This document shows positions 1 to 64,000 of a stretch of 64,000 nt of DNA, in pieces. The DNA comes from Salisaeta longa DSM 21114. GTDB taxonomy: Bacteria > Bacteroidota > Rhodothermia > Rhodothermales > Salinibacteraceae. Numbering within the stretch: the stretch's first letter is position 1; every line of letters begins with the position of its first letter. The stretch spans positions 146,005-210,004 of the forward strand of contig NZ_ATTH01000001.1 of the NCBI RefSeq assembly GCF_000419585.1, in the 5' to 3' direction. The notes under the pieces were generated by a model that ran no database searches, was not told the origin of the DNA, and was given only the letters and a program-made list of their open reading frames with translations. The position numbers were made by a program, and so were the translations under genes.

Positions 1-941
<941 letters not shown>

Positions 942-1023
942 TTACTTGACTGCGCTTGTGATGGAATGTAATGAGAGGTTGCAATGCAGCAATGCCGCAA
1001 CGGAGCGCGCTGCGGCGGGGTAC

Positions 1024-1314
1024 TTAGTCGTTGACGACGCCAAAGATGTCGTTCTCACGCATGATGAGAAAGTCTTTGCCGTCAAGCGTTACTTCGGTGC
1101 CCGCGTACTTGCCGTAGAGAACTTCATCGCCCTCGTCCACGGTCATGTCGATGCGGTTGCCGTTTTCTACGCGGCCCGGGCCAATCGCGACCACCGTGCC
1201 TTTCTGCGGCTTCTCTTTGGCCGAGTCGGGGATGTAGAGCCCGCTCTCGGTCTTCTCTTCAGCAGGTTTGGGCTCCACGACCACGCGGTCGCCAAGCGGC
1301 TTGAGGCTTGCCAT
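1024..1314 (-). CDS. groES: Co-chaperonin GroES
   Basis: 10 kDa co-chaperonin, 96 residues, the usual family length; it forms the heptameric lid of GroEL. The start [15 protein letters not shown] is the family signature. The mobile loop ([22 protein letters not shown]) and C-terminal beta strand ([13 protein letters not shown]) are present. It is first in the groESL operon, with a GGAGGG ribosome-binding site six bases before the ATG and a CIRCE-type operator about 55 bases upstream, so HrcA-type heat-shock repression is expected. Confidence 0.98.
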
Positions 1315-1320
1315 AATGAT

Positions 1321-1326
1321 CCCTCC
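1321..1326 (-). promoter_or_regulatory. Shine-Dalgarno site of groES
   Basis: On the minus strand the sequence reads GGAGGG, six bases before the groES ATG. Most starts in this window lack such a motif, so this suggests strong anti-SD-assisted initiation of the chaperonin operon. Confidence 0.7.
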
Positions 1327-1368
1327 GTCTTGTTCAGGAAAGCAATTGGATGCGTCGTTTCTGGTCTG

Positions 1369-1395
1369 TTATCACTCGTCAGTGGTGAGTGATAA
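1369..1395 (-). promoter_or_regulatory. CIRCE-type operator (HrcA site) upstream of groESL
   Basis: A perfect inverted repeat has 9-base arms TTATCACTC and GAGTGATAA separated by exactly nine bases. The CIRCE consensus is TTAGCACTC-N9-GAGTGCTAA, so geometry and all but one position per arm match. The deviation (G to T and C to A) is symmetrical and keeps the dyad. CIRCE is bound by the HrcA repressor and relieves repression on heat shock. Its place just upstream of groES fits. The hrcA gene is not in the window. Confidence 0.88.
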
Positions 1396-1537
1396 TAACT
1401 TCAGTCAGCTATACAGGCCCTTTCGAAGGGCTGTTCCAGCGCGTGCTTCAAACGTCCAGTGAAGACCGCCTAGGGAGCCTGTGCGTACCGATGCCGTTGC
1501 ACGTACCCACGTGTCCAGAGAAATCGTTACGTTTGTT

Positions 1538-2542
1538 ATGGCCGCTTCGCACGTCCTTCGGCAAGACCCAATCACCAAACGGTGGGTGGCTTGCGCGCCC
1601 CGCCGCAGCGCGCGCCCCAAACAGACGACCTTCGCGGAAGACGAGCCGTCGAATGCAGCCGAGGGGCCGGTGGAAGGCTGTCCGTTTTGCGTGGGACACG
1701 AAGCGCAGTTGCCGCAGGTGATTGCCCAGCGGGCCCATCCGGGGGACGGGCCGTGGGCCACGCGCACGGTGCCCAACAAATTTCCGGCGTTTGTGCCCGA
1801 TGCTTCCGATCCGCCGGCGCCCAACGGGTTTGCGGCGCGGGGCGGGCGCGGGCGCCAGGAGGTCATCATCGAGACGCCGCACCACCATCAGGCGCTGGCC
1901 ACCCTGCCGATCGCTCACGTTGAGGCGGTGGTGGCAACCTACGTGGCACGCCTTCGCTCCGTGCGGGCGTCAACCGACTTCGTGCCGTTTCTTTTCCGCA
2001 ACTACGGCGGCGCAGCCGGGGCTTCGCTTGCGCATCCGCACAGCCAGCTCATTGCCACGGCGCTGCGCCCGCCGCAGGTAGAGCGGGAGGAGGCGATGGC
2101 CGGGCGGCACCACCGCACCATCGGCGAGTGTCCGTACTGTGCGATGCTCACAAGTGCGTATGCGTCCGAAGCACGCGTGGTGTACACCAACGACAAGATG
2201 GCGGTGTTCGTCCCCTACGCGGCCCACACCCCGGCCTTACTGTGGATTGTGCCGCGCACGCATCAGTCTGTTGCCCACCAGATGGACACGGCGACGCAAT
2301 TGGCCCTTGCCGATGCCCTACAGCGTAGCCTGCAGGCGCTGCGCCGGGCGTTCGGCGCGCCTGCGTACAATTTTTATCTCCGCTCGGCTTTAGATGGAAT
2401 GGCCCGTCCTCATCTGCACTGGAGCCTGCGCATTGTGCCGCGCCTGTCGGTGAACGCGGGCTTCGAGCGGGCCACGGGCGTGCACATCAACCCGTCGGTG
2501 CCCGAGGATGACGCTGCGGCCCTCCGCCAAGCCATTGCGTGA
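1538..2542 (+). CDS. galT: Galactose-1-phosphate uridylyltransferase-like HIT-superfamily protein
   Basis: GalT-type nucleotidyltransferase of about 334 residues that would move UMP between UDP-glucose and galactose-1-phosphate (Leloir pathway). It contains the conserved N-terminal DPITKRWV segment, a zinc-type CPFC pair and a second CPYC pair. The HIT-type active site GASLAHPHSQ matches the GalT signature, with the second His of HPH as nucleophile, but has Ser where GalT usually has Gly (HPHGQ). ATG 1538 was chosen because family similarity begins there; an upstream in-frame start at 1481 would add an unrelated 19 residues. No galK, galE or galM is adjacent, so the true sugar or nucleotide substrate is uncertain. 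Confidence 0.8.
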   Translation: MAASHVLRQDPITKRWVACAPRRSARPKQTTFAEDEPSNAAEGPVEGCPFCVGHEAQLPQVIAQRAHPGDGPWATRTVPNKFPAFVPDASDPPAPNGFAARGGRGRQEVIIETPHHHQALATLPIAHVEAVVATYVARLRSVRASTDFVPFLFRNYGGAAGASLAHPHSQLIATALRPPQVEREEAMAGRHHRTIGECPYCAMLTSAYASEARVVYTNDKMAVFVPYAAHTPALLWIVPRTHQSVAHQMDTATQLALADALQRSLQALRRAFGAPAYNFYLRSALDGMARPHLHWSLRIVPRLSVNAGFERATGVHINPSVPEDDAAALRQAIA

Positions 2543-2561
2543 AGTCGCTAGACGCGCAGAC

Positions 2562-2575
2562 CGTCCGATCGGACG
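2562..2575. repeat. 14-bp perfect palindrome between convergent genes
   Basis: CGTCCGATCGGACG is self-complementary and lies between the ends of galT and the convergent DedA gene. No T-run follows on either strand, so it does not qualify as a standard intrinsic terminator. Confidence 0.5.
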
Positions 2576-2605
2576 AATAGAAAAAGACACGGCGCATCGC
2601 TCCTA

Positions 2606-2635
2606 GCTATTGGTCAGGCATGGCTATCGGTCAGG
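2606..2635. repeat. Imperfect 13-bp tandem repeat, 17-base period
   Basis: GCTATTGGTCAGG (2606-2618) is repeated as GCTATCGGTCAGG (2623-2635) with one mismatch. The second copy overlaps the stop codon of the DedA-family gene. Its significance is unknown. Confidence 0.55.
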
Positions 2636-3281
2636 AGGAGCCATCAGTCGTTGGATGCCGCGCGGCGCGCCACAGGATGCGGAGGAAGCGGTACGTGCCA
2701 TACGCGAACACGAGCGATCCGGTAAGGGCCACCGCATTGCCCCACTGCGTAATTTCGTGCAGAGCGCCTAGCAGCGTGCGCTGCCCGAGCAGGACGGAGG
2801 CCAATCCATAGCCTAGCCCAACAAAAGCGCCGACAAATAGCGGAGCGGCCAAGCCGTCAATGAGCAGCCAGCGGTGCACGGGATATCGCATGGCGCCAAG
2901 CGTGAGTGGAAAGGCCGAGCGCAGGTACACAGGGAAATGAAAGAAAATGTAGATCCACATTGGATACCGGTCAATAAAAGAGCGTACGTCATCGTTTGCA
3001 TCGAGGACGCGCTGCAGAAAGTGCCACCGACGAAGCCCCCACCGTCCGATGGCAAAATTCAGATTGTCGCCCAGGTACGTGCCGGCTACGGCCGCCGTGA
3101 GAATGGGGAGGGGCGACACATCGCCGGTATACAGCAGCACTCCAGCAACCATCAGCACCGAAAGGCCAGGCATGACAATGCCAAAAAACAGCACGTTTTC
3201 GAGTGCGAGCCACACAAACACGAGCGCGACGGCGTGTGCTTGCATCCACTGGAGGATCGACGGAAGCGACAGGTCGGGCAT
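2631..3281 (-). CDS. DedA/VTT-family membrane protein
   Basis: Inner-membrane protein of 216 residues in the DedA (SNARE-associated/VTT) superfamily, whose better-studied members flip undecaprenyl phosphate or phosphatidylethanolamine. Hydrophobic segments fall near residues 15-55, 55-80, 108-135, 140-170 and 180-205. The family-typical half-helix region (FFGIVMPGLSVLMVAG) and the acidic/glycine segment GTYLGDNLNFAIGRWG are visible. There is one canonical ATG and no SD. It is transcribed alone, convergent to galT. The substrate cannot be assigned from sequence. Confidence 0.85.
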   Translation of the reverse strand: MPDLSLPSILQWMQAHAVALVFVWLALENVLFFGIVMPGLSVLMVAGVLLYTGDVSPLPILTAAVAGTYLGDNLNFAIGRWGLRRWHFLQRVLDANDDVRSFIDRYPMWIYIFFHFPVYLRSAFPLTLGAMRYPVHRWLLIDGLAAPLFVGAFVGLGYGLASVLLGQRTLLGALHEITQWGNAVALTGSLVFAYGTYRFLRILWRAARHPTTDGSS

Positions 3282-3431
3282 CGTGCGTGTGGACGGAGAA
3301 CGGGCTACGGGTATGCTGAAACCTACCGAAGCGCGCTACCACGTGGGTAATCAAATCTTTATCGCTGCGCAACGCAATCGCAACGGGAGGATAATGCTTT
3401 CGCTAAACATCGCAGGGCGCGTTGTGGCATA

Positions 3432-3459
3432 TTTGATGTCATAACGTCTTTCCATCAAA
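3432..3459. promoter_or_regulatory. Candidate operator: TTTGATG-N14-CATCAAA
   Basis: A 7-base inverted repeat (3432-3438 and 3453-3459) ends 17 bases before the start of the PlsC-type acyltransferase gene, in an AT-richer patch. The position suits a repressor site or an mRNA hairpin next to the ribosome-binding region. The regulator is unknown. Confidence 0.35.
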
Positions 3460-3476
3460 GCCCAAAATAGCCGGGC

Positions 3477-4241
3477 ATGCTATCGGCTCGCTCGTTGCTC
3501 AAGGATTCGTTTGCGCATCCTCCCGCCAAGCGTCCTACCCGCTGGGTCATTCGGGCCACACTGCTGGCGTTGGGGCATCGCGTGGAAGGCGTGATAGGCG
3601 GCGAGCGGCTGCGGCGCCTGGAGGGTCCATTTGTGGCCGTGCTAAACCATAGCCAGCGTACCGAGGCGTTTCTTGTACCGGCGTTGTTGGCGTGGCTCCG
3701 GGGCGGCCGCGTGCTCCGGTTTTTGGCCGATTGGAATTTTATGCTTGTGCCGCCGGTCTATGCGCTGTACAGGAGCGCCCGCGTCATTCCCGTCACGCGC
3801 AAGCCGGCCCGCCCGCGCTGGCTCACACCGCTACGCCGCTGGATTGCGCCGCCGCCTACGGGCTTCGCCGCGGCGCGGCAATGTTTGCAGCGTGGCACCC
3901 CCGTTGGATGCTTCGTTGAGGGTACGATAAACCGGCACCCTCGCCGGCTGCTGCGCGGGCAGCGTGGGGCCGCGCGGTTGTCGCTGATTACGCAGGTGCC
4001 GGTGCTTCCGGTGGGGGTGCAGTTTCCGTACCATGCCGATCCCGCCCAGCCCATTGCTGAGCGTGAGCCCCTTAGTCTTCACATCGGGCCCGCGCTTCAT
4101 CCCCCGACGGATGCAAAGAACATCAAACGGGTGGATGCCTGGCATGCTACCATCATGCGTGCGCTCGCTCGGCAATCGGGGACCGTTTGGGCACCCGGCG
4201 CGCAACCTAGAGCACACCCTGCACCGTTATCTCCCGCATAA
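3477..4241 (+). CDS. PlsC-type (1-acyl-glycerol-phosphate-like) acyltransferase
   Basis: Membrane-associated O-acyltransferase of 254 residues. It contains the catalytic motif I as NHSQRTE (residues about 57-63) with Glu in place of the usual Asp (HX4D), and motif III as FVEGTINR instead of FPEGTR. A hydrophobic segment (FMLVPPVYALYRSARVIPV) lies between them. Family members acylate lysophosphatidic acid or related lyso-lipids; some (OlsA type) acylate lyso-ornithine lipid. The downstream GNAT gene begins 13 bases after the stop, so the two are probably co-transcribed and work in one lipid pathway. The substrate is unknown. Confidence 0.75.
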   Translation: MLSARSLLKDSFAHPPAKRPTRWVIRATLLALGHRVEGVIGGERLRRLEGPFVAVLNHSQRTEAFLVPALLAWLRGGRVLRFLADWNFMLVPPVYALYRSARVIPVTRKPARPRWLTPLRRWIAPPPTGFAAARQCLQRGTPVGCFVEGTINRHPRRLLRGQRGAARLSLITQVPVLPVGVQFPYHADPAQPIAEREPLSLHIGPALHPPTDAKNIKRVDAWHATIMRALARQSGTVWAPGAQPRAHPAPLSPA

Positions 4242-4254
4242 CCCACGCGTCCTG

Positions 4255-4914
4255 ATGCGATCCGATACCACCGCACGCCGCGCCACAACCGCCAAAGACC
4301 GTGCCCACGCGCTGGATGTACTGCGCGCAACCTATGCCCAGGAGAAGCAGTGGGTTGCGGCTGCTGAAGATTTGTTTCCAGCGGCCGACTTGAACAATCC
4401 GGACATTATGTGGGCCGTGGCTACGGTAGACGGCATGCCCGCAGGGGTTTTGCGTGTGCACTACGCGCCCCCGCTCATGCAGTATGCGCAGTACAATTTA
4501 ACCATGAAAGACGGGGCCGAAGCGCTCGATGTGGAAGCGTTTATCCGCGAGCACCGGATCGCCGAGATTGGGCGCTTTGCGGTGCGTCCGCGCTACCGTC
4601 GGCGGATTCGCGTCGTGTTCAAGTTGATGCAGATCGCAGCATGCGACACGCTGCAGCGAGGATTTTCGCATTACGTTACAGATGTGTTTGAGGGGGAAGA
4701 GCACAGTCCGTACAACTTCCACACCCGTGTGCTGGGGTTTCGTCCCATTGCCACGCACGCGGCCGGCGAAATGGATACCCTGCACCGGCGCATCACGCTG
4801 GTCCTTGACATCCAGGAGGCCTTCGAGCGGCTACGTGCGTCTAAGAATCGATTGTATACCCTTTTGGTAGAAGGACTTGATGCCGACAGCGCCGTGCTGC
4901 AGATCTCCTCATAG
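4255..4914 (+). CDS. GNAT-fold N-acyltransferase (FeeM/OlsB/LuxI-like)
   Basis: Predicted cytoplasmic GNAT-superfamily protein of 219 residues. The segment IAEIGRFAVRPRYRRR is the usual strand 4/pyrophosphate-loop region, and the following FKLMQIAACDTLQRGFSHYVTDVFE ... RVLGFRPIA matches the C-terminal half of N-acyl-amino-acid synthase and autoinducer-synthase-type GNAT enzymes. ATG 4255 is used because upstream in-frame codons lie inside the acyltransferase gene. Pairing with a PlsC-type enzyme recalls the two-step OlsB (N-acylation) and OlsA (O-acylation) route to aminolipids. That function is inference; a generic acetyltransferase is the alternative. Confidence 0.65.
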   Translation: MRSDTTARRATTAKDRAHALDVLRATYAQEKQWVAAAEDLFPAADLNNPDIMWAVATVDGMPAGVLRVHYAPPLMQYAQYNLTMKDGAEALDVEAFIREHRIAEIGRFAVRPRYRRRIRVVFKLMQIAACDTLQRGFSHYVTDVFEGEEHSPYNFHTRVLGFRPIATHAAGEMDTLHRRITLVLDIQEAFERLRASKNRLYTLLVEGLDADSAVLQISS

Positions 4915-5067
4915 CGTGTGCACTCTCGCACAACGTGTGCAGCTCCGCGGTCGCATCTGCGCGCAGGCACACGCTTGCCGTTCATACATTACGGGTAGCG
5001 CTCGCGGCATGCACGTGACAGCAGGCTGTGGGCGTACGGCCCCCTTTCGTTGACGCCCTCCAGAGTC

Positions 5068-6030
5068 ATGCGTATTGTTTCGTTGCTTCCGGCCGCTACC
5101 GAGTGGATCTGCGCCTTTGGGCGCGCCGATGCCCTGGTGGGCCGCTCGCATGAATGCGAGTTTCCGCCGGAGGCTGTGCAGGACGTGCCGGTGCTCACGC
5201 GTGCTACGTACGAGAGCGGCGACGATTCGGCCGCGATCGACCATGCGGTGCAGCAGCACCTCCACGACGGGCTGAGCCTCTACGCGGTGGATCTGGAGCG
5301 CCTGCGGGCTGCGCGGCCGGATGTGATTGTGACGCAAGACCAGTGCGACGTGTGCGCCGTCTCGCGCAGTGACCTGCAGCACGCACTGGCCGACTGGACC
5401 GGCACCGCGCCGGAGGTCGTTTCGCTGGCGCCCCAAACGCTCAAAGAAGTGCTCGATGACGCATTGCGGCTTGGGCGCACCCTTGAGGCGTTGCCCCGCG
5501 CCATGGCGTGCATTGCCGCGTGTGAGCGGCGCCTGCGGAGGCTCCATGAACGCCTGGGCCGCGCGCGCCGCGCCGACCCCAGCGGGTGGCCTACGGTGGC
5601 GTGCATTGAATGGATGGAGCCGCTGATGACCGCGGGCCACTGGATGCCGGATGTCGTCGATCAGGCGGGGGGACGGGCGGTCTGTACCACCGGCGGACGG
5701 CCCTCGCAGCGGGTGGCCTGGAGCGACCTGCAGGCCGCCGACCCGGACGTGATCGCCCTCCTCCCGTGCGGGTTTTCCATTGAAACCACCCGGCAGAACC
5801 TGCACTACCTCACGCAGCGGCCCGGCTGGCACGAGCTGTCGGCCGTGCGCGCCGGGCGCGTAGCGCTGCTGGATGGCAACGCGTACTTCAACCGTCCGGG
5901 CCCGCGCCTGTACCGGTCCATTGAGCTGATGGCGGCCGTGCTGCACGGCCCATCAGCCGCCATCACCCCAGAGGCGTGGGAGCTCCAGTCGCTCGCGGCC
6001 TGCGCCGCGGGGCCTTCAAGTTCCGCCTAA
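5068..6030 (+). CDS. BtuF-like cobalamin-binding-type protein
   Basis: Periplasmic-binding-protein-fold (class III) protein of 320 residues. It begins MRIVSLLPAATEWICAFG, the usual start of cobalamin/iron-siderophore binding proteins of the BtuF type, and has no signal peptide or lipobox. Other family segments are VGRSHECEFPP, PDVIVTQDQCDVCAV, CIEWMEPLMTAGHWMPDVVDQAGG and RPGWHELSAVRAGRVALLDGNAYFNRPGPR. Proteins of this soluble subgroup are annotated cobalamin-binding, but without an exporter or BtuCD genes nearby the ligand is unproven. An upstream TTG at 5050 is an alternative start. The gene is convergent with thiD and overlaps it by four bases. Confidence 0.75.
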   Translation: MRIVSLLPAATEWICAFGRADALVGRSHECEFPPEAVQDVPVLTRATYESGDDSAAIDHAVQQHLHDGLSLYAVDLERLRAARPDVIVTQDQCDVCAVSRSDLQHALADWTGTAPEVVSLAPQTLKEVLDDALRLGRTLEALPRAMACIAACERRLRRLHERLGRARRADPSGWPTVACIEWMEPLMTAGHWMPDVVDQAGGRAVCTTGGRPSQRVAWSDLQAADPDVIALLPCGFSIETTRQNLHYLTQRPGWHELSAVRAGRVALLDGNAYFNRPGPRLYRSIELMAAVLHGPSAAITPEAWELQSLAACAAGPSSSA

Positions 6031-6848
6031 GATGCTGCTGACGGAGTCGTCGCCGGCGTATCGAGGGTGGGAAAGTGGTTGGTGGGGCCGTGGCCGCTGC
6101 CCAGCGGAAGCGCCTGTTCGATGGCGCGCGTTACGTACTGCTTGGCCCGCTCAACGGCGTCCGTGAGCGACCGCCCATGGGCGAGCTGTGCGGCGATGGC
6201 GGAGGCGTAGGTGCAGCCGGTGCCGTGGGTATGGGGCGTGTCGATGCGGGGCGCCGAAAACGTATGCAGGCTACGGCCGTCGTAGAGCACATCGACGGCC
6301 TCGTCGCTGTCGCTGAGGTGCCCGCCTTTCACAAGCACGGCCTTGGCACCGAGCTCGTGGAGCGCTTTGGCTGCGGCGCGGGCGTCGTCGAGGGTCTGCA
6401 CATCCATCTGCAGCAGGTGGCGCGCTTCGTGCAGGTTGGGCGTGATGACCGTGGCCAGCGGGATGAGGCGCTCGATGAGCGTGTCGATGGCATCGTCGGC
6501 CAGTAGCTTGTACCCGCTCTTCGAGATCATGACCGGGTCTACCACCAGCGGCGTCAGCTCGTGCGTTGCGATGCAGTCGCTCACCGTTTCGATGATCGCG
6601 GCCGACGAGAGCATGCCGGTTTTGGCCGCAGCCACCGGAAAGTCGCTGGCTACCGCGTCAATCTGCGCACGGATGATGCGCAGGGGCAGGTCGAACGCCA
6701 TCTCCACAGCGTGCGTGTTCTGCGCTGTGACGGCGGTTAGGGCGCTGGTGCCAAAGACGCCGTTGGCCTCCATGGCTTTGAGGTCGGCTTGGATGCCGGC
6801 GCCGCCGCCGGAGTCGCTTCCGGCAATGCTAAGGGCTACGGGTTTCAT
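6027..6848 (-). CDS. thiD: Hydroxymethylpyrimidine/phosphomethylpyrimidine kinase
   Basis: Ribokinase-family kinase of 273 residues that phosphorylates HMP and HMP-P in thiamine synthesis. It starts [22 protein letters not shown], the ThiD signature, and has the catalytic C-terminal motif [21 protein letters not shown] (anion hole GTGC) and the substrate region [11 protein letters not shown] ... [11 protein letters not shown]. No thiC, thiE or TPP riboswitch (CTGAGA and related boxes) is visible nearby, so it stands alone here. Confidence 0.95.
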
Positions 6849-6940
6849 AAAGCGAGGCTATGTTGGCTGCAGGTTGTTACTTTGTGCGTGCTCATGGGGG
6901 CTACATCAATCCACCGTCTTTGTTTGCTTTTGCGAGTGCC

Positions 6941-7555
6941 ATGCTTCGACTTTGCTTGTTTATGAGCGCGCTGGGGTTGGTGATGCCGCATGTCGTGCAG
7001 GCCCAGCCTGGGCCCGGCCATCGCGGGGCGCCCGCCGCCCACCGGGGTCTGCACGTGCCGCCGGGCCATCGCCCGCCACCGGGCGCGTGCCGCGTGTGGG
7101 TGCCGGGACGCCCGCCGGGTCATCAGCCGCCGCCACGTCTCTGTCATCAGTTGCGGCATGCGGCGCTCCCGCCCGGAGCCCGCGTGCTTACGCACCATGG
7201 CGTTCAGCGTGCAGGCCGTGGGCCGTGGCAGCCGCGCAACTGGCGCGTGGTCTTTCGGCGCGTGTTCCGGGGGCGCGCACTGCTGTCCGCTGGCGAGATA
7301 CGCCTCACGCTTGGCGTGTCGATCTATCGCCGCATTGCCCGGCTCAGGTACCGCGGCGCGCCTCCCTTGCGCGGGCGCTGGCAGCCGCACCGGCACGGCG
7401 GCTTTGTGCTTACCGTGTACATGGGCGACGTACCCGTGGCCCGCATGATGGACCGCGACGGCGACCGGCGGGCCGAGGCCGTGGCGCTCAACGCCTATCT
7501 GTTTGACCGCCCCCGGCGCAGCGGACGGGCCCCCACGCCCCGTAGGCGGTGGTAA
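6941..7555 (+). CDS. Secreted Pro/His/Arg-rich protein of unknown function
   Basis: 204 residues with a clear Sec signal peptide ([21 protein letters not shown], probable cut before QPGPGH). The mature N-terminus is rich in proline, histidine and glycine, with a [29 protein letters not shown] segment: two cysteines flank the proline-rich turn. The C-terminal half is basic ([25 protein letters not shown]) and then strand-like ([27 protein letters not shown]). ATG 6941 is chosen for the signal peptide. The basic mature protein is unusual against the acidic proteins elsewhere in the window. No function is recognised; cell-surface or metal-binding roles are possible. Confidence 0.6.
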
Positions 7556-7608
7556 GATGCGCATGCGGCGAAGGATGCCGTAGGCGCACGGCTTTCCCCG
7601 AGGCCCGG

Positions 7609-8733
7609 TTACGCGTCGAGGCGTCCCAGCCAGAAGGCAAGTACGTCGTCGGTGAACTGCTCTTTGTTGCTGCTCGCAAGAATTTCGTTGAGGAGCCGAT
7701 CGACAGGGGCCTCGGGACGATCGGTCCAGGCCGAGAGGTGGTCGAGCAGGCCGTCTTCTCCCAAAAATTGACCATCGGCCATCGGGTGCTCCGTAAGACC
7801 GTCGGTGTAGGTAAACAAGGCATCGCCGGGCGCAAGCGTGCGCGACACATCGTGGTACGTCGCGTCGGGCTCCAGCCCCAGCAGCAGGTCGCTCTCCTCT
7901 AGGATAGCGACGGCATCGTTGCGGTAGAGCACGGGGCGGCAGTGGCCCGCGTTGGCATATGTAATGGTGTGCGTATCGGGCGCCCAGTGGATGAGCAAGA
8001 GCGAGGCGTAGGTCTCATCCAGCACATTGTCTTCCAAAAAAAGCGTGTTGAGCTTCTCGAGCAGTGCGCCGGGTGCGTGCGTGTCGCGAACCAGCGAAAG
8101 CAGCGTGCTGCGCACATAACTCAAAAAGCTAAACGCATAAAACTTAGCGCGCACGCCCTTTCCCATCACATCGCCGATGGTAAAGAAGTATGTGCCGTCG
8201 GAAAGGCGCGTCCAGTCGAACAAGTCACCGCCGCCCTGCTCGAATGAATCCGTGTGGAAGTCGAGCCGGTAGCCCTCTACGGCGGGCAACTCCTTGGGCA
8301 TAAGGCGCTCCGAAAAGTCGCGGCTCAGCTCCGCATCCAGCTGCTCCCGAAACATCGTGGTGCGCTCCAACAGCCGTTGCACCCGCGAAAGCAAGCGCTC
8401 CATGTCGAACGGCTTGGTGATGTAATCATCGACGCCCAGGCGTCCGCCCTCGCGGCGCGCCGGCTCATCGGCGCGTGCGGTGAGAAAAATAAAGGGGATG
8501 GTGCGCGTGTCGCGGTCGTTTTGTAGCGCGTCTTGCAGTGCAAACCCGTCCATCTCCGGCATCATGATGTCCGAGATGATAAGATCGGGCGGCGATTCCT
8601 GAACGATGGCAAGGGCTTCCTTTCCGTTTGCGGCCGTACGGACGGTGTAGGGGTCTTGCTTCTGCAAGCGGTAGCGCAGGAGCTCGCGCACCGTCGCGTC
8701 GTCCTCAACAATTAGTATAGTGTGCTCAGCCAT
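7609..8733 (-). CDS. Response regulator with C-terminal PP2C (SpoIIE/RsbU-type) phosphatase
   Basis: 374 residues. The receiver domain (about 5-120) has acidic pair E10-D11-D12, phosphoacceptor D55 (DLIISDIMMPEMDG) and the conserved lysine in ITKPFD. The SpoIIE-type Ser/Thr phosphatase domain (about 165-372) has the metal-binding motifs GGGDLFDW, IGDVMGKGV, NAGHCRP, YTDGLTE and FTDDVLAF. Such proteins dephosphorylate STAS anti-anti-sigma proteins when the receiver is phosphorylated. Its start overlaps the HATPase gene by 22 bases and the STAS gene is upstream, so all three form one operon. The partner kinase is not adjacent. Confidence 0.93.
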   Translation of the reverse strand: MAEHTILIVEDDATVRELLRYRLQKQDPYTVRTAANGKEALAIVQESPPDLIISDIMMPEMDGFALQDALQNDRDTRTIPFIFLTARADEPARREGGRLGVDDYITKPFDMERLLSRVQRLLERTTMFREQLDAELSRDFSERLMPKELPAVEGYRLDFHTDSFEQGGGDLFDWTRLSDGTYFFTIGDVMGKGVRAKFYAFSFLSYVRSTLLSLVRDTHAPGALLEKLNTLFLEDNVLDETYASLLLIHWAPDTHTITYANAGHCRPVLYRNDAVAILEESDLLLGLEPDATYHDVSRTLAPGDALFTYTDGLTEHPMADGQFLGEDGLLDHLSAWTDRPEAPVDRLLNEILASSNKEQFTDDVLAFWLGRLDA

Positions 8734-9155
8734 GGCTCATGATCTGCCGTAATAGAAAAGACAAAGCGATAATAGCCCTCGGGCGTGGACCGGTAGTCGC
8801 AGAGTGTGGTGCAGGCATCAATGATGAGCAGCCCCATCCCGCGGTCGGGAAGGGTGGGAGCCATCTGGCGCTGGCGCTGCAGGTGGGTCTGCAAGTCAAA
8901 TCCTTGCGAGTTGTCTGTCAAAGCACAAAAAAAGTGCCGCGCATCGGCTTTTGCCCGCAAACAAAGGTGCGGAGGGTGCGACGGGAAGTGCGCATGCTGC
9001 ATGAGGTTGGCAATCCACTCATGCAGCACGAGGCGGGCATAGTGAAAGGCATGCGAATCGGGCGGCAGCGGGGCCTCTGCTTCTATGGTGCCCGTTACGC
9101 GCCGCATATCCTCAAGGGCTATCTCCAAATCGTGATACTCCATAGAAACACGCAT
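8712..9155 (-). CDS. RsbW/SpoIIAB-type HATPase (anti-sigma/serine kinase)
   Basis: 147-residue GHKL ATPase domain protein of the anti-sigma factor class. The N box is visible as HEWIANLMQHAHF, the G1 region as DNSQGFDL (the first Gly of the usual DxGxG is Ser), and G2 as DRGMGLLII. Family members bind a sigma factor and phosphorylate the STAS antagonist. A second start, MEYHDLE at 9143, is possible. It sits between the STAS and phosphatase genes in one operon. No sigma factor gene accompanies it, so the target may be elsewhere or may not be a sigma factor. Confidence 0.85.
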   Translation of the reverse strand: MRVSMEYHDLEIALEDMRRVTGTIEAEAPLPPDSHAFHYARLVLHEWIANLMQHAHFPSHPPHLCLRAKADARHFFCALTDNSQGFDLQTHLQRQRQMAPTLPDRGMGLLIIDACTTLCDYRSTPEGYYRFVFSITADHEPWLSTLY

Positions 9156-9200
9156 AACGCCCTCAGGAGCCGTTTTAAGAGTAGCTGGACCATGGAATGA

Positions 9201-9539
9201 CTAAGCGACAGCTTGGCGTGCCTCCCGTACGGTATCAAATTGCTGAAACACTTTATAGGTACGGGTTAGCTGGACGACGACTTGTACCGATTCCGAGACA
9301 TCTGCAAAAACGACGTGTCCCTCCTCCGGCGAGATTTCCCGGTACAGTGAGAAAATTGAACCCAGCCCGGTAGAATCAAGCACCTCGGTTTTCGAAAAGT
9401 CCAGGATAAACTGCCGAACGCCGTCTTCAACGTACGACTGAAAGGTGTCCTTAAACTCGGGAGCGTTACGAAAGTCTAGCGTTTCGCCCATATGCACAAC
9501 AACCGTATCGGACGAAACGTGGTCTACATTGAAAGCCAT
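9201..9539 (-). CDS. STAS-domain anti-sigma factor antagonist
   Basis: 112-residue single STAS domain (SpoIIAA/RsbV type). The phosphorylatable serine is S56 in the motif EVLDSTGLGSIFS, with the preceding strand QFILDFSKT. When unphosphorylated such proteins sequester the HATPase anti-sigma. The start at MAFNVDHVSS is chosen by alignment to family length; upstream in-frame ATGs (9572 and 9689) would add poorly conserved residues. It is the first gene of the three-gene partner-switching operon. Confidence 0.88.
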   Translation of the reverse strand: MAFNVDHVSSDTVVVHMGETLDFRNAPEFKDTFQSYVEDGVRQFILDFSKTEVLDSTGLGSIFSLYREISPEEGHVVFADVSESVQVVVQLTRTYKVFQQFDTVREARQAVA

Positions 9540-9947
9540 GGGGGGAGCGCATTCAATCAACAAACGATCCATAGGGTACGGCGCATGACAAGCCGACGGA
9601 GTCCTGCATGCCGCATATGTCGGTAAGCGCATGCGCCGCTCGTGCATCCTGTTGCCAATTGCGTAGGACAACCCATAAGAGAGACACATTGTGCGCGCAA
9701 ACGCATCACGCAGATGTAACAGATACGAGAATATAGGAAGTAGTTCGGTCGATTGAAACCATATGTAGCTAAAAAAGAAGCGGGCATAGGCGAAAGCGAT
9801 TCATAGGCGCCCCGTGTGTTCTTTTGCGTGATGGTATCACATGATATTCAACCTGTGCGGGTAGAAAGAACGCACGAGCGGTGGGCACCATCGTTCAAAT
9901 GCCTCGTTTGGCCATCTCCTCATGCTGTTTCTCTAGTGCCGCGTTTC
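9540..9947. other. 408-base divergent intergenic region
   Basis: It lies between the leftward partner-switch operon and the rightward metal-binding lipoprotein gene and is visibly more AT-rich than coding DNA (especially 9700-9850). It probably holds both promoters. I see no convincing gene. A perfect short palindrome at 9828-9840 is listed separately. Confidence 0.6.
9828..9840. promoter_or_regulatory. Candidate operator palindrome GTGAT-GGT-ATCAC
   Basis: Perfect 5-base arms with a 3-base centre, 107 bases upstream of the metal-binding lipoprotein start, in an AT-rich patch. It could be a metalloregulator site, but it does not match a Zur or MntR consensus I can vouch for. Confidence 0.25.
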
Positions 9948-10838
9948 ATGTCTTTTGCTCGTCTGCTAATTATTGTCGGGGTGGTTTGGGTGCTTAGCGG
10001 ATGTGAGAGTCCGGACACTGCTCGTCCGGTGCGGGTCGTGGCCAGCACCCCCACGGCGGCCGCGCTGCTCCAGCCGCTGCTGCCCGACACGGTGGCCGTG
10101 CTGATGCCCGCCGGCGCCTCGCCGCACACCTATGCGCCCCGCCCCTCGGATGCGCGCCGGGCCGAGCAGGCGCTGGTGGTGCACCTTGCCGATGCGTTGG
10201 ACGGATGGGCCACGGACCTCTCGGCCGCGGCGCACCTTGCGTTGTTTCCGCTGGTGCCAGATACCCTGCAGCTGCGGGCCCCCACAGCTGTGGCCCACGA
10301 GGCCGCCCACCGTGCAGCAAAAGACCCCCACTTTTGGACCGACCCCCGCGCGGTGGCCGCGCTCATCGCACCGTTGGCCGATACCCTGTGCGCACACGGC
10401 GTAGCTCCGTGCGGCCCCCTCCAACAGCGTGCCGCCCAATGGCAGGCGCGCCTCGACACGTTGCACCGCACCTGGCAAACCGCACTGGCACCCGTAGCTG
10501 GGCAGCCGGTGTTGCTAACCCGCCCGTTCTTTCGTTATTTTCTGAACCGATACCGCATTCCGCTGGCCGGGATCGTTACCCTCCGGCACGGCGTAGGCGC
10601 TTCGCCCAAGCACCTGCAACAACTGATTGCGCGTGCCAAGCAGCTGCGCCCGTGCGTGCTGTTCGGCCTGCCCGAGCCGCCGCCCGGTGCGGCGCGCGCT
10701 GTGCTTGCGGCGGCGTCCTGCCAATGGGTGCGCCTCGATCCGTTAACGGGCGGACACGAGCGGTCCACGTATGCACAGCTGATGCAGCACAACGTGCAAC
10801 AAGTGCGTGCGGCTCTCGGTGCGGCCCGTCGCCCTTAA
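9948..10838 (+). CDS. znuA: Zinc/manganese ABC transporter substrate-binding lipoprotein (ZnuA/TroA family)
   Basis: 296-residue cluster A-I metal-binding protein that captures Zn2+ or Mn2+ in the periplasm. It has a lipoprotein signal peptide with lipobox VLSGC (Cys19). Metal-ligand regions are ASPHTYAPRPSD (first His), DPHFWTDPRAV (second His), LRHGVGASPKH (third His region) and a C-terminal acidic ligand near RLDPLTGGH. The long His-rich loop of many zinc-specific ZnuA proteins is absent, so the metal is uncertain. ATG 9948 gives the signal peptide. The cognate permease and ATPase are probably znuB/znuC at 54839-56403, 44 kb away. The stop overlaps an in-frame ATG of the barrel gene that follows. 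Confidence 0.85.
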   Translation: MSFARLLIIVGVVWVLSGCESPDTARPVRVVASTPTAAALLQPLLPDTVAVLMPAGASPHTYAPRPSDARRAEQALVVHLADALDGWATDLSAAAHLALFPLVPDTLQLRAPTAVAHEAAHRAAKDPHFWTDPRAVAALIAPLADTLCAHGVAPCGPLQQRAAQWQARLDTLHRTWQTALAPVAGQPVLLTRPFFRYFLNRYRIPLAGIVTLRHGVGASPKHLQQLIARAKQLRPCVLFGLPEPPPGAARAVLAAASCQWVRLDPLTGGHERSTYAQLMQHNVQQVRAALGAARRP

Positions 10839-10879
10839 TGGACGGATTCTGTGCTTTTGCTAACTTGCTTCGCTCTGCT

Positions 10880-12634
10880 ATGCCGTGTCTTCGGTCTCTC
10901 GCGTTGTGCTTCGTGCTCGTCTTGGGTGGATGGGTTGTAGGGGGCGTTGGAAAGGGGCAGCAAGCGTATGCCCAACAAACCGACCCGGCCGATGACCCGT
11001 CGTCGGCCAACCTGCCCGACCTGTCGCCCCAGCGCTTCGAAATACGGGGCACGCGCGAGATCAACTTCCCAACGATTGAGCGGCAGCCGCTTACAGGATT
11101 TGAAACGCCGCCCGCCGTGCCCCCAGCGCCCGCGACCCATCGGCCGTATGTAGGCACGTACAAGCAAGAACGCGCAACGCTTCCCCAAAATCCGCCGGCG
11201 CCGCCCACCACCACGCCCCTCCGCCTCGCCAGTGCGCCGCCGGCGTACGGCACGCTCGCGGCCGCCGGGGGGCTGTACCTCACCCGCGCAGTAACAGGAC
11301 ACGGTGCCGTGCCGCTGGATGGCGCCACCGCCCTCCTCATCGACGCAAGCTACACCGGGCGTAGCGGATTTCAGCCGGAGGGATCGCCGCTCGAAGCCCA
11401 GAGGGATGCTTTCAACGGGCGCTTGGGCTTATCGAGCACGGGAGGGCAAACATCTTTTGACGGCAGCGTCCACGGATTTTGGGATCAGTACGTGCTCTAC
11501 GGCCTGGAGCCGCCCGGGGCGCTGCAGGAAACGCCGATGCGAACGGGCGGCGGCGGGGGCACAACGCTCGCGCTGCAGCACACGGGTGCCCTGCAGATCG
11601 AGAGCCGGCTGACGTACGACGTGGGCCAGTGGTCGACCGATGGCACCGCCACCACGGCGCCCTTCACAGCGCAAGACCTGACGTTCGATTTCAATACCGG
11701 ATTTACCGTTGCGCAGCGTCCCGCGCGCTTCACGTCGAGCCTGCACGCACGCGGCCTCGACGGTGCCAGCGCGTTTTCCGGCGATAGCTTTGGCGCCGAC
11801 CTTGGCCTTGCGGCGGGGCTCTTTCAAGCCGGCGCACTGCGCGTGTACGGTGGTTTGCAATGGCTGTACTTCTCGTCGCTTCGCGGGCCGGTCGGGGCAA
11901 CCCCCGGGCGCACCACGGGCTCCTTTCTGGCGCCGCGCTTTACGGTTTCGTGGCAGCCCCGAGCGGCGCTGGGCGTGTATGTGCAGAACCGTCCGAGCCT
12001 GCAGCCAACCACGGTGCCCCATCTCTTTGCCGAAAGTCCGTACCTGAACGGAGCGCCCATTGTGCAGCCCACGCTCGAAACCACGCGCCTGGAGGGCGGC
12101 GTCCGGATTGCAGCGGCCCCCGTGCGGGTGCGCGCCTTCGCCCGGTACCGGTACGCCCCGCACTTTCGGTTCGTAACCCGCGATACCCGGCAATTGACGA
12201 CCGGGCTCTTTCGTTTGGGCTACGAGTCTGCTCAGATTATTGAAGGCGGGGCCTCCGTGGCGCTCGAAGGCGGGCTGCCGGTACAGGCTTCATTGGGGAT
12301 TACCCTCCGGCGCGCGCGCCTCACCGAACCCGACCTCGCCGTGCCCAACGTCTCGCCCCTTACCCTCGATGCGCTGGTGGCCTATCCGTTCATGGACGAT
12401 GCCGCTCGCGTCGCCCTGCAGGCTACCGTGGCGGGGGCCCGCTATCCGGGGCTCGCGCAAGCCGAACGCACCGGCGCCTTCATCGACCTCGACGTGGAAG
12501 GCAGCTATACGCTACAGCCCGGTATCCGTATCACCGGGGCCCTGCGCAACATCATCCCCGGCGCGCAAACCTACTGGGCGGGCTACCCGCAGCCCGCGCC
12601 GGTACTCATGGGAGGGCTCCAATTCGTATGGTAG
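10880..12634 (+). CDS. Outer-membrane beta-barrel protein
   Basis: 584 residues with signal peptide (MPCLRSLALCFVLVLGGWVVGGVGKGQQAYAQ). A Pro-rich periplasmic segment with the patch FEIRGTREINFPTIERQPL follows, then about 450 residues of alternating strands rich in Tyr, Gly and aromatic girdle residues, ending GGLQFVW with a terminal aromatic as in outer-membrane barrels. No TonB plug or TonB box is recognisable. ATG 10838 overlaps the lipoprotein stop (TAATG) and would add 14 residues before the signal peptide. It is the likely partner of the upstream metal-binding protein; transport of metal across the outer membrane is inference. Confidence 0.7.
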   Translation: MPCLRSLALCFVLVLGGWVVGGVGKGQQAYAQQTDPADDPSSANLPDLSPQRFEIRGTREINFPTIERQPLTGFETPPAVPPAPATHRPYVGTYKQERATLPQNPPAPPTTTPLRLASAPPAYGTLAAAGGLYLTRAVTGHGAVPLDGATALLIDASYTGRSGFQPEGSPLEAQRDAFNGRLGLSSTGGQTSFDGSVHGFWDQYVLYGLEPPGALQETPMRTGGGGGTTLALQHTGALQIESRLTYDVGQWSTDGTATTAPFTAQDLTFDFNTGFTVAQRPARFTSSLHARGLDGASAFSGDSFGADLGLAAGLFQAGALRVYGGLQWLYFSSLRGPVGATPGRTTGSFLAPRFTVSWQPRAALGVYVQNRPSLQPTTVPHLFAESPYLNGAPIVQPTLETTRLEGGVRIAAAPVRVRAFARYRYAPHFRFVTRDTRQLTTGLFRLGYESAQIIEGGASVALEGGLPVQASLGITLRRARLTEPDLAVPNVSPLTLDALVAYPFMDDAARVALQATVAGARYPGLAQAERTGAFIDLDVEGSYTLQPGIRITGALRNIIPGAQTYWAGYPQPAPVLMGGLQFVW

Positions 12635-12693
12635 CGGCCCGCCGCCCAACGGCATTTCTCGGCCGGTTGCATAAAATCTGTTGCTTCACTTTT

Positions 12694-12725
12694 CTTTTAC
12701 AGTGCGTATTTGTTACCCTGTAAAG
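12694..12725. promoter_or_regulatory. Inverted repeat TTTACAG-N15-CTGTAAA upstream of mini-HU
   Basis: Perfect 7-base arms at 12696-12702 and 12718-12724 lie in the AT-rich 146-base gap before the mini-HU gene, about 55 bases from its ATG. It is a possible operator; no regulator is known. Confidence 0.35.
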
Positions 12726-12780
12726 TGTAGCGTATTGGTCGCGCAAATTGTTCGGATCATGGGTTTTCTCTCTTAGCGAT

Positions 12781-12978
12781 ATGCCTTCGGCAGAAGAAAT
12801 TATCGAAGCGCTCTCACGCGTCACCCGGCGCGAGCTGGTTGAAGGGCGCTCCGTGTACTTTCCCAAGCTTGGCCTGTTGGAAGTTACGCATCATGCCAGC
12901 GAAATCAAGAAGGATGAGGACGGCCGGCCGTACATGGCGCCGCCCCGCGACGAGGTCGTCTTTACGCCCGATCCGTAG
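12781..12978 (+). CDS. Mini HU-like DNA-binding protein
   Basis: 65-residue acidic protein similar to the middle of HU/IHF: a short helix (AEEIIEALSRVTRRELVEG), the conserved turn RSVYFPKLGLLEV equivalent to the HU glycine/phenylalanine core, then strands up to DEVVFTPDP. It lacks the first HU helix and the C-terminal helix, so it is about two thirds of a normal HU. The next gene encodes an HU domain fused to SPOR, suggesting a related origin. DNA binding is plausible but unproven. Confidence 0.6.
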   Translation: MPSAEEIIEALSRVTRRELVEGRSVYFPKLGLLEVTHHASEIKKDEDGRPYMAPPRDEVVFTPDP

Positions 12979-13145
12979 GCGCCGCGCGCATGATTTTGCG
13001 TGCTGTTTGCTCCGTTCGCGTGCCGGCGCATCCGCCAAAGAGGCTGTTGCCGCACACCTGGCGGAGCCCGCGAAGGACGTACAACCAGCGTCTGATAATT
13101 TGCCCCGTGTAACACGCATCCTGCCCATTACCGGACGTTCCGGCT

Positions 13146-14729
13146 ATGTCTCTTTCTGCTCTCCTTGCCGAAGAACTCGAAATCTCCGAGGACCAAGCGC
13201 AGGCCCTGTTGGAGTCGTTTGCGGGCGAAATTAAGCAGCGTACCGATCGGGGCAAGACCGTGCGCGTACCCAAGCTCGGAACGTTTCGCAAGGCCGCCGG
13301 GCGGCTCGCGTTCGAATCGAGTCCGTTTTTGGCGCGGTCGGTGAACCACGAGTTTGCCGGCTTAGATGCCGAAGAGGTCGCGAGCGACGTGCCGGCCGAT
13401 GAGGAGCACACCGCTGAAACGCTCGCGCGTGGCCTTAAAACCGGGGCGTGGGCAGCGGCAGCGAGCTCCAAGACGTCCAAGAACGAGAGCGAAGAATCGG
13501 CAGCCGCGGCGGCCGAAGCGACAACCGCGGAGGCGCCGGACCGCCCGGCACCCTCGGAGCCTGCGGTCGATACGGAACCATCGGCCGAACCTGCGTCCTC
13601 GGCATCCGAAGGTGCTGAAGAGGCCTCCGCGCGTCCCGATTTGTCGGACATGTACCCGGTGCTGGGCGGCAGTGAACCAGCGGACGAGACACAAGCGTCC
13701 CGCAGCGAGCCCGCGCCCGACGAGCCATCATCTACAGACGCGGTGTCGGATCCTGGCCCGCCGCCGTCTTCGACGTCCACCGAGAATGCAGCAGGGCCTT
13801 CCCCCGAAGAGACCTCCGCGAAAGCGAATGCGGCAGGGGATGAATCACCGGACGAGCCGAGCGCGTTCGAGGACGATGATTTCGATGAGCGAACAAATTT
13901 CTGGGCAAGCGACGACTGGGATTTGCCGTCTTCTTCAGCAGCCAGCGACGATTCATCATCCGGCGATGCAGCCACCGGCGCCGCAGCCCCTTCCGGCACG
14001 GAGGAGCGCCAGCCCGAAATGCCTGGTGCCTCGGCCCCTCCAACGCCAGCGCCCGATGAGGCTGCGGGAAGCGACCGTGCGCCGCAGCCAAGCGATGCGC
14101 CTGCGAAACAATCGGGCATCGGGTGGGGCACTATCACGGCATTGCTCCTTGCCGTTGTGGTGTTAGCGGGCGGCAGCTGGTTTGTGCTCGGGCAAGCCGG
14201 GGTGGTGCCCGGTCCCGAAAACTTGTGGGCCGAATGGCAGGCGCCAGCAGATGTATCATCCCCAACCGCTCAACCGTCCGCGTCCGGTTCGTCAGGTACG
14301 TTATCCAACCAGGCTGCGCCCGCTGCCGCTACGAGCGGTACGCCAGCCGTATCGCCCGGTACATCGGCCCCACAAGAGACGACCGCGACATCGCGTGCAG
14401 CTCCCGAGGAAGCATCTGCACGTTCACCGGCTGTTTCGCCTGCCCCGGCGGTGCGCCCGGGTGCGCCGCTCGAATTTGCAGAAACAGCTGAGGGGTGGAC
14501 GCTCATCGTGGCCTCGCGCACGAGCAAAGCAGCGGCAGAAGCATTGGTGACGCGGTATCGCGAGCAGCTGACCCTCGACGTGCCCGTCGGCGTTATCACG
14601 GCAACCGTTGATGGCGTCACGCGGTATCGCGTGGGCATCGGGCAGTTGCCCTCACGAAACGATGTGACCGTCTTGCGCGAACGCCTGAGTGGTCAGGTGC
14701 CCTCGGGGGCATGGCCGCTGCGGCTGTAA
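13146..14729 (+). CDS. HU-domain, single-pass membrane, SPOR-domain protein
   Basis: 527 residues. N-terminal HU/CCDC81-type domain (about 1-60, KTVRVPKLGTFRKAAGRLAFES), then an Ala/Glu/Ser-rich acidic linker of over 250 residues, a transmembrane helix (about 327-349) and a C-terminal SPOR domain (about 445-527, GWTLIVASRTSKAAAEALV ... GVTRYRVGIGQLPSR). SPOR domains bind denuded septal peptidoglycan; the HU-like part stays in the cytoplasm. This architecture is typical of Bacteroidota/Rhodothermota and probably links envelope division sites to the cytoplasm. It lies 67 bases upstream of exbB. Confidence 0.88.
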   Translation: MSLSALLAEELEISEDQAQALLESFAGEIKQRTDRGKTVRVPKLGTFRKAAGRLAFESSPFLARSVNHEFAGLDAEEVASDVPADEEHTAETLARGLKTGAWAAAASSKTSKNESEESAAAAAEATTAEAPDRPAPSEPAVDTEPSAEPASSASEGAEEASARPDLSDMYPVLGGSEPADETQASRSEPAPDEPSSTDAVSDPGPPPSSTSTENAAGPSPEETSAKANAAGDESPDEPSAFEDDDFDERTNFWASDDWDLPSSSAASDDSSSGDAATGAAAPSGTEERQPEMPGASAPPTPAPDEAAGSDRAPQPSDAPAKQSGIGWGTITALLLAVVVLAGGSWFVLGQAGVVPGPENLWAEWQAPADVSSPTAQPSASGSSGTLSNQAAPAAATSGTPAVSPGTSAPQETTATSRAAPEEASARSPAVSPAPAVRPGAPLEFAETAEGWTLIVASRTSKAAAEALVTRYREQLTLDVPVGVITATVDGVTRYRVGIGQLPSRNDVTVLRERLSGQVPSGAWPLRL

Positions 14730-14796
14730 GGGCGCTGCAGAGGCCCACCGGGCAGCGGGGTGAGGCACCCGGAGCGCCGCTGGTCTTTCCCACTGA

Positions 14797-15531
14797 ATGT
14801 TTCGATTCTCACGTACTTCCTTGTCTATGATCGTTTTTCTTCAGGCCGTATCGGCCGTGCCGGCCGACTCGGCCGCCGCAGACTCGCTTCGTACCGCCGC
14901 GTCTGCTACCACGTCTTGGCTCGACCTGATCATGCAGGGCGGCTGGGTGATGGTTCCGCTCCTGCTCCTTTCCATTGCAGCTCTGTACCTGTTCATCGAG
15001 CGGTTGTGGGTGCTTCGGACAGCCGAGGCCGACCCGGAAGAAGCGATTGAGCGTGTTCGATCGTACGTGGTGCAGGGCGACATTGACGGGGCGCTGCGCT
15101 ACTGCGCGCAGCGCGATGTGCCCATCACGCGCATCATAGGGCATGGATTGGACCGCCTGGGCCGGCCCATCGCCGAAATTCAGGATGCGGTGCAGGCCGC
15201 CGGGCGTCACGAGACGTTTGCGCTCGAAAAACGCACCAACATGCTGGCGAGCATTGCAAGCACGGCGCCCATGCTTGGCTTTTTGGGCACGGTGCTGGGC
15301 ATGATCCGGGCGTTTCGGGAGATCCAGAACTTGCAGGGCAACGTAAACCCGAGTGTGCTTGCCGGTGGCATCTGGGAGGCCCTAATCACGACGGCCTTCG
15401 GACTTCTTGTGGGCATCGTGGCGCAGCTGGCGTACAACTACCTGATTGGCCACATTCACCGCCTCACCAATGACATGGAGCGCTCGGCCACCGACTTCAT
15501 CGACCTCCTGCAGGAGCCAACCGCGCCGTAA
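14797..15531 (+). CDS. exbB: MotA/TolQ/ExbB proton channel family protein
   Basis: 244-residue inner-membrane channel subunit with three predicted helices: after SWLDLIMQGGWVM (about 46-66), and two near residues 145-175 and 190-215 (ASTAPMLGFLGTVLGMI, the family core). It uses the proton gradient to drive a TonB or Tol system together with ExbD. ATG 14797 is taken; MIVFLQAV at 14827 is an alternative. The exbD gene follows by 42 bases. Whether it energises TonB or TolA cannot be decided here. Confidence 0.92.
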   Translation: MFRFSRTSLSMIVFLQAVSAVPADSAAADSLRTAASATTSWLDLIMQGGWVMVPLLLLSIAALYLFIERLWVLRTAEADPEEAIERVRSYVVQGDIDGALRYCAQRDVPITRIIGHGLDRLGRPIAEIQDAVQAAGRHETFALEKRTNMLASIASTAPMLGFLGTVLGMIRAFREIQNLQGNVNPSVLAGGIWEALITTAFGLLVGIVAQLAYNYLIGHIHRLTNDMERSATDFIDLLQEPTAP

Positions 15532-15573
15532 CGGCCGGTGCCACGCGCCCTGTCGCCTCATTCCCTGTTTGCT

Positions 15574-15975
15574 ATGCCGCTCGATTTTTCGCCCGACCGC
15601 GAGCCCCTCACCACCTTCAGCCTGGCAGGCATGACGGATATCGTCTTGCTGCTGCTGGTCTTTTTCCTGCTTACGTCAAACTTCATCCCGCAGATGGGCA
15701 TTCAGGTGACGCTGCCCAAGGTGGACACCTCGGCCCCGGTGGAGTCGGAGTTCGTGCAGGTGGCGCTGACCGAGGAGGGGCAGTTTTACGTAGATGGCCA
15801 GACCGTGCCGCGGCAGAGCTTGGTGCAGGCGTTGCGGCGCGTGAAGGGCAACAAGTCGACGCTCGTGCTGCGGGCCGATCAGGGCGCAACGATTGGGCAG
15901 TTTGCCACCGTGGCTTCGGCGGCCCAGGCGCTCAACCTGCGGGTGCTCATGGCCACCGAACGGCGCTCGTCCTAG
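15574..15975 (+). CDS. exbD: ExbD/TolR biopolymer transport protein
   Basis: 133-residue ExbD/TolR protein: short cytoplasmic start, one transmembrane helix (MTDIVLLLLVFFLLTSNF) whose Asp in MTDIVLLLLVF is the proton-carrying residue, then the periplasmic domain (LPKVDTSAPVESEFVQVAL ... VLRADQGATIGQFATVASAAQALNL). It completes the ExbB/ExbD channel encoded just upstream. ATG 15574 fits the family length. Confidence 0.93.
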   Translation: MPLDFSPDREPLTTFSLAGMTDIVLLLLVFFLLTSNFIPQMGIQVTLPKVDTSAPVESEFVQVALTEEGQFYVDGQTVPRQSLVQALRRVKGNKSTLVLRADQGATIGQFATVASAAQALNLRVLMATERRSS

Positions 15976-16109
15976 GCTGCGTTTGTAACCCCCGCGCGGA
16001 CTGTGCCCAGTTGTCCTGCAGCATTGTAGGGGAGGTCGATGTTAGGCTAGCTGCTTGTGAAGGATAAGCCTCATCTCAGGCAAGCGCGCACAAGGAATCA
16101 CGGGGGGCG

Positions 16110-16865
16110 CTATTCCTCATCGGCAGTCAGGGCCAGCGCATCGCCGTCGTGTGCCAAGGTCGTGTACACCGCGTCTACGTCGTCGAGGTCTTCAATCGCC
16201 TCCACCAGCTTCATCACAGACGCCTTGTCGTCGTCCGAGAGCTGGAGCGTGGTGGTAGGAATGCGGGTCAGCTCGGCGCTTTCCGGTTCGAGGCCCGCGT
16301 CTTCAAGGGCGCCCTCCACGTCGGTGAAGGCATCCACCGAGGTCGTAATGACGAATGCGTCGTCGTCCGTCTGCACGTCCTCTGCCCCGGCTTCCACCGC
16401 CAGCTCAAACAGCGTCAGCTCGTCGGTGGCATCGGCGGGCAGGACAATTTCCCCTTTTTGCTCAAACAGGTAGCCGACGGAGCCATCCTTGCCCAGGTTG
16501 CCGCCGTGGGTGCTAAAGAGATGCCGCAGGTCGGCCACGGTGCGGTTGTTGTTGTCGGTCATGGCCTCCACAAATACCGCAATGCCATGCGGGCCGTACC
16601 CTTCGTAGGTGGCGGGCTCGTAATTCTGGCCCTCCAGCTCGCCGGTGCCGCGCTTGATGGCACGCTCGATGGTGTCCTTGGCCATGTTTTCGGCCTCGGC
16701 CCGCTCAATGGCATTCGCCAGGGTGGCGTTCATGTCGGGGTCGCCCCCGCCCTCGCGCGCTGCGGTCGCAATTTCGCGGGAGAGGCGCGCCCACACCTTC
16801 GACTTCTTCTTGTCTTCCTTGGCCTTCTGGCGCTTGATCTTCGACCATTTATTGTGTCCTGCCAT
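16110..16865 (-). CDS. yebC: YebC/PmpR-family transcriptional regulator
   Basis: 251-residue YebC/PmpR protein, starting MAGHNKWSKIKRQKAKEDKKKSKVWARL with the family N-terminal helices, then GGGDPDMNATLANAIERA and GYGPHGIAVFVEAMTDNNNRT, and an acidic C-terminus (DDVDAVYTTLAHDGDALALTADEE). Members act as DNA-binding regulators or translation factors that help ribosomes through proline stretches. It is transcribed alone and convergent with exbD. The start is fixed by the invariant MAGHNKW motif. Confidence 0.95.
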   Translation of the reverse strand: MAGHNKWSKIKRQKAKEDKKKSKVWARLSREIATAAREGGGDPDMNATLANAIERAEAENMAKDTIERAIKRGTGELEGQNYEPATYEGYGPHGIAVFVEAMTDNNNRTVADLRHLFSTHGGNLGKDGSVGYLFEQKGEIVLPADATDELTLFELAVEAGAEDVQTDDDAFVITTSVDAFTDVEGALEDAGLEPESAELTRIPTTTLQLSDDDKASVMKLVEAIEDLDDVDAVYTTLAHDGDALALTADEE

Positions 16866-17009
16866 GCCGCAAGAGGCGTGTTTGAGTGAAACTGACGTGC
16901 GTGGTATACGCCGTGTGCGGCAGCGCGTTCGATACGCGGGGGCTGAACGTTTGGCGACATGACGGCGTACCGCAATCAGCCGATGATGAACGCAAACGAA
17001 TAGACGTTT

Positions 17010-18407
17010 ATGGCGCGTATTGGAATCATAGGGGCCGGCATCGCTGGGCTTACGGCCGCGTATCAGCTGCAGCAGCAGGGGCACATGGTGCGCGTGTGGG
17101 AAGCGCGCGGCGTTGCGGGTGGGGCCATCCGGTCGGAGCGCACCTCGGACGGATTTTTGGTGGAGCATGGGCCCAACTCCCTGCGCGCTACAACGCCCAT
17201 AGTGCCGCGGCTGCTTGAGGACCTCGGGTTGGAACGCGCGCGCCTGTCCGCGGCGCCTGCGGCGACCAAGCGGTTCATCGTGCGAGACGGCACGCTGCGC
17301 CCGTTGCCACTCTCGCCGCCCGCGCTCCTTACCACGTCGCTGCTGTCAACGCGGGCCAAGCTGCGCCTGCTGCGCGAGCCGTTCGTCGCAGCCGGGGCGC
17401 CCACCGCCGACGAAACGGTGGCTTCGTTTGTGCGGCGGCGCCTGGGGCCCGAGGTGCTGGCCTACGCGGTTGATCCGTTTGTGGCTGGCATCTTTGCGGG
17501 CGATCCGCATCGCCTCTCCCTGAAGCATGCGTTTGGGCGGCTGTATGAGATGGAGCGCACGCATGGGTCGCTGCTGCGGGCGGCCCTGCACAGCGCACGG
17601 ACGGGGGCTACCGACGATGCGTCGACGGCCACCGACCGGCGTATTTTCTCGTTGCGCGATGGGCTCCAGATGCTGCCGCACGCGCTCGCCGACGCGCTTG
17701 GAGAGGCCATTCGGTACGAGGCGCCGGTCACCGCGCTTCGCCAGATGCCCGACGGGACGTGGACGGTGGCAACCGAAACGGACGCGACGCAGGTGAACGC
17801 TCTTATTAGCACGGTGCCGTTGCACGCGCTTGGGTCGATCGATTGGGCACCCGCGGTGGACACGTCGCCGCTGCAGCGGGTGCCGTATCCGCCGGTGCGG
17901 GTGGTAGCGCTTGGCTTTCGGCGTGCCGACGTGGCGCATCCGCTGGATGGCTTCGGCATGCTGGTGCCGTCTGCCGAGGACCAGTTTCAGATTCTGGGTA
18001 CGCTTGTCTCATCGACGCTCTTCCCGGGGCGCGCGCCGGCGGGGCACGTGCTGCTAACGACCTTCGTGGGCGGCATGCGCCACCCGACGCTCGGCGCGGC
18101 TTCCGATGCAGCAGTGCGCAAGGTGGTGCTCAACGATTTGCAGGCGCTGTTGGGCGTGCAGGGGGCCCCGGTCTTTGAGCGCTTCATCGCGTGGCCGCGC
18201 GCCATCCCGCAGTACACCCTCAACCACGGGGCCGCGGTGCGTACGCTGGAGCAACTCGAAGATGTACATCCGGGCCTCTTCTTTGCGGGAAACTACCGGG
18301 ACGGCATTTCGGTGGGCGATGCCATGGCGTCGGGGGAAGACGCGGCCCGCCGGGTGGATGCGCACCTCGCCGGGGCCGATCGGGCGGTTGCAGCCACCGG
18401 TCCGTAG
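17010..18407 (+). CDS. hemY: Protoporphyrinogen oxidase (HemY/PPOX type)
   Basis: 465-residue FAD flavoprotein that oxidises protoporphyrinogen IX (or coproporphyrinogen III in some lineages) in heme synthesis. The N-terminal GAGIAGLTAAYQLQQQGHMV dinucleotide fold ends with an acidic residue in VWEA. The family segments GGAIRSERTSDGFLVEHGPNSLR and C-terminal LFFAGNYRDGISVGDAMASGEDAARRV (FAD/substrate site) are present. It ends six bases before the convergent VOC dioxygenase gene. No other heme gene is adjacent. Confidence 0.93.
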   Translation: MARIGIIGAGIAGLTAAYQLQQQGHMVRVWEARGVAGGAIRSERTSDGFLVEHGPNSLRATTPIVPRLLEDLGLERARLSAAPAATKRFIVRDGTLRPLPLSPPALLTTSLLSTRAKLRLLREPFVAAGAPTADETVASFVRRRLGPEVLAYAVDPFVAGIFAGDPHRLSLKHAFGRLYEMERTHGSLLRAALHSARTGATDDASTATDRRIFSLRDGLQMLPHALADALGEAIRYEAPVTALRQMPDGTWTVATETDATQVNALISTVPLHALGSIDWAPAVDTSPLQRVPYPPVRVVALGFRRADVAHPLDGFGMLVPSAEDQFQILGTLVSSTLFPGRAPAGHVLLTTFVGGMRHPTLGAASDAAVRKVVLNDLQALLGVQGAPVFERFIAWPRAIPQYTLNHGAAVRTLEQLEDVHPGLFFAGNYRDGISVGDAMASGEDAARRVDAHLAGADRAVAATGP

Positions 18408-18413
18408 CCCGCG

Positions 18414-19391
18414 CTACTCCGATGCCCGCGCCGGCGTCGGGCGGGGAATAGTGAGCGGCGGCAGGGCGGCCTCAATCTGGTCGCGCTTCTCCTCCAGCCA
18501 CGGCGGCAGGATAAGCGCCTCGCCCAGCGCATCGGCGGCCTCGTCGCGCGTGAAGCCGGGATCGTCGGTGGCCAGCTCAAAAAGAGCACCGCCAGGCTCG
18601 CGGAAGTACACCGAACGGAACCAAAATCGGTCGATCTGCTCGGTGGGGCGCAGGCCGGCGTCTTGCACGGCCGCACGCGTCGCTAGCTCGTGCGCATCGT
18701 CGCGCATGCGCCAGGCAATATGATGCATGCTGCCGGGCCCGCCGCGCGAGCGCTGCTTGTTGGGGTGTAGTTCAATGTCTACGATGCTCCCCGAGTGGCC
18801 GCCGCGGCTGCTGTATCGGTGCCATCCGTTCTCCTCGCCCAGTTTCTCGAAACCCATCACGTCGGTCAGGAGCGTTTCGGTGGGGCCGAGTGTGCGCTCC
18901 CAGAGGCGGGCGGCGTGCATGCCCTTAATCTGGTGCGTAGCGGGCACCGGGCTGTCGGTCCAGGGCGCGCCGTCGCGGGCATCGTCGGTTGCAACAAGCG
19001 CGAGCCACAAGCCGTGGGGGTCAACAAAAGGCAGGGTCGCCTCGCCAAAGCGGGTCTCGCGCTCACGCACCGTAACATCGTGCGCACGCAGGCGCTCCTC
19101 CCAGTAGTCCAGGCTTCCGGTGGGCACGCCAAGCCCCAGCTCTACAATCTGTCCTACGCCGGGTTCGCGGCCGGGCACGCCGGGCATCGGAAAGAAGGTG
19201 AGATCGGTGCCGGGCGTTCCGTCGCCATCGGCATAAAACAGATGGTAGGTGTCGGGGGCATCTTGATTCACCGACCGTTTGACAAGGCGGAGGCCAAGGA
19301 CGCCCACGTAGAAATCGATGTTTTCCTGCGGGTCGCCGGCAAAGGCTGTGGCGTGATGGAGGCCGCGAGGGGCAAGGGCAGCGTCGGACAT
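18414..19391 (-). CDS. VOC-family ring-cleaving dioxygenase/glyoxalase-like
   Basis: 325-residue protein with two vicinal-oxygen-chelate modules. The N-terminal module begins GLHHATAFAGDPQENIDFYVGVLGLRLVK and includes LFYADGDGTPGTDLTFFPM; the second has GSMHHIAWRMRD and the metal ligands of an extradiol dioxygenase (HHIAWRM ... FELATD). The family (MhqO/LinE-like) includes Fe2+ dioxygenases for quinol/catechol compounds. ATG 19391 starts at MSDAALAPRGLHHATAF. Cytoplasmic; substrate unknown. Confidence 0.85.
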   Translation of the reverse strand: MSDAALAPRGLHHATAFAGDPQENIDFYVGVLGLRLVKRSVNQDAPDTYHLFYADGDGTPGTDLTFFPMPGVPGREPGVGQIVELGLGVPTGSLDYWEERLRAHDVTVRERETRFGEATLPFVDPHGLWLALVATDDARDGAPWTDSPVPATHQIKGMHAARLWERTLGPTETLLTDVMGFEKLGEENGWHRYSSRGGHSGSIVDIELHPNKQRSRGGPGSMHHIAWRMRDDAHELATRAAVQDAGLRPTEQIDRFWFRSVYFREPGGALFELATDDPGFTRDEAADALGEALILPPWLEEKRDQIEAALPPLTIPRPTPARASE

Positions 19392-19632
19392 AGACCTGGA
19401 GGCCGCGTGGTGAACGTGCAGAGCATGCCTGTCCACGTGTGGTGAAAGACGGCCGTTCCGCGCGTCACAAGATTGATGCGAGTGTGCAGCGGGCCGAACC
19501 GCGTGCGCCATTTCTACCGTCTGGATACAGCGAAAAGCGACAGCACCACCATCCACACCCGTGGTGAGCAGCGGGCAGGCGGGCGCTATGTTGCATCTGC
19601 GTTTCCCCGTTTCCCCCGTTGGATGGAGCACC

Positions 19633-20808
19633 ATGCGCATTGACCTTGTATTTCCGGCCCTTCCGCCGGCCCTCGACGGCATTGGCGACTATACCGCTCG
19701 TTTGGGGCAAACGCTGGCATCGGCGTGTGCCGTGCACATCTGGACGGCCCAAGACGACGCCCGCGCGGTGCCAGGCGCGCTGCTGCACCTGGTGCCGTCT
19801 ATGGCCAGCAGCCGCGGCCTGTCGCACCTGGTTGAGGGCATTGCCGCCGATCCGCCCGATGTGCTTGTGGTGCAATACAACCCTTTCAGCTACGGGCGTT
19901 GGGGACTGAACCTGCACCTAGCGCCGGCCCTGCGTCGCCTCAAAGCGCGCTGCCCGCGCCTGCACCTGGCGCTGATGGTGCACGAGCCGTTCGTGCGAGT
20001 GGAAAACTGGCGGTTCGCCGTCTTTACCACGTGGCAGCGGCTTCAGTTTTGGCGGCTCATGCGCACGGCCGACACCGCGTTCGTCTCTATTGCGCCCTGG
20101 GTGGATCGCTTTCAGCCCTGGTTTCCGGCAACCCCCATCCACCACTTGCCCGTCGGGTCGAACATGCCGCACGTGCCGTGCAAACGGGCCACCATGCGCG
20201 ACCGCTTGATGATTGCGCCCCAGGCGACGGTGCTGGGGGTGTTTGGCAGCGCCCACCCGTCGCGACTGCTTGGGATGGTGAACGCCGCGGCCGCACGGCT
20301 GGCGCGTCAGGAACTGCAGCCGGTGGTGCTGTACATAGGCGCCGCGGGCGCAGCCGTGCAAGACGCGTTGACTGCCGATGTGCGCCTGATCGACGCCGGC
20401 GCGCTTCCGGGCGACGACGTGTCGCGGCACCTGGCGGCTGTAGACGTTTATCTCGCGCCGTTTGCCGATGGCGTGTCGACGCGCCGCGGCTCCTTTTTGG
20501 TCGGGCTGCAGCACGGCCTGCCCACCGTAAGCACCGTAGGACGCGACACCGACGCCATGCTGCGCACGGCCAACGGCACGGCCTTCGACCTGGTGCCCGA
20601 CACCGACGCGGAGGCCTTTGCGAAGGCCGTTGAGCGCCTGGTGCGCTCTGTAGCGCTTCAAGAAAAACGCCGAAGCGCCGCCTCCGCCTTCTACAGCAGC
20701 CACTTCACGTGGCCGCGCATTGCGGCACGCCTGCTAGACAAGCTGCCGCTGCCCACACCCTCCGTCCCTTCGATAGCGCCGACGTGCGTCTCGGCTCTTG
20801 CCCCATGA
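19633..20808 (+). CDS. Glycosyltransferase (GT-B fold, first of polysaccharide locus)
   Basis: 391-residue GT-B glycosyltransferase. The N-terminal half has MRIDLVFPALPPALDGIGDYTARLGQ, DVLVVQYNPFSYG and MVHEPFV; the C-terminal nucleotide-sugar half has VLGVFGSAHPSRLL and VDVYLAPFADGVSTRRGSFLVGLQHGLPTVST. It lacks the full EX7E motif of GT4. It is first of five genes joined by 4-base overlaps (except one spacing of 2 bases), so it probably starts a polysaccharide operon. Confidence 0.8.
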   Translation: MRIDLVFPALPPALDGIGDYTARLGQTLASACAVHIWTAQDDARAVPGALLHLVPSMASSRGLSHLVEGIAADPPDVLVVQYNPFSYGRWGLNLHLAPALRRLKARCPRLHLALMVHEPFVRVENWRFAVFTTWQRLQFWRLMRTADTAFVSIAPWVDRFQPWFPATPIHHLPVGSNMPHVPCKRATMRDRLMIAPQATVLGVFGSAHPSRLLGMVNAAAARLARQELQPVVLYIGAAGAAVQDALTADVRLIDAGALPGDDVSRHLAAVDVYLAPFADGVSTRRGSFLVGLQHGLPTVSTVGRDTDAMLRTANGTAFDLVPDTDAEAFAKAVERLVRSVALQEKRRSAASAFYSSHFTWPRIAARLLDKLPLPTPSVPSIAPTCVSALAP

Positions 20809-22238
20809 TCGCTACCCCCTCTACACGGCTGTCGCGGCTTACGTTCGATCGCTCGCGGGCTACGCTGCTCGCGGGCGGCGTAATGGTATTTGCCACGTGC
20901 ATCCTCGCGGCCATCTTTTACACGCCCTTTGTCTTTCAGCTCAACTATCTCATCCCGATGGTTGCGCTCGGCATCGGCGGGTGGCTCTACCTCACCAACC
21001 CAATGCTGTATCTGGGATTTACGTGGTGGATGTGGTTTATCGCGGCGCTGCTGCGCCGCTTGGTGGACTGGCAGGTGGGGTACTACAACCCGCTCAGCTA
21101 CATCATCCTCACGCCGTACCTGCTGTCGGGGCTTTCGCTCTTCACCATGCTGCGCATCCTGCCGCGCCTGCTTTCGTCGGCCTTTCAGCCGTATCTGCTG
21201 GCCCTGGCCGGGGTGCTGTATGGCTACCTGATTGGCATTGTGCGCGTGGGCCTGTTCGCAGCTACGTTTGGCTTGTTGGAGTGGATTGTGCCGCTGCTGC
21301 TGAGCATTCACCTGGTCGCGGAGTGGAAGCGTTACCCGATGTACCGAAGCGTGGTGCGGTCAACGTTTTTGTGGGGCGCGCTGTTGATGGGGGCCTACGG
21401 CATCTGGCAATACTTTGCGATTGCGCCCTGGGATGCGATGTGGATGACCTGGTCGGGGATGAACTCCATTGGCCAGCCCGAGCCGCTCATGGTACGCGTG
21501 TTTAGCACGCTCAACTCGCCCGGGCCGTACGCGGTGGTGATGATGGCGGGCCTCGTGCTGTTGTTTGACGGCCGCGGCTCACTCGCGCTCCTGGCCATGG
21601 CGCCGGGCTACGTGGGCTTTATGCTGTCGCTGGTGCGCAGCGCCTGGGGCGGCTGGATTGTGGCGCTGGGATACGCCGTCTACCGCCTGCATGGCAAGCA
21701 CCGCATGCGCCTGCTCGTATTGCTGGTGCTGGGCATATTGGCCGGCTTGCCCATGCTCATGCGCGGCGCCATGTCCGAGCAGGTCGGCGCGCGCGTCGAG
21801 TCGATGGGCAACCTGACCTCCGACAACAGCTTTGACGCCCGCACCGATCTCTACGCCATCGCGACCGTGCAGGCCCTCACGACGCCGTTAGGGCTGGGCG
21901 TTGGCAGCATGGGCAAAGCCACCAAGCTGGAAAGCGGTGAGGTCTACAGCTTCGATAGCGGCCTTTTGGCCATCCCGTACACCCTGGGGTGGCTGGGCAC
22001 CGTGTTTTACGTGGGCGGGCTCGGACTCTTGCTGTGGCGCGTGCTGCGCGTGTCCTCGCGCGAGACCGATCCGTTTGCGGTGTTGGCCATCGCGGTGGCG
22101 GTGGCCATGGTCGCGCAGCTTGTCTTTTCCAACCAACTGACGGGTCTGGGGGGCATGCTCATCTGGAGCTTTTTGGCCATGGCGCAGGCCTCACGATACT
22201 ATTACGACGCCTACGATCCGGCACCGGAGGAGGGCTAA
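20805..22238 (+). CDS. O-antigen polymerase/ligase-like membrane protein
   Basis: 477-residue multipass protein with about ten hydrophobic segments, resembling Wzy/WaaL/O-antigen ligase family proteins. The large periplasmic segment carries SEQVGARVESMGNLTSDNSFDARTDLYAIAT, the Wzy-C-type region, and the downstream LGLGVGSMGK. ATG 20805 overlaps the upstream stop in ATGA. Such proteins polymerise or ligate undecaprenyl-linked glycans. No flippase (wzx) or initiating phosphosugar transferase is in the window. Confidence 0.75.
   Translation: MIATPSTRLSRLTFDRSRATLLAGGVMVFATCILAAIFYTPFVFQLNYLIPMVALGIGGWLYLTNPMLYLGFTWWMWFIAALLRRLVDWQVGYYNPLSYIILTPYLLSGLSLFTMLRILPRLLSSAFQPYLLALAGVLYGYLIGIVRVGLFAATFGLLEWIVPLLLSIHLVAEWKRYPMYRSVVRSTFLWGALLMGAYGIWQYFAIAPWDAMWMTWSGMNSIGQPEPLMVRVFSTLNSPGPYAVVMMAGLVLLFDGRGSLALLAMAPGYVGFMLSLVRSAWGGWIVALGYAVYRLHGKHRMRLLVLLVLGILAGLPMLMRGAMSEQVGARVESMGNLTSDNSFDARTDLYAIATVQALTTPLGLGVGSMGKATKLESGEVYSFDSGLLAIPYTLGWLGTVFYVGGLGLLLWRVLRVSSRETDPFAVLAIAVAVAMVAQLVFSNQLTGLGGMLIWSFLAMAQASRYYYDAYDPAPEEG
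22226..22233 (+). promoter_or_regulatory. Shine-Dalgarno site of the third polysaccharide gene
   Basis: GGAGGAGG ends seven bases before the ATG at 22241, inside the last codons of the preceding gene. It is one of only a few clear SD sequences in the window. Confidence 0.6.
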
Positions 22239-22240
22239 CC

Positions 22241-23371
22241 ATGCATATTGCCATTGTAACGCCTCGTATTGTGACGGGCGACGGGCAGGGTCGCGTAAAT
22301 CATGCCATCGCCACGGGGGCACTGGCCCGCGGGCACACCCTTTTGTGCGTGACGGCAGCGCTCGACCCGGCGCTCGCGGCACACCCATCGGTCACATGGG
22401 CCCGCTGCTCCATCGACCGCTACCCCACCGCCTTGCTCAACGAGCTGGTGTTTGCCGCCCGCAGTGCCCACTGCCTGCACACGGCCACGCCGCGCCCCGA
22501 TGCGGTGCTGGCCAACGGTGCCATCACGTGGGCGCCAAGCGATCTGAACGCGGCGCACTTTGTACACAGCGGCTGGAAGCAGTCGCCCTACGCCGCCCTC
22601 GGGCAGCAGGGCCTGCACGGCTGGTATCAGTCGGCCTATACGGCCCTCAACGCCTGGTGGGAGCGCCGGGCGTTCCGGCGCGCGCACCGGGTTGTGGCGG
22701 TGTCTGAGCGGGTGAAGGCCGAGCTCCTCGCGGCCGGCGTGCGCACACCCATCGACGTCATTCCCAACGGCGTCGACCTGTCGACTTTCCACCCGGGGCC
22801 GGCCGACCGGGCGGCGCTCGGGTTGCCAACGGGCCCGCTCGGCGTGTTCATTGGCGATTTGCGCACGCCGCGGAAAAACCTCGATACGGTGCTGCGCGCC
22901 CTCACCCGTCAGCCCGCGCTTCACCTGGCCGTGGCCGGGCGGGTGGAGGGCAGCCCCTACCCGGCGCTGGCCGAACGGCTGGGCGTCGCATCGCGGGTGC
23001 ACTTTCTCGGGTTCCGCTCGGATGTCGACGCGCTCCTGCGGGCGGCCGACGTGTGCGTGTGCCCGTCCCGCTACGAACCGTTCTCGCTGGTGGTGCTGGA
23101 GGCCCTGGCCTCGGGCTGCCCGGTGGTGACGAGCGCGCCGGTAGGGGCTGCGCCGCTGGTGCAGGGGGCGGGCCGCGTGGTGACGGATCCCGAAGATGAT
23201 GAGGCGCTGGCCGAGGCCCTTGCGGCGGTCTTGGAGCGGGCGCCGGAGTATGCCGCGCAGGCCCGCCAAACCGCCGAAAAGCATCCGTGGTCGATCGTTG
23301 CCGCGCAGTACCTCGACCGTCTCGAACACCTTGCCGTTTCGTCCGACGCGCTCATTCCCACCTACGCATGA
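22241..23371 (+). CDS. Glycosyltransferase family 4-like
   Basis: 376-residue GT-B/GT4 enzyme. N-terminal acceptor half MHIAIVTPRIVTGDGQGRVNHAIATGAL; C-terminal donor half with VIPNGVDLSTFHP, IGDLRTPRKNLDTVL and the EX7E motif in EPFSLVVLEALASGCPVV. Retaining transfer of a sugar from a nucleotide donor to a growing glycan is expected. It follows the polymerase-like gene by two bases and overlaps the next gene by four (ATGA). Confidence 0.9.
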   Translation: MHIAIVTPRIVTGDGQGRVNHAIATGALARGHTLLCVTAALDPALAAHPSVTWARCSIDRYPTALLNELVFAARSAHCLHTATPRPDAVLANGAITWAPSDLNAAHFVHSGWKQSPYAALGQQGLHGWYQSAYTALNAWWERRAFRRAHRVVAVSERVKAELLAAGVRTPIDVIPNGVDLSTFHPGPADRAALGLPTGPLGVFIGDLRTPRKNLDTVLRALTRQPALHLAVAGRVEGSPYPALAERLGVASRVHFLGFRSDVDALLRAADVCVCPSRYEPFSLVVLEALASGCPVVTSAPVGAAPLVQGAGRVVTDPEDDEALAEALAAVLERAPEYAAQARQTAEKHPWSIVAAQYLDRLEHLAVSSDALIPTYA

Positions 23372-24543
23372 TGACCCTCGTTTCTTCTGTTGCGCCGGCG
23401 CCACCGGCCACACTGCACGCCCTCCACATCGGCATGAACTGGTTGCCCGAGCGCCCCGGCGGCGGGCTGGATCGGATGGTGCACGGATTGATGACGCACC
23501 TGCCGGAGGCCGGTGTAGCGACCCGCGGACTGGTAACGGGCCGCCCTGCGATCGACGACCACACGGTGCGGGCGTTTGCGCGCCCCGAGGCGCCTTTGCC
23601 GCAGCGCCTGTGGGCCGTCCGGCAGGCGTTTCAAGCCGCCGCTGCCCACCACTCTCCCGACGTCGTCGCGGCGCACTTTGCGCTGTACGCGGCCCCGCTG
23701 CTCCCCTCCCTTCAGGCGCCGCTGGTGATGCACTTTCACGGCCCGTGGGCCGCGGAAGCCCAGGCCGAGGGCGAAGGAACGTGGGGCGTGGCTTTCAAGC
23801 GCCGCATCGAGCAGATGGTGTACCGCCGTGCCGCGGCGTTCATCGTGCTTTCGGACGCCTTCCGCGATGTGCTGCACACCAGCTACGGCGTTCCGTACCC
23901 GCGCATTCACGTGGTGCCGGGCGGCGTCGCGGCCGATCAGTTTGCTGTAGACGGCCCGCCGCGGGCTGCGCGCCATCGGCTGGGGTGGCCCACCGACCGG
24001 CCGATCGTGCTGAGCGTGCGGCGGCTCGCGCATCGCATGGGCCTCGAACGCCTCATCGATGCGGTTGAGCACGTCCGTACCCGGGTGCCCGATGTGCTGG
24101 TGTACATCGCTGGCAAAGGGCCGCTGCAGCAGGTGCTTGAGGCTCGCATCGCCGCCCGCGGCTTGTCCGACCACATTCGCCTCCTGGGCTTCGTGCCCGA
24201 TGCCGACCTGCCCTACGCCTACCGCGCCGCCACCCTTTCGGTGGTCCCCACCGTGTCGCTGGAGGGGTTCGGCCTGATCACGGTGGAGTCGATGGCTGCG
24301 GGCACGCCGGTCCTCGTTACGCCTGTTGGCGGATTGCCCGAGACCGTGCGCGGCCTCGACCCGGGGCTGGTGCTGCCCGATGCGTCGACGGGGGCGCTCG
24401 CCGACGGACTTGCCCACGCGCTGCAACACCCGCACCTTCTGCCCACCGCTGCTGCATGCCAGCAGCACGTGCGGCGCACCTTCGACTGGCCGGTTATCGC
24501 CCGGCGCACCCGCTCTGTGTACGAACAAGTTCTTTCGTCATGA
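23368..24543 (+). CDS. Glycosyltransferase family 4-like
   Basis: 391-residue GT4 enzyme with a probable cytoplasmic-membrane-associated N-terminal domain (WLPERPGGGLDRMVHGLMTHL), VMHFHGPWAAEA, VPGGVAADQF, RLAHRMGLERLIDAV and the EX7E signature in EGFGLITVESMAAGTPVLVTPVGG. Start codon ATG 23368 lies in the 4-base overlap with the upstream gene. The sugar donor cannot be told from sequence. Confidence 0.9.
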   Translation: MMTLVSSVAPAPPATLHALHIGMNWLPERPGGGLDRMVHGLMTHLPEAGVATRGLVTGRPAIDDHTVRAFARPEAPLPQRLWAVRQAFQAAAAHHSPDVVAAHFALYAAPLLPSLQAPLVMHFHGPWAAEAQAEGEGTWGVAFKRRIEQMVYRRAAAFIVLSDAFRDVLHTSYGVPYPRIHVVPGGVAADQFAVDGPPRAARHRLGWPTDRPIVLSVRRLAHRMGLERLIDAVEHVRTRVPDVLVYIAGKGPLQQVLEARIAARGLSDHIRLLGFVPDADLPYAYRAATLSVVPTVSLEGFGLITVESMAAGTPVLVTPVGGLPETVRGLDPGLVLPDASTGALADGLAHALQHPHLLPTAAACQQHVRRTFDWPVIARRTRSVYEQVLSS

Positions 24544-25778
24544 CACCACGCATCCTCTTTCTGGATCAATCCGGAGCCCTGGGCGGGGCCGAGCTGTACC
24601 TGCTCGATGTCGCGCGGGCCTTTCGGGCCACAAGCCGGGTCCTCTTGTTCGATGACGGGCCGTTCCGCGATCGCCTCGCCGGCGCCCACATTTCTGTGCG
24701 CGTGGCCCACGCCGGGGCGGCCCTTCACCAGGTGCGCAAGCGCGGTGCGGTGGGCGCGGCGCTTCGAGTGGTTCCGGCATTGGTGCAGCTTGTGCGCACC
24801 GTGGCGCGCGAGGCGCAAGCGTACGATGTCATCGTTGCCAACACGCAGAAGGCCCTGCTCGTGGGCGCTCTGGCCGGATGGTGGAGCGACCGCCCGGTGG
24901 TGTGGAACCTTCACGACCTCCTGACCGCCGACCACTTTACGTTGCTGCATCGGACGCTGGCGGTGCAGGCAGCCAACTGGGGCACGGTGCGCGTCATTGC
25001 CAACTCCGAGGCGAGCAAGCAGGCGTTTCGGGCAGCGGGCGGACGAACGCCCGTGCAGGTGGTGTACAATGGCATCGACCCGGCGCCGTTTGATGCCGTT
25101 ACCGATGCCGAAGCCACCGCGTGCCGCGCGCAATTGGGCCTTCCGGCGCACGCGCCCGTCGTCGGCGTGTTTAGTCGCCTGGCCGAGTGGAAGGGACAGC
25201 ATGTGCTGGTGGATGCCTTGCGGGATGTGCCCGAGGCCCATGCGCTCCTCGTGGGCGACGCGCTCTTTGGGGGCGACACGTCGTATCGCGACGTGCTCCA
25301 GGCGCGCATCCGGGCGCACGGCCTCAGCGAACGGGTCCACCTGCTTGGGTTTCGGGACGACATCCCCACGCTGATGAAGGCGTGCGACATCATTGCGCAC
25401 ACCTCGGTACAGGCCGAGCCGTTCGGCCGCGTCATCGTGGAGGGGATGCTCGCCAACCGGCCCGTGGTGGCCACGGCCGCCGGCGGGGCCCTCGAAATTG
25501 TTGACGACGCCCAGACCGGCTGGCTGGTGCCCCCAAACGATGCCCACGCCCTGGCCGACCGTCTGCAGTGCATCGTGGCCCACCCACGCGCCGCCGCACA
25601 GGTGGCGGCCCGCGGACAAGCGCACGCCCGCCACGCGTTTTCTATCGAGCGCATGGTGCAGGGCGTGCGGCGCAGCCTGCCGGGCCCTGCAACGGGCGAT
25701 AGGTTGCGGCTCGTCTTACAAGACGCCCCGGCACACCCTGCGCCTCCGCGCCGCCAACGGACGGCGCAGAGCGATTAA
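24540..25778 (+). CDS. Glycosyltransferase family 4-like
   Basis: 412-residue GT4 enzyme, last of the cluster. It has ILFLDQSGALGGAELYLLDVARAF (glycine-rich acceptor-domain start), VVWNLHDLL, VVYNGIDPAPF, FSRLAEWKGQHVLVDAL and EPFGRVIVEGMLANRPVVATAAGG (EX7E). ATG 24540 overlaps the previous stop by four bases. The C-terminus has about 35 extra basic, Pro-rich residues after the fold. Confidence 0.9.
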   Translation: MTPRILFLDQSGALGGAELYLLDVARAFRATSRVLLFDDGPFRDRLAGAHISVRVAHAGAALHQVRKRGAVGAALRVVPALVQLVRTVAREAQAYDVIVANTQKALLVGALAGWWSDRPVVWNLHDLLTADHFTLLHRTLAVQAANWGTVRVIANSEASKQAFRAAGGRTPVQVVYNGIDPAPFDAVTDAEATACRAQLGLPAHAPVVGVFSRLAEWKGQHVLVDALRDVPEAHALLVGDALFGGDTSYRDVLQARIRAHGLSERVHLLGFRDDIPTLMKACDIIAHTSVQAEPFGRVIVEGMLANRPVVATAAGGALEIVDDAQTGWLVPPNDAHALADRLQCIVAHPRAAAQVAARGQAHARHAFSIERMVQGVRRSLPGPATGDRLRLVLQDAPAHPAPPRRQRTAQSD

Positions 25779-26136
25779 CAAAAATGTCACAGGATTGGCG
25801 CGGCGCAAAAATGCAATGCGCGTGGGATGATTTCACCGGCGCGGCTGGCGGCCGCCCGTCAGCCAACCGGCGCGGGCGCGGTTCGCTGCAGTAAATCTGT
25901 AGACCTATGGAGCATTGATACCGCCGCCCACACGAGGGACGGGCCGGCTGGGCAAAACCTCCGGGTAATTTTGGATGTGTGGGGCAGAATACTCCGTTAC
26001 CGGCTCGTTGCGGCCGTCTGCTGGCGAAGCGCTCGCCTGCGCGGTGCTGCGGATTGGCGCGGTCCTTGGGTGCAACCCTGCATGATGCCACAGCGCATCG
26101 TTGCACCGTGTATTCCACGAAATTAGGAGATTGCGT
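25779..26136 (+). other. 358-base leader between polysaccharide operon and cytochrome gene
   Basis: No convincing gene. It holds direct repeats ACCGGCGCGG (25835-25844 and 25866-25875) around a hairpin with arms GGCTG (25843-25847) and CAGCC (25860-25864). A second candidate hairpin pairs CCGGGTAA (25961-25968) with TTACCGG (25997-26003), the arm being one bulged base off perfect. The left part (25952-25968) reads GCAAAACCTCCGGGTAA, which loosely resembles the 3-prime core of class I cyclic-di-GMP (GEMM) riboswitches (GCAAAGCCTCCGGCCTAA), but the upstream half of that fold is not convincing. It may be a structured 5-prime leader of the gene that follows. Confidence 0.35.
26125..26130 (+). promoter_or_regulatory. 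Shine-Dalgarno site of the cytochrome-PA14 gene
   Basis: AGGAGA lies six bases before ATG 26137 and decides that start over any upstream in-frame codon. Confidence 0.65.
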
Positions 26137-29100
26137 ATGTTCAGCGGGGGATTGTTTGCATCAGGAGGAACGATTGCACTGCTCATCGGGGGGATGAGCG
26201 TGCTGGGTGGCGTGGCGTGGTGGACCTGGCGGCGCTTGTCGGGCACCGGACAGCTGGCGCTGCTGATGGGCGGCGCCGTGGTGACGTTGTTATTTGCGGG
26301 GGCGTTTCGGCTCTCGTGGGCACCGGCTTCGAACACCGTCACCCTTCCGATTGAGGTCATTGGTCCCGACGGCTACACCGTCGATGTGCAGGTGAACGCG
26401 TCGGACGTGTCCAACGTGGAGGCGCTGTACTTGCGTGCCTACTCCATTGGCTACCCGTACTGGTACGCCGAACCGCGCGGCTACACCGTTGACAAGGCCT
26501 CCGTGCGCCTTAACAACGGCCCGTGGGTCGACATCAACAACGCAACCGTTGACTGCATCGACTCGCAGGCGTCTCTGCGCTGCGTGGATGGGCCGTTGCA
26601 CACCATTCGGTTTACCGTGCCCATTGAAGCGTTGGGTGCCCCCAACGACGGTGCAAACGTGATCAGCTTTCGGTTCAACTATGCGCATCCGTCGGGCGAG
26701 ATGGGCGACCCCTCGACGGGCTACCGCATCCTCGACATCGAATTTCGGACCGCAAGCGGGGCCAATGCGATTGACAACACCACCTTTCGGTGGGACGACC
26801 CGGGGGCATGGGGCGCGCCCGACGGCTTTGGCTCGGCGGCCGACGTGCGCGCGGGCGAGGAGCTGTGGCACCAGCGCAGCCTCCTGATTGACGGCTGGGA
26901 CGGCGAGAACATATGGGCGTCGTGCGCCGATTGCCATGTCGACAACGGCTACGACCTGGCGTACTTCGCCTTCTCCAACAAGTCGATCGTCCAGCGGTCG
27001 CGCTTCCACGGCCTCTCCGAGCGGCAAGGAAAGCAGATCGCGGCATACATTCGTTCGCTCAAGATCAAAACCACCGACGGCCGCACCATCGACCCGCCGG
27101 GCCGCCCGTGGCATCCGCCGTATCAGCCCGGTCCCACCGCCGCGGGCTCGCGTCCCGAGGGCGCGCCGCGCACCCAAGGCCAGGGCTTCGATGCGCTTGA
27201 CCCGGTGCACTGGGCCGCGGGCGCCGGGCTCGACTGGGTGCTCGACTCCAACGATGCCATGAAGCGCCACGTCTTTCCGAATGGCATCACGCCGGAGACG
27301 TATCCCATATCGGGGGACATCAACATGCGGCAGCTGCCGGTGAACATCCAGATGCCCGACTGGAACGAGTGGCTGCCGGTGCACCACCCGGTGGACGTGT
27401 GGGGCGATCAGTTTCGCAATCACGAGGTCTGGGATCACTACGCAAACGACGTGCCCGACCTCATCTATAAGGCGAAGAACTACAACGGACGCCTGGGGAA
27501 AGCCGAAGTCGCCGTGGAGCGGCTGTGGAGCGGGTTAGAAGTGGGCCGCGACGAGTTTAAGGGCAAAGATGTACCCGCGCCCTACGATGGCTATGCCGCC
27601 AACCTCTCGCGGATGCAGTGGGCGCTGACGAAGTCGTTTGAGGTGATGCACACGAACCACTTCGAGCACCGCGCGAAGGAATTGTATGGAGCCAGCGCCG
27701 AGCCGCTGCAGTGGTTCTCGTCGTCGCGCATCTTGTTCGACCAGGCGCCGCACATCCAGGAGCTCACGCGGCGCAGCGATCCGAACATGCGCAACATCAA
27801 GGGGGAGCGCTCGGGGGTTGCGTGGAAGTTCTTTACGACCGCGTGGTACCAGCACCAGCTCACGCTCAATCCGGGGTCGGCCATTAGCACCGACATCAAC
27901 CCGATGGATTGGCGCTACCACTACATGTTTATGGCCGGCGTGAAGAATCCCGAGCCGCACGCGTGGCGCTACATCGCGTCGTTCCTCAAGATTTTGTACA
28001 TCGCCGACAAGATGCCCGAGGGGCGCATGGACGAGGAGGCGGAAGGGTGGTACCACCGGCACACGTCGCCCTCGCTCATCGACCTGCAGCACTTCTGGCC
28101 CAACCACTCGCTGGAAGGCGGCATCGGATCGGACGCGTACCGCCGCGTGCTCAACGTGGCGATGTCGCTATACCGCGAAGGCATGGCGCCGGAGGATCCG
28201 AACAACTGGGCGCGCCGCACGGGCGATGCCGGCCTGGAACCCGAATCGTTCGACCCGGAGCGCATTTACGGCGGCATCGGCAACGACGTTACGGCTGCCA
28301 ATCACTGGTACACGAGCCTCCGCAACTTTGGGGAGTACGGGGTGGCGTATTCGCTGCTGCGCCCCATGGCCGAGTGGGCTGAGGAGGCCTGGCCCAAGGG
28401 CGACTGGCTGGACCTGATTCGGCCCTACCGCGACAATCCGGGCGTAGATGCCGGGAACGGTTCGCCGAACACCGCGCCGGCGGTGCAATTTGCGCAACCA
28501 ACCGACGGGGCGACGTTCACCGCGCCGGCCACGATTGGGCTGGAGGTGCAAGCCAACGATGCCGACGGCTCGGTGGCGTCCATCGAGGTGTACGCGGGCG
28601 CCACCCGCATCGCAGCGTCTGGGTCCGGAAGCCTCAGCGACGCCTGGTCGGATGTGGGCGCCGGGACGTACACGCTGCGCGCGGTGGCCACCGACGATGA
28701 CGGCGAGACGACCGAAACGTCGGTGACGATCACTGTGGAAGCGGCCGACGGGTCGCTAAGCGGCACGGGCGTGCGGTACGCCGCCTACACCGGCGCGTGG
28801 GAGGCGCTGCCCGATTTTGGCAGCCTGGCCCCGGCCCAAACCGGCACGACGAACAACTTCACGCTGAACGTGCAGCCGCGCGACAACAACTTTGCGCTCC
28901 GCTACACCAGCTACCTGAAGGTGCCCGCGCAGGGGACGTACACGTTCACCATTGCATCCGACGACGGCAGCCGCTTGGCTATCGACGGGGCGGTGGTGGC
29001 CGATAATGACGGCATCCACGGCGTAAAGGAAGCCTCGGGTACGGTTGAGCTGTCGGCGGGCTTTCATGCCATCACCGTGGCTTACTTTGAGGCCACGCAA

Positions 29101-29691
29101 GGGCAAGCGCTCGCGGTCGAGTGGGCGGGCCCCGGCATCACCCAGCAGCCCATCCCCGACGCCCGCTTGTACCTGAGCCGTCCCGACGCGGTCACGCAGT
29201 CGGTCGACCTGCAGGCCGGATGGAACCTGGTGTCGCTCGCCCTTCGCCCCGACGCCCCTGCTCTTGCGACGCTGCTGCAGGGCACCGGCGTGGCCATTGT
29301 AAAGGACGAAGCCGGTCGCCTGTACAGCCCAGCCTACGGGCTGGAGGCCTTTACAGCGTGGGATCCCTCCGAAAGCTACCTGCTGTATGCGGCGCAAGCC
29401 GCAACCCTCACCGTGCAGGGCACGGCGCTCCCCACGGATGCGCCCATTCCGCTCACCAAAGGCTGGAACTTGGTACCGTACCTGCCCGCGAGCGATTTGC
29501 CGGTGGCCGAAGCGTTTGCATCGCTGGGCGACGCCCTGGTGGTTGTGGAAGACCCCGCAGGCAATTTGTACCGTCCGGGCGCGGTCAACGACATTGGCAC
29601 CGTGCGCCGGGGCCGCGGCTACAAGGTGTACGTGAATCAGGGCGTCACGCTGACGTATCCTGCAAGCGCCACCACAGCTTCCGCAAATTAG
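26137..29691 (+). CDS. Large membrane-anchored c-type cytochrome with Ig-like and PA14 domains
   Basis: 1184 residues. Two hydrophobic helices at the N-terminus (about 10-31 and 38-60) anchor it; the rest is probably periplasmic or surface exposed. A single heme-c motif CADCH lies at residues 263-267, followed by a class I cytochrome-like helix (GKQIAAYIRSLK). Residues about 320-770 are a Trp/His-rich domain I do not recognise (MPDWNEWLPVHHPVDVWGDQF, WYHRHTSPSLIDLQHFWP). Then comes an Ig-like domain (about 778-868), a PA14 domain (about 876-1005, YTFTIASDDGSRLAIDG) and a tail with two GWNLV repeats near 1029 and 1110. PA14 often binds carbohydrate, and a glycosyltransferase operon lies just upstream. 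An oxidoreductase acting on or anchored to glycan is a guess. Confidence 0.7.
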   Translation: MFSGGLFASGGTIALLIGGMSVLGGVAWWTWRRLSGTGQLALLMGGAVVTLLFAGAFRLSWAPASNTVTLPIEVIGPDGYTVDVQVNASDVSNVEALYLRAYSIGYPYWYAEPRGYTVDKASVRLNNGPWVDINNATVDCIDSQASLRCVDGPLHTIRFTVPIEALGAPNDGANVISFRFNYAHPSGEMGDPSTGYRILDIEFRTASGANAIDNTTFRWDDPGAWGAPDGFGSAADVRAGEELWHQRSLLIDGWDGENIWASCADCHVDNGYDLAYFAFSNKSIVQRSRFHGLSERQGKQIAAYIRSLKIKTTDGRTIDPPGRPWHPPYQPGPTAAGSRPEGAPRTQGQGFDALDPVHWAAGAGLDWVLDSNDAMKRHVFPNGITPETYPISGDINMRQLPVNIQMPDWNEWLPVHHPVDVWGDQFRNHEVWDHYANDVPDLIYKAKNYNGRLGKAEVAVERLWSGLEVGRDEFKGKDVPAPYDGYAANLSRMQWALTKSFEVMHTNHFEHRAKELYGASAEPLQWFSSSRILFDQAPHIQELTRRSDPNMRNIKGERSGVAWKFFTTAWYQHQLTLNPGSAISTDINPMDWRYHYMFMAGVKNPEPHAWRYIASFLKILYIADKMPEGRMDEEAEGWYHRHTSPSLIDLQHFWPNHSLEGGIGSDAYRRVLNVAMSLYREGMAPEDPNNWARRTGDAGLEPESFDPERIYGGIGNDVTAANHWYTSLRNFGEYGVAYSLLRPMAEWAEEAWPKGDWLDLIRPYRDNPGVDAGNGSPNTAPAVQFAQPTDGATFTAPATIGLEVQANDADGSVASIEVYAGATRIAASGSGSLSDAWSDVGAGTYTLRAVATDDDGETTETSVTITVEAADGSLSGTGVRYAAYTGAWEALPDFGSLAPAQTGTTNNFTLNVQPRDNNFALRYTSYLKVPAQGTYTFTIASDDGSRLAIDGAVVADNDGIHGVKEASGTVELSAGFHAITVAYFEATQGQALAVEWAGPGITQQPIPDARLYLSRPDAVTQSVDLQAGWNLVSLALRPDAPALATLLQGTGVAIVKDEAGRLYSPAYGLEAFTAWDPSESYLLYAAQAATLTVQGTALPTDAPIPLTKGWNLVPYLPASDLPVAEAFASLGDALVVVEDPAGNLYRPGAVNDIGTVRRGRGYKVYVNQGVTLTYPASATTASAN

Positions 29692-29698
29692 ACATACG

Positions 29699-32600
29699 CT
29701 AATAGGCATACTCTAGCAAGACGTTGAGCCGCAACGACGACTCGCGGCGTTGCAGACGCAGCAGCATGTAGTTGGTGAGTGAGTACTCAAGCGTCACATC
29801 GGGCGCTTGGGTCTCGCTGTTTTCCAGGTTGCTGATGTTGGTGACGGGCTGTTGCACCGAGACGTAAAACTGCGGCGTAACGTAGCGGCCTACGGTGAAG
29901 TAAGAAGTGCCGCTGGGCTGCACCTGAATGCGCACCACATCGAACCCCAGCCGGCCGGTGGCCAGGTTCTCGACCAACCCGGTCAGCTGTCCGATGGCGA
30001 GTTGGGTGGGCAGGCTCCCCCCCTCGCCGCCCGAGGCGCTGAACAGTTCGTCTGCGGGCTGCCCGGTGGCCAGGTACGAGAGAATATTGCGCGTGCTCAT
30101 GGGCGGATTGGAGCTGAAGGTCAGGTCGAGGTTGTCGGGGCGCCCTTCTACGCTGAGCGTTATGGTTACCTCGGTCGCCTGCACCTCGCGGGCCTGTTTC
30201 TCGTACACCGCGGTAAAGTTGATGTAGGGCGTGGTGGGGTTGCCATTGAAGGTGAGCGTGCCCTCATCGACCTGGAACTGCTGGCCGAACTGGGTGATGG
30301 TGCTCAGCTCGGGCACCACCTCGATGGTGCCAAACACCTGCGCATCGGCCATGGCCTCCTTCTCCATGTCGAGGCGCCCGGTGAGCTGCAAGCGCATCTC
30401 CGGGTTTGACTCGGAGCGCAACCACGTATCGCGCGCAATCTGCACCTGCAAATCCATGGCCAGGGCCTGGTAGGCATCGAACGTGGTGGTATCGGCAGCG
30501 GAGAGCCGTAGCCCGAAGCGCCGTTCAACGGCGAGCAAGTCGGTGCGGCTGAGCTGCACGCTGGCCAGCTCGGTGTTCGTGTTGGTGGCTTCGGCAAAGT
30601 AGATGTCGGCGCTGCGCACGTTCACCTGGCCATCGAGCGCGGGGCGCTGCGTGGTGCCGGTAAGCCGCACGGCGCCATCGATGACCGTGCCGCGATAGGC
30701 CCGCGTGTCGATAGCCAAGAACTCGTTGGCGCGCAGGTCGATGGCATAGGTGCCCAGGGTTAGGTCGGAAAGATTCACGCGGCCATTGCCTTGCAACGTA
30801 CCGCCGTTTGACGTTTGCACGCGCACGGTTTCGACGCGGACCTGCTCCCGGGCAAAGGCGAGCGTGGCGGCTGCATTCCGGTAGCTGAGGTCAAGCGGCA
30901 CGACGTAGGCGCCTCCGTCGCGAAGGCGGGCGGTGCCCGAGAGCTGCGGCGTGTCGAGCGTGCCGCGTATGGATAGGTCGGCCTGCAGCACGCCGCGCAC
31001 ATCGGTCACGAGCGTTGGGTCGAGGAACGGGTCGATCCAGTTCACCGCGAACGCGTCGGCGCGCACGTCAATACGCACCGGCCGCTGCTGAATGGCCACG
31101 GGCTGCGGGGTGCGCAGGCGCAGATCGACGGGCACGCGGCCCGCGGCGTACAACGCGCTGGTGGTGTCGTTTTCTGGGCTTAGCTGGGCATCGAAGGCAA
31201 GGGCAAGGCGGTCGTAGGTCACCTGCGCGGTGCCGCGGCCCACGGGGCGCCCCTCGCTGCGCACGTCAAAGGTCCAGCGGCTGTCGAGTGTGGGGTGAGC
31301 GGCTTGGCCGCTCAGCATCGCATGGCCGGTGAGGGTGCCGCCCAGGCCGGGCTTGCCAAACAGCGCGGCAAAGGGTGCAATGTCGACGGCGTAGGCCGAA
31401 AGCCCCAGGTGCTGCACGCCGTTGAAGTCGAGGCGCCCGTCCACAGACAACTGTTGCTGGTTGTTGGCCAGCAAGAAGTGCTGGACGTAGTAGGCGCTGG
31501 GGCCGATCTCCACTACCGCCGGCTGGGCAAGCTGCCAGGGCGCTTCCGCTAGGCGGAGCGCAAAGGTATCGATGGTGAGGCGCTGCGTAGCCGCCCGCTG
31601 GCGCCACGTACCCGTAACCTCGGCCGAGCGTTCGTCGTCGATCGTTGCAGAAGCGGTGAGCTGCGCGGTCGAATCTTCGTAAGCGAGCGTGGCACGGGCG
31701 GCCCGAAGGCGCTGCGTGGGGAGGGCAAGGTACTGCACCGCGGCGCGCGCTTCTACGGTGGACGTCCACGGAGCCGATGGGGCGTAGCGGCCGGCGACGT
31801 TCAGGTTGACGCGGCCCGCCTGGAACGCGTTGTAGATGGCATTTTCGAGCGTTGCGGTGGCGTCGAAGCGCGGGCGGTCGGCGGTGCCGTATACGTGCGC
31901 GGTCATGCGACCCGTCTCCAAGGTGAGCCGCTGTGCCCCGATCAAGCCGCGCAGCGGTGCAATGTTTTGCAGCGTCGCCTGGAGCGTCAGGTCGCTAACC
32001 TGTGGCGACTGTTGCGTGAGGGCGATCCCGCCGCGGCCCGTGAGGAGCGCGACGTTGGTTTCAGCGCGCAGCGTATCGAGCCGTAAGAGCCCATCGCGCA
32101 GCGCAGCCGCGGCCCGGAGGGAATCGACCCGTAGCTGCTGCAGGCGGCTTCCGTGCACCCACAACTGGGCGGTGGCGGTGGCGGTGGATAGGCGCGTGCC
32201 GCGGCCATCGAAGGTGAGGCGGAGCGTGTCGAGGCGGGCGTGCAGCGTGTCGAGTCCGGCCAGGGCGCCCACGTTCAGCGCCCGCGCATGGACGTGGCCG
32301 CGGTAGGTGGGCTGCGCGGCGGCGGTGCTGAAGCGCGCCTCGGTGGTGAGCCGCCCGTCGCCTGCAAGGCGCAGGCGCCCGGTGGCCGTTCCGGTGCCCC
32401 CGGCGGCGGTAAAGCGAACCGTGCCGTCCAGCACCCGGGCCGTATTGATGGCCGACGTGTCGATGCGCATCGTAGCCTCGGCCGTGAGCGCGGGCCACGA
32501 GAAGCCGCGCAGCGATCCCGTCAGCGACCCCGTGAGGGATGTGTGGAAGTCCGGCTGCCCCGCAAGTGCGCCCGCATCGAGCGAACGAAAGGAGCCTTCG

Positions 32601-34810
32601 GTGAGCGCTGCCGTGGGTACGTCGGCGAAGGGGCGGGCGCGGCCACGCAGGACCAGGGCGCCGGTGGGCGTCTGCAGGCGAGTAGACGCGGTGGCCGCGC
32701 CGTTGGCGAGCGTCGCCGATAGCTGTCCGGTGATAAGCCGCTGAAGGTTGAGGCGCGACGTGTCGAGGCGCACGTCCAGCCGTGCCTGCAAGGCGGGCAG
32801 CGCCGCGCCCCGCAGGTCGCCCCGAAACGTGCCGTTCAGCCGACTGCTTAGCGCGGCGTTCTGGGTGAGCGCGCCCACGTCAATGCGCTGAAACGTGCCG
32901 TCGCGCAGCCGCAGCACGGGCGTAGCAGCAAAGGGCTGGCCGTCCACGCGGGCCGCGAGGCGTCCTTCGTTCAGCAGGGTGCGCACCGTGGCGCGCAGGG
33001 CCCCGGCGTTCAAGGAGAAGCGGCTCAGGAGCGAATCCACCCGAAACGCGCCGTACCGGGCCGTGGGCACCGTCAGTTCTGCCGAAGTGGTAAGCGTCTC
33101 CGGATCAAACCCGCGGCCTTGCGCCTGCAGCGAAGCCGTGAGCAAGCTCTGCGTGGTGTCGTTGACAAGCGCCGCCACATCCACGCGGTCCAGGCGTCCG
33201 GTGGACAAGCGGAATCGTTCGGCCGTGAGGTGGGCATGCCCGGCCAGCTGCAAGGTGCCACGCCCGATCGCCGCGCGCCCCTGCGCATGCAGGCTGTCCG
33301 CCCGCAGCGCGCCCGTGAAGCGACCGTGAGCAATTACGGCGCGGTTGACCTTGGAGCGGGCGAAGCGCAGCGTGGCATCCACAGAATCGGCGCCCGCCCC
33401 CTGCACGCGCACCGAGCCGTTGAGGGCGGTGGTGAGGCCGCCGGCCAAGAGCGCCTGCACGCGTCCGTCGCGCACTTCCGTCTCCAGGTCGTACGTGGGC
33501 CGGTCGGCCAGCGGACGAGCGGTGCCCGCGAAGCGCAGCCGGGCCGCGTTGGTTCGTCCGGCGCCACGCAGCGCCAGCCGCCCCGACGCCCACATTCCAT
33601 CCAGGTGCAGCGTGTCTACCTGAAGCGTCTGGTAGGCCGCATCCCACACCTGAACCCGCGTGGTGCCGCTCAGCGCCCGCCCCGACGGCCCGCGCACATC
33701 CGCCCGTACCGCCACGTTGTACCGGTTTTTGGTTGGATCGGGCGGGCCCAGCAGGCTGGTCGTCAGGCGGCGTACGGTAGCCGTGAGGCGGTACCGCGTG
33801 GTGTCGCCCGTGGCCGCGAGCGCCGTTGCCTGCACCGTGCCGCCATCGCCAAACGTTGCCTCCAGCGAACCGCCAAGGCTATCGGCCGCCCCGGCAACCC
33901 GTGCATCGATCGTCACGCGCTCAGACGGATCGAGGCCCAGCGCAGGGATCAAGGTCGTGAGGTCGCGGAAGGCAAGCGGCGTGGCGCGAAGCGAAGCGTC
34001 GACGTTGTGGACCTGCGGGGCCTGCGCCGAGGGGCGCGCCAGCGTGCCCTGTGCCACCACGTGGCTGTAGGGCGAGCGGAGGCGCAGCGACGCATCGCGC
34101 AGGTGTGTGGCCGAGAGCGCGCCGCCCGCAGAGAGCGTGAGGGTGGTGGTATCCTGGGGCAGGTGGGCCGTAAGCCCGAGCGTGTCGAGCGTCACGGCCA
34201 GCGTCGAATCGTACCGGAGGGCGTGCATGCGCAGCTGGAGGCCGCGCGTCCGCAGCGTCGAGTCGCCGCGGGGGCTATAGAAGTGGGTGGTAACCCGCCC
34301 GTCCGTGAGCGTGGCGGCCTCTACCCAAAACGCAAAGCCGCTCTGCGTCGTGTCGGGGCTGGGCGGCGGCAGGTGCTGCGCCCAGTTCCAGGTGCTGTCG
34401 GCGGTTTGGCGGAAGGTGGCCGTGGGGCGTACCGCGCGCGCTTCGTAGATGTGCACCGTGCCCGCGAGCAGCGGCCAGAGGGCATAGCGGGCGCGGAGGG
34501 TGTCGAGCGTGGCGAGCGGCGCATGTGGCGTCTGCGTGGTGTCGCGCAGGGTAACGCCGGTAAGCTGCAGGCTGCCAACCCACGTGCCCGAAGCGCCGTC
34601 GATGGACAGGGCGGTGCCCGGCAGCGGATTGACGCGCTGCAAGATGGCGCGGGCGGCGCGTGTGGCCACCGCGTCGATCTGAAGGGCAGCCACGAGGACG
34701 CTCACCAGCAGCAACACGGCCAGTGCGGTGCCGCCGACGAGGCGAATCAGGGTGCGAGACCACGACGGCGCAGCCGGCGGGGCCGCGTCATCCACGGAAG
34801 CGTTAGGCAT
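29699..34810 (-). CDS. tamB: TamB-family translocation and assembly module protein (DUF490)
   Basis: 1703 residues: N-terminal membrane helix (about 21-44, LIRLVGGTALAVLLLVSVLVAAL), then very long repetitive beta-rich periplasmic region, and the conserved TamB C-terminal domain (from about 1340; NILSYLATGQPADELF, TGLVENLATGRLGFDVVRI, LLEYAY end). TamB-like proteins span the periplasm and move phospholipid or help insert outer-membrane proteins with a BamA-family partner. No BamA/TamA gene is adjacent. It is convergent with the cytochrome gene, seven bases apart. Start ATG 34810 is the first in frame. Confidence 0.92.
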   Translation of the reverse strand: MPNASVDDAAPPAAPSWSRTLIRLVGGTALAVLLLVSVLVAALQIDAVATRAARAILQRVNPLPGTALSIDGASGTWVGSLQLTGVTLRDTTQTPHAPLATLDTLRARYALWPLLAGTVHIYEARAVRPTATFRQTADSTWNWAQHLPPPSPDTTQSGFAFWVEAATLTDGRVTTHFYSPRGDSTLRTRGLQLRMHALRYDSTLAVTLDTLGLTAHLPQDTTTLTLSAGGALSATHLRDASLRLRSPYSHVVAQGTLARPSAQAPQVHNVDASLRATPLAFRDLTTLIPALGLDPSERVTIDARVAGAADSLGGSLEATFGDGGTVQATALAATGDTTRYRLTATVRRLTTSLLGPPDPTKNRYNVAVRADVRGPSGRALSGTTRVQVWDAAYQTLQVDTLHLDGMWASGRLALRGAGRTNAARLRFAGTARPLADRPTYDLETEVRDGRVQALLAGGLTTALNGSVRVQGAGADSVDATLRFARSKVNRAVIAHGRFTGALRADSLHAQGRAAIGRGTLQLAGHAHLTAERFRLSTGRLDRVDVAALVNDTTQSLLTASLQAQGRGFDPETLTTSAELTVPTARYGAFRVDSLLSRFSLNAGALRATVRTLLNEGRLAARVDGQPFAATPVLRLRDGTFQRIDVGALTQNAALSSRLNGTFRGDLRGAALPALQARLDVRLDTSRLNLQRLITGQLSATLANGAATASTRLQTPTGALVLRGRARPFADVPTAALTEGSFRSLDAGALAGQPDFHTSLTGSLTGSLRGFSWPALTAEATMRIDTSAINTARVLDGTVRFTAAGGTGTATGRLRLAGDGRLTTEARFSTAAAQPTYRGHVHARALNVGALAGLDTLHARLDTLRLTFDGRGTRLSTATATAQLWVHGSRLQQLRVDSLRAAAALRDGLLRLDTLRAETNVALLTGRGGIALTQQSPQVSDLTLQATLQNIAPLRGLIGAQRLTLETGRMTAHVYGTADRPRFDATATLENAIYNAFQAGRVNLNVAGRYAPSAPWTSTVEARAAVQYLALPTQRLRAARATLAYEDSTAQLTASATIDDERSAEVTGTWRQRAATQRLTIDTFALRLAEAPWQLAQPAVVEIGPSAYYVQHFLLANNQQQLSVDGRLDFNGVQHLGLSAYAVDIAPFAALFGKPGLGGTLTGHAMLSGQAAHPTLDSRWTFDVRSEGRPVGRGTAQVTYDRLALAFDAQLSPENDTTSALYAAGRVPVDLRLRTPQPVAIQQRPVRIDVRADAFAVNWIDPFLDPTLVTDVRGVLQADLSIRGTLDTPQLSGTARLRDGGAYVVPLDLSYRNAAATLAFAREQVRVETVRVQTSNGGTLQGNGRVNLSDLTLGTYAIDLRANEFLAIDTRAYRGTVIDGAVRLTGTTQRPALDGQVNVRSADIYFAEATNTNTELASVQLSRTDLLAVERRFGLRLSAADTTTFDAYQALAMDLQVQIARDTWLRSESNPEMRLQLTGRLDMEKEAMADAQVFGTIEVVPELSTITQFGQQFQVDEGTLTFNGNPTTPYINFTAVYEKQAREVQATEVTITLSVEGRPDNLDLTFSSNPPMSTRNILSYLATGQPADELFSASGGEGGSLPTQLAIGQLTGLVENLATGRLGFDVVRIQVQPSGTSYFTVGRYVTPQFYVSVQQPVTNISNLENSETQAPDVTLEYSLTNYMLLRLQRRESSLRLNVLLEYAY

Positions 34811-35126
34811 TAGGCGAGTGGAAAACTGAAGGACGAAATGCCAAGCTACCCCTGTCTACCGATCCCCCCGCAACAGGGTTGCGTTGCCCCTCCGATGGGG
34901 CACGCTAAGGGGGTTCGCCGCATCATCCTGGAAGCCCTTCCTACATACGGAAACCACACGGGGCGTTGGATGCGTTCGAAACCGCCGTTGGATCTGTAAG
35001 ATACAAGCACCGGTATGCGTTTCGGTCTTTAATCAATGATCGCCACGTAGCCACTTGTGCATGCGTCGTCCATCCGAGCGGCGCGTGTGGCATGCTTCCC
35101 CTCGACTTTCCTGGACACCGAACGAT
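34811..35126. other. 316-base divergent intergenic region between tamB and pdhA
   Basis: No gene seen. It holds a short hairpin TGCCCC-TCCGAT-GGGGCA (34885-34902) and an AT-richer stretch before pdhA (34960-35050), where the pdh promoter probably lies. No consensus promoter boxes can be assigned with confidence. Confidence 0.5.
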
Positions 35127-36281
35127 ATGGCAGACGAACAGCAGACGACCACCACCGCCGACGCCGCATCCGACAACGGGGCCGCTGAGAGCGCTGAGGG
35201 TCCGTGGACGGATCAGTCGATTGACATTCCAACGGCGGATGTGGAAGAGAGCTTGACCTTCCAGATGTATCCGGCGGACACCTACACGCACGATGACCTG
35301 GGCCTCTCGGACGACGATGTCGTTGAGATGCTCCGCAATATGTTGCTGCAACGCCGCTTCGAAGAGCGCTGCCGCCAGATGTACCAGCAGCAAAAAATTT
35401 CCGGCTTCCTGCACCTGTATATCGGTCAGGAGGCCGTTTCTACGGGATCGGTGTTTGGCATACGCCTCGGCGAGGATACCGTCATCACGGCGTATCGCGA
35501 CCACGGCATGGGGCTGGCCATGGGCATGGATCCGGGCCAGTGCATGGCGGAGCTGTTTGGGAAGAAGACGGGCGTGTCGAAAGGAAAAGGCGGCTCGATG
35601 CACTTCTTTGATGCGGCGCGCGGCATGTATGGCGGGCACGGCATCGTTGGCGCACAAATTCCCGTAGGCGTGGGCATTGGCTTTGCGCACAAGTACAAGG
35701 GCGAAGACAACGTATGCCTGTGCTACTTTGGCGACGGCGCCATCAACCAGGGTGCGTTTCATGAAGCAGCGAACCTCGCCGAGCTCTACGATCTGCCGGT
35801 GGTGCTGATTTGCGAGAACAACCAGTACGGCATGGGCACCGCGGTAGACCGCGCCTCGGCCGAGCCGGAGCTGTACAAGCGGGCCACGGGCTTTCGTATG
35901 CCGGGCGCGCTGGTGAGTGGCATGGACGTCTTTAGCGTCAACAAGGCCATTCAAGACCATGTGGCCATGGCGCGCGAGGGCCAACCGTCATTGCTTGAAA
36001 TTCGGACGTATCGCTACCAGGGCCACTCCATTAGCGACCCCGCGAAGTACCGCGCGGACGGCGAGCTGCAAAATCGCAAGAGCGGTGACGCCATCGTTCG
36101 CCTGCAGCGTTACGCCACCGATCAGGGCATCCTCTCGGACGACGACATTGAGGCGATGGATGACGAGATCAAGCAGCAGGTGCTCGACGCCATCGAGTTT
36201 GCCGAAAACAGCGACTTCCCCGACGAGGACGCCCTCTTTGAGGACATCTACGCGGAAGACAACATGCCGTTTACGCGCTAA
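35127..36281 (+). CDS. pdhA: Pyruvate dehydrogenase E1 component, alpha subunit
   Basis: 384 residues. Thiamine-diphosphate-dependent E1 alpha of the pyruvate dehydrogenase complex, which decarboxylates pyruvate and feeds acetyl groups to E2. The N-terminal 60 residues are acidic and unconserved. The TPP/Mg motif is GDGAINQGAFHEAANLAELYDLPVVLICENN, followed by the phospholoop HSISDPAKYRA. It heads a four-gene operon. A branched-chain 2-oxoacid substrate is possible from sequence alone, but pyruvate is the usual call for this architecture. Confidence 0.93.
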   Translation: MADEQQTTTTADAASDNGAAESAEGPWTDQSIDIPTADVEESLTFQMYPADTYTHDDLGLSDDDVVEMLRNMLLQRRFEERCRQMYQQQKISGFLHLYIGQEAVSTGSVFGIRLGEDTVITAYRDHGMGLAMGMDPGQCMAELFGKKTGVSKGKGGSMHFFDAARGMYGGHGIVGAQIPVGVGIGFAHKYKGEDNVCLCYFGDGAINQGAFHEAANLAELYDLPVVLICENNQYGMGTAVDRASAEPELYKRATGFRMPGALVSGMDVFSVNKAIQDHVAMAREGQPSLLEIRTYRYQGHSISDPAKYRADGELQNRKSGDAIVRLQRYATDQGILSDDDIEAMDDEIKQQVLDAIEFAENSDFPDEDALFEDIYAEDNMPFTR

Positions 36282-36334
36282 ACGCGTGACGCTCCATTCC
36301 CCTTCGACCCCATTCCGAACCTGAATCTAGCATC

Positions 36335-37318
36335 ATGGCAGAACTGCAACTTCGTGAAGCAATCCGCGCGGCAATGTCGGAAGAAATGCGGCGCGACGAC
36401 GACATCTTCCTCATGGGCGAGGAGGTGGCCGAGTACGACGGTGCCTACAAAGTGAGCAAGGGCATGCTCGACGAGTTCGGCTCGAAGCGCATCATCGATA
36501 CCCCCATCAGCGAGCTGGGCTTCGCCGGCCTGGGCATTGGGGCTGCGATGAACGGCTTGCGCCCCATCATCGAATTCATGACGTTCAACTTTTCGTTCGT
36601 CGCGTTCGACCAGGTGGTGAACAACGCCACCAACATTCGCTACATGAGCGGCGGTCAGTTTAAGCTGCCCATCGTATTTCGGGGGCCAAACGGCGCCGCC
36701 GGGCAGCTGGGCGCCACGCACTCGAACTCCACCGAGGCGGTGTATTCCAACTTTCCGGGCCTCAAGATCATCGCGCCGTCCAACCCGGACGACGCGAAAG
36801 GTTTGCTGAAGAGCGCCATCCGCGACGACGACCCGGTGCTGTTCATGGAAAGCGAGCTGATGTACGGGCTGAAGGGTGAGGTGTCTGACGCGGAGGACTA
36901 CCTGCTACCCATCGGCGTGGCCCGCGTGGCCCGCGAGGGCAGCGACGTCACCTTTGTGGCGCACAGCAAAAGCTACCATGTGGCCATGGACGCGGCCGAG
37001 GAGCTCGCGAGCGACGGGTATGAGGCGGAGGTGATCGATCCGCGCACCATCAAGCCGCTCGACATTGAGACCATCGTGCAGTCGGTCATGAAAACGAACC
37101 GCCTGGTGGTTGTCGACGAGAGCAATCCGTTCGCGAGCTTCGCCAGCGAGGTGACGCACCAGGTGCAAGACCGCGCGTTCGATTACCTCGATGCCCCCGT
37201 GGTGCGCGTCACCGCGCCCGACACCCCGGCCCCCTACGCGCCCAACCTGATGGATGCGTACATGCCCAGCACCCACGACGTCATTCAGGCTGCCCGCCGC
37301 GTGCTGTACGCCGACTAA
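36335..37318 (+). CDS. pdhB: Pyruvate dehydrogenase E1 component, beta subunit
   Basis: 327 residues. Beta subunit completes the alpha2-beta2 E1 and carries the cofactor-activating Glu (MGEEVAEYDGAYKVSKG). RIIDTPISELGFAGLGIGAAM and SNSTEAVYSNFPGLKIIAPSNPDDAKGLL are family segments. 53 bases separate it from both pdhA and pdhC. Cytoplasmic. Confidence 0.95.
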   Translation: MAELQLREAIRAAMSEEMRRDDDIFLMGEEVAEYDGAYKVSKGMLDEFGSKRIIDTPISELGFAGLGIGAAMNGLRPIIEFMTFNFSFVAFDQVVNNATNIRYMSGGQFKLPIVFRGPNGAAGQLGATHSNSTEAVYSNFPGLKIIAPSNPDDAKGLLKSAIRDDDPVLFMESELMYGLKGEVSDAEDYLLPIGVARVAREGSDVTFVAHSKSYHVAMDAAEELASDGYEAEVIDPRTIKPLDIETIVQSVMKTNRLVVVDESNPFASFASEVTHQVQDRAFDYLDAPVVRVTAPDTPAPYAPNLMDAYMPSTHDVIQAARRVLYAD

Positions 37319-37371
37319 GGCATCGCCGGCGCCCACTTCTCCACCCTACTGAATCCAACAACGCAGAACAT

Positions 37372-38757
37372 ATGGCCATTCGTATCGAAATGCCGAAGCT
37401 GAGTGACACCATGGAAGAAGGGGTGCTCTCGGCTTGGCTCAAGGAAGAAGGCGACACGGTTTCCGCGGGCGACGTGCTTGCCCAGGTGGAAACGGACAAA
37501 GCCACGATGGACGTGGAAGCGTTCGACGAGGGCGTGTTGCTCAAAACGCTCATCGACGAGGGCGAGGCGGTGCCCATTGGCAGCCTCATTGCCGTGATCG
37601 GCGACGAAGGCGAAGACATCTCCGACATTTTGGATGATGCAGGAGCCGCCGATGCGGCATCGGCGGACAAAGCGGGCGGTGATGCGCCGGACGAAGAAGG
37701 CGCGGCGCCTGCCTCCGACGAAGCGGATACCCAATCAGCAGACACCTCGTCGGATGAAGCCGAGCCCTCGGGCGATGGCGCGCTGCGTGAGCGCACGGCC
37801 GCCCCGGTGCCCGCGGGCCGCGATGCCTCGGGCGAGCGCGTGAAGGCGTCGCCCCTGGCCCGCCGCATGGCCGCCGATCATGAGATAGAATTGGCCGATA
37901 TTGAGGGCAGCGGTCCCAACGGCCGTGTGGTGAAGCGCGACGTGGAGGCCCATCTGGAGGCTGCAGAAGAAGCGCCGGCCCCCGAGCGTGCCGCCGAACC
38001 GGCGCCCGCGGCCCAGCCCACCTACGAGATGCCGTCTACGGTGGGCGGCGATGGGCAGCCGGCCTACGAGACGGAAGACATCTCGCAGATGCGCAAAGCC
38101 ATTGCGCGCCGCCTTGCCCAGAGCAAGTACACCGCCCCGCACTTCTATCTGACGGTAGACCTGGACGTGTCGCGACTCATCGAGGTGCGCGCGCAAATCA
38201 ACGAGGGTGCCGAGGCAGCCGGCCGACCCAAGGTGTCGTACAACGACTTCATCACGAAAGCCTGTGCGCTGGCGCTGAAGGAGCATCCGTACGTGAACGC
38301 CTCGTACCTGCCCGACGAAGGCGAAATTCGCAAACACCGTCCGGTGCATGTGGGCGTCGCGGTGGCCATCGACGAGGGCCTCATCACGCCGGTCATTCGC
38401 AACGCCGACCAAAAGGGCCTCGCAACCATTGCGGAAGAAACCCGCACGCTGGCCGCCAAAGCCCGCAACCGTGAGCTTCAGCCCGAGGAGTTTGAGGGCG
38501 CAACCTTTACCACGAGCAATCTGGGCATGTTCGGGATCGAGGAGTTCACGGCCATCATCAATCCGCCCAACAGCGCCATTCTGGCCATCGGAGAAATCCG
38601 CGAGACGCCGGTCGTTGAAGACGGCGCGGTGGTGCCGGGGCAGCGCATGAAGGTGACCCTGTCGTGCGATCACCGCGTGGTGGATGGCGCCGTCGGCGCG
38701 CAGTTCCTGGCCACGGTGCGCCAGTACCTCGAAGAGCCCATGACGATGCTCCTGTAA
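37372..38757 (+). CDS. pdhC: Dihydrolipoyllysine acetyltransferase (E2) of pyruvate dehydrogenase
   Basis: 461 residues. One N-terminal lipoyl domain with lipoylated K43 (QVETDKATMDVE), an acidic Ala/Asp-rich linker, a peripheral-subunit-binding domain (about 160-195, VKASPLARRMAADHEIELADIEGSGPNGRVV) and a C-terminal catalytic domain ending with SCDHRVVDGAVGAQFL (His434, Asp438). Acetyl moves from lipoamide to CoA. The E3 (lpd) gene is not in the window. The linker acidity suits a high-salt cytoplasm (inference). Confidence 0.95.
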   Translation: MAIRIEMPKLSDTMEEGVLSAWLKEEGDTVSAGDVLAQVETDKATMDVEAFDEGVLLKTLIDEGEAVPIGSLIAVIGDEGEDISDILDDAGAADAASADKAGGDAPDEEGAAPASDEADTQSADTSSDEAEPSGDGALRERTAAPVPAGRDASGERVKASPLARRMAADHEIELADIEGSGPNGRVVKRDVEAHLEAAEEAPAPERAAEPAPAAQPTYEMPSTVGGDGQPAYETEDISQMRKAIARRLAQSKYTAPHFYLTVDLDVSRLIEVRAQINEGAEAAGRPKVSYNDFITKACALALKEHPYVNASYLPDEGEIRKHRPVHVGVAVAIDEGLITPVIRNADQKGLATIAEETRTLAAKARNRELQPEEFEGATFTTSNLGMFGIEEFTAIINPPNSAILAIGEIRETPVVEDGAVVPGQRMKVTLSCDHRVVDGAVGAQFLATVRQYLEEPMTMLL

Positions 38758-38773
38758 CCCGACCGGGCACCGC

Positions 38774-39634
38774 ATGACGATTGCCCATATCTCGGATATG
38801 CATTTCGGGCGCATTGCGCACCCGGGCGTTGTGGACGCGCTCGCAGACGACATCAACGCCGCCGGTATTGATGTTGTCGCGTGTAGCGGCGACCTGACGC
38901 AGCGGGCGCGCCGGCATGAGTTTGCGGCGGCGCGCGACTTTCTGGATGCGCTCGATCCGCCTACGCTGGTGGTGCCCGGCAATCACGACACCTATCCGTG
39001 GTGGCATCCCATCAAGCGCCTCACCCGGCCGTTGGGGCGCTACCGCCGGTACATCAGCGACGCGGCGCACGCGCAGCACCGCAGCGCCACGCTCTACCTG
39101 CTGGGCCTCAACTCCACCCGTGGGTTTACCATCAAGGGCGGGCGCATCCTGCCGTCGCAGCGCCAGCGGATGCAACGCTTCTTTGCCGACGCGCCGTCGT
39201 CGGCGTTGCGCGTGCTGATGTTGCACCATCACCTCACCAAGATCCGGGCCCTTGGCTCGCACGACGTGGCCCGCCATGCACGAGCGGCCCTCGATGCCGC
39301 GGCACGGGCCGGCGTCGATCTCATCTTATGCGGGCACCTCCACATTTCGCACATCGAGCCGGTGGAGGTGGTGCCGGGCACGCATCGTATCGTCGTGGCC
39401 ACTGCAGGCACCGCCACCAGCAGCCGGGGGCGGAAGGCAGACCGCGGCGTCAACTTTTACAACCGCATTCGCATCACCGACGAGGCGTTTACCGTGGCCG
39501 AGCATCGGTTCGATCCGGCGGACGAGGCGTTTGCAGTGGAGCGCCAAACCACGTTCCGGCGAGCGGACAGCGAGGGGCCCAGTGCATCATCGGCACCGCC
39601 GGCCCTGCACGCCCAGCACGAACGCACCGGCTGA
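38774..39634 (+). CDS. Metallophosphoesterase (calcineurin-like)
   Basis: 286 residues. Binuclear metal motifs HISDMHFG (D-x-H), CSGDLTQRAR (GD), VPGNHD (GNH[DE]) and LMLHHHL ... GHLH are all present, so it is probably active. Closest relatives of this domain arrangement include CpdA-like phosphodiesterases. It begins 16 bases after pdhC and may be co-transcribed; a functional link to pyruvate metabolism is not evident. Substrate unknown. Confidence 0.85.
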   Translation: MTIAHISDMHFGRIAHPGVVDALADDINAAGIDVVACSGDLTQRARRHEFAAARDFLDALDPPTLVVPGNHDTYPWWHPIKRLTRPLGRYRRYISDAAHAQHRSATLYLLGLNSTRGFTIKGGRILPSQRQRMQRFFADAPSSALRVLMLHHHLTKIRALGSHDVARHARAALDAAARAGVDLILCGHLHISHIEPVEVVPGTHRIVVATAGTATSSRGRKADRGVNFYNRIRITDEAFTVAEHRFDPADEAFAVERQTTFRRADSEGPSASSAPPALHAQHERTG

Positions 39635-39649
39635 CGCAGCGGTCTGCTG

Positions 39650-40381
39650 CTACTGGAGGGGTTCGGTCGACCAGTGGGGCCACAGCTGCTGTGCCAGGGC
39701 CCAGTCGCTCGGGGTAGTGACCTTGAAGTTGCGCGCGCTGCCTTCCACGATATGCACCGTGTGGCCCTGCGCCTGCACGAGGCCCACATCATCCGTGCGC
39801 GGAGCCTCGGGGGCTGGGGCCTGATGGGCGCGCTCCAGCCACGCCCGCCGAAAGCCTTGCGGCGTTTGCATGCGGTAGAGCCCATCGCGCGGCACGGTAT
39901 CCTGAAACGTACCGTCGGCGCCGCGGCGCAGCGTGTCGGCCACGGGAACGGCCAGCGCGGCCGCACCATGGGTGCGCGACGCCTCGATGACGGCCTCGAT
40001 GTAGTTGGGTCGGATAAAGGGGCGCACCGCGTCGTGCACCAGCACCACCTCCACCGGAGAGGGCACGGCCCGCAGCGCATGCGCCACCGAGGCCTGCCGC
40101 GAAGCACCGCCGCTCACAACGGCCGAGAGCTTGTGGAGGGCCGCCTCCTGCAGCCGATCCGTGGTGGCTTGCACGTCGGTACTGGGCACGGCCACAATCA
40201 AGTGGCCGACGGCGGGGTGCCGGTCGAAGGCGCGAAGCGTTTGCACAAGGAGCGGCGCATCGCCCAGCATCCGAAATTGTTTGCGCGGCCCGCCCAGGCG
40301 CGTGCCCCGTCCGGCAGCCGGCACCAGCACCGCCACCTCGTGCGCCTGCGCCGTGTCCGATGCCTCCGTATCGTGCGCCAT
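39650..40381 (-). CDS. ispD: 2-C-methyl-D-erythritol 4-phosphate cytidylyltransferase
   Basis: 243 residues. MEP-pathway enzyme that joins CTP and MEP. CTP-binding start LVPAAGRGTRLGGPRKQFRML, plus VHDAVRPFIRP and DTLRR ... PRDGLYRMQTPQGFR of the IspD family. It follows queA by 15 bases in the same operon. Cytoplasmic. IspF is not next to it. Confidence 0.95.
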   Translation of the reverse strand: MAHDTEASDTAQAHEVAVLVPAAGRGTRLGGPRKQFRMLGDAPLLVQTLRAFDRHPAVGHLIVAVPSTDVQATTDRLQEAALHKLSAVVSGGASRQASVAHALRAVPSPVEVVLVHDAVRPFIRPNYIEAVIEASRTHGAAALAVPVADTLRRGADGTFQDTVPRDGLYRMQTPQGFRRAWLERAHQAPAPEAPRTDDVGLVQAQGHTVHIVEGSARNFKVTTPSDWALAQQLWPHWSTEPLQ

Positions 40382-40396
40382 AGCAGGCCCGTCCGT

Positions 40397-41443
40397 TTAC
40401 TTGATGATCATCGCGTCGCCAAACGAAAACAGGCGATATTCTTCCTCCACCGCCTGTTCGTACACGTCCATCATGAAATCGTAGCCGCCAAACGCCGAAA
40501 CCATCATGAGCAAGGTGCTCTCGGGCCGGTGGAAGTTGGTGATGAGCCGATCCGTAATTTTGAACTCATGCGGCGGATAGATGAACAGGTCGGTCCAGCT
40601 CGATCCGGCTTTCAGCATCTCGTCCACCGACAGGCTCGATTCGATGGTGCGCACCACAGTCGTGCCCACTGCCGTGACGGTGTTTTCTTTGGAGCGCAGG
40701 GCCTTGTTGACCTTCTCCGCGGTGTCCTCCGGAATCGTGTACTCCTCAGAGTCCATGCGGTGCTTGGTGAGGTCCTCCACGCCCACCGGGCGGAAGGTGC
40801 CGGCGCCGACGTGCAGCGTGATGGGCACAATGTGCACGCCCTTCGCCCGCAGCTCGTCCAAGAGCCGATCGGTAAAGTGAAGGCCGGCCGTTGGGGCGGC
40901 CACCGCGCCCCGATGCTCCGCAAAGATCGTCTGGTACCGATCGCGGTCGTCGGGCTCTACGTCGCGCTTGATGTACGGCGGAAGCGGCGTCTCGCCAAGC
41001 TCCCGAATTTTGGCGTAGAGGTCTTCGTTGGTGCCCTCAAACCGAAAGCGAATCGTGCGGCCGCGCGAGGTGGTGTTGTCGATGACTTCGGCCGTCAGCT
41101 CGTCATCGAAGTACAGCTTGTTGCCGATGCGGATCTTGCGGGCCGGATCGACCATCACGTCCCACAAGCGGCTTTCGGGGTTGAGCTCACGAAGCAGGAA
41201 GACCTCAATCTTTGCGTCCGTCTTCTGCTTGTTGCCGAAGAGCCGGGCCGGGTATACCTTCGTGTTGTTGACGATCATCACGTCGCCCGCGTTAAAATAC
41301 TCGGGCAGATCGGTGAAGGTGCGATGGTCGACGGTCTGCTCCGCGCGGTCTACAACCATCAGGCGGCAGGAGTCGCGGGGTTCGGCGGGATACTCGGCTG
41401 TGAGTTCTTTGGGGAAGTCGTACTTGAACTCGGAACGCTTCAT
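40397..41443 (-). CDS. queA: tRNA S-adenosylmethionine:tRNA ribosyltransferase-isomerase
   Basis: 348 residues. QueA forms epoxyqueuosine at the wobble base of some tRNAs using SAM. Start [19 protein letters not shown] and motifs [44 protein letters not shown] and [18 protein letters not shown] match the family throughout. ATG 41443 is the family start; longer reading frame upstream is unrelated. It lies upstream of ispD and 176 bases downstream of menE. Confidence 0.97.
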
Positions 41444-41537
41444 ATACGGCGTAGCTGACAGGTCAGAATGGATGGTGGTCGGGCGCAACCGGCATCTGCT
41501 GCGGTTACAGCGCACTACAAACCGACGCCCGGGTCCA

Positions 41538-41566
41538 GAGATCCCCGCATGTGCGGGGTGGCTGCC
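41538..41566. repeat. Solitary hairpin with type I-E CRISPR-repeat-like stem
   Basis: CCCCGC (41543-41548), loop ATGT, GCGGGG (41553-41558): the same 6-bp stem and 4-base loop as many I-E repeats. It is in the menE-queA gap. Only one copy is present, no second repeat or cas gene, so it is not an array. Confidence 0.35.
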
Positions 41567-41619
41567 CACGGGTTGAATCGCTGTTTGAGGCCCCGGTGCG
41601 CGGCATAGCGCGTCCGTTT

Positions 41620-43020
41620 CTACTCCGCGCGGGCCGCGATGGCGCGTGCGCGCAGGCCGTCGTACGCCACCTTGAGGCCGTTGTGCGCCTCAGCGGGCCA
41701 TGGCAGGAACGCGTCGGGGGTCATGTAGCGGGGGAGCCGGCGGGCCAGGGCACGGCGCCAGGCGGCGGGGCGCCACGCGGCGGCAGCGACGAAGGCCACC
41801 GGGCGGGCGCCGTACGTGGCATCGGGCACATCGACGACCGCCGCGTGCGTGATGTCGTCGAGGGCGTGCAGCACCCGCTCGATGGCTTCGGGCTGGATGT
41901 TTTCGCCGCCCGAGACGAACATGCGGTCGAGCCGGCCCAGGACGTGCAGCCGGTTATCGTCGTCTAGGCGGCCGCGGTCGCGGGTTTGGAACCAGCCGTC
42001 GGCCGTGCGGGCCGGGTCGAGCGATCCGTCGGGCTGAAGGTAGCCCCGAAACAGCGGGCGCCCCCGCACCTGAATCTCGCCGGTGGTGGCGATGCGTAGG
42101 GCGCGGTACGGAAGCACGCGGCCGGCGGTGCGCAGGGCGTCGGGCGCGGCGCCGGGCGGTGTGGTGGTGATCTGGGAGGCCATCTCGGAGCTTCCGTAGC
42201 TGGCGTGCACGGGCCACCCGGCAGCGTGGCCTTCCATCAGCAGGTCGTTGGGAAGGGGGCCGCCCCCTAGCAGCACGGCACGGAGCGGGGCGGGCGGCGT
42301 GCGGAGTGCCTGAAGGCAGCGCCGGAACTGCGTCGTCACCATAGACACGTGCGTCGCGCGCATTGCCTGCAGGCTTTGGTGCAGCGGCGCGTCGGGGGCC
42401 TCAACCACGGTGGCCCCGGCAAGCATGCAGCGGATGACAATGGCCAGGCCGCCCACGTGGTACATCGGAAGGGAGGCCAGCCAGCGGTCGCCCCGGCGGA
42501 GGGGCATGTTGACGTGCGCGCCCCGTGCGCTCCAGAAGTGGTTGCCCCACGTGTGCAAAACGGCTTTGGGGGTGCCGGTGCTGCCGGAGGTGAACACCAC
42601 CGTGGCGGGTAGGTCCAGCGGCAATGACGCGCCGCGCGGTGAGGGGGCCGTTGTGTCGAGCGGTGCGTGGGCGGCCATGTTTGCGTTTCGGGCCGCGGCC
42701 CGCAGGGCCTCGTCGGTGCTAAACAGGAGGCGGGCGTCAACCGCTTGGAGGCGCTCGCGCAGCTCGGGGAGGGGCGCGCGGCGGTTGAGGAGGACGGCCG
42801 TAGCGCCGGCCCGCCAGATGCCCCACAGGTGCGCGGCAAGCAGCGGCCCGCGCGGCAGGTGAAGCGCCACGCGAAGCGGCGCAGCGGACGTTTGGGCCCG
42901 CAACCATTGCGCCACCCCCGCCGCCCGCGCATGGAGCGCAGCGTAGGTCCATCGCCGGCCGGGGCGTTCCCACGCCGCCCGGTGCGGATGCGTGCGGGCG
43001 TGGTAGGCCAGCGGATCCAT
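41620..43020 (-). CDS. menE: o-Succinylbenzoate--CoA ligase
   Basis: 466 residues. AMP-forming acyl-CoA synthetase that activates OSB in menaquinone synthesis. P-loop [28 protein letters not shown] (A5), [36 protein letters not shown] (A7-A8) are clear. ATG 43020 overlaps the menC stop (TGATG). The C-terminal lysine region [12 protein letters not shown] is present. Assignment as MenE rather than a generic ligase rests on the menA-menC context. Confidence 0.93.
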
Positions 43021-44045
43021 CAGGCCACCTCCAGCGGATACGGCGACAGGCGCGAGGGGTCGACGGTGCACGCGGCGCGGCGCACCGCTCGCAGCGACAC
43101 ATGCGGCACCTCCAACGGCAGCCGGGTAGCCAGCACGTCGGCCTGCAGGTGCCGGTAGGTGTCAAGGCCCACCGGCGCGGTGGCGTAGGCAGCCGACCAC
43201 TCAACCAGCGCCGCCATGCCGACGCCGCTCTCGTAGGCCGCGCTCAACACCACCGTTTGGTCGTGCGCGGCCGCCGCATCGGCCCACGCGGCCAGCCGGT
43301 GCGGCCCGCCAATAAGCATCGGTTTGAGGACGATAGCCGCCGCGTAGGTATGATCGCTGAGGTCCGCAGGCGCCAGCGTGCGCGTGCTTTCGTCAAGCGC
43401 TATCGGATACGGCCAATCGGCGGCCAGCGCCGGTAGCTGCGTCGGGTCATCGAGCGGTTCCTCTACATACGCGAGCGTCTCCGCGCCCAGCGCCGCAGCA
43501 AACGCCTGCGCCTCGTCCCACGACCACGCCCGGTTGGCATCCAGGCGAAGCGCGCCCTCTGGGGGCATCCGGTCCAGCAGCGTCGAGACGAGCCGTGCAT
43601 CATTGGCCGGTGCGCGGCGGCCCACCTTCAGCTTGAACACCGTGTATCCATCTGCGCGGTACTGCTCGAACGCCTCCAGCACCGCGTGCGGTGTACCGCT
43701 CAGCAGCGCATTGACGGGAACGGTCACATCGTTGGCGGGGCCGTCGCGCTGGGCATCGGCCGCCGCCTGGGCGACACCGCATTGCACCGACGCGCACACA
43801 TCACCGAGCGCTGTCGTGTCACCGGAGCGCAGCGCCGCGTGGACGGCGTCGGTGGCGAGCTGGTGGAGCGCCTCATCAAGCGTTTCACGGCTGAACCCGG
43901 GCAGCGGCGCCACGTCGCCCCATCCCACAGCGCCGTCAGCGGTCATGCAGCGCAGCACGGCGCCGTCGCGGTGATGCACCGTCTGCGTACCAAGGCGCAG
44001 CGGGCGCGAGAGCGGAAGGCGGTATCGGAAGCAATCGGTGCGCAT
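43020..44045 (-). CDS. menC: o-Succinylbenzoate synthase
   Basis: 341 residues. Enolase-superfamily dehydratase that makes OSB from SHCHC. Catalytic Lys in FKLKVGRR, metal ligands in LRLDANRAW, EEPLDDP and ALDEST, second Lys in AIVLKPMLIGG. The start overlaps the menA stop by one base (TGATG), and the stop overlaps the menE start, so the three genes are translationally coupled. Cytoplasmic. Confidence 0.94.
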   Translation of the reverse strand: MRTDCFRYRLPLSRPLRLGTQTVHHRDGAVLRCMTADGAVGWGDVAPLPGFSRETLDEALHQLATDAVHAALRSGDTTALGDVCASVQCGVAQAAADAQRDGPANDVTVPVNALLSGTPHAVLEAFEQYRADGYTVFKLKVGRRAPANDARLVSTLLDRMPPEGALRLDANRAWSWDEAQAFAAALGAETLAYVEEPLDDPTQLPALAADWPYPIALDESTRTLAPADLSDHTYAAAIVLKPMLIGGPHRLAAWADAAAAHDQTVVLSAAYESGVGMAALVEWSAAYATAPVGLDTYRHLQADVLATRLPLEVPHVSLRAVRRAACTVDPSRLSPYPLEVA

Positions 44046-44947
44046 CACAACGTCCATCCGATGAAAAAGAGCACGGCGTACAGCGCCAGAAAGCGACCGG
44101 TGCCTGCCAGCAGCCGGTTCATGGCGGCCGGATCGTGCGTGGTTGCCACGGCACGCACAAGATACACCGCCCAGGGCGCAAGTACCAGCGGAAGCAGCGC
44201 GGCCCACGCGGTGTCTGTCTTGTTCATGAGGGCCACCGGAAGCGCGAGCGCGCCCACAAAGCACGCGCCATACAGCGCCACCGCGGCAGACCGTCCCATC
44301 CGCACGACCAGGGTTCTGCGCCCGGCGGCGCGGTCATTGGCCAGGTCGCGAATGTTGTTCACAAGGAGGATGGCCATGGAGAGCAGCCCCGGTGCGAGGC
44401 CCACCGCCAGCACGTACCCCGGCAACTGAAGCGCCTGCACGTAATACGTGCCGCCCACCGCAACCGGTCCAAAAAAGATGAGCACAAACACGTCGGCCAG
44501 CCCCAGCGATGCCAGCGAGTACGATCCGCCCGCGGTGTACCACACCGCCGACGCGATCGACGCAATGCCCACGGCCACGATGGGCCAGCCGCCGCGGATC
44601 ATCAGGTAGGTGCCAGCGGCAACGGCCAGCGCAAAGACGGCCACCGTTGCGCGGCGCATGGTTGTAGGATCCACCCAACCGGCCTGGGTGACGCGCAGCG
44701 GCCCCACGCGGTCTTCGGTGTCGGCGCCCTGCAAAAAGTCGGCGTAGTCGTTGTGGAAGTTGACGCCCACCTGAATGAGCAGCGCGGCGGTGAGCGCGAG
44801 GGCCGCAGCCACCGGATGAAACGCGCCCGCCGAGAGGGCCAGGGCAATGCCCATGAGCACCGGCGCGGCCGCCGCGGGGAGCGTCTTGGGGCGCGCGGCC
44901 TGTATCCAAATGTGGGGAACGGAGCGTGGGTGGATGTCGGTAGGCAT
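44045..44947 (-). CDS. menA: 1,4-dihydroxy-2-naphthoate polyprenyltransferase
   Basis: 300 residues. UbiA-family membrane enzyme that prenylates DHNA to demethylmenaquinone. The Asp-rich motifs NFHNDYADFLQGADTEDRVGP and NNIRDLANDRAAGRRTL, with about eight hydrophobic helices, are diagnostic. It heads the menA-menC-menE operon. Other men genes (menB, D, F, H) are not in the window. Confidence 0.95.
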   Translation of the reverse strand: MPTDIHPRSVPHIWIQAARPKTLPAAAAPVLMGIALALSAGAFHPVAAALALTAALLIQVGVNFHNDYADFLQGADTEDRVGPLRVTQAGWVDPTTMRRATVAVFALAVAAGTYLMIRGGWPIVAVGIASIASAVWYTAGGSYSLASLGLADVFVLIFFGPVAVGGTYYVQALQLPGYVLAVGLAPGLLSMAILLVNNIRDLANDRAAGRRTLVVRMGRSAAVALYGACFVGALALPVALMNKTDTAWAALLPLVLAPWAVYLVRAVATTHDPAAMNRLLAGTGRFLALYAVLFFIGWTL

Positions 44948-45142
44948 CGATACGCAAAATCAATGAAAGGGTGTGTCTGAAAATCCACGGCCGGCGGTGC
45001 GTTCCACCATGCCCCAAGCACGCAGGCGCAGCCGCCGCGTAGACCGGCGGGCGTCGGGGGCGCTCGAATCGAATCGACAAATTCACGCTTCTCCTGCGCA
45101 CATCCGAAACTTTCTGCGGGGGCGGCTCGGTCTCATGATGCT

Positions 45143-46450
45143 ATGGCAACCCACACATCACATGACGTTTCGGTAGCGGACAACGCCGGGTACGCGGAGC
45201 TCATCGTCGGGAATGGCAACTTCCGGCGGCTCTGGATCGGCACCCTCATCTCGTTGCTGGGCGACTGGTTTAACACCATCGCGCTGTACACGCTCGTCAC
45301 CACGCTGACGGGCTCGCCGCTCGCGCTGGGTGCGGTGTTTATCACCAAGATGCTGCCGTGGGCGGTGGTATCGCCCCTCGCAGGGGTTATCGTGGATCGG
45401 TTCAACCGCCGCCGCCTGATGATTGGGGCCGACATCGCGCGGGCGGTGGTGGTGCTTGGCTTTCTCCTGATCGATCAGCCGGGCGAGGTGGGCTGGCTCT
45501 ACGTGTTGATTGCGGCACAGGTCGTCATCGGGTCGGTCTTTCAGCCGGCGAAGAGCGCGGCCCTGCCCAACGTCACCACGCCGCGCGAGCTGCTTACGGC
45601 CAACGCCTTGATGTCGGCCACGTGGTCGACGATGCTGGCGGTGGGCGCTGCACTGGGCGGACTGGCGACGGAGTGGCTTGGGCCTGAGGCGGTCTTTTGG
45701 ATCGACAGTGCGTCGTACTTGGTCTCTGCCGTCTTTATCGCCGGCACGCGCATCCCGCAAGACACCGACGCGCCCCAGGGGTCGATGCTCCGCTCCGCGG
45801 CCCGCGAAATTACCGACGGTTGGCGGCACCTGCGCACGCATCCGCGGATTGGGCGCATCGCCTTTGCCAAGGCCACCTGGGCGGCCGGCGGCGGGGCGCT
45901 GGTGTATCTGCTCGCGCTATTGGGGAACGAGGTGGCGCCGGGTGCCATTGCGGCCGGCATCGGCGTGCTGTTCATGGCCCGCGGCATTGGCACCGGCATT
46001 GGACCGGTGGTGGTGCGGGCACTGTTTACCGACGAAAAAACGTGGCCAAGGGTGATGGGCGCGGCCATCGCGGCGTGCGGCCTGTGCTACGCGGCGGTGG
46101 TGTGGGTGCCGTGGACCACCGCGTGGCAGCACGTAACGCTGATCTGCGCGCTCATCATCGTTGCGCACGGGGCAAGCGGCGGGAACTGGACCGTCAGCTC
46201 GGTGCTGCTGCAAAAGCGGACGGAGGATCGCTACCGCGGGCGTGTCTTCTCCACCGACTGGCTGCTGGTGATGACGGCCGAGTCGGTCTCCATCTTTACG
46301 GCCAGCCTGCTGCTTGAGGCCGGGTGGCTGACCCTGGTGCAGAGCTTCCTCGTATTCGGCGGGCTACAAGTGGCCTGCGGGCTGGCCTGGCTGGCGATAG
46401 TGGTCCCGCGCGAGCGGGCCGCTGACGACGCGGCCAGGCAGGCGCCGTAA
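45143..46450 (+). CDS. MFS transporter (MFS_3/EntS-like)
   Basis: 435 residues with about 11-12 hydrophobic helices and the MFS loop 2-3 motif GVIVDRFNRRRLMIG (G-x-x-x-D-R-x-x-R-R). GNGNFRRLWIGTLISLLGDWFNTIALYTLV at the start is typical of the MFS_3 exporter group that includes enterobactin exporter-like proteins. It stands alone between menA and the GATase. Substrate unknown. Confidence 0.85.
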   Translation: MATHTSHDVSVADNAGYAELIVGNGNFRRLWIGTLISLLGDWFNTIALYTLVTTLTGSPLALGAVFITKMLPWAVVSPLAGVIVDRFNRRRLMIGADIARAVVVLGFLLIDQPGEVGWLYVLIAAQVVIGSVFQPAKSAALPNVTTPRELLTANALMSATWSTMLAVGAALGGLATEWLGPEAVFWIDSASYLVSAVFIAGTRIPQDTDAPQGSMLRSAAREITDGWRHLRTHPRIGRIAFAKATWAAGGGALVYLLALLGNEVAPGAIAAGIGVLFMARGIGTGIGPVVVRALFTDEKTWPRVMGAAIAACGLCYAAVVWVPWTTAWQHVTLICALIIVAHGASGGNWTVSSVLLQKRTEDRYRGRVFSTDWLLVMTAESVSIFTASLLLEAGWLTLVQSFLVFGGLQVACGLAWLAIVVPRERAADDAARQAP

Positions 46451-46463
46451 CGTGGCGAGGCGC

Positions 46464-47219
46464 TTATGCGCCGGCGGCGTGGACGCACAAGAAGCGATGC
46501 AGCAGGCCGTCTACCGCCGTGGTTGGCGCCAGGCTGTTTAGGACAGCCTCAAATTCTTCCGCGCTGGGCAGATCCTCGCGGTAGTGGTCGCGGTAGTGGA
46601 TGAGGCGCTCGCGCTCCCGGTCGGCGTCGAGCTCGCTGTGAAATTGCGTGCCGTACACCGGTGCGCGGCGCAGGCGAAAGGCCTGGTGCGGCTGATCGTT
46701 GGCGGCGAGTTCTACAGCACCCGGCGGCAGGCGCCGCACGCGATCGTGGTGGCCCATGTTGGCCGTAAAGCGCGCCGGAAATGCACGAAAGAGCGGGTCG
46801 CGCCGGCCGGCCGCGGTAAGGTGCACGGTGCGGCAGCCCAGCTCGGCCGCTTCCGGATCGTGCACCACCGTGCCGCCCAGGGCCCGCGCAATCACCTGAT
46901 GGCCCCAGCACGACCCAAACGTAGGCAGGCGCCGCTCGACCGCCGTTTGCACCAGCGCGAGCAGCGCAGGCATCCAGGGATGGTCGTCGGTGGCCGAGTA
47001 CGCCCCGGCGCCGCCAATGAGCAAGGCATCGGCCGAATCGAGCAGCGCCGGCGTGAGCGGATCGCGGAGGACGCTGCGCGCTACGAGTTGGGGCGGGCGT
47101 AGGCGGCAGCGCTCCAAGAAGCACGTCTGCTCCTGGCGCTCCATGGTGAGGGCGTCGCGGGCCTGCAGCAGCACCACGCGCAGGGCCGCGAGCGATGGAT
47201 CGGGCGTCCAGGAAGGCAT
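46464..47219 (-). CDS. Class I glutamine amidotransferase-like protein
   Basis: 251 residues. Triad visible: nucleophile C104 in FGSCWGHQ, H194 and E196 in YGTQFHSELD. It is a stand-alone GATase of the GMP-synthase-domain-like type with no fused synthetase. Possible roles include gamma-glutamyl hydrolysis. It is last in the pdxJ-era operon, 23 bases after era. Confidence 0.85.
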   Translation of the reverse strand: MPSWTPDPSLAALRVVLLQARDALTMERQEQTCFLERCRLRPPQLVARSVLRDPLTPALLDSADALLIGGAGAYSATDDHPWMPALLALVQTAVERRLPTFGSCWGHQVIARALGGTVVHDPEAAELGCRTVHLTAAGRRDPLFRAFPARFTANMGHHDRVRRLPPGAVELAANDQPHQAFRLRRAPVYGTQFHSELDADRERERLIHYRDHYREDLPSAEEFEAVLNSLAPTTAVDGLLHRFLCVHAAGA

Positions 47220-47242
47220 AAACGGGTCAGAACGAAGGAGGA

Positions 47243-48151
47243 TTACGCGTCGCGGTAGCCGTAGGAGCGCAGCATCCGCTCGGTGTCGCGCCAGTTCTCG
47301 CGCACTTTTACGTGGAGCTGCAGGTAGACGGGCGACTGCACGAACGATTCGATATCGGGCCGGGCCGTTTGCCCCAGACGCTTAATGGCCGTGCCCCCTT
47401 TTCCGATGAGAATGCCCTTGTGCGACTTCTTGTTGACGACAATTTCGGCGTCGATGAAGTCCTTTTCGTCGGTGCGGGCCTCGTAGTCGACCACGTTCAC
47501 CTGCACCGAGTACGGAATTTCTTGATGGAAGAGCTGGAAGACCTTCTCGCGGATAATTTCGGCAACGAAGAAGCGCTCCGGGTGCTCGCTGATCATATCC
47601 TTCGGGTAGAAGGGCGGGCCCTGCGGCAGGGCCTGTACGACGAGCTCCATGAGGCGGTCGAGGTTGAACCCCTTGCGGGCCGACACCGGAATAATTTCCT
47701 CGAACTCGCGGTGCTCGGCATACGACTCGACGAGCGGCAGGGCGTCGTCTTGGGGGATGAGGTCGAGCTTGGTGAGCACCAAAAAGGCCCGCCCGCCGCC
47801 CAGCTGCTTCAGGCTGAAGGTTTCGGGACGTTGCTTGGTGGCATCGTGCAAGAAGAGGAGCAGGTCGGCATCGCGCACGGCGTGCTCAACCTGGCCCATC
47901 ATGGCCCGGTGCAGCTCGTACTCCGGCTTGATGATGCCGGGCGTGTCGAGGAAGATGATCTGGTGGGCATCGGAGGAGTGGATGCCGATGATGCGCTGCC
48001 GGGTGGTTTGCGGCTTGCGCGTGACGATGGACAGCTTTTGGCCGAGGAGCGCGTTCATGAGGGTCGACTTGCCCACGTTGGGCGGGCCGATGAGCGCGAC
48101 GTAGCCGCTGGTATGATCGTCGGGGACGGAAGCGAAACCTGAGGGAGGCAT
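47243..48151 (-). CDS. era: GTPase Era
   Basis: 302 residues. Ras-like GTPase that aids 16S rRNA processing and 30S maturation. P-loop GPPNVGKST (22-30), G2 region RIIGIHSSD, G3 DTPG, G4 TKLD, G5 SARKG, and the C-terminal KH domain with GKGGTAIKRLGQTARPDIE. ATG 48151 (MPPSGFASVPDD) precedes the G domain. It follows pdxJ by 37 bases. Confidence 0.96.
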   Translation of the reverse strand: MPPSGFASVPDDHTSGYVALIGPPNVGKSTLMNALLGQKLSIVTRKPQTTRQRIIGIHSSDAHQIIFLDTPGIIKPEYELHRAMMGQVEHAVRDADLLLFLHDATKQRPETFSLKQLGGGRAFLVLTKLDLIPQDDALPLVESYAEHREFEEIIPVSARKGFNLDRLMELVVQALPQGPPFYPKDMISEHPERFFVAEIIREKVFQLFHQEIPYSVQVNVVDYEARTDEKDFIDAEIVVNKKSHKGILIGKGGTAIKRLGQTARPDIESFVQSPVYLQLHVKVRENWRDTERMLRSYGYRDA

Positions 48152-48188
48152 AAACGAGGACGCAAAAGAGACAAAAAACGATGAGGCG

Positions 48189-48911
48189 TTACGCGGTGCG
48201 GAGCCGGGCAGCCATGTCGCGCACGGCGGTATCGAGGCCCACAAGGATGGCGCGGGCCATGATGGCAAACCCAATGGAGACCTCGTGCACGTGCGGCACG
48301 GCGTCGCAGAAGGCGGCGATGTTGCGGTAGTCGAGGCCGTGGCCCGCATGCACGCGCAGGCCTTCGTCGTGGGCCACGGCGGCCGCTGCGGCAAGGCGCT
48401 CCAGCTCGGCTGCGCGCGCATCGGCGGTGCGGGCATTGGCATAGTCGCCGGTATGCAGCTCCACAGCGTTGGCCCCCGCCGCGCGGGCCGCGCGAATGTG
48501 CGCGGGCACCGGGTCTACAAACAGGCTGACCTGCGCGACGCCCGCGTCGTACAATTGCGGGACGACCGCCTCGAGACGCTCGGCGTTGGCCGGCACGTCG
48601 AGGCCGCCCTCGGTGGTAATCTCCTCGCGGCGCTCCGGCACAAGCGTCGCCAGATCGGGCGCCACGTCGCAGCAAATCGCCACCACGTCGGGGGCGGTCG
48701 ACAGCTCGAAGTCGAGCTTGCCCGTCACGGTTTCGCGGAGCAGGCGCACGTCGCGCTCGGTGATGTGGCGCCGGTCCTCCCGCAGGTGAAAGACAATGCC
48801 GTCGGCCCCGGCGTGCTCGCATCGGGCGGCCGCGTGCACCGGGTCCGGAAACGACTCCGCCCGCGCATTGCGCAGGGTGGCCACATGGTCGACGTTAATT
48901 AGGAGATTCAT
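48189..48911 (-). CDS. pdxJ: Pyridoxine 5-prime-phosphate synthase
   Basis: 240 residues. TIM-barrel enzyme that condenses 1-deoxy-D-xylulose-5-phosphate with 3-amino-2-oxopropyl phosphate. Start MNLLINVDHVATLRNARAE with family HLREDRRHI, ELSTAPDVV, VSLFVDPV, ELHTGDYAN, AGHGLDYRN and EVSIGFAIMARAILVGL. It heads an operon with era. Other vitamin B6 genes are absent. Confidence 0.96.
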   Translation of the reverse strand: MNLLINVDHVATLRNARAESFPDPVHAAARCEHAGADGIVFHLREDRRHITERDVRLLRETVTGKLDFELSTAPDVVAICCDVAPDLATLVPERREEITTEGGLDVPANAERLEAVVPQLYDAGVAQVSLFVDPVPAHIRAARAAGANAVELHTGDYANARTADARAAELERLAAAAAVAHDEGLRVHAGHGLDYRNIAAFCDAVPHVHEVSIGFAIMARAILVGLDTAVRDMAARLRTA

Positions 48912-49146
48912 AAGCGAGCTGTTGAACCGAACAAACGGACACGTGTACCCGACGAACCCTGCATGCGGCCCTTTGTTTTGCGGAATGGCGCCGCCGGCCG
49001 CTGCCCAAACGGATTTTGCGGATTCTACGGAGGGGAGAGTTGCAATTCGGCGCGCCCCCCTGTATTTTTGGCGATGCTGTCGGATTCATCCGCAGCGATC
49101 AGCATACGAATGTCGTTTTTGCCAATCATCATCCACCCACGCGCAC

Positions 49147-49608
49147 ATGGCTTTCGGTAGCCAAGGTCTTCGCACAGGCATTCAGGTTGTTCTGGTGCTC
49201 CTCATCATTGGGCTCTCATACGTCCTGTACAGATCCATCACGGAACCGTACGAGCGTATCGAGCGGCAACGTCGCATCACCGAGCAGGTGCGCGACCGCA
49301 TGACGGACATCCGCACGGCACTGGTCGACTACGAGCGCGACAGCACGGTCTTCCCCGACTCGTTGAATCTGTTGCTTCAGCACATTCGCCGCGACTCGGT
49401 GCTTAGCACCTACCAAGACAGCGTCTTTGGCGAACCGATCAACCTCGACTCGCTCCTCTACTCTCCACGCACGGGCAAACGTTTTCAGTATACGGTGAAC
49501 GATACCGGGCGTGTGGGCGTGTACCTGCTGCAAGACCCGGACACCGACGACAAAATTGGAACGTTGGAGCCGGACCCCACGCAAACCAATGCGGCGTCCT
49601 GGGAGTAG
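49147..49608 (+). CDS. Membrane-anchored protein, pseudopilin GspG-like
   Basis: 153 residues with one N-terminal helix (QVVLVLLIIGLSYVLYRSI) then helix RMTDIRTALVDYERDSTVFPDSLNLLLQHI, which resembles the GspG/type II pseudopilin pattern (helix ... TALDLYRLDNGRYP). No prepilin peptidase site of type IV pilins is seen before the helix. It begins a rightward cluster with the PilM-like gene 120 bases on. Function unknown. Confidence 0.55.
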   Translation: MAFGSQGLRTGIQVVLVLLIIGLSYVLYRSITEPYERIERQRRITEQVRDRMTDIRTALVDYERDSTVFPDSLNLLLQHIRRDSVLSTYQDSVFGEPINLDSLLYSPRTGKRFQYTVNDTGRVGVYLLQDPDTDDKIGTLEPDPTQTNAASWE

Positions 49609-49728
49609 GTGCGCCTTCAGCGCTCTTTCTTCGCTTGGCAGCTGCATGGATTATGCGTCCGTGCAGCTGTTCGTATGTGCGCCGATCGACCGATCATTTC
49701 ACAGCGTGTGCCGCTTGGCGTGTAAGCC

Positions 49729-50658
49729 ATGAGCGAATCGATTTTTGCTGCTATCGACCTGTACGGCACGGCGGTGCGGTACGCAGTCATCGATCAGGAC
49801 ACCGATCCGCCGCACCTGCTGCAGGTGGGGGTATGCGACCTGCCGTTTGACGTGGTAGATGCCCTGTTGACGGAAAAAACGGCCGCGGCCATTCCGCGCA
49901 TTGCGGAGCCGTTAGCGGAACGGCTTGCAGGCATCTCGGCATACGAAGTGCGCGTGCTGGTGCATCCGCCGCACGTGTGGTCATTCTTTTTGCCAATCTC
50001 GGCCGAGCTCTCGGTGCGCGACCGAAAACGCCAGCTTTTAAAGCAGGCGGCACTCCTCACAGGCACCACCGAGACGCACCGGCTCAGCCTCACGTCCTCT
50101 ACGGTGCGCACCACAACCGACAGCGAGGGCGATGCGGTGATGTGGGTGCATGTACTGGCGGTGCGTCGCGCCATTGAGGCCCGCCTCTCGCAGCTGGTGA
50201 ATGCGCTCGACATTCCGCGGTACACGTGGCAACTGAGCACTGCGGCCGCCGCCCGGGCGGCCGCCACGCAAGAGCTCCGCGAGGTTACCCACGAGCAGGC
50301 CCTGCGGCCGTATGCACTCTCGGTGGGCCAATTTCCGGGGCACACCGAGTATGCCCTGGCGCGCGACCGGCAGTGGTACTTTAGCCACCACGCCACCAAT
50401 GCCGCATCGCCCAACGACCGGGCATACTTTGCCGTGGCGCTGCTCAACCGTCTCGAAATTCCGCTGGACGCGATTGGGCGGCTGTTCATCTACGGATTGG
50501 ACGTAGACCCGTACGCCTACGCACCGCTCCAAACCATTCTCGACATCGAGCCCGAGATCATGGATCCGGCGTGGGCGGTGCAAATCCCTGATGATTTGCA
50601 CTTGCCCTCGGCCACACCGGGCCCGTTTGTGGCGTCCATTGGGGGCGCGCTGCAATAG
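49729..50658 (+). CDS. Conserved hypothetical, possibly PilM/actin-like fold
   Basis: 309 residues. Begins MSESIFAAIDLYGTAVRYAVIDQD, an actin-like/PilM-type start, followed by YEVRVLVHPPHVWSFFLPISAELSVRDRKRQLLKQAA, VHVLAVRRAIEARLSQLVNALDIP and GRLFIYGLDVDPYAYAPLQTILDIEPEI, spaced as in PilM. The ATP-binding phosphate loops are not clear, so it could be a degenerate homologue. It is encoded just after the pseudopilin-like gene. Confidence 0.5.
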   Translation: MSESIFAAIDLYGTAVRYAVIDQDTDPPHLLQVGVCDLPFDVVDALLTEKTAAAIPRIAEPLAERLAGISAYEVRVLVHPPHVWSFFLPISAELSVRDRKRQLLKQAALLTGTTETHRLSLTSSTVRTTTDSEGDAVMWVHVLAVRRAIEARLSQLVNALDIPRYTWQLSTAAAARAAATQELREVTHEQALRPYALSVGQFPGHTEYALARDRQWYFSHHATNAASPNDRAYFAVALLNRLEIPLDAIGRLFIYGLDVDPYAYAPLQTILDIEPEIMDPAWAVQIPDDLHLPSATPGPFVASIGGALQ

Positions 50659-50727
50659 CGCGTCGAACCAAACAGATGAACAGAATGTACGAGTGGTCTC
50701 TGTTTATCGCACAGCTTGTCTGCCGTT

Positions 50728-51288
50728 ATGCGAATCATTGCTGGTCAACTGAAGGGCCATGGGATCGACGCGCCGCCCGGGCACGCCACGCGCCCGTCGA
50801 CGGCGCGCACCCGCGAGTCGCTCTTCAACCTCATCGACAGCCGTATCTACCTGGAAGGCGCCACGGTGCTCGACCTGTTTGCCGGAACGGGTGCCTTGGG
50901 GCTGGAGGCCCTAAGCCGCGGGGCCGCCCTCGTCACGTTCGTTGAGCAAGATCCGCAAGTGCTGGACTATGCGCGGGCCAATGCCGAGGCGCTGGGCGTT
51001 AGCGACCGCTGCATCTTCATCCCCGGTGATGCGGTGCAGTACCTGGAGCGCTACCAGGGGCCGGCACTCGATCTTATCATGGCCGACCCGCCGTACGAAC
51101 TCCCGGCGCTGGAGCGTTTGCCGGATTTGGCGTTGGAGCACCTCGACACCGACGGCGTGCTTACCCTTGAGCACAGCACGGACCAATGGTTTGACGACCA
51201 CCCCCGCGAGATGACCACGCGCCGGTACGGCCGCACGGTCGTAACCCTCTTCCGCCCGCCGCTTGCCCCCGTTTCTGACGACGCGTAG
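50728..51288 (+). CDS. rsmD: 16S rRNA (guanine-966-N2) methyltransferase
   Basis: 186 residues. RsmD methylates G966 of 16S rRNA using SAM. Start MRIIAGQLKG, then RPSTARTRESLFNLI, LDLFAGTGALGLEALSRGA (SAM site) and MADPPYELP (catalytic D-P-P-Y). ATG 50728 is chosen; TTG 50716 is upstream. It lies six bases before coaD, the common bacterial pair. Confidence 0.95.
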   Translation: MRIIAGQLKGHGIDAPPGHATRPSTARTRESLFNLIDSRIYLEGATVLDLFAGTGALGLEALSRGAALVTFVEQDPQVLDYARANAEALGVSDRCIFIPGDAVQYLERYQGPALDLIMADPPYELPALERLPDLALEHLDTDGVLTLEHSTDQWFDDHPREMTTRRYGRTVVTLFRPPLAPVSDDA

Positions 51289-51294
51289 CCCGCT

Positions 51295-51795
51295 ATGGAC
51301 CGCCAGCTTGCGCTGTATCCCGGCACCTTCGATCCGTTTACGTACGGCCACCGCGACGTGCTGGAGCGCGCCCTTCGCCTGTTTGACCAGGTGGAGGTGA
51401 CGGTGGGCGTGAATGCGGATAAGCAAACGCTGTTTACAACCGAGGAGCGCATTGCGCTGATCCGCGAGTGCACGAGCGACCTGGACGGCGTGCGCGTCGC
51501 CTCGCACGAGGGTCTGATTGTGGACCGCGCGGAGGCGACCGGCGCCGTGGCACTGGTGCGCGGGCTGCGGCAGGTGAGCGACTTCGACTACGAGTTTCGG
51601 ATGGCCTTCGCAAACCGCAAGCTCGCCCCCGACATCGAAACGGTCTTCCTGATGACCTCCGAAGAGTACGCCCTCATCAGCTCCTCGATGGTGCGCGACG
51701 CGCACCGCTGGGAGGGCGACGTATCCAAGTTTGTGCCGCCGCCTGTGGTGGAAGCCCTCCACGCGAAGCGCGCCGCTACAGCCGGGGCCCGCTAA
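51295..51795 (+). CDS. coaD: Phosphopantetheine adenylyltransferase
   Basis: 166 residues. Forms dephospho-CoA from 4-phosphopantetheine and ATP. Nucleotidyltransferase motif YPGTFDPFTYGHRDVLERA, with TYGH (usual T-x-G-H), and ISSSMVR near the C-terminus. Six bases after rsmD. Confidence 0.96.
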   Translation: MDRQLALYPGTFDPFTYGHRDVLERALRLFDQVEVTVGVNADKQTLFTTEERIALIRECTSDLDGVRVASHEGLIVDRAEATGAVALVRGLRQVSDFDYEFRMAFANRKLAPDIETVFLMTSEEYALISSSMVRDAHRWEGDVSKFVPPPVVEALHAKRAATAGAR

Positions 51796-51832
51796 ACAGC
51801 CGCCCGTTATTTTTATCCAAGAGCCCATTGCC

Positions 51833-53044
51833 ATGTCTACTGCTTCTGCCCTTCGCCTCAACCGCCGCGTGGACGCGATGCAACCGTCGGCGACGCTTGC
51901 GATGAAGGCGCGCGCCGGGGCCATGCGCCGCGCGGGCCATCCGGTGATTGCCCTAAGCGCGGGCGAGCCGGATTTTAACACGCCGGCACCCATTCGAGAG
52001 GCCGGCATTGCCGCCATCCAAAACGGATTCACCAACTACACCGAGAATGCGGGCATGCCGGCGCTGCGCGAGGCGATCGCCGCAAAGCTAGCGGCCGACA
52101 ACGGACTCAGCTACAGCGCCGACCAAATTTTGTGCTCCAACGGGGCCAAGCAGTCGGTGGCATTGGGCATTCACGTGCTGTGCGACGCGGGCGACGAGGT
52201 GCTCATCCCGGCGCCCTACTGGGTCAGCTATCCCGAGATGGCGCGCTTTGCAGGGGCAACGCCGGTTACGCTACCTACGTCGGTGCACGATGGCTACCGG
52301 CTGACGCCCGAAGCGCTTGATGCGGCTATTACCGATAAGACGCGGCTGCTGGTGATGTGCTCGCCCTCAAACCCCACGGGGGCCGTGTACACGCCCGACG
52401 AACTCGCGGCCCTCGCCGCGGTGGTGCGCGCCTACGATGGCCTCTACGTGCTATCCGACGAAATTTATGAGCACGTGCTGTACGATGCCGAGCATCGGTC
52501 GTTTGCCGCGCTGCCGGGCATGCAGGAGCGCACCGTCACCGTCAACGGCTTCTCGAAGGCGTATGCCATGACGGGCTGGCGCCTGGGCTACCTCGCGGCG
52601 CCCGCGCCCATCCGGGACGCGGCGGCAAAGGTGCAGGGGCAGTTCACCTCGGCCCCAAGCAGCATCTCACAGAAGGCGGGCATCGCAGCGCTGGAGATGG
52701 GACCGGGCCCCGTGCAAGAGATGGTTGCGGCCTTTCGGCAGCGCCGCGACTACGTGCTGGAGCGCTTGCGCGCCCTGCCGGGCGTTACCTGTCCCGAGCC
52801 GCAGGGGGCGTTCTACCTCTTCCCGCACATTGCCGACGTGCTCGGCGCCCGCACGCCCGACGGCACGCGCATCGAGAGCAGCGAAGACCTGTGTTTCTAT
52901 CTCCTGGAGCACTGCCATGTGGCGCTCGTGCCCGGCGAAGCGTTTGGAGCGCCCGAGGGCATGCGCCTGTCGTACGCCTCGTCGATGGAGGATCTGGAAA
53001 CGGCCCTCGACCGCATCACCGAGGGCCTGAACGCCCTACGCTGA
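51833..53044 (+). CDS. aspC: Pyridoxal-phosphate-dependent aspartate aminotransferase
   Basis: 403 residues. Fold type I aminotransferase. PLP lysine in NGFSKAYAMTGWRLGY, other family segments LSAGEPDFNTP, LVMCSPSNPTGAVY, VLSDEIYEHVLY. Class-Ib aspartate/prephenate aminotransferase is likely. ATG 51833 (MSTASALRLNRRVDAMQPS) is taken. It is convergent with the kinase gene, overlapping its end by nine bases. Confidence 0.92.
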   Translation: MSTASALRLNRRVDAMQPSATLAMKARAGAMRRAGHPVIALSAGEPDFNTPAPIREAGIAAIQNGFTNYTENAGMPALREAIAAKLAADNGLSYSADQILCSNGAKQSVALGIHVLCDAGDEVLIPAPYWVSYPEMARFAGATPVTLPTSVHDGYRLTPEALDAAITDKTRLLVMCSPSNPTGAVYTPDELAALAAVVRAYDGLYVLSDEIYEHVLYDAEHRSFAALPGMQERTVTVNGFSKAYAMTGWRLGYLAAPAPIRDAAAKVQGQFTSAPSSISQKAGIAALEMGPGPVQEMVAAFRQRRDYVLERLRALPGVTCPEPQGAFYLFPHIADVLGARTPDGTRIESSEDLCFYLLEHCHVALVPGEAFGAPEGMRLSYASSMEDLETALDRITEGLNALR

Positions 53045-54586
53045 GTCGGGTGCGGGAAGCGTGTACGGAAGGGTGACGGCGAACGTGCTGCCTTCGCCCT
53101 CGGTGCTGTTTAGCTGCACCGTGCCGCCCATGAGCTCGATGAGCCGCTTGGTGATGGAAAGCCCGAGCCCGGTGCCCTCTTGATACGACTGGGCGGCAAC
53201 CCGCTCGAAAGCGTCAAACACTTGGTGCTGATGCGCCGGTGCAATGCCAGGGCCTGTGTCGGCTACTTCAAACGTGACGCCTGCATCGTGCGCGGCGAGG
53301 CGAATCGTGACGCTGCCCCGCTCGGTGTACTTAATGGCGTTCGAGGTAAGGTTCGTGAGGATGCGGTGCAGGGCGCGGGCGTCGTGACGGACCTCGACGG
53401 GGTGGTCTGGTACGTCGACGTCGAAGCGCAGCCCCTTACTCTCGGCCATCGGGCGCATGAGCTCAGCGCTCTCTTGCACCTGCGTTACCGCGTCGAAGGA
53501 CGTGGCATCCAGCGCTTCGTTTTTGCCTTCCAGGCGCGCTAGTTCGAGCACGGAGGTCAGCGTATCTTTGAGGCGGTGGGCGCTTTTCTGGATCAGGTCG
53601 GCCATCTCGCCAGCCGATCCGTCAACCTCTTCCCGCAAGACATCCGCAAAGCCCACGATGGAGGTGAGCGGCGTGCGGATCTCGTGGCTCATGTTGGCAA
53701 GAAAAGTCGACTTCAGGCGACTCAGCTCTTCGGCCCGCACCTTTGCCTGTTCCAGCTCGCGTTCGTAAGCTCGCCGGGCGGTCACATCTTCAATGAGTCC
53801 TTCGTAGTACTGGATGTGTCCGTGCGCATCCCGCACGGCATGGGCGCTTTCCAATACCTCAACGGTAGAGCCGTCGGCACACGCAAGTGTTGCGTTGCGG
53901 TTTACAATGCGGTCATTCGCTTCGATTGCTTCTTTAAACGCGTTGCGCTCCACATCGGCGAAGTCGCGCGCCTCCAGGTCGATAGAAGCAAGCGGCGTGT
54001 CGGGCGGGTAGCCCAGCAAGGTGAGGAGGGCCTCGTTGGCATAGAGGAGGCGCCCGGACGGCGTAGAGCGATAGACGGCGATGGGCAAAGCCGAGAGCAG
54101 CGGCATGCCGGGTTCGTCGGCCGACGCATCAGGCGCGGGGCTATCCATCAGGGCGATGACGTCATCAATCTGGGTCCGCAAGGGCGCGGGCAACGGGGCG
54201 TCGGCCAGTACACACAGCCACCGGACGCCGGCCGCGGTGCGAATCGGGCGGCTGTACACGGCTCCGTTGAGGGCGTCGTCCGCTTCGTGGAGGATGTGGT
54301 CGGTCGGGAGCAATCGAGATGCTGCCCAGGCGGCAAGGGCATCGCGCTCCGACGTCGGTCCGGCATATGCGACTAGCGACCGCTGGGTCGCTGCCGGGGC
54401 AAACACGCCGGTTGGCGCGCCCGCCAGCTGATGGACGACGCGAGCCAGGCGGTGCCACGCCGTGCGAGACGCCCCGGCGTTTTGCGCCGATGGCTGCGCC
54501 GTGGGGCGATCGGGCGCGGGCTGTTCGGTTGGAGCAGACCAAGCAGCAGGGGTAGATTTTGCCGTACGGTGGGGAGAATGTAGCAT
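53036..54586 (-). CDS. PAS-domain sensor histidine kinase
   Basis: 516 residues, no clear transmembrane helix, so cytoplasmic. N-terminal region (about 40-150) is GAF-like but not certain. PAS domain (about 165-285, ALPIAVYRSTPSGRLLYANEALLTLLGYPP) with PAC end YYEGLIEDVTARRAYE. HisKA with His301 in MSHEIRTPLTS, HATPase with NLTSNAIKYTE, ADTGPGIAP and EGTGLGLSI. No response regulator is next to it; the receiver-PP2C protein is a conceivable but unproven partner. Confidence 0.9.
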   Translation of the reverse strand: MLHSPHRTAKSTPAAWSAPTEQPAPDRPTAQPSAQNAGASRTAWHRLARVVHQLAGAPTGVFAPAATQRSLVAYAGPTSERDALAAWAASRLLPTDHILHEADDALNGAVYSRPIRTAAGVRWLCVLADAPLPAPLRTQIDDVIALMDSPAPDASADEPGMPLLSALPIAVYRSTPSGRLLYANEALLTLLGYPPDTPLASIDLEARDFADVERNAFKEAIEANDRIVNRNATLACADGSTVEVLESAHAVRDAHGHIQYYEGLIEDVTARRAYERELEQAKVRAEELSRLKSTFLANMSHEIRTPLTSIVGFADVLREEVDGSAGEMADLIQKSAHRLKDTLTSVLELARLEGKNEALDATSFDAVTQVQESAELMRPMAESKGLRFDVDVPDHPVEVRHDARALHRILTNLTSNAIKYTERGSVTIRLAAHDAGVTFEVADTGPGIAPAHQHQVFDAFERVAAQSYQEGTGLGLSITKRLIELMGGTVQLNSTEGEGSTFAVTLPYTLPAPDSA

Positions 54587-54838
54587 AAGTCAGGGATACG
54601 TATGGTGGTACGTTTCGTAACATCAAGCAAGGGGCCTGTAAAAACGCCCACATGCTGCTTTCCCTGATCTGGCCCTGCAGGCTTTTTGAAAACACCAAGC
54701 GGTGAATATATTCCGTCTCGGTGCCAGTTTGCACAATGTGCCTGCGTGGCCAACGAAGTAAGGTCAAAGCTTACCCCAGTACCCGACAAAAGTCTTGCCA
54801 CACCGTGCACCAAAAGATGAGACCCCGCAACAGAGTTG

Positions 54839-55636
54839 TCACGGCCGCGGGGCAAGCAGCAGGGCGAGGCCAAAGAGAAGCGCCAAGACCCCCACGATGG
54901 CCGCGCCGCTGGGGAGGTCGGCGGCATAGGCGGCGAGCAAGCCGGCGACCGTGCCGCCAGCACCGATGAGCATGCCGCCCACCGTCATGCCATAAAACGA
55001 CGTGCTCCACAGCCGGGCCGTGGCCGCGGGGATGACAAGAACGGCGGCCGCCAGCACGATGCCCACAAGTTTTGCGAGCGCCACGGTGGTAACGGCCAGC
55101 GCCACATAAAGCATCGCATCGTCGCGCGCTACCGGCAACCCATCGGCCGCCGCAAGGTCGCGGTCGAACGTCGCGTAGGCCCAGCGGCCCCAGAGGAGCA
55201 CAGAGCCCACGCCAAGCGCAGCCACTCCGCCGATAATCCACAGGTCGGTGCGCTGAATGCCAAGAATGGACCCAAAGAGGTAGGCAAACGCATCGGACGT
55301 GGCGGCGGGACGCAGCGACAAAAAGAAAATGCCAAGCGCCATGCTCACGGCGAACAGGACGCCGATGGCCGTGTCTGCACTGAGCCGCTCGGTGCGCTCG
55401 ATGCCGAACATGAGCAGCGCAATGCCAACGGCAAAAGGCACGGCGACGCCCAGCGGATGCAGGCCCAGCCACAGGCCCAGGGCAACGCCCCCAAACGCAG
55501 CGTGCGAGAGCCCGACGCCCAAAAAGCTCATGCGGCGTTGTACGACGAGCGCGCCGTAGTAGCCAGCGAGCGCCCCCAGCACGAGGCCCGCGAGCAGTGC
55601 GCGTTGCATAAAGGACGAAGCAAGGACATCCATCAT
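54839..55636 (-). CDS. znuB: Metal (zinc/manganese) ABC transporter permease
   Basis: 265 residues. ABC-3 family permease with about eight hydrophobic helices; start FMQRALLAGLVLGALAGYYGALVVQRRMSFLG and LSHAAFGGVALGLWLGLHPL are family segments. The start overlaps the znuC stop by four bases. It is the membrane part of the Zn/Mn transporter whose solute-binding protein is at 9948. It is 252 bases from the kinase gene. Confidence 0.92.
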   Translation of the reverse strand: MMDVLASSFMQRALLAGLVLGALAGYYGALVVQRRMSFLGVGLSHAAFGGVALGLWLGLHPLGVAVPFAVGIALLMFGIERTERLSADTAIGVLFAVSMALGIFFLSLRPAATSDAFAYLFGSILGIQRTDLWIIGGVAALGVGSVLLWGRWAYATFDRDLAAADGLPVARDDAMLYVALAVTTVALAKLVGIVLAAAVLVIPAATARLWSTSFYGMTVGGMLIGAGGTVAGLLAAYAADLPSGAAIVGVLALLFGLALLLAPRP

Positions 55637-56403
55637 GTCGGGGAGGCGCCCAAGTGCATCGCGTGCGAGTGCCCCACGTGCCCAAAGGCGCGGCGCAGGC
55701 AGGCCTCGCTTAGGGCCGTGGCCGGCGGACCGTATTGGATTTGCTCCTGGTCGAGGAGCAGCACGTGGCTGGCGTGATGATACGCCGCATTCCAGTCGTG
55801 CGTAACCATTAAGATGGTGGCGTTTTGGGTGTGCCGATACGCCTCCAGGACGTCGTACAAGCCAGCGGCGCCGGTCGCGTCGACCCCGGTGGTCGGCTCA
55901 TCGAGCAGCAGAAGATCGGGGGTGTGCACCAGGGCCCGCGCGATGTACACGCGCTGTAGCTCGCCGCCCGAGAGTTCGGTGAGCGGGCGGTCGGCAAGGG
56001 CTGTGGCGTCTGCGCGCTTCAGGGCCGTCGTTACGCGCTGTTCGGCGTCCGGCGTTCGAAGCCATCCGCCCATCGGCCAACGCCGCTGTGCTGCAGCGTA
56101 CAACAGATCGGCGGCCCGCGTTGGAAACGTACGATCCAGCGTCTTGGCCTGTGGCACATAGCCAATGCGGCGCACCGGGCGCTGCGCCGGCGCGTGCCCC
56201 CATAGGTGCACGGTGCCCGTCGCCGCAGGAAGCAGGTCGAGCAAAACCTTCAGAATCGTCGTTTTGCCTGCTCCGTTCGGTCCTACGAGCGCCACAAAGT
56301 CGCCAGCATGCGCCGTAAAATGCACATTCCGCACCACCAACTGATGCCCCCGCCGCACCGACAAGTCGGCAATACGAACAGGCGGCGGCGAAGCATCAGG
56401 CAT
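55633..56403 (-). CDS. znuC: Metal ABC transporter ATP-binding protein
   Basis: 256 residues. Walker A GPNGAGKTT, Q-loop YVPQAKTLDRTFP, signature LSGGELQR, Walker B LLLLDEPTTGVD, switch His in VTHDW. ATG 56403 (MPDASPPPVRIADL) lies upstream of the ABC domain. Cytoplasmic ATPase for znuB. The HVGHSHAMHLG tail is His-rich, suggesting metal contact. Confidence 0.93.
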   Translation of the reverse strand: MPDASPPPVRIADLSVRRGHQLVVRNVHFTAHAGDFVALVGPNGAGKTTILKVLLDLLPAATGTVHLWGHAPAQRPVRRIGYVPQAKTLDRTFPTRAADLLYAAAQRRWPMGGWLRTPDAEQRVTTALKRADATALADRPLTELSGGELQRVYIARALVHTPDLLLLDEPTTGVDATGAAGLYDVLEAYRHTQNATILMVTHDWNAAYHHASHVLLLDQEQIQYGPPATALSEACLRRAFGHVGHSHAMHLGASPT

Positions 56404-56438
56404 GGACGATTTCGAGCGCAATGAAAAGCAGGCAGCGG

Positions 56439-56508
56439 GCCAACGGGCGGTGCGGGCGTAACGGACGTGTACTGCGCGCATTCTTCGTGGCACCTCACGC
56501 CCGTTGGC
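56439..56508. promoter_or_regulatory. 11-base inverted repeat upstream of znuC
   Basis: GCCAACGGGCG (56439-56449) and CGCCCGTTGGC (56498-56508) are perfectly complementary, separated by 48 bases, in the gap between znuC and the divergent membrane protein. It could form a leader hairpin or two operator half-sites. It does not match a known Zur box. Confidence 0.4.
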
Positions 56509-56563
56509 TCGTGTGAAAGTCCCGATGGCTCGTCATCGTTCCATTCATTGATGCTCCGGTTTC

Positions 56564-57022
56564 ATGATTAAAACGCTGTTCGTCATTCTCCACATTATCA
56601 CAGCCGCAGCGTGGTTCGGGCTAGGGCTGCGCCTGAGCAGCCGCGTGCGGGACGTGCTGAACCAGTCGGGGCAAGCGGCCAAAGCGCTTGCTGAAGATAC
56701 CGGTCAGACGGTGCGCTTCATGACGCTTTTTGCCGTACTCACACTGGTCTTTTCCTATGCGGCCTTCTTTTGGGCAGGCGGCTTCACCAATCCGGCGTAT
56801 GGGCCGCAGTATCATGCTGCCACATCGCTGATTGTGGTGCTGGTGCTGGTGCAGTGGTTCGCCATTCGTGGCGGGTGGCAAACGATTCAAGCAGCGGTTA
56901 CGACCGGAGCCGAAGGCTCACTCGACGGTGCGCGCAAACGCGTCGTCATTGGGACGGGCGTAGGGCACCTGCTGTGGCTCGTGCTCTTGGTTCTGATGTT
57001 CTGGACGCCGCTCATGGCATAA
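56564..57022 (+). CDS. Small multipass membrane protein
   Basis: 152 residues with four hydrophobic segments (about 3-24, 51-73, 82-104, 125-150). MIKTLFVILHIITAAAWFGLGLRLS resembles CopD/DUF2269-type membrane proteins, where a His-x-x-x-Ala-x-Trp-x-Gly pattern lies in helix 1. It is divergent from znuC and followed by a strong terminator. Function not known; a metal or heme role is possible. Confidence 0.65.
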   Translation: MIKTLFVILHIITAAAWFGLGLRLSSRVRDVLNQSGQAAKALAEDTGQTVRFMTLFAVLTLVFSYAAFFWAGGFTNPAYGPQYHAATSLIVVLVLVQWFAIRGGWQTIQAAVTTGAEGSLDGARKRVVIGTGVGHLLWLVLLVLMFWTPLMA

Positions 57023-57057
57023 CCGGCACAGCGCGCACTGCACGAAACGATGCAACG

Positions 57058-57095
57058 AAAAAAGCCCGAAGCCTCAGTGTGGGCCTCGGGCTTTT
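57058..57095. terminator. Bidirectional intrinsic terminator
   Basis: AAGCCCGA (57062-57069) pairs with TCGGGCTT (57086-57093), continued by GCC/GGC across one mismatch. A-run before and T-run after allow termination in both directions, serving the rightward membrane protein and the leftward nitrilase-like gene. Confidence 0.85.
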
Positions 57096-57127
57096 CTGTG
57101 GATACGGGGTGCGCGCAAGACGCCGCG

Positions 57128-57991
57128 TTAGACGGACACATCAACCGATGCCGTCGAGCGAACAGCGCCTTGCTCGTAGGCTTCCGTTTTGCGGTCGGGC
57201 AGGAAGAAGCGCTTGGCCGGCGCATCCTGCAGCAGCTCTTTGTCGAGGGAAGCCATGAGGATGATGGCTTCGCCCTGCGGGGCCTTGGCCACGACCCGGC
57301 CCAGCGGGTCGGCCACCACCGAGCCGCCGTCAAAGAACAGGCGGTCTTCGCGGCCCAACCGGTTGGCGCCGGCAACAAAATATCCCTGCTGGAATGCGGC
57401 CGTTTTTACTTCGGCTGCGGGTACGCCGCGGGCCCACCGCTTGCCCGCGCGCGACTGCGGTACGGCCACGATTTCGGCCCCATGTTCGGCAAGCCCCCGC
57501 ATGTATTCCGGAAAGTGGAAGTCGTACGACGTTGCAAGCCCGACCGTGCCCACCGACGTTTCAAACACGGGCGTGCCGCTGTCGCCGGGCGCGTAGTAAT
57601 CGCGGGCGTAGGCATCGCTGTACTGGGGCACGTGCATCATCCGCGAGGCGCCGACCAACGAGCCGTCGTGGTCTACGATGAACGAGGTGCAGTAGCCCGT
57701 ATCGCCGGCCCGCTCAAAAACATTCGCTACAATGGCAACATCGTACTCCTCGGCTGCCTCCTGCATCGACTCGGTCGTGGGGCCGGGTACGGTCTCGGCT
57801 AGGTCGAGCACGTCCACGAGGTCTTCGCGGTCCACGGGATCGATCTGTGGAAGATAGGGCGTGAAGGACAACTCCGGGAAGATGACAAGGCGGGCGCCGG
57901 CCTCGGCCGCATCTTTAATGGCGCGCAGGCTCTGTTGCGACGTCTCCATTGAGCTTTCTGAAACGTACTGCTGTACCAGTGCAATGTCCAT
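57128..57991 (-). CDS. Nitrilase-superfamily protein with altered catalytic triad
   Basis: 287 residues of the carbon-nitrogen hydrolase fold. Glu40 (VIFPELSFTPY) is present, but the position of catalytic Lys is Met118 (SRMMHVPQ instead of R-K-x-H-x-P) and the position of nucleophile Cys is Ser155 (LATSYDFHFPE). I checked both codons (ATG and TCG). The rest of the fold is intact (YYAPGDSGTPVFET, KTAAFQQGYFVAGANR). It may be a pseudoenzyme, or use different chemistry. The SPOR lipoprotein gene is 46 bases upstream. Confidence 0.8.
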   Translation of the reverse strand: MDIALVQQYVSESSMETSQQSLRAIKDAAEAGARLVIFPELSFTPYLPQIDPVDREDLVDVLDLAETVPGPTTESMQEAAEEYDVAIVANVFERAGDTGYCTSFIVDHDGSLVGASRMMHVPQYSDAYARDYYAPGDSGTPVFETSVGTVGLATSYDFHFPEYMRGLAEHGAEIVAVPQSRAGKRWARGVPAAEVKTAAFQQGYFVAGANRLGREDRLFFDGGSVVADPLGRVVAKAPQGEAIILMASLDKELLQDAPAKRFFLPDRKTEAYEQGAVRSTASVDVSV

Positions 57992-58037
57992 GGGGTATGT
58001 GTAGGTGGTGAGGTAAACGATGAAGGAATGCGCGTCG

Positions 58038-58442
58038 TTAGGGGGCCACGCGATGCGGAACGACAAACGCGTTGGGGAACGCCGACTGTGCGGTTTGGAG
58101 GGCGGCGCGTGCCCGCTGCTCCGTGATGAACGGCCCGAGGCGCACGCGATAAAAGGGAGGCTTCCACACAATCCGCACGGGCGGGTCATCGTAGGAGGCA
58201 AGGGCTTCGGGGCGCGGGCGCAGGGTGCGCCACCACGCAAAGGTAGCAGCCACCACAGAGTCGGCCCGCGCTTTGGCATCGACCTGATCGAGCTGCACCA
58301 GGTACACCCGCTCCACGGGGCGTCCCGGGCGTTCGGCCGGCGGCGCGGGGGCACCGGCCGACGGCGCCGTATTGCGCGGGGTTGCGCACCCGGCAAGAAG
58401 CAGGGCGAGCCCGCCGGCAACAAAAACACGAGACAGCGTCAT
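58038..58442 (-). CDS. SPOR-domain-like lipoprotein
   Basis: 134 residues. Lipoprotein signal peptide with lipobox LLAGC (Cys19), Pro/Ala-rich linker, then a short SPOR-like fold: VYLVQLDQVDAKARADSVVAATF ... FYRVRLGPFITEQRARAALQTAQSAFPNAFVV. Probably an outer-membrane-anchored peptidoglycan-binding protein. It precedes the nitrilase-like gene on the same strand. Confidence 0.8.
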   Translation of the reverse strand: MTLSRVFVAGGLALLLAGCATPRNTAPSAGAPAPPAERPGRPVERVYLVQLDQVDAKARADSVVAATFAWWRTLRPRPEALASYDDPPVRIVWKPPFYRVRLGPFITEQRARAALQTAQSAFPNAFVVPHRVAP

Positions 58443-58550
58443 GGATGAAGGCCTTCGTTAGGTGAAGCAGGTCGGCGCAGCACGATCCCATACGGGATGG
58501 CACACGCGTGTTCAATATAGGAACAGAGCGAACCCGAACGCAACGTTTGC

Positions 58551-59183
58551 TTAATCGCCGCTGCGCTGAACGGCAAGATGCACGGTAGCGGCGCGGCCCG
58601 CAAGGAAGCCGCCCTCGTCTAGCGGCCCGTCGATGGGTTCGCATTGCACCACCCGGTCGGCAGCAAAGGCCGCGCGCAGCTCGGCGGGCGGCACCATCCG
58701 ATCGGGGCGGGTAGGCCCGACCCGGTCGAAGGATCCTTCAAGGTGTGCCGGCCGAAACCAAGCGCCCAGCATCCACCCGCCGGGGCGCACACTGTTGCGT
58801 AGCGCAGCGTACAGCGCCGGGCGCTCGTGCGGAAGCAATTGCACGAAGGTGGCAAGGGCGACGTCCCAGCGCCGCGGCGGCGACCACGTGCGCAGGTCGG
58901 CGTGTATCGTTTCGAGCGCGGTATCAGCTGCCGCGGCAGCCGCGGCGGCACGATCGAGCGCGGCCCGCGAGAAATCGACCGCCGTGCAGGTGCATTCCTT
59001 CGCGTGGGCCAGGGCAACCAGCGAGCGCGCGTCGCCCGCGCCAAGGCCCACGACGGCGCTGCCGGGCGCGATGCGGTGGGCCTGCTGCCGCACGATAGCC
59101 GCGGGCTGCGTGCCAAACGGTGCGGCCTGCGCACGATACCGTGCATCCCAGAAATCGGGTGTACTGCTTGGGCGGTCAGGCAT
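58551..59183 (-). CDS. Class I SAM-dependent methyltransferase
   Basis: 210 residues. FWDARYRAQAAPFGTQPA is the start usual for TehB/TPMT-like methyltransferases; SAM motif AVVGLGAGDARSLVALA (Gly-rich loop with G-x-G-x-x), then TAVDFSRAALDRA. ATG 59183 overlaps the pepF stop by eight bases, so it is in the pepF operon. Substrate unknown. Confidence 0.82.
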   Translation of the reverse strand: MPDRPSSTPDFWDARYRAQAAPFGTQPAAIVRQQAHRIAPGSAVVGLGAGDARSLVALAHAKECTCTAVDFSRAALDRAAAAAAAADTALETIHADLRTWSPPRRWDVALATFVQLLPHERPALYAALRNSVRPGGWMLGAWFRPAHLEGSFDRVGPTRPDRMVPPAELRAAFAADRVVQCEPIDGPLDEGGFLAGRAATVHLAVQRSGD

Positions 59184-60984
59184 GGGGCGCGGCATCGGTC
59201 GGGGACGCATCACGGTCGGCCAGGGCCTCCGCGCGGCCAATCAGGTCCTCGATGGCCGTGAGGCCCCGCTGCCAGAAGTCGACAGCGGTAAGGTCGACGC
59301 CCAGCGGCGCCATCAGCCGGTGGGGCCAGTCGGAGCCGCCGGCCCGCAGCACGTCCAGGTACCGGTCGGCAAAGGCATCGCCGGCGTGCCGGTAGCGTTC
59401 GTACAGCGCCAGCACGAGCAGCTCGCCAAACGCGTAGGCGTACACGTAGCCGGGGGTGTGAATGAAGTGCGGGATGTAGCTCCACCAGTGCCGGTAATCA
59501 TCCGTTAGGGTTACGGCGCCGTCAAACATGGCCGTTTGCGTTTCCAGCCAGGCCGCATCGAGCGCGTCGGTCGACAGCTCGCCCTCGGTGCGCCGCGCGG
59601 TGTGTATGCGGGCCTCGAAGCGGTTCATGGCCACTTGCCGGAAGACCGTGGCCAGCGTGTCGTCGATCTTGCTCACGAGCAGGGCCAGCCGGTTGCCGGG
59701 ATCTTCTTCCTGGGCCAGCAGGCGCTGAAAGACGAGCATTTCGCCAAACACGGAGGCCGTTTCGGCGGTGGTGAGCGGCGTGCCGTGGTGAAAGATCGTT
59801 TGCTCGCGCGAGAGGAATTGATGCACGCCGTGCCCCAGCTCGTGCGCCAGCGTCTGTACGTCGCGCGGGCGGCCGGTATAGTTCATCAGCACGTACGGAT
59901 GCGCACTCGGCACCGTGCCATGGCTAAAGGCCCCGCTCCGCTTCCCTTCGCCCACGGCGGCATCGATCCAGTCTTCGGCAAAGAAGCGGCGGGCCACATC
60001 GGCCATGTCGGGGTGAAAGTCGGCGTAGGCGCGCAGCACCACGTCTTGCGCATCGGACCAGTCGTAGCGCGTGTCGGCCGCGGCCACCGGGGCGTAGCGG
60101 TCGTAGTCGTAGAGCGTGTCGAGGTCGAGCAGGCGGCGCTTGAGGCGGTAGAATCGCCCCACGAGGTCGTAGCGCTCGGTAACCGCCGTAATGAGCGCAT
60201 CGACCGTGGCATCGTCCACCTCGTTGGCTTCGTTGCGGCTTTGCATCCAGTGGTCGTATCCGCGCAACCGATCGGTGGCCGCTTTGTCTGCAAGCACCGT
60301 GTTAAAGACGAACGTAAAGGTGCGCAGCTCCTCGGTAAGGCCCTCGGTAAACGCCGCAGCAGCGCGGCGGCGCACGTCCCGATCGGCGGTGTAGAGCTTC
60401 GAGAGGATCTCCTGCTGCGTGAGCGTTTCCCCGTCCATCGAAAAGCGCAGCGCGCCAACGGTCTCATCGAAGAAGCGCGCCCAGGCGCTGCGGCCCGTCA
60501 CCTGCATCTCCGACAGAATCTTTTCCTCGGGCTCGCTCAGGATGTGGGCCTTGTGGGCTTGCTCCAGCGCCAGGTAGTGCCGGTAGGGCGCCAGGGCGTC
60601 ATGCTGCAGGCGCTCGTGGGCTACGGCCTCGTCAATCGCGGCCCACTCCACGTTCACAAACAGCAGTTGCTTGTGGATTTGGGTGTAGCGCTCGCGCGTC
60701 TTTTGGAGGAGCGCGCCGCGGGCGGGGTCGTTGGTGTCGGTCGACCAGTGCAGGTAGGCATAGGCGTACGCACGGCCGATGCGATCTTGCAGGTCGGCCA
60801 CCGTCGCCAGCGCTTCGGCGAGGGCGGGCGCATCGAGGGCGGCGATTTGTCCGTGGTAGCGCTCGGCAAACGCCGCCGCCTCTTCGGCCAGCGTGGCCAG
60901 CGTATCGTCGAGCGTATCCGGCGAAGCGTGCAGGTCGGAGAGGTCCCAGCGAACGTGCTCGGCCCCCGTGGCGGTCTGTTCCAT
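59176..60984 (-). CDS. pepF: Oligoendopeptidase F (M3 family)
   Basis: 602 residues. Zinc HExxH motif is HELGHGVH (H381-H385), with downstream third ligand Glu in TAETASVFGEMLVF. Length and N-terminal domain match PepF/M3B oligopeptidases, which cleave short cytoplasmic peptides. No signal peptide. The methyltransferase gene overlaps its end. Confidence 0.95.
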   Translation of the reverse strand: MEQTATGAEHVRWDLSDLHASPDTLDDTLATLAEEAAAFAERYHGQIAALDAPALAEALATVADLQDRIGRAYAYAYLHWSTDTNDPARGALLQKTRERYTQIHKQLLFVNVEWAAIDEAVAHERLQHDALAPYRHYLALEQAHKAHILSEPEEKILSEMQVTGRSAWARFFDETVGALRFSMDGETLTQQEILSKLYTADRDVRRRAAAAFTEGLTEELRTFTFVFNTVLADKAATDRLRGYDHWMQSRNEANEVDDATVDALITAVTERYDLVGRFYRLKRRLLDLDTLYDYDRYAPVAAADTRYDWSDAQDVVLRAYADFHPDMADVARRFFAEDWIDAAVGEGKRSGAFSHGTVPSAHPYVLMNYTGRPRDVQTLAHELGHGVHQFLSREQTIFHHGTPLTTAETASVFGEMLVFQRLLAQEEDPGNRLALLVSKIDDTLATVFRQVAMNRFEARIHTARRTEGELSTDALDAAWLETQTAMFDGAVTLTDDYRHWWSYIPHFIHTPGYVYAYAFGELLVLALYERYRHAGDAFADRYLDVLRAGGSDWPHRLMAPLGVDLTAVDFWQRGLTAIEDLIGRAEALADRDASPTDAAPHA

Positions 60985-61098
60985 AGGGCAAAAGGAAAAG
61001 ATGAAAGGGTGCGTCGTGCTGCTGAACCCCGCCGGCCTGCTTTTGTTGTCGCGGCGCCCGCGTGCTGTGAAGCGGCCCTGGCGCGTACTACGAGTGCG

Positions 61099-62280
61099 CT
61101 ACGAGAGGACGCGGTAGTTGCGCACGCTCCACAGCACCTGCTGCACCACCACGCGCACGGTAGTGGCCAGCGGAATGGCAACGAGCATGCCCACGATGCC
61201 GGCGAGCTGCGCCCCGATGAGCACGACAAACAAAATGACCAGCGGGTGCGCCTGCGCGGCCCGCGAGAAGATGATGGGCTGCAGCAGCACGTTGTCCGCC
61301 AGTTGCGTAAGCAGCATGGCCACGGCCACGCCCGGCACCAACGCAAAGTTGCCGGTTTGGGCAATGCCCACAATGGTGCCGCCCACAAAGCCCATGAACG
61401 GCCCAAAGTACGGGATGGTGTTGGCCAATCCCGTAAAGATGCCAATGGCCACCGGGTTTTGCAGACCAATGATAGCGAGGAACGAAGATGCCAGGATGGC
61501 GATGAGCGTGGCTTGCAGGAACAGCGCGCGGAAGTAGCGCCCAATGTTCTCCTCCACCTTGTCCAAAATCGCCAGGGTGATCTCAAAGTAACGATTCGGA
61601 ATCATGCCCAGCATGTACTGCCGGATTTGTGCGCCGTCCTTCAGCAAAAAGAAGGTGATGAAGGGAATGATGATAGCGGCGTACACAATGTTGGTGAGGA
61701 GCGCCACCACCGAACTCACCGTCTGCGCCACCTGATTGCCCTCGATGAGGTCGCCCTGCACGAGGTTGGAAAGCGCCTGGCGCACATTGCGCACCACCAC
61801 CCCATCCTCCAGGTGGATTGGCGAGACACGCTGGAGCCAGTTCTCGGTGTATGCCGCGGCATTGGCAATGGCATCGATGGAGATGAGCTGCGACAGCTCG
61901 CGGACCTGTCCGGCCACAAATGGAATGAGTGAGTTGGCCAGGATGGCGATGACACCGCCAATGGCAACAAACGACAGCAAGATGGCCGGTGTGCGGCGGA
62001 GGCCCAGCGCTTGAATCCGGTCGACCACCGGGCGCAGCAAGTAAGCAATGATGCCGCCTACCACCAAATAGGTTACGAGGGCGGCAAAATACCAGAGGAG
62101 CCAGCCCGCGGCCGCCAGCACACCGATCGCCAGCGCCCAGCGAAGCACACGCTCAATGGTGAATCCGTCCCCCGACCCCTTCGGCGCGCGCGGATGTTGT
62201 GGGGCAGGCTGCTGCCCACGCGGCGATACGGCGCGGTGCTGCGGCGGCGGTACGGTACGAGGCAGCGGTTCATCGGGCAT
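61099..62280 (-). CDS. AI-2E/PerM-family transporter
   Basis: 393 residues. Short Pro-rich cytoplasmic N-terminus and about eight hydrophobic helices; LVVGGIIAYLLRPVVDRIQALGLRRTPAILLSF, PFITFFLLKDG and NTIPYFGPFMGFVGG are family segments. Relatives transport autoinducer-2, Na+/H+ or other substrates; none can be assigned. ATG 62280 (MPDEPLPRTV) is the best start. Confidence 0.88.
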   Translation of the reverse strand: MPDEPLPRTVPPPQHRAVSPRGQQPAPQHPRAPKGSGDGFTIERVLRWALAIGVLAAAGWLLWYFAALVTYLVVGGIIAYLLRPVVDRIQALGLRRTPAILLSFVAIGGVIAILANSLIPFVAGQVRELSQLISIDAIANAAAYTENWLQRVSPIHLEDGVVVRNVRQALSNLVQGDLIEGNQVAQTVSSVVALLTNIVYAAIIIPFITFFLLKDGAQIRQYMLGMIPNRYFEITLAILDKVEENIGRYFRALFLQATLIAILASSFLAIIGLQNPVAIGIFTGLANTIPYFGPFMGFVGGTIVGIAQTGNFALVPGVAVAMLLTQLADNVLLQPIIFSRAAQAHPLVILFVVLIGAQLAGIVGMLVAIPLATTVRVVVQQVLWSVRNYRVLS

Positions 62281-62455
62281 GGCACCAGCGAATGCAAGAG
62301 ATGAGCGCGGATAAGAACAGCCGTCCCAGCGGCTACCGAAAGTAACAGGAGCGCACAACCAAAATGCAACCGGCGGGCCGCATGATCCAAACGATCACAG
62401 CGGATCTTCGCTCGGGCGTTTGGGCTGTGGGCTGCGTAGCGGACGGGCGGTGCAT

Positions 62456-62496
62456 CAAAAAACGCCCCGATCAGCCGTTACGGCCGGTCGGGGCGT
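62456..62496 (-). terminator. Intrinsic terminator of the metalloprotease gene
   Basis: On the minus strand ACGCCCCGA (62488-62496 complement) pairs with TCGGGGCGT (62462-62470 complement) followed by T6. A further GCCG/CGGC inside lengthens the stem. It lies 58 bases beyond the stop of the leftward metalloprotease gene. Confidence 0.9.
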
Positions 62497-62553
62497 AGCG
62501 TGCGTCCCGGAGCGGAAGCCGGGCGCCGTTTGCTTTGCAGCAGAATCTGCCGG

Positions 62554-64000
62554 TTAGGCATCCTGCTCCGGGTTCAGCGTCCGGTCGATGCGCTCCAGCG
62601 CGTCGCGCAGATGCATCTCGGTGGCATCGTCGCTTGTGCGGCGGAGGGCGCGCGCAATGTTGTCTTGCAGCGTATTCAGCTCGCTGCGCACCAGTGCGCG
62701 GAGGTCCGACTGCACCACGTTTACGGGCGTGTAGATGAGATAATCCTCGGCCCAGTCCGGCAGCTCCATCGGTTCGATGTCTTCCGTCATGAGGTAGTGC
62801 ATGCGCTGCAGGTAGCCGCGCTGCAGGTTGCGGCGGAACGGCCCAATGGCTTCGCCGTCGTCAAGCTCGCTCCATACGCCATTGCGCAGGTCGGCAAACA
62901 TGGCCTCGGCCGGGTAGGGCGCCACATCGGTTTCCACCGCCTCGGCTTCCAGCAAGCGCGCAATGCGCTGCGGATCGAGGATGAGGTTGAGCGCATCTAC
63001 TTGCTCCTCGCGGATGCGGTTCATGGTACCGGTGGCTTCAAAGCGGCGCGTCACCTCAGCATTTACGAGCCAGGCGGGCGTCGCAAAGCCGTGGTCGATC
63101 AGGAACTGCATGGCGCGCTCCTGTTTCTCGCGGGCCACGGGTGTGTACACCGGTCCATCTTGGTTGTATGTTTTAAACGTCTCGTAGACGCCGCCCACGG
63201 TGCGCCCCACGTGGCCGAGGTAGCGGCCCCATTGGTTGACAACCGCGCCGTAGAGCTCTTCCAGCGTCTCGTAGTTCGCGCCGTCTTTGCGGGTCCACTC
63301 CACCAAGTTGGGCACGGTCCGCTTCAAGTTGGCCAGCCCCAGTTCGCTCGCGCGCACCGCGTCGTGGCCGATGTCTTCACGCTGCGACCGCGGATCGACC
63401 GGCGCAAGTGTTTGCCGTCCGTAGAAGTAGTACGGGTCGCCTGCGTGGCTGCGCACCCACTCGTCGAGGGTTTCGGTATCCGCTTCAGGCGATCCCTCGA
63501 TGTCGGTGTAGCCCCACTTGATGGCCCACTTGTCGTAGATGCCAATCTTGGGCATAAAATTGGTCACGCCATCGCCGGGCTGTGCCACGTAGTTGAAGCG
63601 GGCATAGTCCATGATGGAAGGCGCCGTGCCGTGTGTCTTCATGTACGACGGCGAGCGGAGCGAGTCGACCGGGACGGCATAGCTAGAGCCCCAGTTGTGC
63701 GGCAGGCCGATGGTGTGGCCGACCTCGTGGGCCGCCACAAATGCAATGAGCTTGCCCATCACCTCGGTGTCGAACGTGCGCCCGCGGGCTTCGGCATTGG
63801 CCGCGGCTGTCTGGACGAAGTACCAGTTGCGCAGCAGGTTCATCACGTTATGGTACCAGCCGATGTCCGATTCCAGGATTTCGCCGGTCCGCGGGTCGTG
63901 CACGTGCGGACCGTAGGCGTTCTGGACGTCGGAGGCAAAGTAGCGGATGGTGGAGTAGCGGATGTCGTCGGGGTCGAAGGTCGAGTCGGCCTCCGAGGGC
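62554..64000 (-). CDS. Zinc-dependent metalloprotease (DUF5117-type), partial
   Basis: The C-terminal 482 residues; the N-terminus lies beyond the right edge. Reads in frame to the edge (PSEADSTFDPDDIRYSTIRYFAS). Zinc site HEVGHTIGLPHNW (H-E-x-x-H-x-x-G-x-x-H, metzincin-like) lies near window position 63730. Domain order is that of Bacteroidota/Rhodothermota secreted peptidases with DUF5117/5118. Probably exported; signal peptide not visible here. The first methionine-type codon in the window (GTG 63901-63903) is internal, not the start. Confidence 0.9.
   Translation of the reverse strand, partial: PSEADSTFDPDDIRYSTIRYFASDVQNAYGPHVHDPRTGEILESDIGWYHNVMNLLRNWYFVQTAAANAEARGRTFDTEVMGKLIAFVAAHEVGHTIGLPHNWGSSYAVPVDSLRSPSYMKTHGTAPSIMDYARFNYVAQPGDGVTNFMPKIGIYDKWAIKWGYTDIEGSPEADTETLDEWVRSHAGDPYYFYGRQTLAPVDPRSQREDIGHDAVRASELGLANLKRTVPNLVEWTRKDGANYETLEELYGAVVNQWGRYLGHVGRTVGGVYETFKTYNQDGPVYTPVAREKQERAMQFLIDHGFATPAWLVNAEVTRRFEATGTMNRIREEQVDALNLILDPQRIARLLEAEAVETDVAPYPAEAMFADLRNGVWSELDDGEAIGPFRRNLQRGYLQRMHYLMTEDIEPMELPDWAEDYLIYTPVNVVQSDLRALVRSELNTLQDNIARALRRTSDDATEMHLRDALERIDRTLNPEQDA

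What the first reader, a model, noticed from the sequence alone, without database searches (positions are those of the whole stretch)
26137..29691. Cytochrome c, Ig-like and PA14 domains in one 1184-residue membrane protein beside a glycan locus
The single CADCH heme motif, a 450-residue Trp/His-rich unrecognised domain, a PA14 domain and two GWNLV tail repeats are directly visible. The combination of an electron-transfer heme with a carbohydrate-type PA14 domain, next to five glycan genes, suggests a surface redox protein linked to polysaccharide. The large central domain is the best candidate for a new family in this window.
Basis: partly seen in the sequence, partly recalled or inferred. 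Interest (0 to 1): 0.6.

Follow-up and report, generated by a model that had tools for sequence, protein, structure and literature searches.

The report
Sugar-binding surface cytochrome, new domain
The gene encodes a large exported protein that joins a sugar-binding-type domain, one heme and a previously undescribed 450-residue helical domain; relatives occur in at least seven bacterial phyla and, in this bacterium's order, sit right behind polysaccharide-making genes, so it is probably a surface redox protein that works on or with a polysaccharide, although no activity has been shown.

Summary
The ORF at 26137-29691 (+) encodes 1184 aa with one CADCH heme site, a Big_7 Ig domain, a PA14 domain and two GWNLV repeats. 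The Trp/His-rich centre (about 313-767) matches nothing in Pfam, NCBIfam or PDB sequences; AlphaFold2 predicts a confident all-helical fold (pLDDT 86, pTM 0.89) without a credible PDB match. At least 153 loci in at least seven phyla encode it, always with one CxxCH. The Ig/PA14/tail part is an interchangeable accessory; relatives carry laminin-G, ricin-B or type IX secretion tails. In Rhodothermales a same-strand GT4 gene lies within 3 kb upstream in 8 of 8 genomes; outside the order this link is absent. It is not PSCyt/PSD-like, not di-heme, and not a general LPMO donor. Best reading: a surface, glycan-associated mono-heme redox protein whose new helical domain holds a substrate or partner site. 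The reaction is inference only.

The parts
26137..29691 (+). Whole ORF, 1184 aa (alternative in-frame TTG start at 26101)
26149..26316 (+). N-terminal hydrophobic region with two stretches (about residues 5-24 and 36-60): membrane anchor or signal peptide, unresolved
   Evidence: hydropathy
26326..26787 (+). CBM-like jelly-roll domain (about residues 64-217)
   Evidence: AlphaFold2; VIA-align Z 5.5-7.6 to BcsB, CBM35/36/6, PL4; 14 of 60 relatives hit Pfam CBM-like
26809..27072 (+). Class-I-like cytochrome c domain (about residues 225-312)
26923..26937 (+). Heme attachment motif CADCH (263-267)
   Evidence: invariant in 60 of 60
27007..27009 (+). H291, candidate second axial heme ligand
   Evidence: invariant in 60 of 60, no conserved Met; Arg in two Rhodothermus paralogues
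27073..28437 (+). New all-helical central domain (about residues 313-767)
28477..28683 (+). Big_7 Ig-like domain (781-849)
28876..29160 (+). PA14 domain, matched part (914-1008)
29188..29679 (+). Duplicated GWNLV tail domain (1018-1181)
   Evidence: the same domain ends many proteins of the order, single copy in the own genome
19561..20808 (+). Glycosyltransferase-like ORF (Glyco_trans_1_4, E 2.4e-7)
20709..22238 (+). Relative of Wzy_C / O-antigen ligase proteins
   Evidence: clusters with a Wzy_C protein of a relative; no direct Pfam hit
21989..23371 (+). GT4 glycosyltransferase
23287..24543 (+). GT4 glycosyltransferase
24456..25778 (+). GT4 glycosyltransferase directly upstream of the cytochrome gene

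Best explanation
It is an exported, probably surface-exposed mono-heme redox protein held next to a polysaccharide by carbohydrate-binding-type modules. Shown by sequence or model: a CBM-like jelly roll, a class-I-like cytochrome c and a new helical domain form one conserved unit; many Bacteroidota relatives end in a type IX secretion tail. Inferred: the heme is His/His ligated (H267, H291); the helical domain carries a substrate or partner site made of its conserved residues (P327-G332, W359, D408, W412, D420, W570, D591, Y594); the heme exchanges electrons with a sugar oxidised at that site or by a partner dehydrogenase. In Rhodothermales the substrate would be the exopolysaccharide made by the adjacent GT4/Wzy genes.
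For: One CxxCH in 78 of 79 fetched ORFs (the other lacks the region). Invariant H291 and strongly conserved aromatic and acidic residues. CBM-like N-terminus. Lectin-type tail modules in relatives: laminin-G, ricin-B, B_lectin, malectin, PA14. Por_Secre_tail in 20 of 57 flanking pieces. Same-strand GT4 gene within 3 kb upstream in 8 of 8 Rhodothermales genomes of five genera, where roughly 3-5% of random positions of the own genome have one that close (one search gives 2.7% from 19 of 29). A GMC dehydrogenase lies on the same strand in Rhodothermus, in L050 and, 39 bp downstream with a sugar-isomerase-like gene and a GH43, in L120; sulfatases lie near in some marine loci. Precedent: the CBM-linked X183 cytochrome of Cellvibrio Cbp2D can pass electrons to an LPMO (PMC8981238).
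Against: No activity, heme stain or binding has been measured. The helical domain shows no known cofactor motif or fold, so a catalytic role is a guess. The window locus has no GMC enzyme beside the gene, and its protein lacks the type IX tail that its Salinivenus relative has. In two Rhodothermus paralogues H291 is Arg. Outside Rhodothermales the neighbours are mixed.
Confidence: 0.45

Rival explanations
1. Electron-transfer scaffold: the helical domain is not catalytic, and the protein only carries electrons between periplasm and outside acceptors while anchored in the capsule.
For: Single class-I-like heme and no known catalytic motif in the helical domain; export features.
Against: Only one heme, so no wire of its own; the helical domain keeps invariant polar and aromatic residues typical of a binding site.
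Confidence: 0.22
2. Electron acceptor of a separate FAD-dependent GMC sugar dehydrogenase, as the mono-heme cytochrome c is for glucoside 3-dehydrogenase.
For: GMC gene on the same strand in seven loci, 39 bp downstream in L120; the best weak PDB profile hits of the heme part include fructose and glucose dehydrogenase cytochrome subunits; precedent in PMC9915066.
Against: No GMC gene in the window locus or in most other loci; the PDB hits are not significant (E 0.02 or worse).
Confidence: 0.15
3. Electron donor to lytic polysaccharide monooxygenases, like X183 of Cbp2D.
For: Similar combination of carbohydrate-binding domain and small cytochrome (PMC8981238).
Against: LPMO_10 is absent from 17 of 18 carrier genomes, the own genome included; the X183 domains of Teredinibacter did not drive an LPMO (PMC10916295).
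Confidence: 0.04
4. Surface adhesin or structural protein in which the heme has no redox role.
For: Many Ig, lectin and PA14 modules; some paralogues have lost H291.
Against: CxxCH and H291 are kept in 60 of 60 sampled members over seven or more phyla.
Confidence: 0.08

Closest known systems
Cbp2D of Cellvibrio japonicus and TERTU_2913/3803 of Teredinibacter turnerae (X183/X132/X158/X122 proteins)
   Same: Large exported proteins joining carbohydrate-binding or jelly-roll modules to small c-type cytochrome domains with an unresolved redox role (PMC8981238, PMC10916295).
   Different: X183 heme is His/Met ligated; here no Met is conserved and a His is invariant. The solved X183 chains do not appear in PDB sequence searches with the core profiles. 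No CBM2, FN3 or YceI domain was found here.
Planctomycete-type PSCyt1/PSD1 and PSD4 (DUF1592) cytochrome proteins
   Same: c-type heme sites fused to large domains of unknown function, often with carbohydrate-binding or Ig modules (general knowledge).
   Different: Most of these proteins have two CxxCH; profile comparison gives probability below 8% restricted to the CxxCH itself, while the control within this family gives 100%.
Cytochrome subunits of FAD-dependent fructose and glucose dehydrogenases
   Same: Weak profile similarity around CxxCH and the last helix (E 0.02-0.4).
   Different: Those carry several hemes per chain and no helical domain like this; similarity is not significant.
Fungal cellobiose dehydrogenase
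   Same: Works-like only: a heme domain fused to a second domain with a carbohydrate-binding function (general knowledge).
   Different: b-type heme, GMC flavoprotein domain; no sequence relation was found.

Membership tests
c-type cytochrome (class I-like) | CxxCH attachment motif | tested here: met
   60 of 60 in A2; 78 of 79 ORFs
c-type cytochrome (class I-like) | Met as second axial ligand | tested here: not met
   no conserved Met in the domain; H291 invariant instead
c-type cytochrome (class I-like) | significant profile or fold match to a known cytochrome | tested here: inconclusive
   best PDB profile hit cytochrome c-552 E 0.016; 1 of 60 members hits Pfam Cytochrom_C at 0.009
c-type cytochrome | covalently bound heme | not testable with these tools
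   needs expression and heme stain
Planctomycete-type PSCyt/PSD proteins | homology to PSD1 or PSD4 domains | tested here: not met
   hhalign probability at most 7.5%, only over CxxCH; no Pfam hit in 60 members
Di-heme peroxidase / MauG / RoxA type | two CxxCH motifs in the chain | tested here: not met
   one CxxCH in every ORF that has the region
CBM-linked X183 cytochromes (Cbp2D type) | membership of the X183 sequence family with His/Met ligation | tested here: inconclusive
   no X183 chain among PDB hits at E 10 and no conserved Met; X183 sequences were not at hand for a direct comparison
LPMO electron donors | an LPMO in the carrier genomes | tested here: not met
   LPMO_10 in 1 of 18 carrier genomes
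PA14 domain proteins | Pfam PF07691 above gathering score | tested here: met
   64.3 bits against 24
Type IX secretion cargo | C-terminal sorting domain | tested here: not met
   absent from the window protein; present in its Salinivenus relative and at 33 other places of the own genome
Known all-helical enzyme folds | fold match of the central domain | tested here: inconclusive
   Foldseek best E 0.66; VIA-align best Z 9.1, rmsd 8.2 over 271 residues, to a designed helical assembly

The most novel reading that the evidence does not exclude
The helical domain is the catalytic part of a new class of heme-coupled extracellular carbohydrate oxidoreductases: it oxidises a polysaccharide held by the CBM-like domain and the fused cytochrome c takes the electrons, as in fungal cellobiose dehydrogenase but with unrelated parts; in Rhodothermales it modifies the cell's own exopolysaccharide.
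Probability: 0.22. Interest if true: 0.8.

Novelty: new variant of a known kind. Interest (0 to 1): 0.5.

Why it matters
Bacterial redox proteins that act on polysaccharides outside the cell are poorly known, and the published work on carbohydrate-linked cytochromes leaves their role open (PMC10916295, PMC12542752). This is a coherent family without a Pfam or NCBIfam model, present in at least seven phyla, with a confident structural model, one heme and a defined set of invariant residues, so its function can be tested directly. In Rhodothermales it is tied to polysaccharide synthesis rather than degradation, which would point to oxidation of the cell's own exopolysaccharide.

Tried and rejected
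PSCyt/PSD membership: fetched PSD1- and PSD4-type proteins from Verrucomicrobia and Acidobacteria genomes and compared profiles; no relation (the first runs, held wrong-strand rows and were redone). LPMO donor: LPMO_10 absent from 17 of 18 carrier genomes. Di-heme enzyme: only one CxxCH. Fold search of the whole core returned only the N-terminal jelly roll. The helical domain alone gave only weak hits, the first ones including alpha/alpha toroids (GCR2, lanthipeptide synthetase CuvL, farnesyltransferase) at E 0.66 or worse, not used as evidence. A Pfam scan of 106 neighbours found no conserved partner outside Rhodothermales. Literature search for the motif GRPWNPPYQPGP found nothing; searches for PA14 with cytochrome c and exopolysaccharide, and for type IX secreted cytochromes, gave nothing to the point. 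The Caballeronia plasmid relative carries no annotation.

Full report
What is there. The ORF 26137-29691 (+) is intact and encodes 1184 residues. Pfam recognises only Big_7 (781-849) and PA14 (914-1008); NCBIfam nothing useful. There is one CxxCH (CADCH, 263-267) and a duplicated tail with GWNLV at 1028 and 1109. Two hydrophobic stretches lie in the first 60 residues.

The real conserved unit. Searches of relatives' genomes and of 84,980 species genomes show that residues about 60-775 travel as one unit, while the Ig/PA14/GWNLV part varies. At least 153 loci encode the unit. The 79 loci fetched come from Rhodothermota/Bacteroidota, Acidobacteriota, Myxococcota, Pseudomonadota, Verrucomicrobiota, Bdellovibrionota and Chloroflexota (the last one MAG). 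A tree places the window protein with Salinivenus and Longimonas (SH-aLRT 96 and 99); Bacteroidota and Pseudomonadota are scattered over the tree, which fits horizontal transfer but does not prove it. Exactly one CxxCH is present in 78 of the 79 ORFs; the other, L062, lacks the region in its ORF. Between two Salinivenus copies dN is 0.0076 and dS 0.059, so the protein is under purifying selection.

Anatomy of the unit. AlphaFold2 with 60 relatives gives pLDDT 86.7 and pTM 0.90. Residues 64-217 form a jelly roll resembling BcsB, CBM35/36/6 and the PL4 rhamnogalacturonan lyase domain (Z 5.5-7.6, rmsd 2.7-4.2 over 93-121 residues); 14 of 60 relatives hit the Pfam family CBM-like (PL4 domain III) by sequence. 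Z below 8 can mean only a common arrangement, but the sequence hits make a carbohydrate-binding type likely. Residues 225-312 form a class-I-like cytochrome c; C263, C266, H267 and H291 are invariant in 60 of 60 sequences and no Met is conserved, so bis-His ligation is likely but unproven. In two Rhodothermus paralogues H291 is Arg. Residues 313-767 form an all-helical domain (alone: pLDDT 86.2, pTM 0.89). Conserved positions include P327, Q330, P331, G332, W359, G362, G364, D408, W412, D420, W570, D591 and Y594; H417 is kept in 59 of 60 but is Tyr in Rhodothermus paralogues. No member matches a Pfam family credibly in this domain, none matches NCBIfam there, and its profile finds no PDB sequence at E 10. 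Foldseek and VIA-align give no credible relative; this does not show that the fold is new.

Accessory parts and location. Flanking parts of relatives carry Big_7, laminin-G, ricin-B, B_lectin, malectin and, in 20 of 57 pieces, the type IX secretion sorting domain. The Salinivenus relative has the same Big_7, PA14 and GWNLV parts plus the sorting domain; the window protein stops before it, eight bases from the convergent TamB-like gene. The own genome has 33 sorting-domain places, so a type IX system is likely, but this protein may instead be held by its N-terminus.

Neighbourhood. The five upstream genes are four GT4-type genes and a Wzy_C relative, all on the same strand. In all eight Rhodothermales genomes checked (five genera) a GT4 domain lies within 3 kb upstream on the same strand. 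On the own main contig 2.7% of random positions have a listed GT4 that close; as 19 of 29 were listed, the true figure is somewhat higher. The link is thus conserved within the order. Outside it, 106 neighbours show no shared partner, and the few GT4 genes found lie on the opposite strand. Some marine loci have sulfatases on the same strand; Rhodothermus, L050 and L120 have a GMC dehydrogenase, which in L120 is 39 bp downstream and followed by a sugar-isomerase-like gene, with a GH43 on the other side. These contexts all concern carbohydrates, but the sulfatase and GMC cases are few and were not tested against chance.

What it is not. It is unrelated by profile comparison to PSCyt/PSD1 and PSD4 cytochrome proteins, while the control within the family gives 100%. 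It has no second heme site. LPMO_10 genes are absent from 17 of 18 carrier genomes, the own one included, so LPMO donation is not its general role.

How it most likely works. Shown: a protein of exported type with a CBM-like domain, one heme site and a conserved helical domain, genetically tied to polysaccharide synthesis in this order. Inferred: a His/His heme, a substrate or partner site in the helical domain, and electron exchange with the oxidation of a surface glycan. The closest functional analogues are the carbohydrate-linked cytochromes Cbp2D and TERTU_2913, whose role is also unresolved (PMC8981238, PMC10916295, PMC12542752), and the mono-heme cytochrome c that accepts electrons from glucoside 3-dehydrogenase (PMC9915066). 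I give the surface glycan redox reading 0.45, with the version in which the helical domain is itself the catalyst as the novel case at 0.22.

Novelty. Carbohydrate-linked extracellular cytochromes are a known kind; the helical domain and its pairing with this cytochrome form a family without a model in Pfam or NCBIfam. It is therefore rated a new variant of a known kind, which would rise to categorically new only if catalysis by the helical domain were shown.

Noticed in passing
L053, L055, L056, L127 (Rhodothermus): Two tandem copies of the core gene follow a run of GT4 genes and precede GMC and DRL-type oxidoreductases; one copy in two species has Arg in place of H291.
   Followed up: partly
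L046:7252-8340 (-), also L047, L048, L051, L054, L066: A roughly 360-residue protein with a type IX sorting tail is encoded directly downstream of the cytochrome gene in six Rhodothermales loci but not in the window.
   Followed up: partly
window 29188-29679: The duplicated GWNLV tail domain is single copy in this genome but ends many large proteins of the order; it has no Pfam family and may be a surface-retention module.
   Followed up: partly
window 29699-34810 (-): A TamB-like gene converges on the cytochrome gene with a gap of a few bases.
   Followed up: no
L080, L085, L097, L099, L109, L115 (Acidobacteriota): A roughly 160-residue and a roughly 400-residue gene recur next to the core gene (the L080 copies have no Pfam match), often with a large kinase-TPR protein nearby.
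   Followed up: no
L074, L096, L101, L123, L126, L069: Sulfatase genes lie on the same strand as the core gene in marine and verrucomicrobial loci, which suggests sulfated polysaccharides there.
   Followed up: partly
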